Below, in pieces: positions 1 to 64,000 of a DNA stretch of 64,000 nt. Under the pieces are notes generated by a model. That model saw only the letters and a program-made list of their open reading frames with translations, was not told where the DNA came from and ran no database searches. The DNA is taken from the IMG/VR virus record IMGVR_UViG_3300030685_000016, positions 62,001 through 126,000 of that record; one strand, given 5' to 3'. Every line of letters begins with the position of its first letter. Position 1 is the first letter of the stretch. The position numbers were made by a program, and so were the translations under genes. Source of the DNA: a virus.

Positions 1-62
1 GTTCTAACAAAATCTTCAAACAATTCCATCTCTACTTTACTAATCCATACTCCATTATTCAT
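1..62 (-). CDS. Unidentified protein, N-terminal fragment
   Basis: The ATG at 62-60 overlaps the TAA of the upstream winged-helix gene by one base (TAATG), a typical coupled start. About 20 residues are visible, beginning MNNGVWISKVEMELFEDF, before the window ends. Nothing can be said of its function except that it is probably co-transcribed with the winged-helix gene. Confidence 0.55.
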   Translation of the reverse strand, partial: MNNGVWISKVEMELFEDFVR

Positions 63-814
63 TATAATACAACCTCTACATATTTATTTGGATGCTTCAA
101 TCTATCCAATTCTTCTTTAATCTGCTTATTTTCTTTTAAAACAATATCTAACTGCAATGCCATCGTATCAATTTTTAAATCTGTCTTATCTAATCTATCT
201 TCATGATTCTGTAACTTAAATACAATCGCTTGTTCTAACTCATTTAAATGAAATATCTTCTCATTTATCATTAATCCAGTATCTTTATCTTTAACACCTG
301 TCCTAATTATATCCAAATATCCCTTCTCTGCTAAACTCTTATTATGCTTCACAACTGTATTATAAGACAAATTAATAATCTCCGCTAACTTCGTATCTGT
401 ATACGTAAGCTTTCCAAACCCCTCTAAATCCTTAAACATATATTGTTGAGTCGCAACTATATACGCCTTTTCATTAGCAGTTAGATTCTTCATTTCTAAA
501 AACTCCAACGAGAACGGTTCAAAATTCTTATAAGGATTAAAATGATAAACATTTTTTCTCCCATCCTTTGTAACCTCAATATATCCCAATTCCTTTAAAG
601 TCTTAATTGATTTCAACACCGTAGGTTTAGAACTACTCGATAACTCCATTATTGTTTCTATTGATGGAAAACACGTCTTCGTCACCTTATTCTGATGTTT
701 CTTTATACATACATATATCAACAAATCCTTAGGTGATAAATCCGTACCTCTTGTCATATCATTTGGCAACTGAACATGCTGTAACGATTCTTTTTTCTGA
801 TTTTCTTCTTCCAT
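62..814 (-). CDS. Winged-helix replication initiator-like or regulatory protein
   Basis: About 250 residues. Two DNA-binding winged-helix-like segments can be seen: residues ~25-100, with recognition-helix text SKPTVLKSIKTLKELGYI followed by a beta wing, and ~120-190, with LAEIINLSYNTVVKHNKSL. The C-terminus (~205-250) is a charged coiled coil. Two HTH units plus a tail is the layout of plasmid-type initiators and of some phage regulators. I place the start at MEEEN (814), not the upstream MYIKL, because a TACCTTTG promoter box at 836-843 overlaps the earlier start. Three 22-bp-spaced repeats lie upstream at 1004-1062, which supports an iteron-binding role. The initiator call is inference; a transcriptional repressor is the main alternative. 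Confidence 0.6.
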   Translation of the reverse strand: MEEENQKKESLQHVQLPNDMTRGTDLSPKDLLIYVCIKKHQNKVTKTCFPSIETIMELSSSSKPTVLKSIKTLKELGYIEVTKDGRKNVYHFNPYKNFEPFSLEFLEMKNLTANEKAYIVATQQYMFKDLEGFGKLTYTDTKLAEIINLSYNTVVKHNKSLAEKGYLDIIRTGVKDKDTGLMINEKIFHLNELEQAIVFKLQNHEDRLDKTDLKIDTMALQLDIVLKENKQIKEELDRLKHPNKYVEVVL

Positions 815-835
815 ATTTTTAATTAATTTAATATA

Positions 836-843
836 CAAAGGTA
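836..843 (-). promoter_or_regulatory. Bacteroidota-type -7 promoter box
   Basis: On the - strand the sequence reads TACCTTTG, matching TAnnTTTG, the -7 element known from Bacteroidota. It lies about 22 bases before the MEEEN start at 814, which leaves a short leader. It supports both the start choice and the host assignment. Confidence 0.5.
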
Positions 844-1003
844 AAGAAATTTTTTCATATTTTACCTATTTTATAAAAAGTTTTAAATCACTTCCCACAA
901 CTTCCCCACATTCCATTTTCCCACATTATCAATAGTCAATTTATAGAATTTCCCAATCTCAACATTATCATATTTCCTCATCTCCAAAAATTTTACTATT
1001 CCA

Positions 1004-1062
1004 TTTCAAAAAGTACCCGACACTTTTTCAAAATGTACCCCATAGGATTTCAAAAAGTACCC
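1004..1062. repeat. Three iteron-like repeats, 22-bp period
   Basis: TTTCAAAAAGTACCC occurs at 1004-1018 and 1048-1062, with a one-base variant ending TTCAAAATGTACCC at 1040. The repeat ends fall at 1018, 1040 and 1062, exactly 22 bp or two helical turns apart. Direct repeats at helical spacing beside a winged-helix protein are typical of initiator or repressor binding sites. The flanks (839-1210) are AT-rich, hold CCCACA-rich stretches and a palindrome ATTCGCGAAT near 1165, and contain no gene. Confidence 0.55.
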
Positions 1063-1210
1063 TCTAACTATATATACTACATACTGAAAAAACTAAACTT
1101 AAAGGGGATTTCCTTTCCCACTTTTCCCCAAAAAATTTTTTTCTAAAAATTTTAAAGATTCGTGATTCGCGAATTGAGAATTTTAAGAAAATATGAAATT
1201 CTAATTTATC

Positions 1211-1870
1211 TTATTCTTTAAATTTCCAAATAAATCCATAGATAGTTTTTCTACTACTACCACAACATTCTCCAATTTTATTAGACTTAGTTTTTTGAAC
1301 TAATCCTTCAATAGATCTTGCAGCATCTGCAATTGAATTAAACTCCTCAATTAAATTATCCTCCAAATCATATTTCTGAACCTTCTTCTTTTTATCATTC
1401 TGTGATTCTGACAACTTCTTTTTAGTTTCTTCTGATTTAACATATCCAGTCCTTCCGAGAGATAAATTATCTAATTGTTCTTGAGTTTTAGGAATAGTTT
1501 TTAAATGTTCCTTCATCTCTTCTGTATGTTTATATCCAATATTACCTTCTCCTCCCTTATTTAGATTATACCCAAATTCAGACATATCTGTCTTATATAA
1601 TTTTATATATCTTTTTTCTAACTTATTCAACACCCTCTTAAGTTTTTCTTTATCTGGTGTTGGTTTAAATTTAATTATAACCTCATATCTAAAATTCTCA
1701 AATCCATATTTTCTAATAGCATTTCCAAAATACGTCTGACTTTTTATATCCTCATTTTTATGATGACTTTTTCTACTACTCTCATTAATCGTCTGTCCAA
1801 CATACCTCTTTCCACTTGGGGAAATATATACATAAATTAATCCAATTCTAAACTCCTTTACACTAACCAT
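1211..1870 (-). CDS. GIY-YIG homing endonuclease with NUMOD domains
   Basis: 219 residues. The N-terminus has GLIYVYISPSGKRYVGQT, a GIY-YIG motif with IYVY and YVG, and a conserved GxGGEGNIG-type stretch near residue 105. Residues ~110-135 (GYKHTEEMKEH) match NUMOD3-type DNA-contact repeats. The C-terminus (VQKYDLEDNLIEEFNSIADA to IYGFIWKF) matches a NUMOD1-type HTH. Such enzymes nick or cut DNA to spread themselves or an intron. I see no intron core around it, so it looks free-standing. Its Trp codon is TGG, unlike the three TGA-bearing endonucleases elsewhere in the window. Confidence 0.85.
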   Translation of the reverse strand: MVSVKEFRIGLIYVYISPSGKRYVGQTINESSRKSHHKNEDIKSQTYFGNAIRKYGFENFRYEVIIKFKPTPDKEKLKRVLNKLEKRYIKLYKTDMSEFGYNLNKGGEGNIGYKHTEEMKEHLKTIPKTQEQLDNLSLGRTGYVKSEETKKKLSESQNDKKKKVQKYDLEDNLIEEFNSIADAARSIEGLVQKTKSNKIGECCGSSRKTIYGFIWKFKE

Positions 1871-2161
1871 AATTTCTAATTTTTAAATTTTTACTATATT
1901 TTATCTATTTTATCTGATACAAATTTACAAAATAAATTTTATTAAAATTCTATAATACTATCCCATGTTAAATTAAAGACAAGAGACCATTCTAATTCCA
2001 TTATTTTCATATATTATGAACAAGAATCTTAAAAAAATTTTTTTATTTATATTTCAGAAGCCCAGGGCCTGTCTCCCAACTTACCCCCAGCCTTAAAGGG
2101 CGAGAAACCCTAACAAAAAACAATACACACACATATTTTAAAAACAATTAAAAAAATCACA

Positions 2162-2671
2162 ATGGAAAAGTTAAACATTGAACAATTTGAAGCAGAATTA
2201 AAAACTGCCGGTATGGATGAAGCCAAAATTTCCGCAGACATTCAAGCAAATTATTTACCAGAAAGTGGTACGTTTGAATCCTACGAAATTGTCAACGCGA
2301 ATCAACCGACTGTTCACGTCCGTATGCTCACAACTAACGGCGGTTCAATTAGTCTTAATGGTTTGCGTGGTGTTGCTCACTTTGGCGACAAAGAGAGTAT
2401 CACATTAGGCAAAATTGAGAAGGCTGGCTCAACTCTGAATGGCAAATTTGCGATGAAAAGTGTGACTAACATTAACCCACAACTTGGGGGAAAAATTGCA
2501 AAAGTCGTTTCCAATTTACTTGGACGTGATTTCAAAGCAGTTGCAACTCCGGGTTATGTTCTCCGCACAAAGTTAGGTGCAGACCTGAAACCTGTTGGTT
2601 ACGATACCGAAGCGAAGGCCAAAGAAGCCATCGTATCCAAAAATTTCTACAAAGTTGAAATTATCTATTAA
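2162..2671 (+). CDS. Unidentified 169-aa protein
   Basis: Not recognised. It is soluble, with no signal peptide or membrane segment. Base composition is clearly richer in G and C than the neighbours, which suggests high expression or a different origin. A central stretch (GGSISLNGLRGVAHFGD) looks like beta-strand. It is the first + strand gene after the divergent region; 1871-2161 holds only AT-rich DNA and a C-rich patch near 2065-2115. Confidence 0.65.
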   Translation: MEKLNIEQFEAELKTAGMDEAKISADIQANYLPESGTFESYEIVNANQPTVHVRMLTTNGGSISLNGLRGVAHFGDKESITLGKIEKAGSTLNGKFAMKSVTNINPQLGGKIAKVVSNLLGRDFKAVATPGYVLRTKLGADLKPVGYDTEAKAKEAIVSKNFYKVEIIY

Positions 2672-2766
2672 GGTAATCCAAATTTGTAAATTAAAAAATA
2701 AGGGAGAGCAATCTCCTTTGTTTTTTAAAAAGTTTCTATTATTAAGTATAATCACTAAATTTCATT

Positions 2767-3048
2767 ATGGAATATGCAATTATTGGCATCCCTGAAAAAA
2801 ACCAAAATTGGGATGAGTCTAAGATTAAAACTATTCGTGGAAAATTTGAAAACAATGAATTACTTGATTTTGAAACGAATAAAATTATGTCCATAACTAC
2901 ATACGGTATAATGTATGATCAGATTAATGGACGTAAAGGTTGGTTTAATATCGCACCATGGATTGGTGATGATATGGTAATCTTCCAAGCTATCGTGGTT
3001 GATGAGTTTCCAAAGCATGTTTGGAATAAATTAGATCATATTAGATAG
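2767..3048 (+). CDS. Unidentified 93-aa protein
   Basis: Not recognised. It is a small soluble protein of mixed charge, rich in aromatics near the C-terminus (GWFNIAPWIGDDMV). It stands alone between non-coding regions. A short hairpin, GCAC/GTGC followed by ATTTTTAA, near 3096-3116 may end its transcript. Confidence 0.6.
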   Translation: MEYAIIGIPEKNQNWDESKIKTIRGKFENNELLDFETNKIMSITTYGIMYDQINGRKGWFNIAPWIGDDMVIFQAIVVDEFPKHVWNKLDHIR

Positions 3049-3128
3049 CAACTGCACAGGAGGTATAACGCATTTCTATTCATTAGTAATAGGAAGCACC
3101 TTAGAAGTGCATTTTTAAAAAATTTATC

Positions 3129-3161
3129 GAAGGCAGACATGTAACGGGATGAACTGCCTTC
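3129..3161 (+). ncRNA. Hairpin, 8-bp stem
   Basis: GAAGGCAG (3129-3136) is a perfect complement of CTGCCTTC (3154-3161), with a 17-base loop. There is no T-run, so it does not read as a simple terminator. Confidence 0.4.
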
Positions 3162-3170
3162 TCCACACTA

Positions 3171-3255
3171 TCCAAAAATTACCTGTTAGACAAGCATCTA
3201 AATACTAAAAAATCTAATAGTATATAGTATTGAATAAAATGGTGTAGTTTTTGGA
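3171..3255 (+). ncRNA. Structured RNA closed by an 8-bp stem
   Basis: TCCAAAAA (3171-3178) pairs with TTTTTGGA (3248-3255). Inside, AATACT pairs with AGTATT near 3201-3232. No reading frame fits. A further weak closed element at 3312-3390 has GTCTC/GAGAC outside and AGCAT-GAAT-ATGCT inside. Function unknown. Confidence 0.4.
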
Positions 3256-3426
3256 ATGGATTGTATTGTGGATAATATTGAGGATGAAAGCCTGCGAGGT
3301 AAAGGATGGAAGTCTCGGGTTAGGGCGTTTAAGCATGAATATGCTCCATCACGTGGATGACCACATGAAGTAAAGATAAGTGTTTGAGACAGAGGGTTAT
3401 TGAAGTCTCGTTTTTGGCCAGTAAAT

Positions 3427-3465
3427 CCTACTCTTTCCGTAAGTTTCGGAATTGGGGAGAGTAGG
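3427..3465 (+). terminator. Terminator-like hairpin
   Basis: CCTACTCT (3427-3434) pairs with AGAGTAGG (3458-3465). An inner TTCCG/CGGAA hairpin sits within, and TATTTTAT follows. It precedes the gene at 3498, so it would end the RNA made from the 3049-3420 non-coding stretch. Confidence 0.45.
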
Positions 3466-3497
3466 TATTTTATGAAAAAACTAAAAATCTAAGATGT

Positions 3498-3749
3498 ATG
3501 GATAAAATAGTTGTTGGACCAGTAAAATGTTCCGATGAAAATTATACGGTAAAAGCTGTTGTATCAGGTGATAGCTTAGAGATTGTAACCGGTAGTAGCC
3601 TGAGGATAACTTCTCAGAGACCATATAAGGAAGAGATTGTTCCGTTGTCTATTAAGAATCTCAAGAGGTTGTTGAAAACAATTGGATCGAGTGAGGATAG
3701 ACGAATGGCCCAGGGAAAGATTGAAGGGTTTTTGGGGTATTCAATTTAA
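3498..3749 (+). CDS. Unidentified 83-aa protein
   Basis: Not recognised. Residues 1-45 look beta-rich and residues 50-80 helical and basic (IKNLKRLLKTIG). It lies 3 bases before the next gene and the two probably form one transcript. Confidence 0.55.
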   Translation: MDKIVVGPVKCSDENYTVKAVVSGDSLEIVTGSSLRITSQRPYKEEIVPLSIKNLKRLLKTIGSSEDRRMAQGKIEGFLGYSI

Positions 3750-3752
3750 TAG

Positions 3753-4010
3753 ATGTTAGTTAGGAAGAGAGATTTTAAGATTATGGGGATAACAGAAAAT
3801 GGTAATGCGTTTCTGGAGGCTTTCCCGAGTTTGCCAGATGTTGATCAAGTGTTGATCAGTAGAGGGGCAATCAATGTGCTGTTTTTATTGGGTGATACGA
3901 TAACAAATGATACGAAAGTAAAGTTGAAGTATCGGGAGTTTATAAGGGATAATCGAAAGTTTATTTATATAAATTCTATAGAACCAATGTTGAAAATAAA
4001 ATCAGTCTGA
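3753..4010 (+). CDS. Unidentified 85-aa protein
   Basis: Not recognised. It is basic (RKRDFK at the start, KLKYREFIRDNRKF later), with no membrane segment. It pairs with the preceding 83-aa gene. A hairpin AAATCA/TGATTT overlaps its 3' end at 4002-4024. Confidence 0.55.
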   Translation: MLVRKRDFKIMGITENGNAFLEAFPSLPDVDQVLISRGAINVLFLLGDTITNDTKVKLKYREFIRDNRKFIYINSIEPMLKIKSV

Positions 4011-4899
4011 AAGATTGATTTGGGGAGAGTGAGTTCTCCTCAAGGATGAATGTTACAGCCCTCAGGATTTGAGATAATCCATGGCTCATCCGTAACGCGT
4101 GATTTAATTACGTAACTGATGTAACGAGGCAGGTTTCTTGTCTTTAGGATAAATCGTGAATTCATAAGCGATGAAAGTGATGGTGTAGTTAAAAGCGAAA
4201 CTATTGCGATGATGAAAGTCATTCTGTATGAAAACCAATTTAATATCTATAGTATGGTGTAGTGGGAACTCGGAAGAGTGAAGCGATAGTATTATAGACT
4301 TGGGTTTGACTAACTTGAGTTGAGTGGTAACACAATAAGAATTAAATTGATTCGTTTCTCAAAATCATTGTCGTGATGAGGGAGATGTTTATTGTTAGAT
4401 TGTATGCCCTATTTTATCATTCCCAAATGATGAAGCTCCTGGGGAGGAGAAGTAGAAATAGTAGGGCAGTGTACAGTTGATGAAGTGAGTATGTTTGACA
4501 GCAGAAAACAGGGAGGCGTTGTATCTAAACCATTCAAAAGATGGCATGATGACAAACGCAATCACGTCTACCAAAGAAGTCCTTTTAAAAAATTTAAAAT
4601 TCGTTAGAAACGAAATTCAAAAATTAATAAAAGTAAAATCCAAAAAGTATTGCGTCTGATGTATGAAAATACAGTTATCCATTTGTGAAATGATGGGATG
4701 TGGACCTCGGAAGGGAAAGCATTATTTGAAATGAGTAATCAATTAGTAGATGCAGGGATGTATCGTGTTCTTCCAAGAAGCTAAGGATGAAAGGAGTAGG
4801 ATATATAGTATGTCAGAGGAGTTGCGGGAACTTAAAAATCCGTCTGTATGTTGTCTACCTATAGAAGTATAGGTGTGTTGTAATCCGAAAGGAGTATAA
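4011..4899 (+). other. Non-coding region with many hairpins
   Basis: There is no convincing gene in 889 bases. Visible hairpins are GGAGA/TCTCC (4024-4039), CTCCT-GGGG-AGGAG (about 4435-4449), TTCGTT-AGA-AACGAA (about 4606-4620) and ACCTATA-GAAG-TATAGGT (4857-4874). No T-arm or group I core is visible. The region resembles the other structured non-coding stretches of the first 16 kb. Confidence 0.4.
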
Positions 4900-5130
4900 A
4901 TGGCAATAGAAAACGTCAGGACTCAGCGTTTTAAAAAATACCACGGTCGTATTGGTTCTCTTCTAATAACAGAGGATCTATCCAGTAAATTGCTGGCGTT
5001 TGTCAGAGTTCAGATAACTGATAAAAAAATATTAATGGAGGGTAATAGCCATGTACTATTATTGCAGTGCTTACGTAATTGGGATATGGCCCGTGTTTAC
5101 TCAGGCTATACTGCAGAAAACTCCATTTAA
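4900..5130 (+). CDS. Unidentified 76-aa protein
   Basis: Not recognised. It is basic at the N-terminus (TQRFKKYHGRIG) with a helical hydrophobic middle. A GAAAGGAG sequence 6 bases before the ATG is one of the few Shine-Dalgarno-like sites in the window and supports this start. It is isolated inside non-coding DNA. Confidence 0.5.
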   Translation: MAIENVRTQRFKKYHGRIGSLLITEDLSSKLLAFVRVQITDKKILMEGNSHVLLLQCLRNWDMARVYSGYTAENSI

Positions 5131-5291
5131 AAATTAACATGTCCTGCAACTCAAGAAAAAGTCAAGAGGTATTGGCGACAGCACGGACGTAAAATCGTTG
5201 AGGATGGTTTAAAATACTGTCGTAGCAGCTGTACTTGAGGCATGTTTGAATATATTATTATTAGTAAACGGTAATATGTTCTAATCCCATA

Positions 5292-5328
5292 AGTGGACAC
5301 AGTGGATATAATAGTCCACTAAAATATT
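5292..5328 (+). repeat. Hairpin repeat, copy 1
   Basis: A GGACACAGTGGATATAA block with an internal stem AGTGGA (5301-5306) / TCCACT (5315-5320), followed by AAAATATT. A second copy lies at 10154-10190, where the stem bases differ but still pair. The rest of 5131-5545 is non-coding and holds a TGCAAAAC direct repeat around 5338-5407. Confidence 0.5.
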
Positions 5329-5545
5329 AGGATGATTTGCAAAACATCTCGTACTTGATCCAGCAATCCGGAAATTCGGACCGAGCTAGAGTGAGACTGC
5401 AAAACGATAACAGAAGAAATAATAAACTCTTTTGTAAATCATCTACAATACAATAGAAAAGACATGATATTTGTCGTATTCCTGGGCATGAAGACAAACT
5501 GCTTTTTAGTGCTAAATCTAATTATTTACATAAAAACCTAAACCA

Positions 5546-5743
5546 ATGATTGAGTATTTTCAAATTGAAATGATTGATTATAAACTCGACAAAATGGTTG
5601 AGTTTACAACACGTGGTAAATTAACAAGAGCCATAGTTAATGGCAAATCAACTGCTTGTATTACTAATGAGTATGATGTGCCTATTATTATAGCAGCACC
5701 ATCAGTGCTCATTCGTGATTCTACTGGTAAATTGTTGTATTAA
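5546..5743 (+). CDS. Unidentified 65-aa protein
   Basis: Not recognised. It is a small, probably beta-rich soluble protein ending DSTGKLLY. It is isolated, with a structured RNA starting 7 bases after its stop. Confidence 0.5.
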   Translation: MIEYFQIEMIDYKLDKMVEFTTRGKLTRAIVNGKSTACITNEYDVPIIIAAPSVLIRDSTGKLLY

Positions 5744-5749
5744 AATATT

Positions 5750-5819
5750 AGCAGAGATAAAGACAGGTGCATGAAATAGTACAGTAGAACTGGCTATCAG
5801 AGTAATGCATCACTCTGCT
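5750..5819 (+). ncRNA. Structured RNA closed by a 7-bp stem
   Basis: AGCAGAG (5750-5756) pairs with CTCTGCT (5813-5819). The element is flanked on both sides by TAAAATATT, as in the 5292 and 10154 repeats. It directly follows the 65-aa gene. Confidence 0.4.
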
Positions 5820-6285
5820 TTAAAATATTCATCCCTAGAAGAACAGGATGATACCGAATCGCGACGGTATAGTCAGATACGATTATTGTTTACGAATGCA
5901 TGCGTAACAATGAGGATATTTGATGGCTTCAACAAGAGATATTTGTTAAGTAAATAAGCGAAGTAATGATATCTCCATTATTAGCAAACTATGAAACCTG
6001 GTATAACACTAAAAGATTTGGCCAGCTATATTCCTCAGGATATTCCTGTGGATTGAGGTATGCCAGTCTAGTTCCCAAGTGTATGGAAAGTCTTTTGGAG
6101 GGAATTTATGTAATTACAAATTAGGTCTGGTGTTGTATCATCGGCCACCCCAAACTCAGTCCTAGTGCTTGTATAAGCAATGGACAGTCTGCCGCTACCT
6201 GAAATACTGGTTGCCTTAAATGGCTCTTCGCGGCTCAAAATGTTGTTTGACGAACTTCATACCTTATAGGTTAAATGTCAACTGT
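5820..6285 (+). other. Non-coding region with consecutive stem-loops
   Basis: Visible stems are ATACCG/CGGTAT (5851-5870, loop AATCGCGA), ATTGTTTACG/CGTAACAAT with one bulge (5885-5911), GAGATAT/ATATCTC (5936-5975) and CCTCA/TGAGG near 6033-6058 inside TGGC/GCCA. No gene is seen. The density of closed stems suggests one or more structured RNAs rather than decayed genes. Confidence 0.4.
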
Positions 6286-6349
6286 AAACTCTCCCAAGAT
6301 CTCAGACGTCGAACTACTAGTTTAGTTACCGAATGTTGAGGGAGAGTTT
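6286..6349 (+). ncRNA. Structured RNA closed by a 10-bp stem
   Basis: AAACTCTCCC (6286-6295) is perfectly complementary to GGGAGAGTTT (6340-6349) around a 44-base interior. ATTTAAAA follows, so it could also act as a terminator. The next 290 bases, up to the lipoprotein gene, show nothing clear. Confidence 0.45.
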
Positions 6350-6639
6350 ATTTAAAAATATACACTGACTTTTTGTCAGTAGGGGAATGTGAGTTGATTC
6401 TCTATTTCTCCACAAGGGTTTGGTTTCTAACTAAAGAAAGAAAAGATTATCAAGTTAAACCTATAAAGGTTAAAAAAGAAGAAACATCCAAAGACATTTG
6501 GCAAAAACAAAAAAAGAAATAATCTTGTAATATCAGGATTATTTCTTATACTCGTAAAAGTTCCGAGTATAAAAAGAAGAATAGGAATGCTAGTATATAT
6601 GTTGAAATACATTTAAAGCTCAAACTCAAACATCTAAAA

Positions 6640-6993
6640 ATGAATAAATTATTTGTTATATTATTAATCTTACTAGCTATATCATGTAGAAGTAAGCCAG
6701 ATCCAGAGATATCTTATATAGATATGGATCTTAGAATTGTATTAATCAATTCACAATCCATTTTGTCTCAGAATAAATTCCATAAGCCTCAGTTATGTAA
6801 TATTGTATTATTTGAGACACTAACAACTGATCCTAAGTTATATTTTGAATATAATAATTGTGATATAGATTTTCGGTCTATATTAATTAATACTAAATGG
6901 TTATACAATCATTGCCCAGGAGATACTGTTCATTTTAACTATATTAAGAAATCAAGATTCTTTACAATTAAACCTGAATTAATTCCTAAATAA
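6640..6993 (+). CDS. Small lipoprotein
   Basis: 117 residues. The N-terminus MNKLFVILLILLAISC is a lipoprotein signal peptide with a lipobox ending at Cys16, so the product should be lipidated and held in the cell envelope. The mature part has several further Cys (HKPQLC, YNNC, NHC). Function unknown; a surface role such as superinfection exclusion is possible but unsupported. Confidence 0.65.
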   Translation: MNKLFVILLILLAISCRSKPDPEISYIDMDLRIVLINSQSILSQNKFHKPQLCNIVLFETLTTDPKLYFEYNNCDIDFRSILINTKWLYNHCPGDTVHFNYIKKSRFFTIKPELIPK

Positions 6994-7003
6994 TATTAAT
7001 CAT

Positions 7004-7816
7004 ATGTGTAAATTCTTTTCATTTATTACTAAAGGAGATGGAATACCCCTCTTCATTGATACAGATGCTCGTATAAAACTTAAGCATGAAAGTTCTGATT
7101 TTGATTCCCATAGCTTTATTGCAGCATATCACAATTTGGATGATGATCTGGTTAATAAGTATGAATACAATCCTTGGAAGAGAGTCTTTGTAATTGATAC
7201 GATGAATGCTTTTAGCAATATAGGAGAAAAATTAAGAGATAATGAAGAGGCAAATATTTGGGCTGATTCTTATGATTTTTCTAAAATTATTGCTTCGGGT
7301 TATTATGATCTTGATGATGCATCTTTTCCTATAGAAGGAATAAAACTTCCTGAGGTATTTTATGGTAATATACTCCTAAATGATATGAAAGACTTTAAGA
7401 AGGTTACTCTTCCCAGAATTATGAATGCATTAAGATTTGAGGATCAAGATCTTACAGATGTGATTTTTCCGGAAGAAGTAGATCAATTAATAGTTAGACA
7501 TTGTAATCTTAGAAATGTTACTTTTCCAAAGAAAATGGGAACACTAAAAGCTATAGGTAGCACTTTTTCATCAAATGTCATATTACCTAAGGGAATAGAT
7601 TTTGTGGATGTTGAAGGAGCTGATATTAATGGTATGATTTTTCCTGAATATGTAAGACATTTGGATATTCAAAAATGTGATGTTACTGGTGCAAAATTAC
7701 CAAAGCAAGTAAATCGTCTATATAGTTCTCAGGCTTATACTAGAGCTGAAACAAAATTGTTTTTACCTGAAATTGTAGTTGATATATGTAAAAACAGTAC
7801 AATTATAAATAATTAA
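7004..7816 (+). CDS. MCKFFSF-type phage protein with repeats
   Basis: 270 residues. The start MCKFFSFITKGDG resembles a family I know from phages as hypothetical proteins. From about residue 110 the sequence has repeated units of the form xLxxVxFPxxV (TDVIFPEEV, RNVTFPKKM, NGMIFPEYV, TGAKLPKQV), suggesting a right-handed beta-helix of pentapeptide or leucine-rich type. It probably shares a transcript with the lipoprotein, 10 bases upstream. Biochemical role unknown. Confidence 0.6.
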   Translation: MCKFFSFITKGDGIPLFIDTDARIKLKHESSDFDSHSFIAAYHNLDDDLVNKYEYNPWKRVFVIDTMNAFSNIGEKLRDNEEANIWADSYDFSKIIASGYYDLDDASFPIEGIKLPEVFYGNILLNDMKDFKKVTLPRIMNALRFEDQDLTDVIFPEEVDQLIVRHCNLRNVTFPKKMGTLKAIGSTFSSNVILPKGIDFVDVEGADINGMIFPEYVRHLDIQKCDVTGAKLPKQVNRLYSSQAYTRAETKLFLPEIVVDICKNSTIINN

Positions 7817-7839
7817 AAATCTAGAGTGCATAACAGGTA

Positions 7840-7986
7840 ATGCTGTTAGATGTATTAACATATATTGCTGTCTTTGGTATCTGTATACTAGTTCTACTAG
7901 TCAACCTGTTGAAGGAAACAGAATATGTGTTAATACGTTTAGGTCTATACGATGCTCAAACTCAAACAAAAACAAAATTATCATGA
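7840..7986 (+). CDS. 48-aa single-pass membrane protein
   Basis: Reads MLLDVLTYIAVFGICILV onward, one transmembrane helix at residues ~5-24, then a basic tail. Its TGA stop overlaps the ATG of the next gene (ATGA). Function unknown. Confidence 0.5.
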   Translation: MLLDVLTYIAVFGICILVLLVNLLKETEYVLIRLGLYDAQTQTKTKLS

Positions 7987-8270
7987 AAAAATTTATTGTA
8001 GACTTATTGTATACAATACTTATAAATTACATTGTAGGTATTTGTATAATGGTATTACTTAATGCAGATGCATTAAAAGTAATCAGTTCCCCTCTTTGGT
8101 TAGAAATAACTAATCCTTTTACTTGGACTTGGGAAGTTCATCGTTTGTTGATCATTTGTTCCATTATTACTTTTTCAACATTCTTTTATCCATTTGGTTG
8201 GAGAAAAAAAGGTAATTCAAGAGGGCATCACAATTTACCAAGAGAAATGCGTGAATTGATTAACTCATGA
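7983..8270 (+). CDS. Two-pass membrane protein, 95 aa
   Basis: Hydrophobic helices at about residues 5-25 and 55-73, with a short loop between and a basic C-terminus (GWRKKGNSRGHHN). Overlaps both neighbours by ATGA junctions, so the genes from 7840 to 9085 form an operon. Function unknown. Confidence 0.55.
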   Translation: MKKFIVDLLYTILINYIVGICIMVLLNADALKVISSPLWLEITNPFTWTWEVHRLLIICSIITFSTFFYPFGWRKKGNSRGHHNLPREMRELINS

Positions 8271-8581
8271 AAAATCTCAGAGAAAAAATACTTCAGTTAA
8301 GAGATAATCTAACTGATAGCCAATATCTCTATTTAATGAGAAGAAATACAGTTGAAGATTTTAGAGATGCACTGAAGATAATGATGTCTGTTGAGCAAAA
8401 TCTAAAGACTTTGGAAGTATTTAAGTTTCTACTTTCTTTATTATCTGAGGAATGTAATGTAATTCAGACTGAATTGGTATTACCTGAAAAGAAATACATT
8501 TTGAAATTTCAGAATTATACATTAAAGACTGAAATGACTCGTGAGTTTACTGGTTTTAAAGATGGGGCTACATGCAGCTGA
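8267..8581 (+). CDS. Unidentified 104-aa protein
   Basis: Not recognised. It is helical and charged, with no membrane segment. It starts inside the preceding stop (ATGA), and its 3' end overlaps the 46-aa ORF that follows by 20 bases. Confidence 0.5.
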   Translation: MKNLREKILQLRDNLTDSQYLYLMRRNTVEDFRDALKIMMSVEQNLKTLEVFKFLLSLLSEECNVIQTELVLPEKKYILKFQNYTLKTEMTREFTGFKDGATCS

Positions 8582-8702
8582 ATTACTTTCAGAAGTAGTA
8601 AAAGCTTTTAACTGGACAAGACATTGCAATGCAGCTAGTGTTGTACGTCATTTAGGTAGTTACTTTGATCTTTATAATGAAGGATCAATAATATTCAATT
8701 AA
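8562..8702 (+). CDS. Unidentified 46-aa protein
   Basis: A short frame starting MGLHAAELLSEVVKAF and ending SIIFN, mostly helical. It overlaps the upstream gene by 20 bases and fills the gap to the next gene. Confidence 0.45.
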   Translation: MGLHAAELLSEVVKAFNWTRHCNAASVVRHLGSYFDLYNEGSIIFN

Positions 8703-8712
8703 GTAATTTCTT

Positions 8713-8907
8713 ATGGATAACCTTGATCTTAATGATAAACTCTCTAAAGCACAAAAAACTTTAGAGAGTTTGTCCTCTAAAAAATGTGGGTCCATAGATA
8801 TTAGAAGGGCTCTGGAAAATCTTAATAATGTGAGACAGCAGATTGCACAAACTAGGTTATTCAGAATTATTAATACTGAAGATCCAGAATATTTTACTGA
8901 TGAATGA
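8713..8907 (+). CDS. Unidentified 64-aa protein
   Basis: Not recognised. It is helical, charged and possibly coiled coil (DLNDKLSKAQKTLESL). Its TGA stop overlaps the ATG of the following gene. Confidence 0.5.
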   Translation: MDNLDLNDKLSKAQKTLESLSSKKCGSIDIRRALENLNNVRQQIAQTRLFRIINTEDPEYFTDE

Positions 8908-9085
8908 AACAATAGAATTTCAAACAAGAAATGGGTTAACATTGACAGCAACAATAATAAAAGAATATAATGGTGTAACTCTTGGCTTTTGTCGAGATAG
9001 ATTAGTTACTATTGATTCTTCTCATAATGAAATAAGATCAGTAGATGTGTTAAATTTATTTCCACTATTGACCTCCATAAATTAG
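8900..9085 (+). CDS. Unidentified 61-aa protein
   Basis: I use the ATG at 8900 (MNETIEFQTRNGLTL), overlapping the previous stop, rather than an upstream start inside that gene. It is probably a beta-rich protein. It is the last gene before 250 bases of non-coding DNA with weak hairpins. Confidence 0.5.
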   Translation: MNETIEFQTRNGLTLTATIIKEYNGVTLGFCRDRLVTIDSSHNEIRSVDVLNLFPLLTSIN

Positions 9086-9334
9086 CCAACTGACATGGTA
9101 TAGCTAACCTTGTTATATAATGTGATATATAAGTATAACTGCATAATTCTTGAGAATGAGTGGGTTTTACGAAGATTATCCGTCCTCAATGGATAAACAG
9201 TTGGTTTTCAAAAACTTTTAACCTAGTTTTGGTATAAACAGGTACACTTCCTAGTATTTTGTTAACATGAATATAAGTCTAAAGTGAAAAGAGGTGCGAT
9301 ACCTTACTATTAATAAATTTAAATCAAAAACATT

Positions 9335-9676
9335 ATGTGTGAAATATCTGAACAAACTAATGAATTGGCTGAAAAAGTTTATGAACTCGGGGAAATTGAA
9401 AAAGCAATAATTCTCTTATATGAACATAAGTATCTAACAATTAACAATTTCGCATTTTTAATTGCAACATTTCTTATGAATCAAGTGGATTCCGTAGTTG
9501 TAATGACAATTGTAAATGTAATTGATGAAAAATTCCCAGAAGTAATGGATGAATTATGTGTTAAGATGCGAACAATAGCAATGAAAAAAGCTATGGAAGT
9601 ATTGGAAATAATTTCTTCAATAGAAGAAGTTGACCATATAAACAATTTATTTACTGTAATGGTAGCAAGGCAGTAA
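9335..9676 (+). CDS. Unidentified helical 113-aa protein
   Basis: Not recognised. Almost wholly alpha-helical by sequence, starting MCEISEQTNELAEKVYELG, with hydrophobic positions at helix spacing. No known motif. It pairs with the next gene, 16 bases downstream. Confidence 0.5.
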   Translation: MCEISEQTNELAEKVYELGEIEKAIILLYEHKYLTINNFAFLIATFLMNQVDSVVVMTIVNVIDEKFPEVMDELCVKMRTIAMKKAMEVLEIISSIEEVDHINNLFTVMVARQ

Positions 9677-9692
9677 TTAAACCATTGTAAAT

Positions 9693-9932
9693 ATGGATAC
9701 TATTGAATACAAGGAATTTAAGAATAAAGTGGAGTTAAATGAGTTTTTTAGAACTAATAATATTACTCCAATAAATCTTTCTTTCTTTAATAGAAAGGTT
9801 GATGTAAGTACTCCTGGATGTACAGGTACCATTGAAATAATGTGTTATGATTGCGTTAAGATGTGGTACATACAACATCCTAAGGATTCTGGTATACCTT
9901 GTGAGTATTTTCCTCCTGGACATAGACAATAA
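9693..9932 (+). CDS. Unidentified 79-aa protein
   Basis: Not recognised. It contains four Cys/His-like positions in its second half (STPGCTG, IMCYDCVKMW, IPCEYFPPGHR), which could bind a metal, though the spacing fits no zinc motif I know. Confidence 0.45.
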   Translation: MDTIEYKEFKNKVELNEFFRTNNITPINLSFFNRKVDVSTPGCTGTIEIMCYDCVKMWYIQHPKDSGIPCEYFPPGHRQ

Positions 9933-9934
9933 AA

Positions 9935-10019
9935 CATTGCCTGTCGTCGTCAGCATAGGGTTTTGCAAATCCCATAGTTGTCAACCATTGAAATAGATAG
10001 GGTGCAACCCTAGGCAATG
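9935..10019 (+). ncRNA. Structured RNA, GCA-triloop family, copy 1
   Basis: The outer stem CATTGCCT (9935-9942) / AGGCAATG (10012-10019) is perfect. Inside are a GGG..TTTG/CAAA..CCC hairpin and, directly against the 3' strand, the hairpin AGGGT-GCA-ACCCT (9999-10011). The same final hairpin and layout occur at 11224-11302 and 13627-13685. Confidence 0.5.
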
Positions 10020-10021
10020 AA

Positions 10022-10131
10022 TGTACTACAAGAAAAATACTAATATCATCAATGCCATACAAGCTGTTATTGAAGGCTTGGTTAGTACACTTATAAAGGA
10101 ATTTCTGCAAGTTAGGTATGGATATTAGTGG
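10022..10131 (+). ncRNA. Structured RNA with alternative pairings
   Basis: TGTACTA (10022-10028) pairs with TAGTACA (10083-10089). A competing long-range helix joins ACTAATATC (from about 10039) with GATATTAGT (about 10123-10131), extended by CCATAC/GTATGG. The two cannot all form at once without a pseudoknot, so a conformational switch is possible. Confidence 0.35.
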
Positions 10132-10153
10132 TGAGCAAGTTTTTCTAATCTGA

Positions 10154-10190
10154 AAGGACACAGTAGATATAACTAGTCTGCTAAAATATT
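10154..10190 (+). repeat. Hairpin repeat, copy 2
   Basis: GGACACAGTAGATATAA with the stem AGTAGA (10162-10167) / TCTGCT (10177-10182) and the tail AAAATATT. Compared with copy 1 at 5292, changed stem bases remain paired. It lies just upstream of the gene at 10205 and could form its leader. Confidence 0.5.
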
Positions 10191-10204
10191 TAATCTATTA
10201 CATT

Positions 10205-10561
10205 ATGAAAAAAGAATTTGTTTTATGTGCAGCTATCTGGATTAATGATGGTTTAATATATGATATGCAGCCTGATAACATTAAAACAGGTTTCATCATA
10301 TGTGGTAGAAGACATAGTGATTGTTATCAAACAATTAAATCACTAACTGGCCAAACTCCTAGTGAAAGAATTGGGACTTTGATTAATTCAATGTCTGAGG
10401 AAGAAGTTAGAGATTATCAAGGATTTATGACCTCAACTAATAGATATGTTAATCGTAAGGAAGGTTGGCAAATTGCCAAAGCTAATAATCAAATTCAATT
10501 TGGTTTGAAAGCATCCGAGAATGAAGAAGATTCAATACTTATTAGTGAGAATCTGTATTAG
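10205..10561 (+). CDS. Conserved phage protein, paralogue of 11842-12123
   Basis: 118 residues of a widespread phage family I know only as hypothetical: an FVLCAAIWIN start, an RRHSDCY motif, then YQGFMTSTNRYVNRKEGWQIA and a final SENLY. The gene at 11842 shares the same blocks (HRHPHC, QGFVTSENRFVGREEA, SEDLY) but lacks a ~25-residue middle segment. The conserved His and Cys suggest a metal or nucleotide site, unproven. Confidence 0.65.
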   Translation: MKKEFVLCAAIWINDGLIYDMQPDNIKTGFIICGRRHSDCYQTIKSLTGQTPSERIGTLINSMSEEEVRDYQGFMTSTNRYVNRKEGWQIAKANNQIQFGLKASENEEDSILISENLY

Positions 10562-10654
10562 AATATTGAAGCAACTTATATGATGTCTAGACTAATCATG
10601 TAAGTCCAGCTTCTTTTACTTAATCATGTTGCATATGAGACATTTTTAAGTATC

Positions 10655-10728
10655 AGTACTTTGGCTCAGGTGGACAGAGTGCTACTCTGTGTGGGTAGAG
10701 GTCGTAGGTTCAACTCCTACAAGTATCA
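10655..10728 (+). tRNA. tRNA-His (GTG)
   Basis: The anticodon arm CTACT-CTGTGTG-GGTAG gives anticodon GTG. The T-arm is GTAGG-TTCAACT-CCTAC. The acceptor pairs AGTACTT with AAGTATC, with one mismatch at the end. Confidence 0.7.
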
Positions 10729-10916
10729 CAATTAAAATAGTGATGGTGATAAATGGCGTAACAATGTGAGTAGTTAACACACAGGTTTTTGAGTCATATA
10801 TTAATGCTAACTGAAAAGAACAGCCATCATATAATTCAATTACACTTACATCATATGGAGTGCACAAAGTTCGTTAAAACGCGTATGCTTAATAATTACG
10901 ATAGTTGAGTTATATA

Positions 10917-10987
10917 GGTACCTTGGCTCGGTGGTAGAGTGCTATCCTGAGGGATAGAGGTCGCAAGTTCAAATCTTGCAGGTACTT
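10917..10987 (+). tRNA. tRNA-like gene with a 6-base anticodon loop
   Basis: Acceptor GGTACCT/AGGTACT, a D-arm with GGTGGTAGAG, and T-arm GCAAG-TTCAAAT-CTTGC are all good. The anticodon arm CTATC-CTGAGG-GATAG leaves only six loop bases (or four, if the stem closes further), so an anticodon such as GAG (Leu) or TGA (Ser) cannot be fixed. Confidence 0.55.
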
Positions 10988-11177
10988 CAATTACAGTAAC
11001 AAGAAACTCTGAGATGGTAACCGATCGAATACTCAGACTTGTAATATCGGAAACTGTAAGGGCTGTTGTAATGACAGCCAAGTTTATTAAAAATAAACAC
11101 AACAATCGGGTATAGCTTTTTGCTTTCAAGGGATCAGAACTGAACACATTCCTGCTCGCTAGCGTCAGTCGTTGTGG

Positions 11178-11214
11178 ACACCATTGTTATACCGGTTAAC
11201 TATAATAATGGTGT
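11178..11214 (+). ncRNA. Long hairpin, 14-bp stem
   Basis: ACACCATTGTTATA (11178-11191) pairs with TATAATAATGGTGT (11201-11214), one G-T wobble, loop CCGGTTAAC. No T-run follows. Confidence 0.5.
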
Positions 11215-11223
11215 TAAATCTAT

Positions 11224-11302
11224 AAATCATGTCTATCGACGGTATTCGTACCGTTGCGCGGGATCGCGAGCAATAGATACAAGGTGCAACCTTGCATGAT
11301 TT
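11224..11302 (+). ncRNA. Structured RNA, GCA-triloop family, copy 2
   Basis: Outer stem AAATCATG (11224-11231) / CATGATTT (11295-11302). Inside are TCTAT/ATAGA, a hairpin ACGGTA-TTCG-TACCGT with a stable UUCG tetraloop, a CGCG/CGCG hairpin, and finally AAGGT-GCA-ACCTT next to the closing strand. This is a multi-way junction with no reading frame, so a functional RNA is likely. Confidence 0.6.
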
Positions 11303-11439
11303 TAACTTATTAAAGATTTTAGAGTAAAGGTTCAGGTCCAATCGGCCGTAATAGTATGTGAGGAAAGTGAGGTTGGAAATTCCTTCGCATTTGAATTGAT
11401 AATGAAATATGTATCAGCTATTACAACTCTAATTTATTA

Positions 11440-11497
11440 ACTCCTCATCTTAGTGAATTGTTGTTGAAACGAATCGAATCGAACTAAGATGTGGAGT
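11440..11497 (+). ncRNA. Long hairpin, 15 positions with one mismatch
   Basis: ACTCCTCATCTTAGT (11440-11454) pairs with ACTAAGATGTGGAGT (11483-11497) apart from one T-T mismatch. The 28-base loop carries a GAATC repeat. Confidence 0.45.
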
Positions 11498-11747
11498 TTG
11501 AAAATTAAAGCCCTCTGCCTGTGCACAGATATGGATCGAAGATGGAGATATATAGATTGAAACTGCTCCCTAAATCGTTGGTTAGCATTGTTTGTCCGTT
11601 CAAGGGATATTACAAAAACGGACTTTAAAATTAAACTATCTGCTGAAAGACAAACAGTAATTAATAGTATCCTAACGAGGATTGCAATTATAATCCTTAG
11701 CTAAGAGGATGTTGTTTGGGGTAAGATATTAATAAGATGGAGAGTCT

Positions 11748-11793
11748 GAATATTGATTAAGGCTGTTACCAGTAATATCAATAGTTAATATTC
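11748..11793 (+). ncRNA. Hairpin with two stacked stems
   Basis: GAATATT/AATATTC outside and ATTGAT/ATCAAT inside. It lies about 50 bases before the gene at 11842, so it may be a leader structure. Confidence 0.4.
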
Positions 11794-11841
11794 CACTTTA
11801 GCATTGTGGATAGATAGTTTTTAATTTTTAAAAATAAAACA

Positions 11842-12123
11842 ATGAAAGAAAGAATAATTTGTGCTGCAATTCAGATAGTCAAGACAGGTAAAATTTATTA
11901 TGGTCATAGACATCCGCATTGTGTTGATGCCATGAATGGAGAATTATCTTGGACACTAAATCGCCAGCAAATTAGTAAGACAGAGAACATTCAAGGATTT
12001 GTTACAAGTGAGAATAGATTTGTTGGAAGAGAAGAAGCATTAACAATTGCTTTAGAAAACGATCAGGTCCGTGATAAAGCTGATGTTCGAGGTGATAGAT
12101 TACATTCTGAAGATTTGTATTAA
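11842..12123 (+). CDS. Conserved phage protein, paralogue of 10205-10561
   Basis: 93 residues: an IICAAIQIV start, a GHRHPHC motif, QGFVTSENRFVGREEA in the middle and a SEDLY end. This is the compact, more typical form of the family. The two copies lie 1.3 kb apart, separated only by tRNAs and structured RNA, which suggests local duplication. Function unknown. Confidence 0.65.
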   Translation: MKERIICAAIQIVKTGKIYYGHRHPHCVDAMNGELSWTLNRQQISKTENIQGFVTSENRFVGREEALTIALENDQVRDKADVRGDRLHSEDLY

Positions 12124-12150
12124 AAATAAAACAGCTAAACATTGAACTGT

Positions 12151-12207
12151 TATTCATACTTGATACCCGCAATACTACTCGATGGGCATAGGTGTAGTGT
12201 ATGAATA
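12151..12207 (+). ncRNA. Structured RNA closed by a 9-bp stem
   Basis: TATTCATAC (12151-12159) pairs with GTATGAATA (12199-12207); inside, ACTAC pairs with GTAGT. The following 12208-12530 is non-coding, with TCCTG/CAGGA at about 12222-12237 and ACCCT/AGGGT around 12465-12520. Confidence 0.45.
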
Positions 12208-12532
12208 TAAAGATGATAATCCTGATTTAACAGGATATTTATAGGTTATACTGACGAGGGGCCGCCCTATGACTCTTATAATACTAAAATGGAGTAATCC
12301 TATACGTGTTGTTTTCCTTGAGAAAGAGAATAGAATGAGAGACAGAATCCACTAACTTCTGTACAACGCGATATGTACTCAGCAAAGATGATCTAAAATT
12401 CCCTGCTTCTTTAATGGGATAGCTTAAATAAGTCCGAGCATAAATAAAGCATTGATTGTCACGACCCTACTCTTATTTTGGTACTACTAATGTTGTGGTA
12501 TGAGATTAAGAAAGAGGGTACTAATAAAAAAT

Positions 12533-12630
12533 ACTAAGGTTCCCACGTAATAAAGGTGAAGTGGTGAGGAAACAAGCCAAGACAACGAATAACGCTAACA
12601 CTTTCACAGGTTCGAATCCTGTCCTTAGTT
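12533..12630 (+). tRNA. tRNA-like gene with an abnormal core
   Basis: The acceptor ACTAAGG/CCTTAGT is perfect and the T-arm ACAGG-TTCGAAT-CCTGT canonical. The 66 bases between, where about 42-55 are normal, give no clear D-arm or anticodon arm. Either an insertion interrupts the anticodon region or the gene is decayed. Confidence 0.45.
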
Positions 12631-12634
12631 CAAT

Positions 12635-12775
12635 AATCAAATGACGGAGTGGCCAAACGTGCTGGTGTGTACCTAAAAGAATGTAGAATGGGGAAAACCG
12701 GTGAACATACTTCAGACATGAGGAGTAGGAGATTATATCTTTAAATTTGCGCAGGTTCGACTCCTGCTTTGATTA
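12635..12775 (+). tRNA. tRNA-like gene with a ~60-base insertion
   Basis: Acceptor AATCAAA/TTTGATT is perfect, the D-region CGGAGTGGCCAAACG is class II-like, and the T-arm is GCAGG-TTCGACT-CCTGC. The total length of 141 bases leaves roughly 55-60 extra in the anticodon/variable region. No group I core is visible in the insert. It starts five bases after the previous tRNA-like gene. Confidence 0.45.
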
Positions 12776-12803
12776 CAATTATTAATTCTTAAAAACAAAG
12801 CCC

Positions 12804-13526
12804 ATGGCGTTTAAAAGAGCTAGAGTACTTATGCTTCCTACTGAAGAAAAAAGCACAATATTTATCCAAACCAGAGATGTATTTGGTAAAGGAACTAAAA
12901 GATTACTTGAGTATAGTAATAATGAAACTTATTTAAATAATATTCATTTAGTTAATTCAGGTAGAGCTAATACAAATGATCAAAGTAAGTATTCATTTTA
13001 TCATCTTTATTTCTTATTAATAGAAGATATATATCCTGGGGATTATTGGGTATATCTTAATCCTCCTGAATTTGACCTTCCTAAAGATAGTGAAATTAGA
13101 GAGAACAATCTTCCTCATTCTTGGTTTGAAAACCTGTGGGATAAAGAGAATTATTATAAAGTCATTGCCTCAACAAAAACATCACTAGACTTATCTCAGC
13201 CCTCTGAAGGTTTTATTAATAAGTACATTGAAAAATGTAATAAAGGTGAAGAAATTAAAGAAGTTGATGTTGAATATGATTTATTTTGGAATAATAAAAG
13301 GTTTAAACACCAACCATTTCCAGATGAATTTGCTACTGAAAAGGATAGGGTTTATGATTTAAAAGTAAATTCAAAAGATAATACTATTACTATTAAAAGT
13401 ATTAAAAACTCTTGGACTAGAAAGGAGTGTATTATATTAATCAAACAATTTGGAAGAGACTTTGGTCTTTATGTTGATACAGTACAGTACAAGGAGATTA
13501 ATCAATGGCTCACCAAAAACTTATAG
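12804..13526 (+). CDS. Conserved Bacteroides-phage protein
   Basis: 240 residues of a family I recognise from Bacteroides phages as hypothetical: a start of the form ARVLMLPTEEKS, a central block YHLYFLLIEDIYPGDYWVY, then KVIASTKTSLDLSQPS, FINKYIEKCNKGEEIKEVDV and a tail with TRKECIILIKQF. No enzymatic motif is visible. In my recollection it is a common accessory gene beside tRNAs and small genes, as here. Confidence 0.65.
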   Translation: MAFKRARVLMLPTEEKSTIFIQTRDVFGKGTKRLLEYSNNETYLNNIHLVNSGRANTNDQSKYSFYHLYFLLIEDIYPGDYWVYLNPPEFDLPKDSEIRENNLPHSWFENLWDKENYYKVIASTKTSLDLSQPSEGFINKYIEKCNKGEEIKEVDVEYDLFWNNKRFKHQPFPDEFATEKDRVYDLKVNSKDNTITIKSIKNSWTRKECIILIKQFGRDFGLYVDTVQYKEINQWLTKNL

Positions 13527-13563
13527 TTGTAGGTATACAGAGGAACCTTCTCGTTCTTATACT

Positions 13564-13617
13564 TAAGGATTTAACCGGCTCAAATAGTTTTCGCATTCTA
13601 TTCGATTTAGATCCTTA
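13564..13617 (+). ncRNA. Structured RNA closed by a 7-bp stem
   Basis: TAAGGAT (13564-13570) pairs with ATCCTTA (13611-13617); inside, AATAG pairs with CTATT. It is ten bases from the next closed element. Confidence 0.4.
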
Positions 13618-13626
13618 TTTCACATA

Positions 13627-13685
13627 AATTCAGTTCCATTGCTTGGATAGTTACTGATGGTTACAAGGTACAACCTTGCTGAATT
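13627..13685 (+). ncRNA. Structured RNA, GCA-triloop family, copy 3
   Basis: Outer stem AATTCAG/CTGAATT, an inner CCAT/ATGG, and AAGGT-ACA-ACCTT one base before the closing strand, as in the copies at 9935 and 11224. A 64-residue frame crosses it but looks spurious. Confidence 0.5.
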
Positions 13686-13722
13686 CATATTGATTTGGTA
13701 TTATATGCTAAATCTTTGTTTA

Positions 13723-13764
13723 GTTTCCAAAGGGAGAGAATTACATTCTCTCCTGGCGGGAAAC
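13723..13764 (+). ncRNA. Structured RNA with nested stems
   Basis: GTTTCC/GGAAAC encloses GGAGAGAAT-TAC-ATTCTCTCC, a 9-bp hairpin with a three-base loop. Downstream, to 14091, further stems occur: CCAAC/GTTGG near 13931-13952 and ATTTATAA/TTATAAAT near 13985-14018. Confidence 0.45.
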
Positions 13765-14091
13765 AAAGACATGTGTTGCTGTAAAGCAAACATCCGGCGA
13801 AAAAAAGTTTTTAATAAGTTCTCTTTTTTCGTCTGTCCGAACATCCTTTAATTCTATGCAATCATATTAAAGGAACAGGGAGCAAAATAAAGATTGCCGT
13901 GTAGATTTCCACAGTTAAGCAAATCCTTTACCAACTAGGCACAATGTTGGAATAATAAAGTGAAAATTCAAACTTTGCAGTAATGATTTATAAAAGTTGT
14001 AAGACACTTCTTATAAATGAGCTACCTTGGTAAGGTTACAACCACAATTGTATATTCTTAAACTCAATATAAATATTTAAAACTCAACAAA

Positions 14092-14343
14092 ATGTTTAAA
14101 CACAAATTAGGTATCATTGCAAAAGACAAAATTACTGGATTTGAAGGAATGGTAACTTCTAGAGTAGAATTTCTTACTGGTTGTAATAGGTATTGTATAT
14201 AACCAACAGAATTAAAAGATGGAAAACCAATTGATCCACTATATTTTGATGAAGATTGTATATTCTTTGTTAAAGATGGGCTCAATCCTCAAGAAGTAAC
14301 AGGTAAAACACCTGATGCTTGTTCTCCAAATCCAAGTAAGTAA
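14092..14343 (+). CDS. Small conserved protein with in-frame TAA
   Basis: The frame reads MFKHKLGIIAKDKITGFEG then TSRVEFLTGCNRYCI, hits TAA at 14200-14202, and continues without a break as PTELKDGKPIDPLYFDED to a second TAA at 14341. This matches a family of small phage/plasmid proteins in which I recall GCNxYCxQP, so the TAA replaces a Gln codon (CAA to TAA). Either this is a nonsense-mutated gene or TAA is read through. A strong terminator follows at 14390. Confidence 0.6.
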
Positions 14344-14389
14344 AGAAAAAATGGGGTGGTTCCCATTGTTTAAGGTTAGGTTTAGGTTG

Positions 14390-14426
14390 AAACTCGGCAG
14401 ACTCCCCGTCTGTCGGGTTTCTTTTT
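14390..14426 (+). terminator. Rho-independent terminator
   Basis: AAACTCGGCAGAC pairs over 13 positions with GTCTGTCGGGTTT around a TCCCC loop, followed directly by CTTTTT. This is the clearest intrinsic terminator in the first half of the window. Confidence 0.75.
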
Positions 14427-14432
14427 CAAAAC

Positions 14433-14624
14433 ATGTTTAATATGGTTATAACTGAAAAACAAAAAATTGCTAATGCAAGAACAAAACATAGTTGGATTCC
14501 AACTGGAAATTTAAATGAAGCAAAGTGTTGTCATTGTGCTTTAGTTAGAATAAAGGGATTTCATAACAGATATTTACGAAATAATCAAGAAGTAGAGCAA
14601 GAAGGATGTATTAATAAAAAATAA
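14433..14624 (+). CDS. Small Cys-containing protein, 63 aa
   Basis: Contains TKHSWIPTGNLNEAKCCHCA, with a KCCHC cluster and a later GC, possibly metal-binding. It follows the terminator at 14390 and is separated by 3 bases from the next gene. An alternative start is the second Met at 14442. Confidence 0.5.
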   Translation: MFNMVITEKQKIANARTKHSWIPTGNLNEAKCCHCALVRIKGFHNRYLRNNQEVEQEGCINKK

Positions 14625-14627
14625 ACA

Positions 14628-15056
14628 ATGAAAGAAAAAATTACACTGTTATTGACCTCATCAATATATAAGATTTGTGCGCATATTGAAAGGCTTTCTG
14701 ATCTTAAATTTTATTCAGCAGAATTAGGGATTCCTAAATTTAAGTATAATTGGTTAAAATATACTTATTTCTTTAAACCAATTTTTATTGGTTACACAGA
14801 AGGAAAACCAGACAGATGGAGTGAATATGGTCCTGAAGATAATAATTATTATAAGGAATCCTATTTAAGAACTTTACCTTTTTATAAGATTAATGATGTA
14901 GATAAAACTGTAACATGTAAACCTTCAGTTTATATATCACTTAATGATAATAAAAAAAATGAGAATTTTACATTTGAATCAAATGAAGAACTTTTTGATT
15001 TTATTTATGAAATTAAAAGTATTTCAAAAGAGCCTTTTATAACCATTGAATCATAA
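14628..15056 (+). CDS. Unidentified 142-aa protein
   Basis: Not recognised. Tyr-rich (KYNWLKYTYFFKPIFIGY), soluble, with a YNxxD-like acidic half. It shares a transcript with the 63-aa gene before it and the small membrane protein after it. Confidence 0.55.
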   Translation: MKEKITLLLTSSIYKICAHIERLSDLKFYSAELGIPKFKYNWLKYTYFFKPIFIGYTEGKPDRWSEYGPEDNNYYKESYLRTLPFYKINDVDKTVTCKPSVYISLNDNKKNENFTFESNEELFDFIYEIKSISKEPFITIES

Positions 15057-15057
15057 A

Positions 15058-15165
15058 ATGAGAAATATTATAAGATATTTATCAGGTGTAATGATTGGAA
15101 TGATTGGAGAATATCTCTATGGGGTTAATCTTAATATTTATGCAATCATTATTCTCCTTTTTTAA
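15058..15165 (+). CDS. 35-aa membrane peptide
   Basis: MRNIIRYLSGVMIGMIGEYL, then a second hydrophobic stretch ending AIIILLF. It begins 2 bases after the preceding stop. It may be a small inner-membrane protein; it could also be fortuitous. Confidence 0.4.
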   Translation: MRNIIRYLSGVMIGMIGEYLYGVNLNIYAIIILLF

Positions 15166-15274
15166 TTATTTATATGTTTATTGATCTGACGTCAGATGAG
15201 TTAAAGAAACCTATATCTTAGTATTATATGCAAGGTAGAGCAGTAGGTAGCTTAATAGATTAAAAACAAAAAGA

Positions 15275-15745
15275 ATGAAGAGTATTATTGATGAGTTAAG
15301 CGATGAACAATTTGCAGAGGTTATAAACAGTTCTGCAACTTGAAGAGAGATGGAACCTAAATTTGGGTATAAAAATAACATTTCTTCAAATTTAAAAGAA
15401 AAGATTAAAACAAGATGTGAGTTATTAGGATTAGTTTTAAATACTAGAACAACTAATACTACACCTTTAAAAACTAGAGGTAAGAAAGAATTGTTCGATT
15501 CTAGAAGTAATTGACAGAGTGCTAGAAGTGGTATTACTAAAGATGCTAATAGAACTTATTTTAAACATAAAGAACAGAAATGTTTTATCTGTGGTTATGA
15601 TAAACATATTGAAGTTGCCCATATCAAAGCTGTTGCTGATTTTGGTGATTTTGCAACAGTGGAAGAGATAAATGATATTAATAATTTGGTGGGGTTATGT
15701 CCTAACCATCATTGAGAATATGATAATGGATTATTAGTATTATAA
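15275..15745 (+). CDS. HNH homing endonuclease with three in-frame TGA codons
   Basis: 156 codons when TGA (15341, 15512, 15713) is read as Trp. The HNH core is clear: CFICGYDKHIEVAHI (first Cys pair and His), then NNLVGLCPNHH-TGA-EYDNGLL. Related HNH proteins have Trp after NHH. No TGG occurs in the gene. It lies 4 bases before a tRNA-Met; I see no group I core, so it looks free-standing. Under the standard code it would give only 22 residues. Confidence 0.7.
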
Positions 15746-15749
15746 GATC

Positions 15750-15815
15750 GCGAGGAGGCGGGTGCCCACTGACCCTCATAAGGTTATGTTTTTGAGTTCA
15801 ATTCTCAACCTCGCT
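15750..15815 (+). tRNA. tRNA-Met (CAT)
   Basis: The anticodon arm TGACC-CTCATAA-GGTTA gives CAT. Acceptor GCGAGGA/ACCTCGC has one mismatch at its base, and the T-arm carries TTCAATT. It could be the initiator, elongator or lysidine-type Ile2 tRNA; the sequence does not decide. Confidence 0.65.
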
Positions 15816-15817
15816 AC

Positions 15818-15998
15818 TTTCCCTAACTTGGGGAAAAGTTGGCAGATCTCAATTGTCCGACAGCAATTTGTCGTAATAAATATTGCAACTTTTTATTATG
15901 TTTTGTTTTAGAAACATGGTTTGTCTGACGTTACACAGACAGATGTATCAGTAGGAGTACTGATTGTAACTAAAGACCATTGAGTAAGATCAATGGTC
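15818..15998 (+). ncRNA. Series of hairpins
   Basis: TTTCCC/GGGAAA (15818-15836), GTCTG/CAGAC near 15922-15940, ATCAGTA-GGAG-TACTGAT (15947-15964) and GACCATTGA/TCAATGGTC (15975-15998, 9 bp) follow each other. No gene is seen in 15816-16235 otherwise. One long RNA or several small ones are both possible. Confidence 0.4.
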
Positions 15999-16235
15999 GA
16001 TAATATTTAAAAAATTCCATAGCCTGTGGAATAGGAAGTTGATCCCTCTAGCCTATATCAGGCAGTGTAAACAACCGTTTTTGTTTATTTTTGGAGCGTT
16101 AAAAATGAAATATGTTTTAACAATTTTTATGGAAGGACTTAGGCAGTTAAAAAATTGTGTTAATCAAGATGGATAAAAGATTTGCAAATCTTCCATCTTG
16201 ATTTTTAAAATGAAATTATTAATTATTTATATATT

Positions 16236-16460
16236 ATGGAAACAATTATTATTCCTGCAACAAAACCAAGATTTCCTGCATTAGGAAAATCAAATGATGA
16301 GGGTATGGTTGTACTATTTTCTAATGAAACTAGTGGCACTGTAATTTCCTCAGGAAAAAGTATTACTGTTGTTGGTTTCTTTACAAAAGATTGGCAACCT
16401 GTTACAGATTCTATAGTTTGGGAGATTCTCCCAGAAATTACAATTTATTTTAGAACTTAA
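16236..16460 (+). CDS. Unidentified 74-aa protein
   Basis: Not recognised. Beta-rich (MVVLFSNETSGTVISSGKSI), with no signal peptide. It heads a run of small genes with gaps of a few bases that continues to about 19.7 kb. Confidence 0.55.
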   Translation: METIIIPATKPRFPALGKSNDEGMVVLFSNETSGTVISSGKSITVVGFFTKDWQPVTDSIVWEILPEITIYFRT

Positions 16461-16462
16461 AA

Positions 16463-16657
16463 ATGAGTAAAAGACAAGACAGAAAAGCAGAAAGAGCTGG
16501 AAAGAAAGATAAGAACGGAATTTCATTAGCTTTATCTAGACCTCAACGTAGGGCAGCAAATAGATTAAACAGAGGAATTAGCCATTACAATGCTTTTCCT
16601 AAAAGTCCAGAATCAGGACAAGGTAGACAACAACCAGGTTCACAACAACATTGGTAG
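16463..16657 (+). CDS. Basic 64-aa protein
   Basis: Starts MSKRQDRKAERAGKKDK, very rich in Lys, Arg and Gln and probably disordered. A nucleic-acid contact is plausible but not shown. Its stop overlaps the ATG of the zinc-ribbon peptide (TAGATG). Confidence 0.5.
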   Translation: MSKRQDRKAERAGKKDKNGISLALSRPQRRAANRLNRGISHYNAFPKSPESGQGRQQPGSQQHW

Positions 16658-16750
16658 ATGTGGAAGATTTGCACTAATTGTGGGGCAATATATTATGATT
16701 CAAATATTTTATGTCCTAAATGTGGACATTATTCTATAAAAAACAAATAA
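16658..16750 (+). CDS. 30-aa zinc-ribbon peptide
   Basis: Contains WKICTNCGAIYYDSNILCPK then CGHY: two CxxC knuckles about 12 residues apart, the zinc-ribbon pattern. Such peptides in phages are usually of unknown role. Confidence 0.5.
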   Translation: MWKICTNCGAIYYDSNILCPKCGHYSIKNK

Positions 16751-16761
16751 TTAGATTAAAA

Positions 16762-16881
16762 ATGGGAACATTTATTTTATTGTTAGTTAGTGCATATTGT
16801 GTATACATTTACTTGAAGAAAAATCCTGAAAATATGGATGAAAGAGATTCAAAAACTCGTTATAGACTCGGCGAAGAATAG
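16762..16881 (+). CDS. 39-aa membrane peptide
   Basis: MGTFILLLVSAYCVYIYLKK is a single transmembrane helix with a basic inner end; the tail is charged. Function unknown. Confidence 0.45.
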   Translation: MGTFILLLVSAYCVYIYLKKNPENMDERDSKTRYRLGEE

Positions 16882-16911
16882 TTTTTAGTGTTAATATAAA
16901 AATTTAGTTAA

Positions 16912-17253
16912 ATGAAACATTTATTGTTTTTAGTGTTTGCAATGTTATTATTTGTGTCTTGTGAAGATACAAGTACTTCTAAGGCTCCCATGCAAATGGA
17001 ACCTGAGGCATCTGTCTATGTACAGATTAAACTTAACCATGTAAATGGTGTTGATGTGTTATCAATTGAAAAAATTGTACACAATGAACAAGGTGTAGTT
17101 GTAAAAACTATTACTAGTATTGATACTATTTCATCTTTGAGCTTGGTTAAAGATACTTTAGCTTTAGTTGATAAGAATGGTGAGCCAACTGACAAAGATT
17201 CCATTATGTGGCATCCTAAAGATTATTCATTATTTATATCTGTGCAAAAATGA
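16912..17253 (+). CDS. Lipoprotein, 113 aa
   Basis: MKHLLFLVFAMLLFVSC is a lipoprotein signal peptide with the lipobox Cys at residue 17. The mature part is beta-rich. Its TGA stop overlaps the start of the next gene. With the OmpA-type and ABC proteins downstream it belongs to an envelope-directed gene block. Confidence 0.6.
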   Translation: MKHLLFLVFAMLLFVSCEDTSTSKAPMQMEPEASVYVQIKLNHVNGVDVLSIEKIVHNEQGVVVKTITSIDTISSLSLVKDTLALVDKNGEPTDKDSIMWHPKDYSLFISVQK

Positions 17254-17822
17254 GAAGATATCTTGGATATATAATCGGAGGTGTTGGTCTTTTATTTTTT
17301 GTTTTTGTTCTATTTTATTGTTCTACTTCACGTAGGCATTATAGAACAATGGCAGATTATGACCAACAACCAAATTACTACATTGATGATGGAATAGGGT
17401 ATCAACAAGGAGGTTATTCTCCTTTTATGATTTTCCCTATAATGTCATTGGATTATTATGGTAGACCTTATTACCATTATAACTACATCTATCGGAGTCA
17501 TTATGGTTATTATAACAATTCTTATGGAGGCCATCGTGTAACTGTGAATCACACAATTATACATAATCGAAGTTTGACTAATTATAGAGCAAGAACTTCT
17601 CAACTTCAATCACATCGAGCTCAACAAATTGAAAGACGAAATCTAAACTCTTCAAGAAATGCAAGATCTAATTCTTATACCAAAAGTAAAAGTAATTTTA
17701 CTCCGACAACAAATCGTCGTCAGTCCTCAGGTAGTTCTTCTTCATACAATCGAAGTTCACGTTCCAGTAGTTCAGGTAGTTCATCTCGATCTTCTAGTTC
17801 ATCCAGATCTAGTAGACGGTGA
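17250..17822 (+). CDS. Membrane protein with Tyr- and Ser/Arg-rich tail
   Basis: 190 residues: a transmembrane helix at ~5-26 (IGGVGLLFFVFVLFYCS), a Tyr-rich middle, then about 70 residues of Ser/Arg/Asn low complexity ending SSSSRSSRR. The tail is probably disordered and highly basic. It directly precedes the coiled-coil/ABC cassette and may belong to it. Confidence 0.55.
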   Translation: MRRYLGYIIGGVGLLFFVFVLFYCSTSRRHYRTMADYDQQPNYYIDDGIGYQQGGYSPFMIFPIMSLDYYGRPYYHYNYIYRSHYGYYNNSYGGHRVTVNHTIIHNRSLTNYRARTSQLQSHRAQQIERRNLNSSRNARSNSYTKSKSNFTPTTNRRQSSGSSSSYNRSSRSSSSGSSSRSSSSSRSSRR

Positions 17823-17847
17823 TTATAAAATTCTTAAATAATTATTT

Positions 17848-18549
17848 ATGAGTTTAATACCTAAATGGATGCTTGAAAATCCAGAGGATGAAAAACCTAT
17901 CTCTGGTACTGTTCCTCAACAACCTATTCAACAAGGTGCTCCTGTAATGAATACTCAAGTATTTGTACAACAAGTACCTGGACGTCCTGTGCAGATTTTT
18001 GCTTCTACTCCTTCTAGTTCCGTGCCATCAAGTGAAGATATTCAAAATATGGTTCAAAAGATCCATAAATATTTGGATTCTATTAACAAACCTGGCATTG
18101 ACTTTTTGGAGTTTTGGAATGCTGTATTAGGAACTGATGGTGGTGCTACTCCTAACAATATCAAAACTGCATTTAAAATGATGCAGATGATGACAGGGAA
18201 TACTATCACGAAAGAGATATTAATATCTACTGGTAATGCATATGTTAATGAATTAACAGCTGTAATTAATAAAGAAACAACTGCTAAAATTACAATTAAG
18301 CAGAATTTACAGAAACAATTGGAGCAAGAGAAATCTAACCTGGTTAACCAAGCACAAAACTTGGAAGCACAGATAGCTAAATTAACTATTGACCTATCTG
18401 ATGCAAAAGCTTCTTTATTACAGATTGATAATAAATACTCTCCTCAAATGCAGGAAGCTGATCTTACAATCTCTACAGGTAATACTGCATTAGGTATTGT
18501 AACTGCTGATATTAATAATTTTATCCAATTAATTCAAACTAATATTTAA
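17848..18549 (+). CDS. Coiled-coil protein of the ABC cassette
   Basis: 233 residues. The N-terminal ~60 are Pro/Gln-rich and flexible. Residues ~60-130 are helical (HKYLDSINKPGIDFLEFWNA), and ~140-200 form a coiled coil (LQKQLEQEKSNLVNQAQNLE). The gene abuts the next one with no gap, so the products probably act together. No membrane segment is seen, so it is likely a cytoplasmic partner of the following membrane-bound coiled-coil protein. Confidence 0.55.
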   Translation: MSLIPKWMLENPEDEKPISGTVPQQPIQQGAPVMNTQVFVQQVPGRPVQIFASTPSSSVPSSEDIQNMVQKIHKYLDSINKPGIDFLEFWNAVLGTDGGATPNNIKTAFKMMQMMTGNTITKEILISTGNAYVNELTAVINKETTAKITIKQNLQKQLEQEKSNLVNQAQNLEAQIAKLTIDLSDAKASLLQIDNKYSPQMQEADLTISTGNTALGIVTADINNFIQLIQTNI

Positions 18550-19683
18550 ATGTACGAAACAAAAACGATTCAAAAATTGGAAGTACCAGCAGAAATGCAG
18601 AATTTACCCATAATGCAATTTATTGGTGATTCATTACCTGCATCTACCCAAACACCTGAAGCAAAGAAAACTATATCTAAAATAATAGTATATGGTTCTT
18701 TTGTTGCCATTGCTGCTCTTTTTATTGCTAACCTAAAAACAATTACTGAAACAGTCAGTGGATTGATTGATTTTAGTGTTAAATTGGCTATACTTGGTCT
18801 TGTTGCTGGTGGATTAGTTCTCATGGCTGTGTTAGGACCTGGGATAATCAATCTTCTTCATAAAGCTGGAGATATTCAGATTTTTAAATGGAGAAAGAAA
18901 CAAATTGAGGATAATCCTATTGAAAGTTTGGAGATGTTAATGCAGGAGCAAGACACTGTATTAAAAGAAGTTGATAAAAAGATCAATGAAGTTAGTGGGA
19001 CTAGGGAAGGATTTACTCGTGATGCGCAGGACCTAGATTTAAGTGCTGAAAAGCAATTACAAATAGCTTTGAATCTTGCGAAGGATGCGAAGAAATTATC
19101 TGAAAGTGTACCTGATTTACAGCAAAAGGGATTAACTGAAAAAGCTAATCAAACTATTCGTGATGCTAAAGAAACTACAAATACAGCATATTTAGCAAAG
19201 ACAGAAGCAATTGGTAAGAAAGATACTGCAGCAATGTTTGCACAATATTCTAATCAGTTTGGTAAGGTTATTGAAATCCTTAAGGATAATCGTAGTGCAT
19301 TAAGAATTCAAATGAGTGCTACTAAAACCAGTATCAACATGTTGGAACGTCAGTTATCTGCAACCAGTCGTATGAGAAATGCAACTGAAGGATTAGCTGC
19401 CGCATTCAATATGAATGATAGTTATGTTTTCGTTACTGCTATGAATAGTGCAAAAGCTACGATTAGTAATAATGTTGCATCAATTCGTAATAATATACAA
19501 TTGTTAAATCAAAACAAAGCCTTAAATGGTGGATCTACATCTGCAAACAAAGCAGAACTTGATTTATTTATCCAGCAAATGGAACAAGGACAAATTAAGA
19601 AACTGAATGTTTCTGAGATTGTAGACACAGAACATGACCTGACAACTGCTGAAAAAGTAGATGCAGGATTCAGTATTCTTTAA
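18550..19683 (+). CDS. Membrane-anchored coiled-coil protein, TelA/PspA-like shape
   Basis: 377 residues. Two transmembrane helices near the N-terminus (about 46-65 and 75-105), then about 230 residues of helical coiled coil with repeats of Lys, Glu and Ala, resembling TelA or PspA-type stress proteins in shape only. I see no diagnostic motif. It begins immediately after the previous stop and leads into the OmpA/ABC genes, which suggests one envelope complex. Confidence 0.5.
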   Translation: MYETKTIQKLEVPAEMQNLPIMQFIGDSLPASTQTPEAKKTISKIIVYGSFVAIAALFIANLKTITETVSGLIDFSVKLAILGLVAGGLVLMAVLGPGIINLLHKAGDIQIFKWRKKQIEDNPIESLEMLMQEQDTVLKEVDKKINEVSGTREGFTRDAQDLDLSAEKQLQIALNLAKDAKKLSESVPDLQQKGLTEKANQTIRDAKETTNTAYLAKTEAIGKKDTAAMFAQYSNQFGKVIEILKDNRSALRIQMSATKTSINMLERQLSATSRMRNATEGLAAAFNMNDSYVFVTAMNSAKATISNNVASIRNNIQLLNQNKALNGGSTSANKAELDLFIQQMEQGQIKKLNVSEIVDTEHDLTTAEKVDAGFSIL

Positions 19684-19720
19684 AAATTAAATATTTTAGA
19701 TAACTTTTTCAAAAAGATTT

Positions 19721-21550
19721 ATGGAAACTACAACAAATTCTGCTCCTAAAAAGTTGAGCAAAAAAGGTAAAATGTTTATTATAATCATAGGGATTTTAAT
19801 TATCTCTGGATTATTTGCAGTTTTTAGCCCAGAAGTCAAGACTTATCTTTCAAAATCAGTGTCCTCAATTTCTGTGGATAAGGATCTTGTAAATAATACA
19901 ATGACTTCTGCGAAAATTCCCTTCCCATCTGAAAAACTTACAGCAAATCCTACTCCTAAGGTTAGATTTCTTGGATATATGTGGAATGGTGCAACTGCCT
20001 GGAATGCTTCTAATGGTGGACCTTTAACTACAAAAGGATCATTAATGGAAGGTGCTGGTGTTAATCTGGAATTAGTTCGACAGGATAATTTTGATAAGAT
20101 TAGAGATGGAATATTATTAGGTTTAAAAGAATTTAATGCAGGACAGAATTTTCCAACGACTGGTTATTCTGGTGCATGGTTTATGGGTGATGGTGGGGCA
20201 TACTTTGTTTCTACAACACAACCAATGATTGATAAAATCTATGGTAAAGGTAAATATCATGTGCAAGTAAATTGTGCATCTGGTTTATCATGTGGTGAAG
20301 ATAAAGTAATTGGTTCTGCTGCAATGAAATTAAATCCTCAATTATTAAAAGGAGCTGTAATGTCAGCTGTTATTGGTGATGGAGATTGGGTTATTGCAGT
20401 CAACTATTGTGGCCAACTTGGAATTCCAGTAAATCCTGATCCAACAACTTATGATCCTAATGCATGTAACTTTGTTCAAGCAGAAGAAAGTGATTATATT
20501 AAAGCAGCACAAATGCTTATTAAATCACAAAAAACTGGGTGGACAGTTCCTTTAAAATTAATGCAAAATGGTAAAAGAACTAATACTGTAGTTAATAAGA
20601 AAATTGATTGTACCACAACTTGGTTTCCTGGTGACAAAATGGTTTATGATGAATTACCAGGATATGTTGATATTATTTCTACAAAAGAGTATAATAACCA
20701 AATGGCTTGTGTATTAGTCACGATTACTGAATGGTCACAACAAAATTCAACATTATATCAAAATATGTTGAAAGCAATGTGTACAGCTGGTAATCAAATT
20801 AAACTTTATGATGATTGGTTAAAATATGGATGTGCATGTAATGCAAAAACATTTAAATTTCAGGATGCCAATTATTGGTATAAAGCATTTAAAGGATATG
20901 TCTGGACTGATGTAACTGGTAGTACTGGTGATCTTCCACGCAATGTAGGAGGTACAAGAGCATTTAATTATGCAGATAATGAGCAATATTTTGGATTAAA
21001 TGGGCCGTCGAGGTATGAATTAATTTATACTAAAGTTGCAAGTTATTTAGATGATTTAAATCCAATGGGTTACAAGGAAAATGTTGAAAGAACAATTCCA
21101 TATAGTGAAGCTGTGAATTTTACATCATTGCAATCTATTAAATCAACTCTAAATACTGGTTCTGCTTACCAAGCAAACTATTCCTCAAACACAGGACAAG
21201 TTGTTGCAAAAGCTAATTATCATATTACGTTTAAAACTGGATCAGATGTTATTGAACCTGATGGTTTACAAGTTATCAAATCTATTTATGGAGCATTATC
21301 TTTTTCGGAAGATATGAAAGTCTCTGTAATTGGACATACTGATAACATTGGAAATCCTCAATCTAATTTGGATCTATCTAAACGGAGAGCACAGTCGGTT
21401 TTAAGAGCCTTAATTTCATTAGGTGCTTCTAAAAATAGATTCGATACTGTCGATGGCATGGGAGATACTTCTCCTATTTCTGGGAATACAAATTCCAATG
21501 AAACAGAAAGATCGGCCAATCGTAGGGTTGAAATCAGTCTATTGAAATAG
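19721..21550 (+). CDS. Periplasmic binding protein fused to an OmpA peptidoglycan-binding domain
   Basis: 609 residues. An N-terminal membrane anchor (MFIIIIGILIISGLFAVF, ~17-35) is followed by about 400 residues like an ABC solute-binding protein of the nitrate/sulfonate/phosphate class (WNGATAWNASNGGPLTTKGS, then LVRQDNFDKIRDGILLGLKE). The C-terminal ~110 residues are an OmpA domain (ITFKTGSDVIEPDGL, IGHTDNIG, LSKRRAQSV, ANRRVEI), which holds cell wall. The permease and ATPase follow. A membrane-to-wall tether carrying a binding domain is unusual and points to sensing or spanning the envelope, not simple uptake. Confidence 0.75.
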   Translation: METTTNSAPKKLSKKGKMFIIIIGILIISGLFAVFSPEVKTYLSKSVSSISVDKDLVNNTMTSAKIPFPSEKLTANPTPKVRFLGYMWNGATAWNASNGGPLTTKGSLMEGAGVNLELVRQDNFDKIRDGILLGLKEFNAGQNFPTTGYSGAWFMGDGGAYFVSTTQPMIDKIYGKGKYHVQVNCASGLSCGEDKVIGSAAMKLNPQLLKGAVMSAVIGDGDWVIAVNYCGQLGIPVNPDPTTYDPNACNFVQAEESDYIKAAQMLIKSQKTGWTVPLKLMQNGKRTNTVVNKKIDCTTTWFPGDKMVYDELPGYVDIISTKEYNNQMACVLVTITEWSQQNSTLYQNMLKAMCTAGNQIKLYDDWLKYGCACNAKTFKFQDANYWYKAFKGYVWTDVTGSTGDLPRNVGGTRAFNYADNEQYFGLNGPSRYELIYTKVASYLDDLNPMGYKENVERTIPYSEAVNFTSLQSIKSTLNTGSAYQANYSSNTGQVVAKANYHITFKTGSDVIEPDGLQVIKSIYGALSFSEDMKVSVIGHTDNIGNPQSNLDLSKRRAQSVLRALISLGASKNRFDTVDGMGDTSPISGNTNSNETERSANRRVEISLLK

Positions 21551-21560
21551 ATTGTCTTAT

Positions 21561-22367
21561 ATGGTAAAAAGTGATTCCGCATTAGTTCGATCATTTCGTC
21601 CTTTTGAGAAATTAACTGATAGTCAGACTTCATTATGGTATGTCTTGTGGCTAATTATATTAATTGCAGGTTGGATTAAAGTATCTGTTTATTCAGATGT
21701 TAAAATTATACCATCTCCTTTAATGGTTTTAGGAGCAACTAAGAATTTATTTTCTGAAGGACTTGTAAGACAATTTGGTGCAAGTTTGGGATTGTGTGGT
21801 TTATCTACGCTTTACGCATTGTTGGTATCACTTACAGTGGCGTATTTGTCCCCATTACCAATAATGAAGCCTCTGGCTCAAAGTATCAGTAAGTTAAGAT
21901 ATGTTCCTATGATTGGGATCACTTATTACCTTACTGAACTTCAGCTTACTGGTAGACCATTGCAAGTAACAATTCTTTCCTTGTTTATGACTGTTTATTT
22001 TATAACTTCTATTATGTCTATGATTGGTGATATTCCTCCAGAGGAGTATGATCTTGCAAGAACAATGGGATGTTCCCGATGGGAAATGTTATGGATAGTT
22101 GTTATTAAAGGAAGAATGGATTTTGTGATTGAAATATTAAAACAAAATTTAGCAATTACTTGGATGATGTTTGTATCAGTTGAGGTATTAGTTATCTCTA
22201 CTGGTGGTGTTGGAATTCTTATGAAAAACTCGGAAAAAACTGGTAATCAGGAAAGAATATTTGCGATTCAAATTCTTATATTTTTATTAGGAGTTTTAAC
22301 TGATTATTTATTATCATTATTAAGATCCAATATGTTTAGATATTCTAAAACAGTAAAAGAATTATAA
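21561..22367 (+). CDS. ABC transporter permease
   Basis: About 268 residues with six hydrophobic segments. The inner-membrane permease motif is visible as EEYDLARTMGCSRWEMLWIV (the EAA loop that docks the ATPase). The family is that of nitrate/sulfonate/taurine importers. I prefer ATG 21561 (MVKSDSALVRSF) to an earlier TTG. It lies between the binding protein and the ATPase, so a full ABC importer is encoded. Confidence 0.8.
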   Translation: MVKSDSALVRSFRPFEKLTDSQTSLWYVLWLIILIAGWIKVSVYSDVKIIPSPLMVLGATKNLFSEGLVRQFGASLGLCGLSTLYALLVSLTVAYLSPLPIMKPLAQSISKLRYVPMIGITYYLTELQLTGRPLQVTILSLFMTVYFITSIMSMIGDIPPEEYDLARTMGCSRWEMLWIVVIKGRMDFVIEILKQNLAITWMMFVSVEVLVISTGGVGILMKNSEKTGNQERIFAIQILIFLLGVLTDYLLSLLRSNMFRYSKTVKEL

Positions 22368-22369
22368 TC

Positions 22370-23206
22370 ATGGAATATACATTAACAAATACTTTATTAA
22401 AAGTAGAGAATGTTTCATTATCAGTTCCAGATATAAATGGAAATGGCATGAAATGTTTAATTCAAAATATCAATTTTGAAGAAAAAGATGTTGTTCGACC
22501 TGGGTTAACTCAGGGACAAATGATTGCAATTGTTGGGGACTCTGGAAGGGGAAAATCAACACTGTTTAAGGTATTATCTGGATTAGTAAAACCTACAACA
22601 GGACATGTCTGGATTCCTGGTGAGAATGGTTTAGGTAGAGATGTTAAAGAAGGTGATGTTGGTTTGGTTGATCAGAAATATACATTATTTCGACACCAGA
22701 CCTTATATCAATCATTAATATTTGCTGCTAGTAAAGGAAAAACTCCTTCATCTGAGCGACATGATTTAGTGATGAGATATATTGTTGATTGGAAACTTGA
22801 GGAAGCTAAGGATAATTATCCAAATGAATGCTCAGGTGGACAAAGACAACGTGCGGCAGCTATTCAACAGCTACTTTGTTCAAAACATTTCATCATTATG
22901 GATGAACCTTTCTCTGGTCTTAGTGTCAGAGGAGTGAAAAATCTCAAAGAAATTATTGAGAAAACATGTTCACAGGATGAGTTAAATACTATCATCTTTT
23001 CTACTCATGATTTAAATTTAGCGATTAGCATTGCAGATCAAATTTATGTTATTGGGTATCCAAAAGATGCAGATGGTAAATTAATTCGTACTGGGACAAT
23101 TGTTTCTGAATATGATTTAAAAGTCTTAGACTTAGCTTGGAGAGAATTTTCTCCTCAACATTTAGAATTAGTAAAACAAATTTCTGAGGATATAATTAAT
23201 TCTTAG
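22370..23206 (+). CDS. ABC transporter ATPase
   Basis: 278 residues. Walker A GDSGRGKST, Q-loop VGLVDQKYTLF, signature SGGQRQR, Walker B FIIMDEPFSGL and H-loop STHD are all intact, so it should hydrolyse ATP. It begins 2 bases after the permease stop and completes the cassette. Substrate unknown. Confidence 0.85.
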   Translation: MEYTLTNTLLKVENVSLSVPDINGNGMKCLIQNINFEEKDVVRPGLTQGQMIAIVGDSGRGKSTLFKVLSGLVKPTTGHVWIPGENGLGRDVKEGDVGLVDQKYTLFRHQTLYQSLIFAASKGKTPSSERHDLVMRYIVDWKLEEAKDNYPNECSGGQRQRAAAIQQLLCSKHFIIMDEPFSGLSVRGVKNLKEIIEKTCSQDELNTIIFSTHDLNLAISIADQIYVIGYPKDADGKLIRTGTIVSEYDLKVLDLAWREFSPQHLELVKQISEDIINS

Positions 23207-23335
23207 GAATAAGTTTATAACTGAATTTGTTGAAAAATATGGAAAATTGGATTTTACAAATATTTTTGTAGTAATTTTACAAAAGTTTTATAAAATCTAA
23301 TTTCCATTGTTTTATCTTTAAAAATTAAAAGGATT

Positions 23336-23512
23336 ATGATAAATTTATTTAAGAAGAATCCAATCTTATTTAGCTTTGCTGTATTAATTATTTTAGCACT
23401 AGGTCTTACCTTGCTTAAGGTTATTTTTTCAGTAATTACATTTCTTTTACCAGTAATAATCATTTTATTGATTGTTGCTGTGGGTATTTTACTTTATATT
23501 TATTATAAGTAA
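23336..23512 (+). CDS. 58-aa two-helix membrane protein
   Basis: MINLFKKNPILFSFAVLIIL and later TFLLPVIIILLIVAVGILLY give two transmembrane helices. It ends ten bases before the split tRNA-Leu. Function unknown. Confidence 0.5.
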   Translation: MINLFKKNPILFSFAVLIILALGLTLLKVIFSVITFLLPVIIILLIVAVGILLYIYYK

Positions 23513-23632
23513 ATAATATATGGCTAGGTGATGAAATGGCAGCCATGATAGACTTAGAAATGCCGCAAAATACTTTTAAATCTATAATTTAAATTTTTTT
23601 AACTTTTAACTGTTTGTCATAAATATTTTTTG

Positions 23633-23640
23633 TATCTTTG
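23633..23640 (+). promoter_or_regulatory. Bacteroidota-type promoter for the intron ORF
   Basis: TATCTTTG matches TAnnTTTG, with TTTG at 23613-23616 as the upstream element, 19 bases before the HNH start. This lets the endonuclease be made apart from the tRNA precursor. Confidence 0.5.
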
Positions 23641-23658
23641 TGTATTAATATATTTAAT

Positions 23659-24216
23659 ATGAAAAGTAGAAAATACACCGATGAACAATTCATAGAAGCT
23701 GCTAAAAGTAGTTTATCTATGGCTGAAATGATGAGAACCCTTGGACTTTATGTTGGAGGTTCTAATTATGAAACAGTAAGAAGAAAGATAAAAGAATTTA
23801 ATTTAGATGTAACACATTTTACAGGAGCTGCCTGAAATCAAGGAGATAGGTATAAACCTGTTAAACCAGCTCAATCTTTAGATGAAATTTTAGTAGTGAA
23901 TTCAACTTTTGTGAGTACAAACCACTTAAGAGAAAGATTACTAAAAGAACACGTAAAAGAGTGTAAATGTGAAATATGTAATAATTCTGAATGATTGTCA
24001 AAACCAATATCTTTGGAATTACATCATATTAATGGAATAAAAGATGATTTAAGGATTGAGAATTTACAAATTCTATGTCCCAATTGTCATTCCTTTACAG
24101 ATAATTATAGAGGAAAAAATATAGGTTTGAGTGCTCAGGAAGAGATTCCTGATGTAGAATATCTGAATATCGGCGAATCCTTAACATGTAATGATGATGG
24201 TAACACCGAGGCATAG
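23659..24216 (+). CDS. Intron-encoded HNH homing endonuclease with two in-frame TGA codons
   Basis: 185 codons if TGA (23833, 23992) is Trp. Residues 1-57 resemble an HTH (KYTDEQFIEAAKSSLSMAEM), then HFTGAA-TGA-NQG, CEICNNSE-TGA-LSKP, then LELHHINGIKDD and LCPNCHS, the HNH zinc-finger nuclease core. Known relatives have Trp at both TGA sites (GxGWN, SEWxxKP). No TGG occurs. The C-terminus runs into the intron core. Under the standard code only 58 residues are made. Confidence 0.75.
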
Positions 24217-24505
24217 GAAGTAATGTTCCAGCCGTAGAGACTAGATGCAGATACATCTGAAAAGATGAAGACATAGTCCAGACTACAAACAGAAATGGTA
24301 ACGAAAGTTATAGTAGTAAGAAAATCTATTGATCCGTAAGGGTCGTGCAGGTTCAATTCCTGTTCTAGCTACATAGTTCCCTGCAAATCGTGGAATCATA
24401 GGAGTATTCAGGTATAACTATGGCAAAGCCTGTGAGCGTATAAGGTTTAAACAATAAATCAATACAGGTAAAATCGTGACAGCTTGGAAAGACAGCAAAT
24501 TATAT

Positions 24506-24577
24506 TGCGTGGTAATTCAGTGGTAGAAATTATGCCTCATAAGCCTAAAGTCACGGGTTCAATTCCCGTCTACGCTA
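24506..24577 (+). tRNA. tRNA-Met (CAT)
   Basis: The anticodon arm TATGC-CTCATAA-GCCTA gives CAT. T-arm ACGGG-TTCAATT-CCCGT; acceptor GCGTGG/CTACGC with a T-T pair at the end. The D-loop holds AGTGGTAG. Confidence 0.65.
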
Positions 24578-24586
24578 CTAATACAT

Positions 24587-24670
24587 GCGAGTTAGAGAAG
24601 TTGGTATCTCACCAGTCTCATAAGCTGGAATCTCCATAAGGGATCATTGGTTCGAGTCCAATACTCGCTA
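24587..24670 (+). tRNA. tRNA (CAT) with a long variable arm
   Basis: D-stem GAGA/TCTC, anticodon arm CCAGT-CTCATAA-GCTGG, T-arm ATTGG-TTCGAGT-CCAAT and acceptor GCGAGT/ACTCGC are all good. The variable region is 17 bases and can fold (ATCTCC/GGGAT), a class II feature not expected for Met or Ile. The open T-T end pair recalls initiator tRNA. Confidence 0.6.
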
Positions 24671-24677
24671 CAAAATT

Positions 24678-24887
24678 ATGAATATGAAAGATATATTAAC
24701 TACTTTTGTTGATAGAATGACCAAACTTGGTATTGATGTAAAACTTGCAGGGAATTATCCTTGGGTTTATATTGATTCTATTAATGGTAAAAAAGTTAAA
24801 GAAAAGTTTGAAGGAAATCATGGTTTCACAATTGCATTTATTCCTATAAGGAAAGGACAGGAGATGAAATTCACTGAAATTCACTGA
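24678..24887 (+). CDS. Small conserved phage protein, C-terminus altered by tandem duplication
   Basis: 69 residues (VDRMTKLGIDVKLAGNYPWV and HGFTIAFIPIRKGQEM), like a phage family that normally continues FTDIxEIxxLIRKY. Here AAATTCACTG is repeated in tandem (24867-24886), which shifts the frame and ends the protein early; removing one copy restores FTDIHEIMNLIRKYVRS to 24933. Recent damage is likely. Confidence 0.6.
   Translation: MNMKDILTTFVDRMTKLGIDVKLAGNYPWVYIDSINGKKVKEKFEGNHGFTIAFIPIRKGQEMKFTEIH
24867..24886 (+). repeat. 10-bp tandem duplication
   Basis: AAATTCACTG occurs twice head to tail, ten bases each, inside the small gene at 24678. Ten is not a multiple of three, so it causes the frameshift. 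Confidence 0.75.
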
Positions 24888-24930
24888 TATTCATGAGATA
24901 ATGAATTTAATTAGAAAATATGTAAGATCT

Positions 24931-25058
24931 TAAGATAATCAAATGGTTAGTTGAGTCATGCTAGCGACAATAGTACTACCTTGGGCTCGAATGATGAACT
25001 GCAAGTAATAATTCATTAATGTACTGAATAGATACGTAGACATTCAGTGATTATCTTA
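24931..25058 (+). ncRNA. Structured RNA closed by a 10-bp stem
   Basis: TAAGATAATC (24931-24940) and GATTATCTTA (25049-25058) are perfect complements around 108 bases. Inside, ACTGAAT pairs with ATTCAGT near 25023-25047 and AATGA with TCATT around 24991-25017. It lies between the frameshifted gene and the tmRNA region. Confidence 0.5.
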
Positions 25059-25155
25059 ACTTTATTTAAATAAACCTATTTTAGATATGGATAGTATTGT
25101 ATGGTGATCTCCATATTGCCTTAGCAGGCTAATCATACAAGTGTTTATTTTTTTC

Positions 25156-25200
25156 GGGATATGTTTGTGAAACATTAAGAGTTCGAAACTCTGTATCCCA
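25156..25200 (+). tRNA. Minimal D-armless tRNA-like element (GTG)
   Basis: 45 bases: acceptor GGGATAT/GTATCCC, T-arm AGAG-TTCGAAA-CTCT and a central hairpin ATGT-TTGTGAA-ACAT that reads as an anticodon arm GTG (His). There is no room for a D-arm. It could be a decayed tRNA, or a functional reduced form like those of animal mitochondria. Confidence 0.4.
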
Positions 25201-25231
25201 CGATGTTCGTTGATATTTTTAATAAAAATGA

Positions 25232-25262
25232 AGAAGACCCGGCTTCAATGCCGGCAGCTCCA
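25232..25262 (+). ncRNA. ssrA: tmRNA acceptor piece (3' half, encoded first)
   Basis: T-arm CCGGC-TTCAAT-GCCGG (25239-25254) followed by CAGCTCC (25255-25261) and A. CAGCTCCA is the hallmark 3' end of tmRNA; it pairs with GGGGCTG, which is found at 25546, downstream. The order of the two halves is therefore permuted, as in the two-piece tmRNAs known from alphaproteobacteria and some cyanobacteria. Confidence 0.6.
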
Positions 25263-25264
25263 CT

Positions 25265-25355
25265 AAATTCTAAAGTGATCGGAATGGAATTGCACCGATT
25301 TATGCCAGTGCCTTAAGTGTGAAATAACACAGGTTTGGGTGCAGCTTTAGAATTT
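25265..25355 (+). ncRNA. Structured RNA in the tmRNA intervening segment
   Basis: AAATTCTAAAG (25265-25275) pairs perfectly over 11 bp with CTTTAGAATTT (25345-25355). Inside are ATCGG/CCGAT and GTGT/ACAC hairpins. It begins three bases after the tmRNA acceptor end, so it may guide processing of the permuted precursor. Confidence 0.45.
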
Positions 25356-25545
25356 TAAAATTTTCCAAGTAATTGAAAAGTTAGGGGCGTAGATTCCTGC
25401 TTAGGTTATATAGTTATATGTAATCGTCTGCGTCTAAACCTAGAATGCCTGTACCCTTGCATCCATGTTAATTAAATGGAGAAACTCGGATAAGTTCAAC
25501 AGGTATATCATGATATAAAAGGGTAATTGAATAAATGGTACATTC

Positions 25546-25690
25546 GGGGCTGACAGGTTATTGATTCGCATATAATAGACTAATGGAGAACATCAAGCTA
25601 TGTAAATGGCAACAAACAATTCAAAGCTTTTGGAGCTCAACCAGTTAGACTGGCAGCTTAAGCCGTACTTGCCCCACGTTATAGGGGCTA
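25546..25690 (+). ncRNA. ssrA: tmRNA coding piece (5' half with tag)
   Basis: Starts GGGGCTGACAGG, the tmRNA 5' acceptor strand. A tag frame from GGC 25608 reads GNKQFKAFGAQPVRLAA and stops at TAA 25659; the ending LAA before the stop is typical of tmRNA tags. A hairpin GCCCC/GGGGC (about 25670-25688) closes the piece. With the acceptor piece at 25232 it can form the tRNA-like domain. The tag is longer than the bacterial tags I know. Confidence 0.6.
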
Positions 25691-25693
25691 CAT

Positions 25694-25766
25694 GGACTTG
25701 AAGCTAATCTGGTGAAAGCGTGGCCCTGAAGAGGCTGAGAGGTTGGATCAAAACCAACTGAGTCCA
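25694..25766 (+). tRNA. tRNA-Phe (GAA)
   Basis: Anticodon arm TGGCC-CTGAAGA-GGCTG gives GAA. Acceptor GGACTTG/TGAGTCC pairs throughout with wobbles. The T-arm GTTGG-ATCAAAA-CCAAC has an unusual loop (A instead of T at its first position). Confidence 0.6.
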
Positions 25767-25783
25767 CAAATTTTTATGTTCAT

Positions 25784-26254
25784 ATGTTTATAACAATTAT
25801 TCAAGGACTAATATTTGTCCTTTACGTATCGTTTTTATTAGTTAGATTTAAGAAACCATTACCATCAATCTCTGATTCATGGTATGAACTATCCGATCCT
25901 ATCAACAATTTATTTACATTATTTTGTTGGAGCATCGGATTTCTTATGTTCTTTCAGATGAATGGTTCTACTCCCTTTTTCTTTTTTTCAGGGGCAGGAT
26001 TATGTTTTACAGGAGCTGCAAGAGCGTTCCGATTAGAAAAAACTACTGAACGAAGAGTTCATCTTATAGGTGCAGCTAGTTGTATTATTTTTGCATTGTT
26101 TGGCTTAATATTTGAAAGAAATTCTATTATTTCGGCCGGATTATTTGCAATAATTACTGGTTTATTAGTTATCTTTAATGTGAAAAATAAAACTTGGTGG
26201 ATAGAAATTAGTGCATTTGCATGTATTTTATTAGGATTATTATTAACATCTTAA
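25784..26254 (+). CDS. Multi-pass membrane protein, 156 aa
   Basis: Five hydrophobic segments (IIQGLIFVLYVSFLLV, LFTLFCWSIGFLMFF, FFFFSGAGLCFTGAA, LIGAASCIIFALFGLIF, SAGLFAIITGLLVIF). No motif identifies it. It is followed by a run of tightly packed unknown genes to 28061. Confidence 0.6.
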   Translation: MFITIIQGLIFVLYVSFLLVRFKKPLPSISDSWYELSDPINNLFTLFCWSIGFLMFFQMNGSTPFFFFSGAGLCFTGAARAFRLEKTTERRVHLIGAASCIIFALFGLIFERNSIISAGLFAIITGLLVIFNVKNKTWWIEISAFACILLGLLLTS

Positions 26255-26263
26255 TTATTAAGA

Positions 26264-26902
26264 ATGGGTATTAAGGAACAAATTAAACAGATTCCTGGAG
26301 TAGAAGCTATTTTATCATTGGAAGAGACTATGAATAGTATTCTTTTTGGTAAGATTCATCCTTCATTAGATAATATTGCTTGTGTTATTTTTGATGAAAA
26401 AAAAGTAGTAAAACAAGAAGAGATAACAACAGATGAAAAAGAAGTATTAAAAACAAAATGCACAGCAATTGAATGTGAAACTAAAGAACAATTTGATTTT
26501 CTTTGGTCTTATATGACTAATACTGATTCTCCTTCTGGAGAGAATTTTAAGGATCCTGGCACTGAGGGAATATTAAATGCCATTGGTTTAACAGGAGCAA
26601 TTGTTTTGAAAAGTAATATAGAATTCTTCAAAAAAGATGGGAATTATACATTATTTTCATTTTGGGATTATATTAATATGGTTGATAAAGCTGATAATTA
26701 TTATTCTTATTTACTTAATTTAGCACAAGCTAAAGGATATAAAGATGGTAAGTTTATAAGTAATCAAAAATATCATTATCCAGTAATGGTTGACGGTGAA
26801 ATTAGTCCTCAAGATTTAGGTTTATCAGATGAAAGTCAACGTGTGATCTATAGTGCAGATGGAGTTTGGTCAAAATTAGAAACTTCACTTCCTTATGAAT
26901 AA
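26264..26902 (+). CDS. Unidentified 212-aa protein
   Basis: Not recognised. Soluble and acidic, with mixed helix and strand. Its end overlaps the next gene by 8 bases, so they are co-translated. Confidence 0.55.
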   Translation: MGIKEQIKQIPGVEAILSLEETMNSILFGKIHPSLDNIACVIFDEKKVVKQEEITTDEKEVLKTKCTAIECETKEQFDFLWSYMTNTDSPSGENFKDPGTEGILNAIGLTGAIVLKSNIEFFKKDGNYTLFSFWDYINMVDKADNYYSYLLNLAQAKGYKDGKFISNQKYHYPVMVDGEISPQDLGLSDESQRVIYSADGVWSKLETSLPYE

Positions 26903-27146
26903 GATGGTCTATAGCAGGATTTATGTTTGGGATTATGATGAATTTAATATTTATATGTTTAGGTTTAAATGCTTAGATGGAGACCAAGTTGTAACTTATA
27001 CAATAGATCGAGGAGATCTATTAGAAGAAAGGACAATTGAGGATATGAGTGTAAACTTCATACGTGTAGCAACTAAACAAGAATGTAGAGATTATATACA
27101 GTTTGAAATTGAACATGGTTATTTCCATGAATTAAATAGTTTTTAG
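26895..27146 (+). CDS. Unidentified 83-aa protein
   Basis: Not recognised. Tyr-rich start (YSRIYVWDYDEFNIYMFRFK) and an acidic tail. It overlaps the previous gene and is 1 base from the next. Confidence 0.5.
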   Translation: MNKMVYSRIYVWDYDEFNIYMFRFKCLDGDQVVTYTIDRGDLLEERTIEDMSVNFIRVATKQECRDYIQFEIEHGYFHELNSF

Positions 27147-27147
27147 A

Positions 27148-27504
27148 ATGGAAGAAGTAAAGGCATTAAGCCTATTAAAAGCAAACAAATCAGTTAAGGA
27201 AAGAGCTGAGAATTATTTAACTTTCATTAAAAGAGAGTTACAGAGAGAGATATTAGATTTATTGATCATTAAGAAAGAAAAGATTGAATCAGAGTTATTT
27301 GAATTAACTAACTTTACGTTAGACACTAATTTAAATTCTGGTTTATCTAGAATGACTAATGAAGATTGTAAGTCAAGGTTTAAGAAAATTATTGAAGCAG
27401 AATATGATTTAACTTTAATTGATTTAGAGTTGAAAGCAAAACAAGCTTCATTTAATAAGTATTTTAGTCTTGATGGTGAGGGGGATTTTGTAGAATTGAA
27501 GTAA
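27148..27504 (+). CDS. Unidentified helical 118-aa protein
   Basis: Not recognised. Mostly alpha-helical and charged (ENYLTFIKRELQREILDLLI), with no membrane segment. Its TAA overlaps the ATG of the next gene. Confidence 0.5.
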   Translation: MEEVKALSLLKANKSVKERAENYLTFIKRELQREILDLLIIKKEKIESELFELTNFTLDTNLNSGLSRMTNEDCKSRFKKIIEAEYDLTLIDLELKAKQASFNKYFSLDGEGDFVELK

Positions 27505-28061
27505 TGGCCAGTGTTTATATTAGCTGTCCAACAAGTGTAAACGAAGATTTTCTTGATGATGTTTATAATCTCATTGAAGAGGAGTTAGATATTCGTGCAT
27601 ATTGTTGGGAGAGGACAACATTATATAGTGATTGGGAAGAAAGAAAAATTAAGGAATGTGTAGGATTTGTGTTAATTACACCAAATAATGAATTTCAAAT
27701 TCCTTTAAACAAAATTCCCAAAGGTTCTATGAAGGAATTAACTATAGCAAGGGAATCTGGATCTGATATATTTTTAGCCTATAAAGCTAAAGATGGAATT
27801 CATATTTATCCAGTAGAAATAACCAATGGAGTTTTCTCTGGTATAGCTAATTCTTCAAATAGAGATCTTGCTATATATAAAAAGGAAAATACTGTAACAG
27901 ATAATTCTTGTAATAAATCATGGCATACTAGTTCAAGTACTAATTTAAGTACTGTTACTATAGCAGATTCTAACATTTGTTCTACAATGACTACTGAAAG
28001 AATACCTTGTGGAGATACTCCTAAATCATATGAAGTTCGTTTACTTTTATTATTAAAATAA
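27504..28061 (+). CDS. TIR- or deoxyribosyltransferase-like protein
   Basis: 185 residues. The first ~110 (VYISCPTSVNEDFLDDVYNL, then AYCWERTTLY, CVGFVLITPN, MKELTIARESGSDIFLAY) have the strand-helix order and the small polar loop after strand 1 seen in TIR/STIR and nucleoside deoxyribosyltransferase folds. A KELTIARE helix carrying Glu is where such enzymes place a catalytic Glu. The C-terminal 70 residues are Ser/Thr-rich. The fold call is tentative. Confidence 0.4.
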   Translation: MASVYISCPTSVNEDFLDDVYNLIEEELDIRAYCWERTTLYSDWEERKIKECVGFVLITPNNEFQIPLNKIPKGSMKELTIARESGSDIFLAYKAKDGIHIYPVEITNGVFSGIANSSNRDLAIYKKENTVTDNSCNKSWHTSSSTNLSTVTIADSNICSTMTTERIPCGDTPKSYEVRLLLLLK

Positions 28062-28112
28062 CATAATATATTTGGTGATTAGGTTTTTATTTATTAAATA
28101 ATTAGATTTTTT

Positions 28113-28493
28113 ATGACAGAATTAGAAGATTCAGTACAGGGTGCAACGGCTCAAGGAGCATTTGGTGCATCATTGAAAAGGAACAACAAGCAAATCCGTG
28201 ATGATAGAGCAGAAGCAATATCTCGTAGTTCCAAGTTGAAATACAAAAGAAAAATTGAAGATCTGGAGGAATTACTGATCTCAATGAAAACTGAACGTGA
28301 CAATATGTTGGATTTATCTCCAACTACTGCTCAAAGTTTGGAACTTGCAAGCAATTTTGATGCCGATAAATTTGTTGCAAATGATGGTGAATTAAGTGTC
28401 AAAATTCGTGAAACAACTATTCGTATGAATATTTGTAAACAACGGTACAATTACCTATTTGGCCAAACCTATGAAATAGAAGGGGAAATCTAA
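28113..28493 (+). CDS. Coiled-coil partner of the vWA protein
   Basis: 126 residues, mostly coiled coil from ~30 to 70 (SSKLKYKRKIEDLEELLISM), with an EGEI end. Its stop overlaps the start of the vWA gene, so the two are coupled and probably interact. Confidence 0.5.
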   Translation: MTELEDSVQGATAQGAFGASLKRNNKQIRDDRAEAISRSSKLKYKRKIEDLEELLISMKTERDNMLDLSPTTAQSLELASNFDADKFVANDGELSVKIRETTIRMNICKQRYNYLFGQTYEIEGEI

Positions 28494-29389
28494 TGGGAAG
28501 TGGTGCATCTTATTCAGTTTTTTCACGTTCAGCACGTGCAGTAGATGAAGGATATTTTACTAAAAGTACTCAGCAAGTCTTTAAAGAAAAAAAACTTCAT
28601 CCCAAAATGGATCCAGCTCAAGCAACATTGCGTGAGTCTAGAGATTCTGAAAATCATCCGAATAGTTTAGCAATTATTATTGCTCTTGATGTAACTGGTT
28701 CAATGGGCCATATACCTCATGAATTATGTAAAGATGGTTTACCAACTATTGTTGAAACAATTATGAATGCAGGAGTGGAACATCCACAAGTGTTATTCTT
28801 AGGTATTGGAGATCATGAATATGATGATGCTCCTTTACAAGTAGGGCAATTTGAAACCAGTGATGATCTTATGGATTTTTGGTTAACAAAAGTCTATCTC
28901 GAAGGAGGTGGAGGAGGTAATGCCGGGGAGAGTTATTCATTAGCTCATTATTTTGCTGGATATCACACCTCTATTGATTGCTTTGAAAAACGTGATCAGA
29001 AAGGTTTTCTATTTACAATTGGTGATGAACCTAATTTGTTAAGTTATCCTGCAAGGGCAATAAAGAACCTTATGGAAAAAGGTGAACATCATGATTATAC
29101 AGCAGAAGAATTAGTTGAAAAAGCTAAAGAATCATATTATGTTTATCATATCCATCTTGCTTCAAGTAATTCTGATTATTCTGGAAGAATTACCAAAAAT
29201 TGGAAACAATTGTTAGGACAAAATTACATTGTTCTTAATGATCAAAATGATATTCCAAAGACTATTGCGAAATTGATTATGGCTAACTACGATAATCAAA
29301 TTCGTGAAACTATTAACACTAATATAAGTTCAAGTAGTAAACCGGTGGATTCAACAGAACCTATAAAGGATTCTGTGACTCTGCTTTAA
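28493..29389 (+). CDS. von Willebrand factor A (vWA) domain protein
   Basis: 298 residues. The vWA core starts near residue 63 (SLAIIIALDVTGSMG), with the metal-site DxTxS as DVTGS and a Gly-rich loop (VYLEGGGGGNAGES). The N-terminus (GASYSVFSRSARAVDEGYF) and overall shape match a family common in large phages and actinobacteria. vWA proteins usually organise metal-dependent protein complexes. A second vWA is in the Ro60 protein at 32186. Confidence 0.75.
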   Translation: MGSGASYSVFSRSARAVDEGYFTKSTQQVFKEKKLHPKMDPAQATLRESRDSENHPNSLAIIIALDVTGSMGHIPHELCKDGLPTIVETIMNAGVEHPQVLFLGIGDHEYDDAPLQVGQFETSDDLMDFWLTKVYLEGGGGGNAGESYSLAHYFAGYHTSIDCFEKRDQKGFLFTIGDEPNLLSYPARAIKNLMEKGEHHDYTAEELVEKAKESYYVYHIHLASSNSDYSGRITKNWKQLLGQNYIVLNDQNDIPKTIAKLIMANYDNQIRETINTNISSSSKPVDSTEPIKDSVTLL

Positions 29390-29401
29390 AAATCAATTAT
29401 T

Positions 29402-29542
29402 ATGGGAGTATTTATTCCAGAAGAAAAACCAGCATCAATGCCAGTAGAAGGTACTGAAGTAGCAACACAAACAGTTGAGGAAACTGCTGAGGTAACTGAG
29501 GAAGTTGCTGAAGTTGCCGAAGAAGTGACAGAAATATTCTAA
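29402..29542 (+). CDS. Acidic 46-aa repeat peptide
   Basis: MGVFIPEEKPASMPVEG is followed by repeats of the type EEVAEVAEEVTE. Very acidic, probably helical or disordered. It closes the vWA operon. Confidence 0.45.
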   Translation: MGVFIPEEKPASMPVEGTEVATQTVEETAEVTEEVAEVAEEVTEIF

Positions 29543-29641
29543 TTTCTGCCTAGGGTTACCTAGTATTAGGATAATTACAAAATAATTATGGTAACTTGCG
29601 TTACCTAACCCACAAATTTTTATTTACTAAATCTATAGATT

Positions 29642-29791
29642 ATGAGAACAGTAGTTTTAACTATTCAAGAATTTTTTAATTTTAAACTTTTAGCCAAAAA
29701 GTTTCATTTTTGTTACCAATGTGAAATTAATTCACCAAATGTTAATGTTAGTGCTGATTCAGAAATTCTTAATAATTTAGGATATGAATAG
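29642..29791 (+). CDS. Unidentified 49-aa protein
   Basis: Not recognised. A basic-aromatic start (IQEFFNFKLLAKKFHFCYQC) with a CxxC that may bind metal. Its TAG overlaps the next start. Confidence 0.45.
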   Translation: MRTVVLTIQEFFNFKLLAKKFHFCYQCEINSPNVNVSADSEILNNLGYE

Positions 29792-30101
29792 TTATATTTA
29801 TTTAATAATTTTGATGATTGTATACGTAATCATTTCAATAGTTATTAATACAAAAGAAGCTAGACGTGCTCGGGAAAATCATATTAGGGATTTAGAATAT
29901 CAAATAAAACTTATTAATTTAGTTCGTGTCTTAAATGAGTATAAAGAATTTTTAGAAAAACAATATAATGAAGCAATGAATATTGCAAGTATACATCATT
30001 ATGATTGTACTGAAGAAAATATACAAAAAGGTATACAACTAAGAGAAAAAATTAAAGAATTGGAATTAAAAATATTTGACAATGAACAAAGCAGTAATTG
30101 A
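29784..30101 (+). CDS. Membrane-anchored coiled-coil protein, 105 aa
   Basis: One transmembrane helix (YLIILMIVYVIISIVI) followed by a basic stop (RRAREN) and coiled coil. It overlaps the adenylosuccinate synthetase gene by 20 bases. Bitopic, with the coiled coil inside the cell. Function unknown. Confidence 0.55.
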   Translation: MNSYIYLIILMIVYVIISIVINTKEARRARENHIRDLEYQIKLINLVRVLNEYKEFLEKQYNEAMNIASIHHYDCTEENIQKGIQLREKIKELELKIFDNEQSSN

Positions 30102-31161
30102 TTTAGTATTTGGTGATGGAGGTAAGGGAGTAGTAACTAATTGGTTGGCTATGAAGGATCCTTCTGGTGTAGTTATTCGGTATTCTGGAGGACAGCAAGC
30201 AGGGCATACAGTAGTAAAAGATGGAGTTCACCATGTTTTTTCCAATTTTGGTTCAGGAACTTTAAATGGTAATCCAACTTATTGGTCAGAGTTCTGTACT
30301 GTAGATCCAGTTGGAATTATTAATGAATTAGAATTATTACAGAAAAAAGGATTTACTCCTAATATTATGTATCATTCTAAATGTCCTATTACTACTTCTT
30401 TAGAAAAGAAAAGAAATGAATCCTGCTACCGAGATCATGGTACTTGTGGTGTTGGTGTTGGATTAACTTGGGAGAGGGAATCAAAATTTTATTCATTATT
30501 AATGGAAGATTTATATCATCCAAAAATTTTTGATATAAAGATTAAAATGATTGAAGAATATTATAATGATAAAGTTAGTGATGTTTTTAGATATTGTGTA
30601 GAAAAGCTTATTACGTTATCTAACATTATGATTTATGATGATGCATATAAAAGATATAAAAATAAAATATTTGAAAGTTCCCAGGGTTTATTGTTAGATA
30701 AAGATTATGGATTTTTCCCACATGTAACTCGTTCTAATGTTGGAACTACTAATATTTTATCCATGGCTGATGATATGGAAGTTTTTCTTGTGACCAGGGG
30801 TTATCAAACAAGACATGGTAAAGGTCCGATGACCAATGTTGGACTTCTTCCTACTCTGAATATTAAAAATGTAGAAACTAATGTTTTCAACAAATTTCAA
30901 GGAGAATTTCGTGTATCTTTGTTGGACTTAGATTTATTGAAATATTCTATCGCAAAAGATCCTTATATTAACAAACATAGGGATAATCTCGTAGTAACTT
31001 GTTTAGATCAAATGGAAAATGATTTTAGAGTAACTCATCGAGGAAATATTTCTAATTTTACTGATAAATTAGAATTTGCTTCATTTATTGGTGAAATACT
31101 TGAAGTTTCCAATGTATGGATAAACTGTTCTGAAGAATCTAATCTTGAAAAGGTATATTAA
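30082..31161 (+). CDS. Adenylosuccinate synthetase-like enzyme
   Basis: About 359 residues, shorter than bacterial PurA (~430). Family motifs: FGDGGKGVVTN (GDxGKG, catalytic Asp kept), GGQQAGHTV (general-acid His), HHVFSNFGSG, and VTRGYQTRHGKGP. PurA joins IMP and Asp using GTP, the first step to AMP. Phage PurZ enzymes of the 2-aminoadenine pathway belong to the same family but, in my recollection, lack the first-motif Asp; here it is present, so a PurA-like reaction is more likely. I prefer the ATG at 30082 (MNKAVIDL). Confidence 0.8.
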   Translation: MNKAVIDLVFGDGGKGVVTNWLAMKDPSGVVIRYSGGQQAGHTVVKDGVHHVFSNFGSGTLNGNPTYWSEFCTVDPVGIINELELLQKKGFTPNIMYHSKCPITTSLEKKRNESCYRDHGTCGVGVGLTWERESKFYSLLMEDLYHPKIFDIKIKMIEEYYNDKVSDVFRYCVEKLITLSNIMIYDDAYKRYKNKIFESSQGLLLDKDYGFFPHVTRSNVGTTNILSMADDMEVFLVTRGYQTRHGKGPMTNVGLLPTLNIKNVETNVFNKFQGEFRVSLLDLDLLKYSIAKDPYINKHRDNLVVTCLDQMENDFRVTHRGNISNFTDKLEFASFIGEILEVSNVWINCSEESNLEKVY

Positions 31162-31175
31162 ATATCTTTAGTAAT

Positions 31176-31246
31176 TGCCCTATAGTATAATGGTAATACG
31201 TATCCCTTTGGAGGATAAGTTTTTAGTTCGAACCTAGGTGGGGTAA
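31176..31246 (+). tRNA. tRNA-Gln (TTG)
   Basis: Anticodon arm TATCC-CTTTGGA-GGATA gives TTG. Acceptor TGCCCTA/TGGGGTA, T-arm with TTCGAAC. First of a tRNA group that leads to the Ro60 gene. Confidence 0.8.
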
Positions 31247-31251
31247 CAAAT

Positions 31252-31332
31252 GCTGACGATGGTAAATGGGTTAAATCATGGGTCTGTAAAACCCTCGCTT
31301 CGGCTATGGCAGTTCAAATCTGTCCGGCAGCA
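31252..31332 (+). tRNA. tRNA-Tyr (GTA)
   Basis: Loop CTGTAAA between GGGT and ACCC gives GTA. Class II variable arm (CTCGCTTCGGCTAT), as expected for Tyr. T-loop TTCAAAT, acceptor GCTGACG/CGGCAGC with one mismatch. Confidence 0.75.
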
Positions 31333-31519
31333 CAATATTAATAATTTAAAAGTTCACATAAACTTATTATGTATGATGTATATTTTAACTAGAGAGAATA
31401 GCCAGGAATAGCCCGATCAGCTTTCAGTCCCAGTGTAAACCTGGGCGACGTCCTCGAAGAATCGTTGTAATGGTAATAGTTAAAAATCAAAAAGATCTAG
31501 GTAATCAATAGAAAAATAC
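31333..31519 (+). ncRNA. Short non-coding stretch with a hairpin
   Basis: GTCCCAG (31427-31433) pairs with CTGGG and GAC (31441-31449) with one bulged C, loop TGTAAAC. An AATAGCC direct repeat lies upstream (31397-31413). It could be a tRNA remnant, since the hairpin has anticodon-arm dimensions. Confidence 0.3.
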
Positions 31520-31657
31520 ATGAGAACTGGAAACAAATTAAACTCATTCCTTAATGGTGAATGGGCAAGACACGTGAGGTATTGGGGTAAAAAATTTACA
31601 TCACGTAAAAGAAGAACATTAGATAAGAAGTTAATAAGACAATTATTAACAGAATAA
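31520..31657 (+). CDS. Basic 45-aa protein
   Basis: MRTGNKLNSFLNGEWARHV with a C-terminus very rich in Lys and Arg (FTSRKRRTLDKKLIRQ). It lies inside the tRNA/Ro60 locus, so RNA binding is an attractive but unproven idea. Confidence 0.5.
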   Translation: MRTGNKLNSFLNGEWARHVRYWGKKFTSRKRRTLDKKLIRQLLTE

Positions 31658-31666
31658 AAAAACAAA

Positions 31667-31781
31667 TGGGGAAGTAGCCAAATGGATAGGCAATTGAATT
31701 AGGATCAATCAAAAAAATAAGTAATTTTCTAAGTTACTTACAATACCTACAAAAATGTAAGTTCGAATCTTACCTTCCCCA
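31667..31781 (+). tRNA. tRNA-Leu (TAG) with extended variable region
   Basis: Acceptor GGGGAAG/CTTCCCC, anticodon arm ATTGA-ATTAGGA-TCAAT giving TAG, T-arm GTAAG-TTCGAAT-CTTAC. The variable region is over 40 bases and holds the hairpin AAGTAAT/GTTACTT followed by ACAATACC, the motif shared by the elements around the Ro60 gene. Confidence 0.7.
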
Positions 31782-31787
31782 CAAAAT

Positions 31788-31862
31788 AGTCGTTTAGCTC
31801 AGTTGATTTAGAGCATTTGTTTTACACACAAAAGGTCACTGGTTTGAATCCAGTCACGACTA
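31788..31862 (+). tRNA. tRNA-Val (TAC)
   Basis: Anticodon arm TTTGT-TTTACAC-ACAAA gives TAC. T-arm ACTGG-TTTGAAT-CCAGT; acceptor AGTCGTT/CACGACT with one mismatch. Confidence 0.75.
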
Positions 31863-31882
31863 CAAAAAATTCGAAAAAACAT

Positions 31883-31992
31883 GGGGGACAAGCCGACGGT
31901 AGGCATCAAATCTTGAAATTTTGACAAAAAATTAGTAACTTCGAAAGTTACTTACAATACCTTTAAAATGTGGTTCGACTCCACGTTCCCCC
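31883..31992 (+). tRNA. tRNA-Ser (TGA) with extended variable region
   Basis: Acceptor GGGGGAC/GTTCCCC, loop CTTGAAA giving TGA, T-arm GTGG-TTCGACT-CCAC. The variable region carries AGTAACT-TCGA-AGTTACT and then TACAATACC, again the Ro60-locus motif. It is well beyond the usual length of a Ser arm. Confidence 0.7.
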
Positions 31993-31997
31993 ACAAC

Positions 31998-32059
31998 AAG
32001 ACACTTACAATAATTTATAAATAAATCACTTCAATTATGTAATTAAATTTCAGTGTCTT
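31998..32059 (+). ncRNA. Y-RNA-like element A
   Basis: AAGACACT (31998-32005) pairs over 8 bp with AGTGTCTT (32052-32059). The 5' strand is followed by TACAATA, shared with the elements at 32069, 35185 and 35408. The interior is AT-rich with no clear tRNA arm. It lies 130 bases before the Ro60 gene. Confidence 0.5.
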
Positions 32060-32068
32060 CAACTTATT

Positions 32069-32124
32069 AAGTTACTTACAATAAATATACTTTAAATTTT
32101 TGGTAAATTAAAATCAAGTAACTT
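32069..32124 (+). ncRNA. Y-RNA-like element B
   Basis: AAGTTACTT (32069-32077) pairs over 9 bp with AAGTAACTT (32116-32124); ACAATAAA follows the first strand. An inner hairpin AATTT/AAATT has loop TTGGT. Element A lies just upstream and the Ro60 gene just downstream. Confidence 0.5.
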
Positions 32125-32131
32125 CCCACAC

Positions 32132-32153
32132 AAGACATTAAATATGTCTTTTT
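32132..32153 (+). terminator. Hairpin with T-run before the Ro60 gene
   Basis: AAGACAT-TAAAT-ATGTCTT followed by TTTATT. It could end the transcript of the upstream RNAs or attenuate Ro60 expression. It argues against a start at 32144, which would lie inside it. Confidence 0.45.
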
Positions 32154-32185
32154 ATTATGTGTTTATTATTAATACTTTAGAACTT

Positions 32186-40015: not shown

Positions 40016-40228
40016 GCGCTTGTGGCGGAATTGAGTAGACGCACCTAGTAAATGGGCACACAAGAAGTCGGGATTAACCGACGGAGAAACAAATACCATA
40101 ATGCATATTACTTAATGAAGAGGAAGTTACCCGAAAGGATATTGTACTTAACATTTAAAAGGAAAACCCTTGGGTTAGTACGATATGAGAGAAAGTTTCG
40201 TATGGGGGTTCGAATCCCTCCAAGCGCA
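40016..40228 (+). tRNA. tRNA-Leu gene with a ~125-base insertion
   Basis: Acceptor GCGCTTG/CAAGCGC is perfect, the D-region GGCGGAATTGAGTAGACGC typical of Leu, and the T-arm GGGGG-TTCGAAT-CCCTC. The anticodon stem starts CCTAG but its partner is displaced; CCTAGTAAATG can pair imperfectly with CATTTAAAAGG 120 bases later. The insert contains GTCGG/CCGAC and AACCC/GGGTT hairpins and no group I core. Confidence 0.5.
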
Positions 40229-40349
40229 CAATATTTGGTCAAGCCTGAGTTTTAACATTAGCTTAATTATTCGCCACGAATATTAACTTTAGTGTTGTCC
40301 AAACAAACTTAGCTTGATTTTTATACGTATATATCATCAGGAGGAAAAA

Positions 40350-40465
40350 AACTATAACATCGCGGGTTCGAATCCCGTCGGGGCCTCAATTAATATAAAA
40401 ATGGCCCCGTCGTCAAGTGGTTAAGACAATTATATAAATAGCTTTAAACTAAAGATCCCTGAATA
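40350..40465 (+). tRNA. Possible permuted tRNA-Glu gene
   Basis: The 3' half comes first: T-arm GCGGG-TTCGAAT-CCCGT and acceptor CGGGGCC (40362-40385). Seventeen bases later the 5' half begins: acceptor GGCCCCG (40403-40409) and D-arm GTCAAGTGGTTAAGAC. The 7-bp acceptor match is perfect and both halves resemble Bacteroidota tRNA-Glu. The anticodon region is unclear; a CTTTAAA loop lies near 40443. Remnants of two tandem tRNAs are the alternative. Confidence 0.45.
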
Positions 40466-40518
40466 TGATTATACAAAAGTTCTCCCAATCGAAGGAAATT
40501 GAACCTGGGAGAACGCAT

Positions 40519-40589
40519 GGGAAAGTGATGCAATGGTAGACGTATATTACGTGGCAATATTTGTGGAGGTTCGAATCCTCCCTTTCCCA
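40519..40589 (+). tRNA. tRNA, anticodon probably GTG
   Basis: Acceptor GGGAAAG/CTTTCCC and T-arm GGAGG-TTCGAAT-CCTCC are perfect. The anticodon arm ATATT-ACGTGGC-AATAT has C instead of T before GTG, so the identity (His by triplet) is uncertain. Confidence 0.55.
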
Positions 40590-40593
40590 CAAT

Positions 40594-40677
40594 GGAAGTA
40601 TGACAGAGTGCTAATGTACCTGACTTGAAATCAGAGGTGCCAGGAATGGTGCGTGGGTTGAACCCCTACTACTTCCT
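40594..40677 (+). tRNA. tRNA-Ser (TGA)
   Basis: Acceptor GGAAGTA/TACTTCC, loop CTTGAAA giving TGA, variable arm GGTGCCAGGAATGGTGC, T-stem GTGGG/CCTAC with loop TTGAACC. A second TGA-reading Ser tRNA besides that at 31883. Confidence 0.7.
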
Positions 40678-40700
40678 CAATTATTTATTAAACTTATAAA

Positions 40701-41027
40701 ATGAAAGATTCATTTACTATTGAAACCGCTATGTTAGCAAAAGAAAAAGGATATCCACAGATATTTGCAGGATGTACTATTAATGGATATTATTTTAAAA
40801 ATGCTGATACATATTTACAAGATACTCAGGCAAGATTATAAAAATGGTTGAGAGATGTGCATAATATTAAAGTTTATCTTTTATGGTATGATGATAAAAT
40901 AACTAATCCTAGATGGAGTGTGTATATTCATTATCCTCCAGTTTATAAACACTATTATATTAATGGTATTGAAGATTATGAAGAAGGTTTAGAAATAGGA
41001 TTACAAACAGCTTTAAAATTAATTTAA
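40701..41027 (+). CDS. Conserved phage protein with in-frame TAA
   Basis: One frame of 108 codons broken by TAA at 40839. Before it: MKDSFTIETAMLAKEKGYPQ ... DTQARL; after it: KWLRDVHNIKVYLLWYDD ... EEGLEIGLQTALKLI. It matches the family of the intact gene at 46445 (WFREEHNIHI ... ALKLI), in which I recall a Gln just before the WLRE block. CAA to TAA is one change. The next gene starts 2 bases after the final stop, as expected if the whole frame is one gene. Confidence 0.6.
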
Positions 41028-41029
41028 TT

Positions 41030-41212
41030 ATGGGATTTTCAATTATTTTATGTGAAATTTTGTTACTTTGTTCTTTGGGATTATTTTTATCATTTGTAAA
41101 AGATACAAGCACTCCCCCAACTCACCAAACTTGGATATTTATATCTATCTTAAAATTTATAGGTATTATTATTATTGCATTTATTTCATTTATATTAGGT
41201 CATGTTTTCTAA
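41030..41212 (+). CDS. 60-aa two-helix membrane protein
   Basis: Hydrophobic segments IILCEILLLCSLGLFLSFV and LKFIGIIIIAFISFILG. It overlaps the next gene by 11 bases. Function unknown. Confidence 0.5.
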   Translation: MGFSIILCEILLLCSLGLFLSFVKDTSTPPTHQTWIFISILKFIGIIIIAFISFILGHVF

Positions 41213-41474
41213 TAAAATTTCAAAAGAAAAAGAGTTATTAATTAGACTAGCAACTGATAAGAATGGAAATATAAAATTTAAATCTAAATTATTATATAAT
41301 AATCCTTATTTATATTCTTCTAATGAGGACTTACGTTATTATTTATGGATGATTGAATTAAGTATTTATATTGGGGATAATTTAGACTGTTCTTCAATTC
41401 ATTGTTCATTTGATGTATTAAATATTAACAAATTAGAAAATGAATTATTGTATATAATAAATAAAATTAAATGA
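41202..41474 (+). CDS. Unidentified 90-aa protein
   Basis: Not recognised. Basic N-terminus, Tyr-rich middle (YNNPYLYSSNEDLRYYLW), helical end. Its TGA overlaps the next start (ATGA). Confidence 0.5.
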   Translation: MFSNKISKEKELLIRLATDKNGNIKFKSKLLYNNPYLYSSNEDLRYYLWMIELSIYIGDNLDCSSIHCSFDVLNINKLENELLYIINKIK

Positions 41475-41827
41475 TAGAGGCATTTTTATTAATTTGCATT
41501 CATTGGATTGCAGATTTTGTTTGTCAAAATAAGAAATTGGCTACTAGTAAATGGAATAGTTTTGATAAACTGACAGATCATACAGTTATTTATAGTGTGG
41601 TATTAGGATTACTAGTTTTTATAGTTCCTGTATTACAATTTAAAAATATTTCTGCACTGTTTTTATTTATAAGTTTAAACCTAATTCTTCATACTATAAT
41701 TGATTATTTTACAAGTAAAATTGTGCATAAGAAATTTGAAAATAAACAATATGGTGCATTTAGAGTTATAGGATTTGATCAGGTATTACATTATGGATGT
41801 TTGTTTTTTACCTATTCAATTTGTTAG
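41471..41827 (+). CDS. DUF3307-like multi-pass membrane protein
   Basis: 118 residues. IHWIADFVCQNKKLATSKWN, then DHTVIYSVVLGLLVF, LHTIIDYFTSKI and GFDQVLHYGCLFFTYSI give the pattern HxxxDFxxQ, DHxxxY, HxxxDxxxxxxD-x-HQ of the phage/bacterial DUF3307 family, membrane proteins of unknown function with conserved His and Asp that suggest metal binding. Confidence 0.6.
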   Translation: MIEAFLLICIHWIADFVCQNKKLATSKWNSFDKLTDHTVIYSVVLGLLVFIVPVLQFKNISALFLFISLNLILHTIIDYFTSKIVHKKFENKQYGAFRVIGFDQVLHYGCLFFTYSIC

Positions 41828-41835
41828 ATATAAAT

Positions 41836-41907
41836 GATAAGTGGGGTGGTTGTATCACTTTTTGTCTGCAAAACAAAGTAAAAAGAGTTAGATTCTCTTA
41901 CTTATCT
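41836..41907 (+). tRNA. tRNA-Cys (GCA)
   Basis: Anticodon arm TTTGT-CTGCAAA-ACAAA gives GCA. Acceptor GATAAGT/ACTTATC is perfect. T-arm AAGAG-TTAGATT-CTCTT has an unusual loop. Confidence 0.75.
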
Positions 41908-41935
41908 CAGAGATTATTAATTTAAAAATTTAATT

Positions 41936-42694
41936 ATGTTTAAAATTATTTGGCCTTGGAGTAAAACTTCAAAGGAAATGCAAGAGTTTCAAGAGTGGAA
42001 AGAAAAAAGATCAGTTGAAAATAAAAATCCTGAGATGATTGTAATGGATCCTAATGGAGAATTAAGTAAAGATTATCTTTATGATTTTCTAGGATGGGAA
42101 GCTAGTTATGGTAATTATAACCGATATTCAGAAACTATTTTTGCACCAGGTTCTCCTCAACTAGAAGCTCTTAAAATGAAGATTACAGTTAAACCAATAG
42201 ATGTTGTAAATCAATTGGAAACTGCTCCAACATTTTTTGATTTAGCTTGTATTGAGGAAAAAATTCAACTTGTTCTTTCAAAAAAAGAATTGATTAATAA
42301 TCAATATTCTAAAAGAGAAGTTAATGGATTATTAGAATGTCTTGAAAATAGAAAAAAATATACTGAATTTAAAGAATATTTTGAGGGATTTCAAGTCACT
42401 ACTGATGAAAAAATTGGAGAAGTTTTGGATAAACATTTATTAGTCCGCAAAGCTGTTGAAATTTTCATTCCTGATTTCCCTGTTGAAGCTATAAAAACAA
42501 TGCAAACTTATACTGATAAAGTGATGGAAGTTTGTGGTAAAAAACCTATTTTTTATGTTATTGCAGAAGATGATAACTTTAAGAAAGCATATGGAAAAAG
42601 AGATCCAATTCTTTTAGCTCAAAGTCCATTTGGTTTCTATTGGTATATTCTCGGTGCATGGGATAAAGAGATGTTACTTCTTTCTGAATTTTAA
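41936..42694 (+). CDS. Unidentified 252-aa protein
   Basis: Not recognised. Starts MFKIIWPWSKTSKEMQEFQE; helical and charged, with a ~40-residue block resembling coiled coil (FDLACIEEKIQLVLSKKELI). A C-terminal region YVIAEDDNFKKAYGKRDPIL is of mixed fold. No membrane segment. Confidence 0.5.
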   Translation: MFKIIWPWSKTSKEMQEFQEWKEKRSVENKNPEMIVMDPNGELSKDYLYDFLGWEASYGNYNRYSETIFAPGSPQLEALKMKITVKPIDVVNQLETAPTFFDLACIEEKIQLVLSKKELINNQYSKREVNGLLECLENRKKYTEFKEYFEGFQVTTDEKIGEVLDKHLLVRKAVEIFIPDFPVEAIKTMQTYTDKVMEVCGKKPIFYVIAEDDNFKKAYGKRDPILLAQSPFGFYWYILGAWDKEMLLLSEF

Positions 42695-42703
42695 GATTTT
42701 ATT

Positions 42704-43123
42704 ATGAAAATTTTATTTTGTATTTTACTTTTATTCTGTACAATAACAATGGCAGAAGTAAAAGTTATTAAACTTCCTATAAAAGAGAAATTAAAAAAAT
42801 CTCTGGTTGTAACTGCAACTACTTATACTATAAAAAACCGTAGTACTATTGATTTTTATACGAAAAGTGGTTTTAAAATAACTAAAACAAATCCAAAACT
42901 GGATAGAGTTATTGCTGTTAGTCATGATTTAAAGAAACTCTTTAATTATGGTGATTCAGTGTTGATTCAAGGTATTGGAAAACATAGTGGTGTTTATTAT
43001 ATAAGAGATTTAATGGATTCAAAATGGAAAAATAGGATTGATATTCTATTAAATCCTAATGATTTATTAATAACTTATTACAAAGTAAAAATTATTTTAA
43101 TGAATAAAAAAGAGGTACAATAA
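42704..43123 (+). CDS. Secreted 3D/RlpA-like double-psi barrel protein
   Basis: 139 residues with a signal peptide (MKILFCILLLFCTITMA). The mature part has VTATTYTI, DRVIAVSHDLKKLFNYGDSV and KHSGVYYIRDLMDSKWKNRI with an IDI near the end, the D-containing strands of the 3D (double-psi beta-barrel) fold found in RlpA-type and spore cell-wall proteins. It should act in the periplasm, perhaps on peptidoglycan during lysis. Confidence 0.6.
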   Translation: MKILFCILLLFCTITMAEVKVIKLPIKEKLKKSLVVTATTYTIKNRSTIDFYTKSGFKITKTNPKLDRVIAVSHDLKKLFNYGDSVLIQGIGKHSGVYYIRDLMDSKWKNRIDILLNPNDLLITYYKVKIILMNKKEVQ

Positions 43124-43130
43124 GTACCTC
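43112..43130 (+). ncRNA. Hairpin followed by TTACAAAT before tRNA-Lys
   Basis: GAGGTAC (43112-43118) pairs with GTACCTC (43124-43130); TTACAAATT follows. Hairpin plus TTACAA-type sequence next to a tRNA recalls the Ro60-locus elements. It overlaps the stop of the preceding gene. Confidence 0.4.
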
Positions 43131-43138
43131 TTACAAAT

Positions 43139-43210
43139 TCTCCTATGGCAAACAGGTGTAGGCAACGCCCTTTTAAGGCGTGGGGCAAGGATCGTTACCT
43201 TGTAGGAGAA
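43139..43210 (+). tRNA. tRNA-Lys (TTT)
   Basis: Anticodon arm ACGCC-CTTTTAA-GGCGT gives TTT. Acceptor TCTCCTA/TAGGAGA is perfect. T-arm CAAGG-ATCGTTA-CCTTG has A at the first loop position. Confidence 0.75.
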
Positions 43211-43224
43211 CAAATATTTAAACT

Positions 43225-43641
43225 ATGAAGAAAGCAATTTTTAAGCTAAACGGAGGACAAGGTGCATTACTCTGTTCTCAATGTCATGTTATCATTACAA
43301 CAGGAAGATATTTTACAGATAAACAATGGTTAGCAGCGAAAGGAGAAATTAAATTACCTCCACAATTCTGTGATAGATGTACAAGTAACCATTTATATAA
43401 GAAATTAGAAGATAAAGTTTATAAATATCCTACTAAAAGTAAATATGGTTTTCATAATGATGAATTAGAAACTCTTTTAAAAGATTATCCTGATATTAAT
43501 ATGGATAAATTTAATGAAGCCATGATGGGTAATACCTGTATGATAGATGAAGGAGGAGTAATTATGTATCATTGTGATATATTTGTCGCTTTAAAATGTG
43601 GAATAGAAAACAGAGAATTAACTATTGAAGAATGGGACTAA
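43225..43641 (+). CDS. Zinc-site protein, 138 aa
   Basis: LLCSQCHVII and later FCDRCTS form two CxxC pairs about 40 residues apart, a likely zinc site. The C-terminal half is helical. Function unknown; it shares a transcript with two small downstream genes. Confidence 0.55.
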   Translation: MKKAIFKLNGGQGALLCSQCHVIITTGRYFTDKQWLAAKGEIKLPPQFCDRCTSNHLYKKLEDKVYKYPTKSKYGFHNDELETLLKDYPDINMDKFNEAMMGNTCMIDEGGVIMYHCDIFVALKCGIENRELTIEEWD

Positions 43642-43643
43642 TT

Positions 43644-43739
43644 ATGGAAGAGAAAAAATGTGCAAGTTGTAGAATGATACACTTATTTATAGTGTGTCCA
43701 TTTTGTGGATCAATTGTATCTATTCCTATGGAAGATTGA
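43644..43739 (+). CDS. 31-aa zinc-ribbon peptide
   Basis: MEEKKCASCRMIHLFIVCPF then CGS: CxxC ... CxxC. Similar in form to the peptide at 16658. It begins 2 bases after the previous stop. Confidence 0.45.
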   Translation: MEEKKCASCRMIHLFIVCPFCGSIVSIPMED

Positions 43740-43741
43740 AA

Positions 43742-44101
43742 ATGAAAATTTTAAAATTTGAATGGGATAATGCTATTGGCTGTGAATGGAATGGTAAAAG
43801 TGTTTTAATAGGCCAATATTTACCAAATAGGGAAAATAATGAAATCTCACATATAGAGATTTATGGTTTTGCTTTAAGTATAGCAGATATAAATAAAGAT
43901 TTTCAATTACATGAATATTCTTGTTTTGGTGGTAATATTTGCGGTGAAGTATCTGAGATTTCAAAAGAAGATGCAAGAAAATTATTGTATGAAGAAATTG
44001 ATAAATCTTTAAATATTTTATTTGATCAAGGTGAAATGAATATGATTAATCAAAAACTTAACGTCGCAGAATCAGTTTATGAAGATAACGATGAAGATTG
44101 A
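43742..44101 (+). CDS. Unidentified 119-aa protein
   Basis: I use the ATG at 43742 (MKILKFEWDNAIGCEWNGKS). The first half looks beta-rich, the end acidic and helical. Not recognised. Confidence 0.55.
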   Translation: MKILKFEWDNAIGCEWNGKSVLIGQYLPNRENNEISHIEIYGFALSIADINKDFQLHEYSCFGGNICGEVSEISKEDARKLLYEEIDKSLNILFDQGEMNMINQKLNVAESVYEDNDED

Positions 44102-44311
44102 AAACTATTAATAACTTAAAATGGATTCGAGTGCCATTGCGAAAATGTCCCTACCGTAAGTAAACACTGATGTCGACAATTAACAGAAGTTTAACTCGGA
44201 GGAAATCTATAACATATAAGGATTAGAAATCTAATATGAAAGAAGAAAGTACAGAACATAAGACTTTAATGGGGATTATGTACGGGAGAGTTATTAATAG
44301 TTTAAATTAAT
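44102..44311 (+). other. Non-coding stretch before tRNA-Ile
   Basis: No gene. ATTAG-AAAT-CTAAT is a clear small hairpin (about 44223-44236); CATAAGACTTTAATGGGG and its surroundings show weak pairing with GATTATG. Nothing can be named. Confidence 0.3.
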
Positions 44312-44389
44312 AGGAATGTATTCCCTCTGCCTGATAAGCAGTAGAAAGGATAATTTGGTTACATATGGGTTCAAGTCCCATCTTTCCTA
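44312..44389 (+). tRNA. tRNA-Ile (GAT) without a D-arm
   Basis: Anticodon arm CTGC-CTGATAA-GCAG gives GAT. T-arm ATGGG-TTCAAGT-CCCAT, acceptor AGGAATG/CTTTCCT with one mismatch. Only eight bases stand where the D-arm belongs, and the variable region is about 23 bases. Confidence 0.5.
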
Positions 44390-44554
44390 CACTCGTGTTG
44401 CCCTACCTCGGGCACGTATAAAATAATAGATTCTAATAAGCAACCTAGTTGAGGCTTCGTGAACGTTTTGATAATATTCACCAGCACGTACTGGAAAAAA
44501 ATTATCCACATATCCTATTATAGGCCTTAGTAAAACTATAATGAGGATATACAT

Positions 44555-44625
44555 GGAGATAGCCTGGTGGCACGCCCTGATAGGGTTTTACTAGTTGTTT
44601 GAGGTTCAACTCCTCTTTATCTCCC
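44555..44625 (+). tRNA. tRNA-Ile (GAT)
   Basis: Acceptor GGAGATA/TATCTCC is perfect; loop CTGATAG gives GAT; T-arm GAGG-TTCAACT-CCTC. The anticodon stem has weak outer pairs. Non-coding DNA at 44390-44554 precedes it. Confidence 0.6.
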
Positions 44626-44645
44626 AAATATTAATAAAATTTAAA

Positions 44646-44915
44646 ATGAGTAAACATTTAATTTATGATTTAATGGAAGCATGTTCTGGAGTTAATGAAC
44701 TTCGACATGCAATAGTAGTAATGAAAGAACTTGGTATCACTTATCAACATCGAACACCTCAAACAATGGGAGAATGTTGGTGGTTTTGGAATTGTGAAAA
44801 TTTACCAGAAAAATTACCAAGTTATTTAACACCACTTGATCTTGACCCAATGGAATGTATTGGATATGGATTAAGTCAAGAAGATGCAGAAAAGATACGT
44901 GATTATAAATATTAA
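44646..44915 (+). CDS. Unidentified 89-aa protein
   Basis: I use the ATG at 44646 (MSKHLIYDLMEACSGVNELR). Soluble, helical; the middle GECWWFWNCENLP is Trp-rich, all TGG codons. Not recognised. Confidence 0.5.
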   Translation: MSKHLIYDLMEACSGVNELRHAIVVMKELGITYQHRTPQTMGECWWFWNCENLPEKLPSYLTPLDLDPMECIGYGLSQEDAEKIRDYKY

Positions 44916-44995
44916 ATCTCATGATGGCAGGACGTGTATAGCTGGCAATTGTCCAAGTTAGAACCTTCGGGTACTATGCGTGGGATTTATTTAAT

Positions 44996-45070
44996 GCATA
45001 AGTGCTCGAGTGATCCAAGAGGACGGTCTCCAAAACCGTAAAACCGTGAGTTTGAATCTTACCTTATGTG
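44996..45070 (+). tRNA. tRNA-Trp (CCA)
   Basis: Anticodon arm ACGGT-CTCCAAA-ACCGT gives CCA, which reads TGG. Acceptor GCATAAG/CTTATGT, T-arm GTGAG-TTTGAAT-CTTAC. This is the only Trp tRNA I find; no tRNA with anticodon TCA was found. Just upstream, 44916-44995 has GGAC/GTCC and ACC-TTCG-GGT hairpins. Confidence 0.8.
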
Positions 45071-45095
45071 CAATTATTTATTAAAAAATTATGTT

Positions 45096-45512
45096 ATGAG
45101 TTATCAAAAATTTGAAACTGTTGAAAGTAAAATTAATGAAGTTATTTCTACTTTATATGGAGATGAATTTCAAGTTCCTGAATTGCAGGATTCATTAAAA
45201 GCTGTTGGATGTCCTTATGCTTTAGTCATACCACCAATTTTGAAAAAAGCGGGAGTCATAAAAATGGATGGTGTAACTAAACTTTCCAGATTTGTAGTTG
45301 AAAGAATTAATTATTCTGTCATAAAAGATTTATTTGAAGAAGCAATTCAAGTTTATCAGCATAAGTCTAAAAATATAAATCCATCTGTATATGAAGAAAA
45401 GATTATACAAGGAGAAAGAACTGCAGATGAAGATAGAGCTATAAAACTATTAAAATCTTTAGGTTATATTATTCAAAAAAAGATTATCACTGAATCAATT
45501 ATAGAAATATAG
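45096..45512 (+). CDS. Unidentified 138-aa protein
   Basis: I use the ATG at 45096 (MSYQKFETVESKINEVISTL). The sequence is helical with an HTH-like stretch (PYALVIPPILKKAGVIKMDG), so a DNA-binding role is possible. It lies between tRNA-Trp and tRNA-Met. Confidence 0.5.
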   Translation: MSYQKFETVESKINEVISTLYGDEFQVPELQDSLKAVGCPYALVIPPILKKAGVIKMDGVTKLSRFVVERINYSVIKDLFEEAIQVYQHKSKNINPSVYEEKIIQGERTADEDRAIKLLKSLGYIIQKKIITESIIEI

Positions 45513-45518
45513 TTTTAA

Positions 45519-45593
45519 GGGTCCTTAGCTTAGTTTGGTTAAAGCAAATCCCTCATAAGGATGAGAGCCACAGTTCAAGTCTGTGAGGGCCCA
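45519..45593 (+). tRNA. tRNA-Met (CAT)
   Basis: Acceptor GGGTCCT/AGGGCCC, loop CTCATAA between ATCC and GGAT giving CAT, T-arm CACAG-TTCAAGT-CTGTG. Fourth CAT tRNA in the window. Confidence 0.75.
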
Positions 45594-45617
45594 CTAATTT
45601 TTAAAATAATTAATAAA

Positions 45618-45865
45618 ATGGAAAGACTTCAAAAAATTCAAAAAATTGTTATTCAGATGATGTATCTTTTGGATTAGATGTAATAGTTAAAGTTTCTTTT
45701 GTTATACCAAAAGGATACACTTCAATGACTCCAGATGAACTTATTAAGGACTGGTTCCAAAGACATCATTTAACATTAGAAGGATATAGCCATGCTTTTA
45801 GAGATGGATCAATGGTTGGGAACTCTGAAGAAATTATTGATGTAACAATTATTAATAAAGAATAA
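45618..45865 (+). pseudogene. Frameshifted small gene
   Basis: From the ATG the frame stops early, but another frame gives VSFVIPKGYTSMTPDELIKD, WFQRHHLTLEG and EEIIDVTIINKE to 45865. Adding one A to the first A-run (45630-45640) joins both into one protein. It may be a real deletion, a programmed shift or a sequence error in the homopolymer. Confidence 0.5.
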
Positions 45866-45993
45866 AAAATTAACTAATTTACAAATAGTATAAATCTGAA
45901 TTATTATGTAGGTGAAACACCTTCCTGAGTGCAAGGATAAAAATAATAAAGATAATCATAATTATCTAAGATATTGTAAATTAGTTTTAAAAT

Positions 45994-46067
45994 GGGGTCG
46001 TAGCTCAGTTGATTAGAGTATCACACTTGCAATGTGAATGTCAAGGGTTTGAGTCCCTTCTTCTCCA
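45994..46067 (+). tRNA. tRNA-Ala (TGC)
   Basis: Anticodon arm TCACA-CTTGCAA-TGTGA gives TGC. T-arm AAGGG-TTTGAGT-CCCTT. Acceptor GGGGTCG/CTTCTCC has two mismatches, unusual for a working tRNA. Confidence 0.65.
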
Positions 46068-46086
46068 CAAACTAATAATAAATCAC

Positions 46087-46233
46087 ATGGAAAAAGTAAT
46101 GATTGCAATAGTTCTATTATGTGGATTACTCTATATAATAGGAAAAGTTAAAGAGTGCAGTGATAATCCAGAATATGAAGCATGGATTACGCAGGACAAA
46201 GCAAAATACCCAGAATTATATAAAAAGAAATAA
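46087..46233 (+). CDS. 48-aa membrane-anchored peptide
   Basis: MEKVMIAIVLLCGLLYIIGK is a transmembrane helix, followed by a charged tail with WITQDKAKYPELYKKK. Its stop overlaps the next start (TAATG). Confidence 0.5.
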   Translation: MEKVMIAIVLLCGLLYIIGKVKECSDNPEYEAWITQDKAKYPELYKKK

Positions 46234-46448
46234 TGGATGAAATAAAATTAGAAGATTATTGGACAAAGAAGTTTCCTAATGGACATTTGCCTTCTTATGC
46301 TAAAGAAATGATGCTTGAATTTGCATCAGATATTCTTCAATTAGCTACTGAAAATGCCTCAATAAAAACTGAAGTATGTATGGGAGTTGTAATAGATCAT
46401 AATATTGACAGAGATTCTATTCTTAACACAATAAATCAAATAGAATGA
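46233..46448 (+). CDS. Unidentified 71-aa protein
   Basis: Helical, acidic, not recognised (LEDYWTKKFPNGHLPSYAKE). Linked by overlaps to the genes on both sides (TAATG, ATGA). Confidence 0.5.
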   Translation: MDEIKLEDYWTKKFPNGHLPSYAKEMMLEFASDILQLATENASIKTEVCMGVVIDHNIDRDSILNTINQIE

Positions 46449-46864
46449 AAAATTTATTTGTACCATATGAATTAGCTTTAAAGCTAAAAGAGAAAGGATT
46501 TAATGAACCTTGTTTTGCTGTATATGTGAGACATAAATTACTTATGATTGGTCAACCAAATGATCTTCAAATTTATACTACTGAAGATTTTGAAGATGAT
46601 ATAAAAAGTGAAGATATTATTGCTCCTCTTTATCAACAAGTAACAGATTGGTTTAGAGAGGAACATAATATACATATTCATATATCAAGAATGTATTGCT
46701 ATGTAGGAGATAAGCCAAGAACCTTCGATGGTTGGTGCGTCTATATTGATAATGGGGTTGAAGATTCTGATTTAGAATGTAATTCCATATTCATTAAAAT
46801 GTTCTATCCTACTTATTATGAAGCTTTAATAAAGGCTATTGAAGAAGCATTAAAACTTATTTAA
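46445..46864 (+). CDS. Conserved phage protein, intact relative of 40701-41027
   Basis: 139 residues of a widespread hypothetical family: ALKLKEKGFNEPCFAVY, then APLYQQVTDWFREEHNIHIH and a closing YYEALIKAIEEALKLI. The gene at 40701 is a shorter relative with a TAA near the WLRE block. Function unknown. Start overlaps the previous stop. Confidence 0.65.
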   Translation: MKNLFVPYELALKLKEKGFNEPCFAVYVRHKLLMIGQPNDLQIYTTEDFEDDIKSEDIIAPLYQQVTDWFREEHNIHIHISRMYCYVGDKPRTFDGWCVYIDNGVEDSDLECNSIFIKMFYPTYYEALIKAIEEALKLI

Positions 46865-47214
46865 TGAAAAAAGGAGTATCACGAATAGTTTTTAAAATAG
46901 GAAAATTTGCAATAAAAATTCCTAATCATTCATTTAATCACGAACATTTTCTACTTGGATGTTGGGCAAATTGTTCAGAAAGAAACTGGTATAAATGTAC
47001 TAATAAAATAGCTGAATATAAAGATAAGATGGCACCTTCTCTATTTTGTTCATGGTTTGGTTTAATTCAAATTCAATATTGGTGTAATCCTATTGATAGA
47101 GATTTAACAGATGAAGAACTTAAATATTTTGATAATATTAGAAATGGAGAACAAAAATCTGAAAACTTTGGATATTATAATAATAGAATGGTTTGTTTAG
47201 ATTATGCACAATAG
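46864..47214 (+). CDS. Unidentified 116-aa protein
   Basis: Starts MKKGVSRIVFKIGKFAIKIP, with a WANCSERNWYKC block holding two Cys. Resembles a family of small phage proteins with a K-I-P-x-x start, function unknown. Start overlaps the previous stop. Confidence 0.55.
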   Translation: MKKGVSRIVFKIGKFAIKIPNHSFNHEHFLLGCWANCSERNWYKCTNKIAEYKDKMAPSLFCSWFGLIQIQYWCNPIDRDLTDEELKYFDNIRNGEQKSENFGYYNNRMVCLDYAQ

Positions 47215-47253
47215 ATATAATTAATATTTGATTTATATTAATGGAAAAATTAT

Positions 47254-47340
47254 TATGAAAAAATGGATTATTAAATTATTTAATAAATTTATTATATTGA
47301 TCAATACTGACTCATATGATGATGGAACAGGTTGGGGATG
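47254..47340 (+). CDS. Possible 28-aa peptide
   Basis: MKKWIIKLFNKFIILINTDS to a TGA at 47338. If TGA were Trp it would continue 16 codons. Very short and uncertain. Confidence 0.3.
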
Positions 47341-47410
47341 AAGAAAGAACTTAATTTCTATTTCTATATTCTTTTTGGCAGATGTCAATTAATGTTGGAT
47401 TATTGTTTAA

Positions 47411-47815
47411 ATGAAAATTATTATGGAAGAATTAGAAAAGAAAGTTGAAGAAGCTGCTAAAAAGTATATAAAAGACTATTATAGTGAGCAAATAATGCCT
47501 AAGTGTGTAAAAGATGCTTTTATTAATGGCGCTAAATCTCCTGAAGCTAAAGAATATTGGCAACAAGAAAAAAAACTTAAGAATATTATCTTCTCTGATG
47601 ATATTGATACAATTGGTAAATGTGCTAAGTGTGGAGTTGAATTTCATATACATAAATTAGAACAACAAGGAATGTATACTGAAGAAGATTTAAGAGATGC
47701 TTTTAATACAGCACAAAAACAAGCATCTGCAAGTACAGATCAATGTGGAAATGTAGAAGTAAATCATACAGAAACATTTGAAGAATGGTTTGAACAAAAT
47801 AAAAAGAAATCATGA
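47411..47815 (+). CDS. Unidentified 134-aa protein
   Basis: Helical, with CAKCGVEFHIHKLEQQ giving one CxxC plus HxH. The tail TFEEWFEQNKKKS is charged. An alternative start is MEELEKK at 47423. Overlaps the next gene (ATGA). Confidence 0.5.
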   Translation: MKIIMEELEKKVEEAAKKYIKDYYSEQIMPKCVKDAFINGAKSPEAKEYWQQEKKLKNIIFSDDIDTIGKCAKCGVEFHIHKLEQQGMYTEEDLRDAFNTAQKQASASTDQCGNVEVNHTETFEEWFEQNKKKS

Positions 47816-47964
47816 AGACTAAAAAAATTGCTAAAGAATTAACGAGTCAAGAACTTATAGAAAGAATTTATAATTATACAGTTCAGATTGAAAAGCTCCA
47901 AACTATGCGACTTATTTTTACAAAGGAAATAATTAAACGAAAGAAAAGAAAAATTAAATTATGA
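47812..47964 (+). CDS. Basic 50-aa protein
   Basis: MKTKKIAKELTSQELIERIY, ending KEIIKRKKRKIKL: a helical, strongly basic peptide. Overlaps both neighbours. Confidence 0.45.
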   Translation: MKTKKIAKELTSQELIERIYNYTVQIEKLQTMRLIFTKEIIKRKKRKIKL

Positions 47965-48095
47965 AAATAAATTTTAAAACAATGAGACTTGATATCCAAA
48001 GGTTAAAAGATGCTATGGGCAGTGAATATACTTGTGAAAGATGTTTAGGAAACAGATGTCATCCAGAGACTTGTAATTGTTGGTGTCATAATTAG
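47961..48095 (+). CDS. Cys-rich 44-aa peptide
   Basis: Ends with CERCLGNRCHPETCNCWCHN: seven Cys and two His in 20 residues, surely metal-binding. Its stop touches the first base of the tRNA-Arg. Confidence 0.5.
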   Translation: MKINFKTMRLDIQRLKDAMGSEYTCERCLGNRCHPETCNCWCHN

Positions 48096-48168
48096 GAGAT
48101 ATAGCTCAATTGTATAGAGTTCTAAATTACGAATTTAGAAGTTGCAGGTTAGAATCCTGCTATCTTCA
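48095..48168 (+). tRNA. tRNA-Arg (ACG)
   Basis: Anticodon arm CTAAA-TTACGAA-TTTAG gives ACG. Acceptor GGAGATA/TATCTTC, T-arm GCAGG-TTAGAAT-CCTGC. Confidence 0.75.
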
Positions 48169-48186
48169 CTAAAAATAAAAAAAATT

Positions 48187-48360
48187 ATGAGAACATTATT
48201 TAATTATTTCAGACAGGTATTTTGTAAACATGAATTTGAAGTAGAAATTGTAGAATCAACCGAAAGAGATATATATTCAGGTGCTAGTAAACAAGGAGAA
48301 AAACGTTCTCTATATTGTCCTAAATGTGGATATCATTCTTGGCATTGGAAGAGTTTTTAA
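48187..48360 (+). CDS. 57-aa zinc-finger-like protein
   Basis: Has FCKHEF and LYCPKCGYHSWHWK: a C-x-H and a CxxC followed by HxxH, likely one zinc site. I use ATG 48187 after the tRNA. Function unknown. Confidence 0.5.
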   Translation: MRTLFNYFRQVFCKHEFEVEIVESTERDIYSGASKQGEKRSLYCPKCGYHSWHWKSF

Positions 48361-48361
48361 T

Positions 48362-48643
48362 ATGGCAATGTTTGGAAGCTCTTGGTCAGAGGGCACTGAA
48401 GGAGAAGAAATAGGACCATTTAGTCATTGGTTAGAAGATTCAATTGAAGATGATGGGCCTATGGTACCTTCATCTTGGAAAGAAGAAGTTCCTACGAATG
48501 CATTTGACTTATGTATGGAATTAAAAAGAAAAACAGGTATGGGATTATTAAGTGCCAAACGTTGTTTACAAGATAATACTTGGGATATTGATAAAGCAAA
48601 TGAAAACCATCACACTTATATGTGGGATGGTAAATTGAAATAA
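48362..48643 (+). CDS. Unidentified 93-aa protein with UBA/TS-like end
   Basis: I use ATG 48362 (MAMFGSSWSEGTEGEE). Residues ~55-80 (LKRKTGMGLLSAKRCLQDNT, then WDIDKANE) follow the UBA/EF-Ts N-domain pattern LRxxTGxgxxxcKxAL...D.xxA. A small three-helix binding module is likely. Confidence 0.55.
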   Translation: MAMFGSSWSEGTEGEEIGPFSHWLEDSIEDDGPMVPSSWKEEVPTNAFDLCMELKRKTGMGLLSAKRCLQDNTWDIDKANENHHTYMWDGKLK

Positions 48644-48777
48644 ATATTCATCACATGGATACCGCATGGTTGAGTCAAATTTGAACTCTTCACCTCTTCG
48701 GCCGGTTAAACGATTAGGTATGAATATAAATAGTTTTAAGGCATCTGAATTCTATTCAAAAATAATGGTGCCACCAC

Positions 48778-48864
48778 GTCTCGGTTGCCTTAGTTGGTCG
48801 AAAGGTCTAGGCTGTTAACCTAGTGAGTTTTACTCCACCGTGGGTTCGAATCCCACCCCTGACT
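48778..48864 (+). tRNA. tRNA-Asn-type (GTT) with long variable arm
   Basis: Anticodon arm CTAGG-CTGTTAA-CCTAG gives GTT. The variable region folds (GAGT-TTTA-CTC), a class II arm foreign to Asn. T-arm GTGGG-TTCGAAT-CCCAC. Acceptor GTCTCGG/CCCTGAC has two mismatches. An AAGGCA/TGCCTT pairing (48739/48787) competes with the acceptor. Confidence 0.55.
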
Positions 48865-48965
48865 CTAAACAAGTAAGTTCTATAAGACAGATCTCGTGTA
48901 CACGACATAAATTAGAACAGAAACTAATCTGTCAAGGCTACAAGCAAAGTACTTGTTTTTAAATG

Positions 48966-49049
48966 GTAATTGTAGCCGGTAATGGTCTCCGAACAGATTG
49001 TGGTTCTGTAATGCGAAAGCTAATGCGGGTTCGAGTCCCGTCTTTTACC
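48966..49049 (+). tRNA. tRNA-His-type (GTG) with long variable arm
   Basis: Anticodon arm ACAGA-TTGTGGT-TCTGT gives GTG. Variable region GCGAAAGC forms a short arm, not expected for His. T-arm GCGGG-TTCGAGT-CCCGT. Acceptor GTAATTG/CTTTTAC has two mismatches. Confidence 0.5.
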
Positions 49050-49064
49050 CTAAATTTTAAATAA

Positions 49065-49511
49065 ATGATAAATATTTGTAAAATTAGAAAATTTCCTGAC
49101 TGGCATTATTTTGTTTATTATTTATCTAAACAAGATAGAGGAAAATGGTTAAATGTTTGGTTTCAAGAAGAAGATTGTTTATATAAAGGAAAAAAATATT
49201 CTCCTAATAATTATTGTACCTTAAAAGAAGTTGATAAAGAATCTATGTTTCATTTATATGGAAGAAGGTTTAATCCAGTTTCTATCTTTATTATTAATTC
49301 TTATAAAAAAGAAAATCCTTTTTCTATGAAAGTTATGATACATTCAGTAGATGATAGTTCTTATGGTATATGGTTTGATTTTCCATTAGAAGGATTAGAA
49401 TGTAGAAGATTGTTAATAATGAAATGGATTTCAGAGAGAAGTATAATAAATGGAGAAAAACTCCTTGATTATTGTGAATCTTTGGGAGGAGAAGACAGAG
49501 ATTATAATTAA
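49065..49511 (+). CDS. Unidentified 148-aa protein
   Basis: Not recognised. Aromatic-rich N-terminus (FPDWHYFVYYLSKQDRGKW), mixed fold, acidic end. No membrane segment. Confidence 0.5.
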   Translation: MINICKIRKFPDWHYFVYYLSKQDRGKWLNVWFQEEDCLYKGKKYSPNNYCTLKEVDKESMFHLYGRRFNPVSIFIINSYKKENPFSMKVMIHSVDDSSYGIWFDFPLEGLECRRLLIMKWISERSIINGEKLLDYCESLGGEDRDYN

Positions 49512-49513
49512 TT

Positions 49514-49741
49514 ATGGCAAAGGATAAAGAATTTGAAAAAAAATATAAAGCTGAGCGAATTATGAGAAAAACAGTTCGGAAGGCTAAGAGACAATTAAGG
49601 AATAATGGGATGTGCAAATGTGGTATTAACCACAAAACAGATTGGCACTCTTGTCCTTATGATGAGGATATGAATGGCAATTATGAAAAAAATTGTAGAT
49701 GCTGTTCTGATTGCACACACAATTGTGCAATGGATATTTAA
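49514..49741 (+). CDS. Cys/His-rich 75-aa protein
   Basis: Basic first half (EKKYKAERIMRKTVRKAKRQ), then a metal-site half with CKCGINHKTDWHSC and CRCCSDCTHNC. Probably zinc-binding and nucleic-acid-associated. Confidence 0.5.
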   Translation: MAKDKEFEKKYKAERIMRKTVRKAKRQLRNNGMCKCGINHKTDWHSCPYDEDMNGNYEKNCRCCSDCTHNCAMDI

Positions 49742-49745
49742 GATT

Positions 49746-49799
49746 GCGAGGTAGCTCAGTGGTAGAGCGATTGTCGGGCGTTCGATTCGTTCCCTCGCT
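49746..49799 (+). tRNA. tRNA-like gene lacking the anticodon arm
   Basis: 54 bases: acceptor GCGAGG/CCTCGC, a perfect D-arm GCTCAGTGGTAGAGC, then only GATTGTC before a T-arm-like GGGCG-TTCGATT-CGTTC. A clean loss of the anticodon arm: a decayed gene, or an RNA kept for its tRNA-like shape. Confidence 0.5.
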
Positions 49800-49813
49800 A
49801 CAAATTTAAAAAA

Positions 49814-50188
49814 ATGAAAAGTATTATAAAAGAAATTTTAAGAATAGAAAAACAATTATCTGATACTTCTTTAAAATTAAGTAATAATAATTTTCTTTTA
49901 AAAGCTTCAAAAGATGCAGTTGAAAAAGAGAAACAGAAACAGTCAGATTTTAAAGCAAGTTTAATATTATTAACTGGACAATGGGATAATCAATATAAGA
50001 TTTTATTAAACTATTTTAAGACCAGGGAAAGAATAAGTTGGCATATTCAATATTTGAGAGAATGTATCACTGAATTGGAGCTTTATGAATCAGATTGGTT
50101 TGATTATGTTTATAAAGAAAATATTGAATTAGAAGAATTAGAGCAATTATATAAAAAAATTAATGGGACAATTACAAAACAGAATTGA
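49814..50188 (+). CDS. Coiled-coil 124-aa protein
   Basis: Strong coiled coil across most of the length (IIKEILRIEKQLSDTSLKLS). Overlaps the GatB/YqeY-like gene by 26 bases. Not recognised. Confidence 0.5.
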   Translation: MKSIIKEILRIEKQLSDTSLKLSNNNFLLKASKDAVEKEKQKQSDFKASLILLTGQWDNQYKILLNYFKTRERISWHIQYLRECITELELYESDWFDYVYKENIELEELEQLYKKINGTITKQN

Positions 50189-50546
50189 AAAGGATTTGCA
50201 TAATTCTATTTTAAATAGAAATGATGCTAAAAAAGATATTTTAAGAGTTATTTACTCTGATATGAATAAAATTGGAAGAGATGTTACTGATGAACAAGTT
50301 ATTAAAATTATCAAGAAACAGATTGAAGATTCTAGAGCTTGTCATACAGAAGAAGAAATTCCTTTAATAGAGGTTTATCTTCCAGCCGAAATGTCAGATG
50401 TTGAGATGAAGATGAACTTAACAATTATGTTATCTGAACAATGTATTTCTAAAACTGATATACCTAATGCAATGAAGGCTGCAAAGACTTTTTTAGGTTC
50501 TGATTTTGATGGAAAAAGAGTTTCAGCAATTTTAAAAACATTATAA
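50163..50546 (+). CDS. GatB/YqeY domain protein
   Basis: 127 residues. RIEKDLHNSILNRNDAKKDI, VIKIIKKQIEDSRAC, EIPLIEVYLPAEMSDVEMKM and ending KTFLGSDFDGKRVSAILKTL match the YqeY family, the tRNA-binding tail domain of GatB: two helical bundles with a typical YLPxxxS and GkxfDGkxvSxilk. YqeY-like proteins are thought to bind tRNA, which suits a phage with so many tRNAs. Confidence 0.75.
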   Translation: MGQLQNRIEKDLHNSILNRNDAKKDILRVIYSDMNKIGRDVTDEQVIKIIKKQIEDSRACHTEEEIPLIEVYLPAEMSDVEMKMNLTIMLSEQCISKTDIPNAMKAAKTFLGSDFDGKRVSAILKTL

Positions 50547-50710
50547 TGAAATGGGGATATAAAGTTATTATTGAAGACATGTCTATTTATCAATTAATTG
50601 AAATATTAAATATAAATGGAAAACTTGGCTGGGAATTAGTTAATAATGTAGTAACTGATTCCTCAATGTTTAGTAAAACTTATGTATTAATTTTCAAGAA
50701 AGTTCTTTAA
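50546..50710 (+). CDS. DUF4177-like 54-aa protein
   Basis: MKWGYKVIIEDMSIYQLIEI and LNINGKLGWELVN follow the pattern of DUF4177 (LNxxGxxGWELV). Starts inside the previous stop (TAATG). Function unknown in all members I know. Confidence 0.5.
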   Translation: MKWGYKVIIEDMSIYQLIEILNINGKLGWELVNNVVTDSSMFSKTYVLIFKKVL

Positions 50711-50742
50711 AACATTAATATTATACCTATATGTATGCAACT

Positions 50743-50834
50743 GATGGGTGAAGACATTGCAGTAGATGGATTACGGATATCCTGCGACTCTGTTTAGCAA
50801 CAGAGGATAATTGTGAGTAACTTATTCCGCCATC
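50743..50834 (+). ncRNA. Structured RNA or degenerate tRNA-like gene
   Basis: GATGG (50743-50747) can pair with CCATC (50830-50834). Inside, TATC/GATA and CTCTG/CAGAG stack around loop TTTAGCAA, which has anticodon-arm dimensions. There is no T-arm, so I do not call a tRNA. Confidence 0.35.
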
Positions 50835-50896
50835 GTCTAATAAAACAATAATATTAATTAAAAACTTATCAGCGTATACACTGGTAAGTTTAATAT

Positions 50897-50972
50897 AGTC
50901 TCAGGGCCTGCTAGGGTGGGCGATAGCTTGTCACGCTATTCAATCAGGAGGGTTCGAATCCCTTTGGGACTG
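50897..50972 (+). tRNA. tRNA-Asp (GTC)
   Basis: Anticodon arm ATAGC-TTGTCAC-GCTAT gives GTC. Acceptor AGTCTCA/TGGGACT pairs fully with wobbles. T-arm GAGGG-TTCGAAT-CCCTT. Confidence 0.75.
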
Positions 50973-50989
50973 CAAAAAGATAATAAAAT

Positions 50990-51063
50990 GCTCTCATGGT
51001 GTAACTGCATAACATAACTCACTTCTAATGAATTGACTGGGGGTTGGAATCCCTCTGGGGGTA
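50990..51063 (+). tRNA. tRNA-Arg (TCT)
   Basis: Loop CTTCTAA gives TCT; the anticodon stem has one mismatch. Acceptor GCTCTCA/TGGGGGT relies on wobbles. T-loop TTGGAAT is unusual. Confidence 0.6.
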
Positions 51064-51076
51064 CTAAATTAAAAAT

Positions 51077-51250
51077 ATGAAACAAAAAATTGAAAAACTT
51101 TTAGAATCATTAATACCTTTAGGTATTGGTTTAATTTCTAGTAGTTTATGGTGGACACATAATGATAATTGGAAGACTTATTTACCAATTGTATTATTAC
51201 TAATGGCAATACAAAGATTATTTGATAAATATAATAAATATAATAAATAA
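51077..51250 (+). CDS. 57-aa membrane protein
   Basis: LLESLIPLGIGLISSSLWW and YLPIVLLLMAIQRLF give two hydrophobic helices with a short loop. Its stop overlaps the next ATG. It could be a holin-like protein by size, but nothing proves it. Confidence 0.45.
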   Translation: MKQKIEKLLESLIPLGIGLISSSLWWTHNDNWKTYLPIVLLLMAIQRLFDKYNKYNK

Positions 51251-51531
51251 TGGGAGAATTAACATTTATAAATTCGAACTCTGATAAAAATAATCCAACA
51301 TTACTTGGTTTACACCATGTTCTTGGATTTGGTAAATATAGAAACAAAAGAATAGATACTATTATAGAAATAGACCCAGGATACCTTCTTTGGTTAGTTG
51401 ACAGTGAATGTTATAAGTTTTATAATGACGAAGTTTATAAAAAAGTTAGCAGAGTAGCTAGTAAGAAAAGTTCAGAGAAGTATAAAGCAACTTATTATCC
51501 TTGGAGTAAAGGAAGAACTAAATTATATTAA
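51250..51531 (+). CDS. Exodeoxyribonuclease X-like C-terminal domain protein
   Basis: 93 residues. GFGKYRNKRIDTIIEIDPGY then LLWLVDSECYKFYNDEVYKK match the small domain (FGKHKGxxIxxIxxxDPxYLxWL) found at the end of exonuclease X/DnaQ-like proteins and as a stand-alone phage protein, thought to help bind nucleic acid. Confidence 0.6.
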   Translation: MGELTFINSNSDKNNPTLLGLHHVLGFGKYRNKRIDTIIEIDPGYLLWLVDSECYKFYNDEVYKKVSRVASKKSSEKYKATYYPWSKGRTKLY

Positions 51532-51542
51532 TAGATATAAAT

Positions 51543-51618
51543 CGAGATGTTGGGGAGTCCGGTACCCCGCTTGCTTTGGGAGCAAGAGAACTCGCAGGTT
51601 CGAATCCTGCCATCCCGA
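51543..51618 (+). tRNA. tRNA-Pro (TGG)
   Basis: Anticodon arm CTTGC-TTTGGGA-GCAAG gives TGG. D-arm GGGG-AGTCCGGTA-CCCC, T-arm GCAGG-TTCGAAT-CCTGC, acceptor CGAGATG/CATCCCG with one mismatch; C at position 1 fits Pro. Confidence 0.75.
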
Positions 51619-51624
51619 CGTGAT

Positions 51625-51770
51625 ACTACGTAAAGCCTCTTCTAAAGAATGTAACGTAGTTATAGCAAAAGCCTTTCGGGTTAAAGGTATAAGCACCACC
51701 AGTTCCTTTCTAAAAGGAAAAAAACTTTAGGTGACGTACTAGGATAAGGCTGCCTAGTAAAATATAAGTA
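51625..51770 (+). ncRNA. Structured RNA of consecutive hairpins
   Basis: ACTACGT/ACGTAGT (51625-51660), TTCCTT/AAGGAA near 51702-51719 and TACTAGG/CCTAGTA (51737-51759), plus a CTTTCGGG-type loop. No frame fits. It follows tRNA-Pro by six bases; nothing else is visible up to the terminator at 51885. Confidence 0.45.
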
Positions 51771-51884
51771 AACTAAAATTCTAAATGATAAGTAATTTTT
51801 AATAAAGTCTTTTGAAGATTAAAAATGATGATCCACGATGCGGCCAGAGAAAAGACCTTGGGGTTATTTAGTTACTTAATTTAT

Positions 51885-51917
51885 AAGGACATCGAAAGGT
51901 GTCCTTATTTTATTTTT
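51885..51917 (+). terminator. Rho-independent terminator
   Basis: AAGGACATC-GAAA-GGTGTCCTT, nine pairs with one wobble and a GNRA tetraloop, followed by ATTTTATTTTT. It separates the tRNA-rich region from the replication gene block. Confidence 0.75.
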
Positions 51918-51940
51918 AACAAATTGTAAATTAAATACTT

Positions 51941-52201
51941 ATGAGATATGAAATAGACAAAACAAAAAAAGAGATAACTCTTTTAGAACCAACACTTTTA
52001 AAGGATTTGTTTGAAGAATTGGGAGGATTAGATCTATCAGAAGAGTGGATAATAAAAGGAAAAACTGATTTTAATATTGCTCCTCTTTATCCAATATATC
52101 CTACTTTTCCTCAGTTTCCCCAACCAGTTATTCCACAACAACCTGTTTACCCTTGGTGGGATCAACCTTATTACACTGTTAATTGCACAGTAAAGCAATA
52201 A
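51941..52201 (+). CDS. Pro-rich 86-aa protein
   Basis: Helical first half (ITLLEPTLLKDLFEELGGLD), then a Pro/Tyr/Gln-rich tail (YPIYPTFPQFPQPVIPQQPV). Probably a structural or anchoring protein. Not recognised. Confidence 0.5.
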   Translation: MRYEIDKTKKEITLLEPTLLKDLFEELGGLDLSEEWIIKGKTDFNIAPLYPIYPTFPQFPQPVIPQQPVYPWWDQPYYTVNCTVKQ

Positions 52202-52230
52202 TTATTATTAATCTTAAAGTCACTTACAAA

Positions 52231-52635
52231 ATGAGCGCAGAAAAAGTTACATCGAAAGACAAAGCAAAGGAAAAACGTTATCCCCCAGTGGATACAGCAA
52301 ATGATTCCCAAATGGTTAGTGAAGGATTACGTCCTCCATTATTTATCCAGGATCCGGAATGGCATAGACAGACTGGCCCAGAAAGAATTGCCTTAGGAAG
52401 GATGAAAAAGATTAAGGGTTTAAGGCCCTCAGCTCCTCCTACTTTTAGAAGGATTACTCCTCATCGGATTACTGTTCACTTGAAAAATTTGAAACAGCAA
52501 CCAGATTTCAAAACTACTTATTCTGATACTATATATCAGGATGAAATTGGTAGTTATTTAGATCTGTTCTTTTCACATATGAAAGAAGAGATCAAGGTTG
52601 TTTACTTTAATGGTAAGAAGATCCGTGAAAATTAA
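52231..52635 (+). CDS. Unidentified basic 134-aa protein
   Basis: I use ATG 52231 (MSAEKVTSKDKAKEKRYPPV). Lys/Arg-rich and soluble. An AGTCACTTACAAA sequence just before the start resembles the Ro60-locus motif but has no paired strand. It overlaps the next gene. Confidence 0.5.
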   Translation: MSAEKVTSKDKAKEKRYPPVDTANDSQMVSEGLRPPLFIQDPEWHRQTGPERIALGRMKKIKGLRPSAPPTFRRITPHRITVHLKNLKQQPDFKTTYSDTIYQDEIGSYLDLFFSHMKEEIKVVYFNGKKIREN

Positions 52636-53041
52636 ACCAAATAAACTAATAACTAAATACAAGGTATTAGTTTTTAGTAATAAGAAAAGAGAATTAAATT
52701 CTCGCACACAACATGTTAAGGATACAGTTAGATTTGTAAAAACTAATCTAAATGTAAGTTCTTCAATAATGTTTGATAAACATGCCGACAAATGTTTATT
52801 TCGTAATCTTATAGATGATATAGAATTTACTCTAGAAGATAACAGATTAATTGCTGTCGGTAAAGTTCCAATTGATGTACCTATCTCAATTTCTGTAAAA
52901 CAGGAAATACTACGTCATGTTAATAGAGTTCTTAAATCTAGAGAGTTACAATTTAAGAATAAATACGAAACTCAAGTTTCAAAATTAATTAATAATTTAA
53001 ATGATACAGTGGATCAATCAACTTCGGTGTTGGTGGAGTAA
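52598..53041 (+). CDS. Unidentified basic 147-aa protein
   Basis: Basic N-terminus (MVRRSVKIKPNKLITKYKVL), helical C-terminus. An alternative start is ATG 52610. Not recognised. Confidence 0.5.
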   Translation: MFTLMVRRSVKIKPNKLITKYKVLVFSNKKRELNSRTQHVKDTVRFVKTNLNVSSSIMFDKHADKCLFRNLIDDIEFTLEDNRLIAVGKVPIDVPISISVKQEILRHVNRVLKSRELQFKNKYETQVSKLINNLNDTVDQSTSVLVE

Positions 53042-53066
53042 ACAGTTTTTTGATATTCATAAATCA

Positions 53067-53144
53067 ATGGATGATATAAAAGGAATTCCTGATCATTTTA
53101 ATGAATATAAATGTCAAAGATGTGGTAAAATTTTTAAGTTATGA
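53067..53144 (+). CDS. Possible 25-aa peptide with CxxC
   Basis: MDDIKGIPDHFNEYKCQRCG and a KIFKL end; the TGA overlaps the next ATG. Short, so uncertain. Confidence 0.35.
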   Translation: MDDIKGIPDHFNEYKCQRCGKIFKL

Positions 53145-53383
53145 CTTATAAAATAGGTAATAAATTTAAAATTATTGATAAGGATGTAAAAGAAGAAGTT
53201 TATATTTTATGTAAACCCAATAGATTTGAATTATGTCTTATTAATATTGAAACTGGACTGCGATGGGATGCCTCCGTTGGATATGAAGATAGTCAGTTTC
53301 TTATTCCGGAAAATATAATAGAAATGTTATTTAATTTTCAAAATAAAGAAAAATGGAAAGAAGTTTTTACTTTAATACAATAA
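53141..53383 (+). CDS. Unidentified 80-aa protein
   Basis: Beta-rich small domain: MTYKIGNKFKIIDKDVKEEV, VYILCKPNRFELCLIN, then GLRWDASVGYED. Not recognised. Confidence 0.5.
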   Translation: MTYKIGNKFKIIDKDVKEEVYILCKPNRFELCLINIETGLRWDASVGYEDSQFLIPENIIEMLFNFQNKEKWKEVFTLIQ

Positions 53384-53387
53384 TAAA

Positions 53388-53768
53388 ATGAAAGAATTGT
53401 TAAAATTAGAAGATGTGGGATCAAAAGTCCTTGTGGAGTATTATCGGGAAAAAGAAAAACATGTTCCTGTTTTGATACAAATTGAAGATGATGTTTATGA
53501 AAGAAATTCCATAGTGATTAAAGGTAAACCAATTGGAGTTGTTATTGCAATTGCTCCAGGTGTTATTGGTTGGTCATTATGTAATAATGATGATGTATTT
53601 TCAAAAGAAAAAGCAATTGACTTAGCATTAAGTCGTGCTTTTCTTGCAGAAAATATGAACCATGAAGTTCGTAATAAGTTTTATGCAAAAATACCGAGAT
53701 CTTTAGATAAACTGTTTGCAAAAATGGATGAAAGATCTCAATTATACTTTAATGATGATACTGATTAA
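53388..53768 (+). CDS. Unidentified 126-aa protein
   Basis: Not recognised. First half beta-rich (VLVEYYREKEKHVPVLIQIE, GVVIAIAPGVIGWSLC), second half helical. Overlaps the next gene. Confidence 0.5.
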   Translation: MKELLKLEDVGSKVLVEYYREKEKHVPVLIQIEDDVYERNSIVIKGKPIGVVIAIAPGVIGWSLCNNDDVFSKEKAIDLALSRAFLAENMNHEVRNKFYAKIPRSLDKLFAKMDERSQLYFNDDTD

Positions 53769-54072
53769 GGATCATGATTTTGAAATGGAGCAGGTAAAAT
53801 CTGCTCCATTTTTTGATTTAAGCATATTGTCTCCAGTAAATGAGGGGAAGGAAAATGAAAGATATGAAATGAAATTAGTTGGATATGGAATGACTTTTGA
53901 ACATTGTATGAAGACTATGGTTATTCATCGTCTCTCACAATTAGAAGAAGTTTTTACTGTTTCAGAATATGTTCAAAGATATGCTGAAGAGGTTAAGAAA
54001 TTTGCATCAAATATGAAAATTACTTCTATTCAGAAAGCAACTGTAAAGGAGGAAAATGATGGAGATAATTGA
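53755..54072 (+). CDS. Unidentified 105-aa protein
   Basis: Start taken at 53755, overlapping the previous stop. Helical, acidic; contains YGMTFEHCMKTMVIHRLSQL. Its end overlaps the next gene. Confidence 0.45.
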   Translation: MILIKDHDFEMEQVKSAPFFDLSILSPVNEGKENERYEMKLVGYGMTFEHCMKTMVIHRLSQLEEVFTVSEYVQRYAEEVKKFASNMKITSIQKATVKEENDGDN

Positions 54073-54430
54073 GAAAGATTTTAAAATTACACATAATGGA
54101 TATTGTTTTGTTCTTCATTTATTAAAATCTAAAAAAGAATTAAAAGAATCCCAAGAATCTCCTGAGTTGAAAGATTTAGAAGATAAAGAAGAGAAAGAAG
54201 ATAAGTTTAAAATTGGTGGGTATTATAGTTTTATAGATCATGCTTTTAGTGGTGCAAATGATTTTAGAAATGGGAAAAAATATCCTTTTTCTGAGTCAAA
54301 AACTGAGTTAAAAATCCAGATTCAGAAGTATAAATTAATTACTAATGAGTTTAATAGATATTTATCGGTAATGAATTTACCTATTACTTTATTAGCAAAA
54401 AAGGTGTTAAATGGAATACGGAATATTTAA
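54059..54430 (+). CDS. Unidentified charged 123-aa protein
   Basis: A central run of Glu, Lys and Asp (ELKDLEDKEEKEDKFK), otherwise unremarkable. Overlaps both neighbours, as is typical of this block. Confidence 0.5.
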   Translation: MEIIEKDFKITHNGYCFVLHLLKSKKELKESQESPELKDLEDKEEKEDKFKIGGYYSFIDHAFSGANDFRNGKKYPFSESKTELKIQIQKYKLITNEFNRYLSVMNLPITLLAKKVLNGIRNI

Positions 54431-54680
54431 TATAGGAATAAAGGATGGAATTCTTATAGTTAAATGTAAAAAACATTCTGTAACTTTACAGGATGTTAAA
54501 GAAATTAGAGATCAAATGCAAGAATCTACTGGCTTAGTTTATGACTATGTTATCTGGGATTCTTTACTTGGTTATTACAATGGATATGATTTTAATTTAA
54601 AGAATTATATCTTTTGTGGAAGTTTAAATGAGTCTTATAATATTAACAAAGTTAAAGCTTATATTAAAAATGATGACTAA
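54411..54680 (+). CDS. Unidentified 89-aa protein
   Basis: Not recognised. MEYGIFNIGIKDGILIVKCK and an aromatic second half. Overlaps the exonuclease gene by 8 bases. Confidence 0.5.
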   Translation: MEYGIFNIGIKDGILIVKCKKHSVTLQDVKEIRDQMQESTGLVYDYVIWDSLLGYYNGYDFNLKNYIFCGSLNESYNINKVKAYIKNDD

Positions 54681-55230
54681 AATATTTTTTGATACAGAAT
54701 TTACAGGGTTAAAACAAGATGCTGATCTTATTTCTATAGGTTTGGTATCTGAGTGTGGAAAAACATTCTATGCAGAGTTTACTGATTATAATTTTGTAAA
54801 ATGTGATGATTGGATTTTTGAAAATATTATTAAAAAATTAGTTTTTAATGATTATCCAAAATCTGGAATTATTATATCAAATGATCCCGCTGTATTTAGA
54901 ATGAAGGCTAATTCTCTATCTATTAAAGAGCAATTAGAAAAATGGTTTTCTCAGTTTGATAAAGTAGAAATTTGGAGTGATTGTTTAGCATATGATTGGG
55001 TATTATTTTGTGGATTATTTGGGCATGCTTTTAATATTCCTAAAAATATTTACTACATTCCATTTGATATTTGTACTTTATTTAAAATTAAAGGTATTGA
55101 TCCTGATATAAATAGAGAAGAATATGCTGATATGAATTCAGAAATATTAAAACATAATGCTTTATGGGATGCACAAGTGATTAAAAAATGTTATAATAAA
55201 TTAATGTCTAATGAAATGGTTTGTGAGTGA
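54673..55230 (+). CDS. DEDD-family 3'-5' exonuclease
   Basis: 185 residues. Motif I IFFDTEFTGL (DxE), a central WSDCLAYDWVLFCGL region (second Asp) and motif III HNALWDAQV (HxAxxD), the DEDDh arrangement. Members degrade DNA or RNA from the 3' end; this short, stand-alone form is common in phages. Its role in RNA turnover beside Ro60 is only a thought. Start overlaps the previous gene. Confidence 0.75.
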   Translation: MTKIFFDTEFTGLKQDADLISIGLVSECGKTFYAEFTDYNFVKCDDWIFENIIKKLVFNDYPKSGIIISNDPAVFRMKANSLSIKEQLEKWFSQFDKVEIWSDCLAYDWVLFCGLFGHAFNIPKNIYYIPFDICTLFKIKGIDPDINREEYADMNSEILKHNALWDAQVIKKCYNKLMSNEMVCE

Positions 55231-55870
55231 TCCACATTACGGGCATGTAAATTTGTGTTCTGCTACATCAGTATGGCAAGACCAGGATAGATGTAGGAAA
55301 TTTAAGTCACTTGAAACAATGAATGATTGGATTGTTAATAGAATTAATTCTGTTGTTAAACAAGATGATGAACTTTATTGTTTAGGTGATTGGTCTTTTG
55401 GAGGTATTGAAAATATTTGGAATTTTAGGAACAGAATTATTTGTAGAACAGTTTATGAAATTTTAGGAAATCATGACGATCATATTAGAAATGATAGACA
55501 ACTTCCTAATTGTAAATTTGATGATTGTTTTCCAGGTGAAGATTCTTTCTTTGACAATTTTAATTTAAATGCTCAAGAGATATTTACATCTGTTCAATCT
55601 TTATTAGAATTAGTTGTTGATAAACAACTAATAATTCTATTTCATCATCCAATAGATCATTGGAGAGATGCGGAAAAAGGATCTATTATGTTACATGGTC
55701 ATTTGCACGGTAAATTAAATAACTGTGAAACTAATCTGAAATATAGAAGAAAGGATGTTGGCATTGATTGTGGAGGTCCATTTTCTCTTGATGAGATTTT
55801 AGAAGAAATGAATAAACGTGAAACTTATAAAAGATCAAATGATGAACTTATTAGTATTAACCAATCATGA
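55211..55870 (+). CDS. Calcineurin-like metallophosphoesterase
   Basis: 219 residues with all metal motifs: SDPHYGH (DxH), CLGDWSFGG (GDx), LGNHDDH (GNHD), LFHHPIDHW (H) and HGHLHGK (GHxH). Such phage enzymes are close to bacterial phosphodiesterase/phosphatases; the substrate is unknown. Overlaps both neighbours. Confidence 0.8.
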   Translation: MKWFVSDPHYGHVNLCSATSVWQDQDRCRKFKSLETMNDWIVNRINSVVKQDDELYCLGDWSFGGIENIWNFRNRIICRTVYEILGNHDDHIRNDRQLPNCKFDDCFPGEDSFFDNFNLNAQEIFTSVQSLLELVVDKQLIILFHHPIDHWRDAEKGSIMLHGHLHGKLNNCETNLKYRRKDVGIDCGGPFSLDEILEEMNKRETYKRSNDELISINQS

Positions 55871-56090
55871 TTTAAGAATGGGCTATAAAAATACTCCTGA
55901 TTGTGATGTAGAACTAAATCATATTCGTTATAATTGTACATCTCTTATTAAAGAAGCAGAAGTTGTCTTATTTGTTGGTAAAAAAAGAATAAAAGTTTTA
56001 AAAAATAATTTAGGACATCGTGATATAGTATTTCCATTTGGTTGGGAATCTAATGATATTATTGAGTTTTGTAAATTTAAAAATGAGTAA
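55839..56090 (+). CDS. Unidentified 83-aa protein
   Basis: Start at 55839 is tentative. Contains HIRYNCTSLIKEAEVVLFVG. Not recognised; overlaps the RNase H gene by 8 bases. Confidence 0.45.
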   Translation: MMNLLVLTNHDLRMGYKNTPDCDVELNHIRYNCTSLIKEAEVVLFVGKKRIKVLKNNLGHRDIVFPFGWESNDIIEFCKFKNE

Positions 56091-56502
56091 AGATATTTCT
56101 ATATACTGCGATGGTGCCTATTCTTCCTTACGTGATAAGGGAGGATGGGCATTTGTTGTTTTAGAAAATGGGATTAAGATTTATTCTAAATTTTATTTCA
56201 AAAATAATACAACTAATAATAGAATGGAGATACAAAGTTGTATTGAGGCCTGTAGCTGGGCAATTCAACAATCCTATTCTGAAATTACAATCTATTCTGA
56301 TTCTATGTACTTGATAGGGACAATGACTAAAGGATGGAAAAAGAATAAGAATCATGATCTTTGGATTTTAATGGACCAGATAAGTAAGAAATTAAAAATT
56401 AACTTTGAACATGTTAAAGGTCATGCAGGAAACGTTTATAATGAATTATGTGATGCACTTGCAAATCAAGGAAGTCATTTAGAAATTGATGAAAATGGGT
56501 AA
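56083..56502 (+). CDS. rnhA: Ribonuclease H
   Basis: 139 residues. The four acidic catalytic positions of RNase HI are visible: ISIYCDGAYSS (Asp), NNRMEIQS (Glu), TIYSDSMYL (Asp) and ELCDALANQ (Asp), with FEHVKGHAGN giving the catalytic His loop. It removes RNA from RNA-DNA hybrids, for example primers during phage replication. It lies in the replication block ahead of the polymerase. Confidence 0.85.
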   Translation: MSKDISIYCDGAYSSLRDKGGWAFVVLENGIKIYSKFYFKNNTTNNRMEIQSCIEACSWAIQQSYSEITIYSDSMYLIGTMTKGWKKNKNHDLWILMDQISKKLKINFEHVKGHAGNVYNELCDALANQGSHLEIDENG

Positions 56503-56758
56503 ATTAGGACAAGGGCCTGCATATCCTATACAAACTAGGATTTATAAAGGTGGTCAAACAGAATTAGGAGAAATTGATGACACTTATTATGGTATGTCTA
56601 TTCGATTACAATTAGCAGGAATGGCAATGCAAGGAATACTGTCTAATCCAAATACTGTATGTGATACTGAAGAAGAATTAGATGAACTTTTTAATGCCTT
56701 TGCTATACTTTCTTTTAAAGCAGCGGATTTATTATTAAAAAAAGAATTTGATGAATAA
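56495..56758 (+). CDS. Unidentified 87-aa protein
   Basis: MGKLGQGPAYPIQTRIYKGG, then a helical part with AMQGILSNPNTV. Looks like a small conserved phage protein with a Gly-rich start. Overlaps both neighbours. Confidence 0.5.
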   Translation: MGKLGQGPAYPIQTRIYKGGQTELGEIDDTYYGMSIRLQLAGMAMQGILSNPNTVCDTEEELDELFNAFAILSFKAADLLLKKEFDE

Positions 56759-57140
56759 ATTAAGATGTTATTATGCACATACAATGTTGTCTTATGGTTC
56801 AACTATTGAAGCACAAGATGTTGCATTGTTAGAATTTTTAGGGTTTGAGGTTGTTAATCCAAATAGCCAAGAAATTGAAGCTGGCGTTCAAACATATATT
56901 TTAGAACGTGGTAAAGAAAACTGCATGGATTTTTTTAAAGAAATCATAGATTATTGTGATTTGATTGCGTTTAGAGGTATGCCTAATGGAGAAATCTTAA
57001 GCGGTGTAGCTTTTGAAGTTAATTACGCTCAAAGTATTGGGCGACCAGTAATTGAGTTACCTTGTAATGTTAAGAGGCGTAGTTTAGACTATTTAGCTAC
57101 AAAACAAATATTAATAGAATTGGGACATTATAAAGTATGA
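56751..57140 (+). CDS. Nucleoside 2-deoxyribosyltransferase-like protein
   Basis: 129 residues. YYAHTMLSYGSTIEAQDVAL (strand, loop, helix), GFEVVNPNSQEIE and DYCDLIAFRGMPNGEILSGV then AFEVNYAQ are the order of the DUF4406/deoxyribosyltransferase fold, with Glu in the AFE position where these enzymes keep the catalytic Glu. It may remodel nucleosides or bind nucleotides. Confidence 0.6.
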   Translation: MNKLRCYYAHTMLSYGSTIEAQDVALLEFLGFEVVNPNSQEIEAGVQTYILERGKENCMDFFKEIIDYCDLIAFRGMPNGEILSGVAFEVNYAQSIGRPVIELPCNVKRRSLDYLATKQILIELGHYKV

Positions 57141-57409
57141 CGGGAATAGAATTAATTGCACAAGAAAGGCATGAACAAATCTATAAACATGGATGGCCAT
57201 TAGAAAAATATTTGGAAGGTGAATTGATTAAAGGTGCATTATTTGCCATTAATCCAGATGTATTTGAATGGCCTTATTATTGGTTAGAACATTATAGAGA
57301 TAAGATTATCAATAAACCAAACCGAATTGAAAGATTGAAAATAGCTGGAGCATTTATTGCTGCAGAAATTGATAGGATTCAATACGAAGAATCAAATAAT
57401 GAAATATGA
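57137..57409 (+). CDS. Phage NTP-diphosphohydrolase-like protein
   Basis: 90 residues. IELIAQERHEQIYKHGWPLE, GELIKGALFAI, then KPNRIERLKIAGAFIAAEID form the pattern (ERxxQ..KHG, ...aGAxIAAEIDR) of small phage proteins related to MazG-like dATP/dGTP diphosphohydrolases. The acidic metal residues are only partly evident, so activity is uncertain. Confidence 0.5.
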   Translation: MTGIELIAQERHEQIYKHGWPLEKYLEGELIKGALFAINPDVFEWPYYWLEHYRDKIINKPNRIERLKIAGAFIAAEIDRIQYEESNNEI

Positions 57410-57987
57410 TACAAAGAACAGTAGTAGAGAATAGTTCCAAGAATATGGTCATTATGGATGTATTTTCCAAATTGGCACAAGAGAGAATCATCTTTATTGA
57501 TGATGTAATTACTGAAGAATTAGCTAATGGAGTAATTGCTCAGATGTTATATCTAGATTCAGTTGATTCTAAAAAATTTATTAATATTTATATTAATAGT
57601 CCAGGTGGAACAATATTAGATGGATTAGCAATTTATGATGTTTCAAAGATTATTAAATCTCCTATAAGAACTACCTGTATAGGTGGTGCAGAAAGTATGG
57701 GAGCTATTTTAATGTTGATGGGACAGGAGAGGATTGGATTACCTCATTGTAGATTAATGTTACATGAAGCTTCTGGATATATTATAGGTAAAACTGCTTC
57801 AGTTAAAATTGATTTTGAATTACAATTATCTCTTCAGAAGGATATTTTTGACATTGTAAAAGAGCATACTACAATAACTAATATTGATGAGGTTTTGAAA
57901 TTTGATAAATGGTTTAATGCAAAGGAAGCTTTGGAATGTGGACTTTTAACAAAGATTGCATCCTATGTCGAAAAAGATAACGGATAA
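57406..57987 (+). CDS. clpP: ClpP-like serine protease
   Basis: 193 residues, close to bacterial ClpP length. YINSPGGTILDGLAIYD (oxyanion loop), TCIGGAESMGAIL with the catalytic Ser, and PHCRLMLHEASG with the catalytic His. The Asp expected ~50 residues later lies in the KFDKWFNA region. As it stands in the replication block, not beside capsid genes, it may be a host-directed or modified ClpP rather than a head protease. Confidence 0.85.
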   Translation: MIQRTVVENSSKNMVIMDVFSKLAQERIIFIDDVITEELANGVIAQMLYLDSVDSKKFINIYINSPGGTILDGLAIYDVSKIIKSPIRTTCIGGAESMGAILMLMGQERIGLPHCRLMLHEASGYIIGKTASVKIDFELQLSLQKDIFDIVKEHTTITNIDEVLKFDKWFNAKEALECGLLTKIASYVEKDNG

Positions 57988-58294
57988 TCCTATTGTTTAT
58001 ATTAAAAACAAAAGGACTGTATTTATTGAAGATACATTTATCTATGAAGTAACCATATGTGCATATTTTCCTAATTATTTTTCAGTAGTTAATACAACAT
58101 ATTTTTCCTGTAAACATGAGATCCCATTTATTGTGGAATCATTTTGGAAAAATCCACATACTGAAATTTGTTGTGAATTATATGCAGCACCATTAAATTG
58201 GTTATTAGATAACGGGTTTACTGTTTATATTAAACCTGAGAAGAAACGAATAACAAAAAAGAATAATGACGAATCGAAAACTATCATTACTTAG
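57965..58294 (+). CDS. Unidentified 109-aa protein
   Basis: Start at 57965 (MSKKITDNPIVYIKNKRTVF) overlaps the ClpP end. Beta-rich. Overlaps the ferritin gene. Not recognised. Confidence 0.5.
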   Translation: MSKKITDNPIVYIKNKRTVFIEDTFIYEVTICAYFPNYFSVVNTTYFSCKHEIPFIVESFWKNPHTEICCELYAAPLNWLLDNGFTVYIKPEKKRITKKNNDESKTIIT

Positions 58295-58775
58295 TACTGA
58301 GTTAAAGGATTTGTTAGTTAAACAAATAGCACATGAATTAAAGAATCATAATCTATATTTAAGTATAGCAAACTTCTTTAGTGTTGAGGCTATTTCAGAT
58401 CTGCAGACATATTATGAGAAAAGAGCGCATGAAGAATGGAATCATCATAAATGGATTATGGACTATCTTTCTGATGCTGATGTAAAATTTGTTTACCCAG
58501 CTGTGGAAATAAATACTGAGACATTTGATTCAAGTTACACTGCTCCTTTTACTGCGACAGTTGATAGAGAAATTCAAACAACTCAATTGATTTATGCAAT
58601 TTATGAACAAGCTGTATCTGAAAAAGATTTTATGACTGCTAGTTGGTTATACGATAAATTAATCAAAGAACAGATTGAGGAAGAAAATGTTTCCCGTATG
58701 GCAAGAACTATTATGGAGGAGCCAGGAGATATATTTATAAAAGCAGAACAAGTACTTGATTTATTAGAAAACTAA
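58266..58775 (+). CDS. Ferritin-like iron-storage protein
   Basis: 169 residues, matching bacterial non-haem ferritin length. A four-helix bundle with ferroxidase ligands: KQIAHELKNHNLYLSIANFF (Glu), YYEKRAHEEWNHHKWIMDYL (Glu and ExxH), REIQTTQLIYAIYEQA (Glu) and KLIKEQIEEE. Ferritin oxidises Fe(II) and stores iron. Phage-encoded examples exist but are rare; it may protect DNA from iron-driven damage. Confidence 0.8.
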   Translation: MTNRKLSLLSTELKDLLVKQIAHELKNHNLYLSIANFFSVEAISDLQTYYEKRAHEEWNHHKWIMDYLSDADVKFVYPAVEINTETFDSSYTAPFTATVDREIQTTQLIYAIYEQAVSEKDFMTASWLYDKLIKEQIEEENVSRMARTIMEEPGDIFIKAEQVLDLLEN

Positions 58776-58957
58776 TGTATTTAATTAAAACTCCAGAAGG
58801 AGAACTTGATGACGTTGTTCCTTTTACTTTAGAAGAAGTAACTGCTTTTGAAAAATCCCATCCCGGATGGACAGTTGAGGAATTTGATGAAGAGGATTTT
58901 ATAGATGAGAATATGTTAACAGATGAATATGGAAGTGCTGATGCCCTCCCATGGTAG
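58775..58957 (+). CDS. Acidic 60-aa protein
   Basis: TPEGELDDVVPFTLEEVTAF and an acidic remainder; no basic patch. It starts at the last base of the ferritin stop. Not recognised. Confidence 0.5.
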   Translation: MYLIKTPEGELDDVVPFTLEEVTAFEKSHPGWTVEEFDEEDFIDENMLTDEYGSADALPW

Positions 58958-59253
58958 AACGAATAGAAGAAGTACAATTAGTAGCATGTAGGGAATCTAA
59001 TTACACAATGTATGTTTTTAAAAAAATAAATTCATCAGAATTTATAATGTGTACTAGATTACCTAATTGGCAAGTTCCAGATATAAAAATGCTTGATGTA
59101 GGATTTTTACAATATCATATTGTAAAAGCTGGAGATGTATATTTTGATCCGAAACTTGAAACAACTACTAAATATAATTATTCTAATGTTTATTTTATAA
59201 ATTTTATATTAAAAACAGAGGTTTTACAAACAAATAACGAAATAATATTATAA
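58951..59253 (+). CDS. Unidentified 100-aa protein
   Basis: Beta-rich: VQLVACRESNYTMYVFKKIN, then SEFIMCTRLPNWQVPD. Not recognised; 7-base overlap with the previous gene. Confidence 0.5.
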   Translation: MVERIEEVQLVACRESNYTMYVFKKINSSEFIMCTRLPNWQVPDIKMLDVGFLQYHIVKAGDVYFDPKLETTTKYNYSNVYFINFILKTEVLQTNNEIIL

Positions 59254-59256
59254 GAT

Positions 59257-60114
59257 ATGAATACTACATTACTTGAAAATAAATTATCAGAAGCTATTGA
59301 GCAGAAGAGAACAGATATAAACTCTTTCATTTGGAAGGGTAACAAAACATTAGATAGTGCTGGAAAATATAAACAGTCAGAGAAGAAATTAACTGCAATG
59401 ACTGAATTTGAGATTAATGAATGTTATAATCATTGTAAAACAATGTTGTTCAACAAAAGTATTCAAAATCCGGGAAGGTATCTCGTATTAGAATTAATTA
59501 CTGAACAAAAAGATCATTGTGGTGCAGAATTATTTCTTCGTTTTCTTGAAACAAATAACAAACTTAGTAGATTCAATTTAATTGGAGCTATTAATGATTT
59601 CCTTGCTGCAAACAAAGAAGCGTTAAAAGGAAATAAAGTTAACATGAGTACTATCTTTAATGGGGTCCCCAATGAGTTTGAAAAAATTCCTTTAAGCTTA
59701 GTGATGGATGGTTGTTTAGATCGTTTAGGTGTGTTTAATAAGAAACACATAACAAGAACTTTTATTTTAAAACAGGGTATTTGGTTAACTCCTGCTGAAT
59801 CTAAGGATTTAGTGGAGTATGATCAAGAAGGTAATTTAGTAGATCGTATTGAAGTTATTCGTGATAGACTTGGAATAAAAGAAATTGAGAGATTATATAT
59901 CAATTCTAAAGGATTGAATTTCACTCAAATGAGAGCTATGTTGAATATCAAACCTAATAAGAAATATAAAGATTTGACAACATCTCAATTAGAGACTCTT
60001 AGAAATAGGATATTATTCAGTTTGGAAGAAACAGTTAAAAGCCATATTCAATCTTGGGAACAAAGAATGTTTGAAATTGAATTAGTGGCTGAGTATAAAG
60101 GGTTTAAGTTGTAA
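59257..60114 (+). CDS. Unidentified 285-aa protein of the replication block
   Basis: Helical and soluble. Contains GVFNKKHITRTFILKQGIWL, YDQEGNLVDRIEVIRDRLGI and ESKDLVEYD. It sits two small genes before DNA polymerase, so a replication role is plausible. I do not recognise the family. Confidence 0.5.
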   Translation: MNTTLLENKLSEAIEQKRTDINSFIWKGNKTLDSAGKYKQSEKKLTAMTEFEINECYNHCKTMLFNKSIQNPGRYLVLELITEQKDHCGAELFLRFLETNNKLSRFNLIGAINDFLAANKEALKGNKVNMSTIFNGVPNEFEKIPLSLVMDGCLDRLGVFNKKHITRTFILKQGIWLTPAESKDLVEYDQEGNLVDRIEVIRDRLGIKEIERLYINSKGLNFTQMRAMLNIKPNKKYKDLTTSQLETLRNRILFSLEETVKSHIQSWEQRMFEIELVAEYKGFKL

Positions 60115-60118
60115 ATTA

Positions 60119-60466
60119 ATGAAACGATTTTTAATAAATTTATCTACTAATTGGTGCGGAGAAGATCAAGATTATTCTGCGTGGGCTGAGGATGAATTTG
60201 AGCTAGAAGCTCATGCTAATCTAGATGTACATTCATATGATAATTTTGATAGCTTTGGTGGTTTTGAAGCAATGTTGGAAGAAATGTATGGAACATCAGA
60301 TAGAGATGAATTAACTGACGAACAAATTACTGAAGCAGAAAATAATGAGGGTAGTTATTACTCTTATACTATTGAGCCTTGGGATGAAGATCGTGATGAA
60401 GAAGAATGGAAATGGTATGAGTTAATTTACGACGGAAGAGAAAAGAAAGAGGAAAATGCTATATAA
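60119..60466 (+). CDS. Acidic 115-aa protein
   Basis: Rich in Asp and Glu throughout (DEFELEAHANLDVHSYDNFD, EPWDEDRDEEEWKWYELIYD). DNA mimics have this composition, but nothing specific is visible. Overlaps the next acidic gene. Confidence 0.5.
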   Translation: MKRFLINLSTNWCGEDQDYSAWAEDEFELEAHANLDVHSYDNFDSFGGFEAMLEEMYGTSDRDELTDEQITEAENNEGSYYSYTIEPWDEDRDEEEWKWYELIYDGREKKEENAI

Positions 60467-60827
60467 TATTTATGCAGGATTAGGTGGTGGTTTTGGTAGC
60501 AACTTAGAAGAAGTTGAAAGTGAAGTAGATTTTGCTTGTGAATCAGATGCATGGGAAGCAGCTTGGGAAGCAGCTTGTGAGATATATGAAGGTTATATTG
60601 GAACAGATGATAGTATAAGATCTGTTGCTCAAATTATTGAGGATGATCTTAAAACTGATCCTGAGTATGCTGAAGCAACTGAAGAAGAACTTGAAAAAGT
60701 TGCAATAGAAATCTTTGAAGAAGAAAGAGAAGGTTGGCTTGAATATAATGTCGAGGAATGCCTTGAAGATGAAGATAATATGTGGGAAGATGATGTAGAA
60801 GAAGAGGAAGAAGAGGAGGATTTATAA
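60456..60827 (+). CDS. Very acidic 123-aa protein
   Basis: Gly-rich start (YNIYAGLGGGFGSNLEEVES), then a helical acidic body ending in a Glu/Asp run. The Y-x-x-x-G-L-G-G-G-F-G start is shared with phage hypothetical proteins I have seen. Encoded 2 bases before the polymerase. Confidence 0.55.
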   Translation: MLYNIYAGLGGGFGSNLEEVESEVDFACESDAWEAAWEAACEIYEGYIGTDDSIRSVAQIIEDDLKTDPEYAEATEEELEKVAIEIFEEEREGWLEYNVEECLEDEDNMWEDDVEEEEEEEDL

Positions 60828-60829
60828 TA

Positions 60830-62812
60830 ATGATTTTTTTAGTAACTAATCAAGTTTCTTTTTTTAATCCAGAATGGTTTAAAATTATAAGCTTAGAAGA
60901 AGGAATTAATTTACTTCAGGGATATGATGAGTTAGGAATTGACACAGAAACTACCGGGTTAGATTGCTATACTAAACAATTATTATTAGTACAAATCGGA
61001 AATGCAAAATTTCAAGTATTATTTGATATTTCAAGTTATGATGGAGTAATTCCCAAACCTTTGAAAGATTATTTAAATACAACTAATACTCTATTACTTC
61101 TACAAAATGCGAAATTTGATTTAAAGTTTTTATTTCATCAAGGAGTAATCCTTACAAAAGTATATGACACCTTCTTAGCAGAGGTTATCATTACTAATGG
61201 TTTACAGTATGCAGGGCGAGATTTAGAATCCCTTGCATTAAAATATTGTCAAAAGCAGTTAGATAAATCTGTAAGAGGTGAAATTATTAAAAGAGGATTA
61301 AGTGATCGTGTTTTAGTTTACGCTGCGGAAGATGTTGAATTTCTTCCACAAATAAAAAGAATGCAGCTTGCAATAGCAAAGGATTTAAATCTTCTAAATG
61401 CAATAGCTTTAGATAATTCTTTTGTTATTGTACTTGCATATGTAGAATATTGTGGTATCAAACTTGATTATGATAAATGGGTAAAAAGAACTGCTAAAAA
61501 TGTTGAGGAAGCTTATGAATTAAAACTTAGGTTAGAAGAACAATTATTAAAAGATGACAAATCTCAATGTTTTTCTGGCATGTCTGATCTTTGGTCTGGC
61601 AAACAGGATTGTATTGTTAATTGGGATTCTCCAAAACAAGTTCTTAAAGTTCTTGAAAGTTATGGAGTAAAAGTAACTGTAAGAGAAAAAGGAATTGAGA
61701 AGAAATCTATTGATGCTAAGGTGTTAGATCCTCAGCGAGATAAATTCTCAATTCTTCCATTTTATCTTGATTATAAAGCTAAGCAGAAGGATATCTCTAC
61801 TTATGGAACATCTTGGAAGAATAAAATTAACCCTATAACTGGAAGAATACATACTACCTTTAAGCAGTTGATGGATACGGGCCGCCTATCTTGTGGAAAC
61901 AAGGATGATGGTACCCCAAATTTGCAGAACCTGCCCTCAGGATATGAAACAAGAAGTTGTTTTATTTCTGAAAAGGGAAATATTATGATAGATGCCGATT
62001 ATTCAAGTCAAGAGCAAATTATATTAGCTAACTTTAGTAAAGAGGAGAATTTAATTAACTTCTATGCTAAGGGATTTCATGATATGCATAGCTATATTGC
62101 ATTTTTAATGTTTCCTAATATTAGGAAATATTCATTAGAAGAATTGACTCCTGATAAATTAGAATATATTAAGAAAGAGTATGCTGATAAAAGATTTTTA
62201 GCTAAGAAGGCAGGGTTTTCGATAAATTATGGGGGAAATGGATCTACAATTGCTCAAAATTGTAATATATCTAAGAAAGAAGGAGAATTTGTATACAAAT
62301 CATACTTTGATTCTTTTCCAAAGCTACGCGAATATTTTGATTTGGTGTTAAGAAAAGCATGTCATTTTGGATATATTCAGTTTAATAATATAACTGGTAG
62401 AAAATATTTCTTTAATATTGCAGAAAATCATTATTTTCAATTAAGAGATCAAGTTGAAGATCCTTATTTTTGGCAACATGAACCAAATGCTCGAGAGATT
62501 TTTAGAAAATATAGCTCTGCTCAAAATGAGATGAGTCGTATTGCTCAGAACTTTCCAATTCAGGGTTCAGCTTCTGATATAACAAAATATGCATGTATTC
62601 TATTCTTTAAAGTCATTTTAGCAAACAAATGGTGGATGAAGGTTAAAATTGTTAATCTCATTCATGATGAAATTTTAGTAGAATGTCCTGAGGAAATGTT
62701 AGAGGAAGTAAAGCCTATATTATTAAAATGTATGGAAGATGCAGGTAAGCCATTTTGTGAGATTGTATCATTGAAAGCTTCTGCAGAATCAGGATTATAT
62801 TGGGTTCATTAA
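60830..62812 (+). CDS. polA: Family A DNA polymerase
   Basis: 660 residues. N-terminal 3'-5' exonuclease: LGIDTETTGLDCY, LLLLQNAKFDLKFL and VYAAEDVEFL (DEDD). Polymerase: motif A MIDADYSSQEQIILANFS, motif B LAKKAGFSINYGGNGST and motif C NLIHDEILVECP. There is no 5' nuclease domain, as usual for phage replicases. All Trp codons are TGG, which shows that TGA is not the ordinary Trp codon here. It is the main replicase candidate. Confidence 0.9.
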   Translation: MIFLVTNQVSFFNPEWFKIISLEEGINLLQGYDELGIDTETTGLDCYTKQLLLVQIGNAKFQVLFDISSYDGVIPKPLKDYLNTTNTLLLLQNAKFDLKFLFHQGVILTKVYDTFLAEVIITNGLQYAGRDLESLALKYCQKQLDKSVRGEIIKRGLSDRVLVYAAEDVEFLPQIKRMQLAIAKDLNLLNAIALDNSFVIVLAYVEYCGIKLDYDKWVKRTAKNVEEAYELKLRLEEQLLKDDKSQCFSGMSDLWSGKQDCIVNWDSPKQVLKVLESYGVKVTVREKGIEKKSIDAKVLDPQRDKFSILPFYLDYKAKQKDISTYGTSWKNKINPITGRIHTTFKQLMDTGRLSCGNKDDGTPNLQNLPSGYETRSCFISEKGNIMIDADYSSQEQIILANFSKEENLINFYAKGFHDMHSYIAFLMFPNIRKYSLEELTPDKLEYIKKEYADKRFLAKKAGFSINYGGNGSTIAQNCNISKKEGEFVYKSYFDSFPKLREYFDLVLRKACHFGYIQFNNITGRKYFFNIAENHYFQLRDQVEDPYFWQHEPNAREIFRKYSSAQNEMSRIAQNFPIQGSASDITKYACILFFKVILANKWWMKVKIVNLIHDEILVECPEEMLEEVKPILLKCMEDAGKPFCEIVSLKASAESGLYWVH

Positions 62813-62827
62813 TAATAAAATAAAATT

Positions 62828-63109
62828 ATGAAAAAAGGTGATTTAATAAAACTTACCAAAGTAAGTGATGATTTTTTCAACGGAAATCATCCAAATGGTA
62901 TTTATGAAGGTTATACAAGAATTGGAGAACTTCAGGATGATATTACAGTTGGAAAACGTTGTCATATTGTTCACCCACTTACTGGCGAATATTTATCAAC
63001 CAGTGATGTTGTTAGTTTTGATGGAGAATTTATGATAACAACATATTCTACTTATAAAGCTGAATTGTTAAAAGATTCTGAGGAAGATAAAAATTCTGCA
63101 ATTTTATAA
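62828..63109 (+). CDS. Unidentified 93-aa protein
   Basis: MKKGDLIKLTKVSDDFFNGN suggests a small beta-barrel (SH3-like), acidic tail. Lies between polymerase and helicase. Not recognised. Confidence 0.5.
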   Translation: MKKGDLIKLTKVSDDFFNGNHPNGIYEGYTRIGELQDDITVGKRCHIVHPLTGEYLSTSDVVSFDGEFMITTYSTYKAELLKDSEEDKNSAIL

Positions 63110-63177
63110 AAATTTTTTTAGTACTTTTATACTCTTATACCGTTTAGAAAATGTATGTAAAAATGAAATTATAAAGA

Positions 63178-64000: not shown

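What the first reader, a model, noticed from the sequence alone, without database searches (positions are those of the whole stretch)
25232..25690. Circularly permuted two-piece tmRNA in a phage
The tmRNA 3' end (T-arm, CAGCTCCA) lies 280 bases upstream of the 5' end (GGGGCTGA) and the tag frame GNKQFKAFGAQPVRLAA-stop. GGGGCTG and CAGCTCC form the standard tmRNA acceptor stem with a G-T wobble. The order matches permuted tmRNA genes known from alphaproteobacteria and some cyanobacteria; I know none from Bacteroidota phages. The intervening segment is unusually long and contains its own structured RNA. Phage control of ribosome rescue, with a distinct tag, could redirect stalled-protein degradation, perhaps to the phage ClpP at 57406.
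Basis: partly seen in the sequence, partly recalled or inferred. Interest (0 to 1): 0.85.

Follow-up and report, generated by a model that had tools for sequence, protein, structure and literature searches.

The report
Permuted two-piece tmRNA gene in phage
A large phage, related to the crAss-like phages of gut bacteria, carries a ribosome-rescue RNA gene with its two halves in swapped order, while its closest relatives carry the ordinary order, so this phage line may have rearranged the gene independently.

Summary
Window 25202-25661 (+) is a circularly permuted tmRNA gene. The acceptor piece has a T-arm (CCGGC-TTCAAT-GCCGG) followed by CAGCTCC-A. It lies 283 nt upstream of a coding piece that starts GGGGCTGA and encodes the tag GNKQFKAFGAQPVRLAA. 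Acceptor stem 7/7 with G3·U70; a 7-bp inter-piece helix (25202-25208/25588-25594) sits where standard tmRNAs pair. Rfam tmRNA_permuted spans all of it (40.3 bits, below its cut-off of 47; E 1.8e-6). No 3' half lies within 6 kb downstream. Chance of the upstream half is about 3e-4. ARAGORN misses the gene.

Permuted tmRNAs in phages are known (53 of 133 phage tmRNA structures in one survey); one pattern found 56 more contigs here. New are the setting and likely origin: relatives of this crAss-like-related phage carry standard tmRNAs, one with a group I intron. Acceptor sequence, Gly resume codon and D-loop resemble theirs, not the alanine-tag permuted families. Trees place it with those standard genes, with modest support (AU p 0.013-0.30). 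Independent permutation is likely but unproven.

The "structured" spacer is not unusually stable (z -1.5). No PK1 room, no SmpB or ClpX; the phage encodes ClpP. Evidence is one contig; nothing is shown expressed.

The parts
25202..25262 (+). acceptor piece of the tmRNA, from the H2 strand to A73 (its true 5' end is unknown)
   Evidence: Rfam RF04321 alignment, direct structure scan
25202..25208 (+). H2 strand GATGTTC on the acceptor piece, pairs with 25588-25594
   Evidence: 7 of 7 Watson-Crick pairs; appears in MFE and centroid folds
25239..25254 (+). T-arm CCGGC-TTCAAT-GCCGG, 5-bp stem, 6-nt loop
25255..25262 (+). 3' acceptor strand CAGCTCC plus A73; CCA not encoded (next bases CTA)
   Evidence: 7/7 pairs with GGGGCTG, G3·U70 wobble
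25263..25545 (+). intervening segment (283 nt), expected to be removed
   Evidence: insertion in the RF04321 alignment; fold z -1.49; single copy in the record
25546..25661 (+). coding piece from the 5' acceptor strand GGGGCTG to the tag stop; the 3' end of the piece is unknown, at most 25693
25588..25594 (+). H2 strand GAACATC on the coding piece (nt 43-49)
25608..25661 (+). tag reading frame GNKQFKAFGAQPVRLAA-stop, resume codon GGC after UAAAU
   Evidence: Rfam consensus alignment
25694..25766 (+). tRNA-Phe (anticodon GAA read from the sequence) directly downstream; its RNase P cut would bound the coding piece
   Evidence: Rfam RF00005, 46.3 bits
25156..25200 (+). tRNA-like minihelix ending one base before the H2 strand; possible 5' processing signal, speculative
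   Evidence: 0.7 such elements expected by chance per 172 kb of one strand

Best explanation
This is a phage-encoded, circularly permuted tmRNA gene. One transcript is cut after A25262 (by an RNase Z type enzyme, since CCA is not encoded) and before G25546 (RNase P), the 283-nt spacer is lost, CCA is added, and the two pieces stay together by the acceptor stem and the 25202-25208/25588-25594 helix. The product is charged with alanine through G3·U70, works with host SmpB and frees stalled ribosomes, adding a 17-residue tag ending in LAA that host or phage ClpP can degrade. It most likely descends from the standard tmRNA of the same phage lineage by a permutation separate from those of alpha- and betaproteobacteria and cyanobacteria. 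Shown here: gene layout, complementarity, tag frame, relatives with standard genes. Inferred: expression, processing, charging, function and origin.
For: Full-length RF04321 alignment, 40.3 bits, E 1.8e-6. The only T-arm plus acceptor partner in the window, none downstream, chance 3e-4. Acceptor stem, T-stem and H2 arise in unconstrained MFE and centroid folds. Tag ends LAA and the resume codon follows UAAAU. Phage relatives carry tmRNA genes: LR756500, G008, G032, G035, G037, G046. Shared GGGGCTGACA, TAAATGGCAACAA and CAGCTCCACT with LR756500; tree placement beside standard phage tmRNAs.
Against: Score below the Rfam gathering cut-off; ARAGORN does not find it. 6-nt T-loop, no room for PK1, no pseudoknot shown. 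RF04321 can also score standard tmRNAs above the cut-off. Single contig, no expression data. The origin part depends on 99 alignment columns and becomes undecided without LR756500 (AU 0.30); the acceptor-side motif GTTGA resembles several permuted genes.
Confidence: 0.87

Rival explanations
1. A real permuted tmRNA, but acquired already permuted from a bacterium or another phage of one of the known permuted lineages, and then diverged.
For: Phage permuted tmRNAs are common in aquatic phages (PMC9004378). Helix-GTTGA-21 nt-GAC layout and the short 5' part without PK1 also occur in permuted phage genes such as L122, whose resume codon is at nt 62. Without LR756500 the AU test does not exclude it (p 0.30).
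Against: None of the permuted phage genes compared has the GGGGCTG acceptor or a Gly resume codon (a pattern-selected set); the window groups with standard phage tmRNAs in every tree run; AU p 0.027, 0.052 and 0.013 in the other runs.
Confidence: 0.33
2. A decayed, non-functional tmRNA: a permuted remnant kept by chance in the tRNA-rich region.
For: 6-nt T-loop, missing PK1, no demonstrated pseudoknots, below the Rfam cut-off; low-complexity A/T in the H2 region.
Against: Acceptor stem 7/7, T-stem 5/5, H2 7/7 and an open 17-codon tag ending LAA are all intact; PK1-less spacing is also seen in other permuted phage genes.
Confidence: 0.1
3. An assembly chimera or read misplacement that swapped the halves of a standard tmRNA.
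For: No second contig with the locus was found; the contig with the identical polymerase is only 18.9 kb and does not reach the locus.
Against: Both halves and the spacer are single-copy in the record; flanks run on without a break into tRNA genes and ORFs; no pseudoknot domain of a standard gene is left nearby.
Confidence: 0.04
4. A standard-order tmRNA starting at 25546 whose true 3' half lies downstream; the upstream T-arm is a coincidence.
For: RF04321 can score standard tmRNAs above its cut-off.
Against: No T-arm plus acceptor partner within 6 kb downstream even at 4-bp/6-bp stringency; tRNA-Phe begins 32 bases after the tag stop; joint chance of the upstream T-arm, acceptor and H2 is very small.
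Confidence: 0.02

Closest known systems
Two-piece permuted tmRNA (Rfam RF04321; alpha RF01849, beta RF01850, cyano RF01851)
   Same: Order acceptor piece - spacer - coding piece, acceptor stem and T-arm, inter-piece H2, resume region and alanine-ending tag
   Different: Spacer 283 nt instead of usually 21-45 nt; Gly instead of Ala resume codon; GGGGCTG/CAGCTCC instead of GGGGG(C/T)G acceptor in those compared; 6-nt T-loop; no encoded CCA
Phage Melnitz (MZ577097) permuted tmRNA
   Same: Permuted tmRNA in a lytic phage, spacer also long (142 nt)
   Different: Alpha-type sequence with RF04321 113 bits and tag ANDNYVPVDYALAA; followed by a glutamine riboswitch
Standard tmRNA of huge phage LR756500.1
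   Same: GGGGCTGACA 5' end, TAAATGGCAACAA resume region, CAGCTCCACT 3' end, T-loop TTCAA, tag starting GN, CCA not encoded
   Different: Standard gene order, about 411 nt, tag GNNAEMRMAA, scored end to end by RF00023
Standard tmRNA with group I intron in the T-loop (G008)
   Same: Collinear relative phage (99 shared ORFs), tmRNA in the corresponding RNA-rich region
   Different: Standard order, interrupted by about 850 nt of group I intron; different acceptor sequence

Membership tests
permuted two-piece tmRNA | 3' tRNA-like part encoded upstream of the 5' part, with complementary acceptor strands | tested here: met
   CAGCTCC 25255-25261 pairs 7/7 with GGGGCTG 25546-25552
permuted two-piece tmRNA | T-arm directly before the acceptor 3' strand | tested here: met
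   5-bp stem with TTCAAT loop (6 nt instead of 7)
permuted two-piece tmRNA | Tag reading frame with resume codon, ending in Ala-Ala-stop | tested here: met
   GNKQFKAFGAQPVRLAA-stop, resume GGC after UAAAU
permuted two-piece tmRNA | Score above the RF04321 gathering cut-off (47 bits) | tested here: not met
   40.3 bits, with a 284-nt-class insertion; the cut-off is a curator's threshold, not a structural feature
permuted two-piece tmRNA | G3·U70 alanine identity pair | tested here: met
   From the sequence, G25548 with U25257
permuted two-piece tmRNA | PK1 and PK2 in the coding piece | tested here: inconclusive
   Only 13 nt between H2 and the resume codon, so no room for PK1; a PK2 was not tested. 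Some permuted phage genes have similarly short spacing
permuted two-piece tmRNA | Transcript cut into two mature pieces with CCA added | not testable with these tools
   Needs RNA data
known permuted lineages (alpha, beta, cyano) | Common ancestry with those permuted genes | tested here: inconclusive
   Window groups with phage standard tmRNAs; AU p 0.027, 0.052, 0.013, and 0.30 without LR756500. Beta, cyanobacterial and Bacteroidota host sequences could not be added

The most novel reading that the evidence does not exclude
A separate origin of tmRNA gene permutation (beyond the alpha, beta, cyanobacterial and mitochondrial ones) that happened inside one crAss-like-related phage lineage whose other members keep standard or intron-split tmRNAs.
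Probability: 0.5. Interest if true: 0.72.

Novelty: new variant of a known kind. Interest (0 to 1): 0.55.

Why it matters
Permuted tmRNA genes are described from three main bacterial clades plus mitochondria. A phage group in which related genomes carry standard, group I intron-split and permuted tmRNA would let the rearrangement be studied between related genomes instead of across phyla. ARAGORN does not report this tmRNA, so phage tmRNAs of this sort are probably undercounted. It also puts a phage tmRNA and a phage ClpP in one genome.

Tried and rejected
Group I intron or other known RNA in the spacer: no Rfam match. Spacer as an exceptional structured RNA: z -1.49. Upstream 24906-25204 as a structured pseudoknot domain: z 0.08. 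Standard tmRNA with a downstream 3' half: none within 6 kb. RF04321 score as proof by itself: rejected, since hits at 50-65 bits in L234-L243 look like standard genes. Close relatives of the locus in INPHARED and IMG/VR: none. Coxiellaceae match of the tag pattern (L175): ARAGORN finds no tmRNA there. SmpB or ClpX in the record: none. Bacteroidota -33/-7 promoter motif as host evidence: not enriched. The genome search with RF04321 did not recover the window gene itself, apparently because of the long spacer, so negative results of that search in relatives are weak; a structure scan of seven relative contigs also found no permuted gene, but several of them may not reach the region.

Full report
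What is there. The window is bases 62001-126000 of a 172,188-base IMG/VR virus record with 29% G+C. At 25202-25262 lies an acceptor piece: GATGTTC, C, GTTGA-type spacer, AAGAC, a T-arm CCGGC-TTCAAT-GCCGG, then CAGCTCC and A73. At 25546 the coding piece starts with GGGGCTGA. The resume codon GGC is at 25608 and the tag is GNKQFKAFGAQPVRLAA-stop. The 283 bases in between are the spacer. A tRNA-Phe follows at 25694-25766.

Is it real. Rfam tmRNA_permuted (RF04321) aligns over its whole length with 40.3 bits, E 1.8e-6 for 891 bases, under the curated cut-off of 47. That score is not enough alone: among 200 genomes of one phylum, RF04321 hits of 50-65 bits (L234-L243) look like standard tmRNAs, since no acceptor piece is visible upstream of them. 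I therefore tested the permutation directly. A 5-bp T-stem followed by a 7-nt partner of GGGGCTG occurs once in the window on either strand, at 25239, and nowhere within 6 kb downstream even with relaxed pairing; the chance of one within 700 nt upstream is 3e-4. Unconstrained folding of the precursor gives the acceptor stem, the T-stem and a 7-bp H2 (GATGTTC/GAACATC) in both the MFE and centroid structures. H2 falls at nt 43-49 of the coding piece, where the standard tmRNA of LR756500 has its pairing GCATGC. ARAGORN misses the gene, also when the spacer is shortened, perhaps because of the 6-nt T-loop.

How it compares. Permuted phage tmRNAs are known: a survey found 53 two-piece genes among 133 distinct phage tmRNA structures, nearly all from marine or aquatic samples (PMC9004378). 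One consensus pattern found 56 IMG/VR contigs here; it allowed gaps of 15-45 nt and their spacers are 21-33 nt. Melnitz has 142 nt. Long permuted genes exist elsewhere, one of 1152 bp (PMC11915505). So the kind is known; this is a divergent example with a long spacer, a Gly resume codon, no encoded CCA and no room for PK1. Spacing as short as this before the resume codon is also seen in other permuted phage genes.

Where it comes from. The best named relatives of the DNA polymerase and ribonucleotide reductase are mostly Bacteroides crAss-like phages, and few ORFs have Shine-Dalgarno-like sites; this suggests but does not prove a Bacteroidota host. Relatives found by polymerase were searched for tmRNA. 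G008, collinear with 99 shared ORFs, has a standard tmRNA interrupted in the T-loop by a group I intron. G032, LR756500, G035, G037 and G046 have standard tmRNAs. LR756500 shares GGGGCTGACA, TAAATGGCAACAA and CAGCTCCACT with the window. In a 99-column alignment of tRNA-like and resume regions the window joins LR756500 (UFBoot 78), and forcing it among the known permuted genes is rejected (AU p 0.027). With added bacterial sequences it joins G032 (UFBoot 95, AU 0.052); without the resume region it again joins G032 (UFBoot 88, AU 0.013); without LR756500 the test is undecided (AU 0.30; all). The alignment is short, the sister changes between runs, and the permuted set was selected by a pattern, so a separate permutation is likely, not proven.

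How it probably works (inferred from established tmRNA biology; see PMC3985003). RNase P cuts before 25546, an RNase Z type enzyme after 25262, CCA is added, the pieces stay paired through acceptor stem and H2, and alanine is loaded through G3·U70. SmpB would be the host's, as none is in this partial record. The tag ends in LAA, as Clp-type degrons do. The phage ClpP at 57406-57987 is genuine (Pfam 1.1e-46; closest solved chains are ClpP; Ser, His and Asp of the triad read by eye) and is conserved in relatives, but no ClpX was found, so a phage-specific degradation route remains a guess. A minihelix resembling the upper half of a tRNA ends one base before the acceptor piece (25156-25200) and could be its 5' processing signal; such elements are expected 0.7 times per 172 kb strand by chance.

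Limits. One contig, no reads, no RNA data. The spacer's claimed structure is not significant. No close relative of the locus itself was found, so no covariation test was possible.

Noticed in passing
L103; G008:14783-15992: Standard tmRNA of a related 178-kb phage contig with a roughly 850-nt group I intron in its T-loop (Rfam Intron_gpI 98.5 bits); exon ends give GGCGG-TTCGAAT-CCGCC.
   Followed up: partly
L102 1453-1530 (G031:2852-2929): A 78-nt tmRNA-like gene without tag frame (RF00023 43.3 bits, full model) at the head of a tRNA cluster in a phage contig, reminiscent of the CDS-less tmRNA of phage DS6A mentioned in PMC11915505.
   Followed up: no
window 57406-57987: A ClpP homologue (PF00574, 1.1e-46) kept upstream of the DNA polymerase in all relatives examined; PHROGs labels the family head maturation protease.
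   Followed up: partly
window 30076-31161: Adenylosuccinate synthetase homologue matching phrog_1211 (2-aminooxy adenylosuccinate synthetase, PurZ-like); conserved in G008 and might indicate modified adenine in the phage DNA.
   Followed up: no
L234-L243: Rfam RF04321 (tmRNA_permuted) hits above its cut-off (50-65 bits) in genomes whose tmRNA looks standard; a caution for use of that model alone.
   Followed up: partly
window 31668-31781, 40594-40677, 44312-44389: tRNA genes found by Rfam but not by ARAGORN, one 114 nt long, perhaps with an insertion or long variable arm.
   Followed up: no
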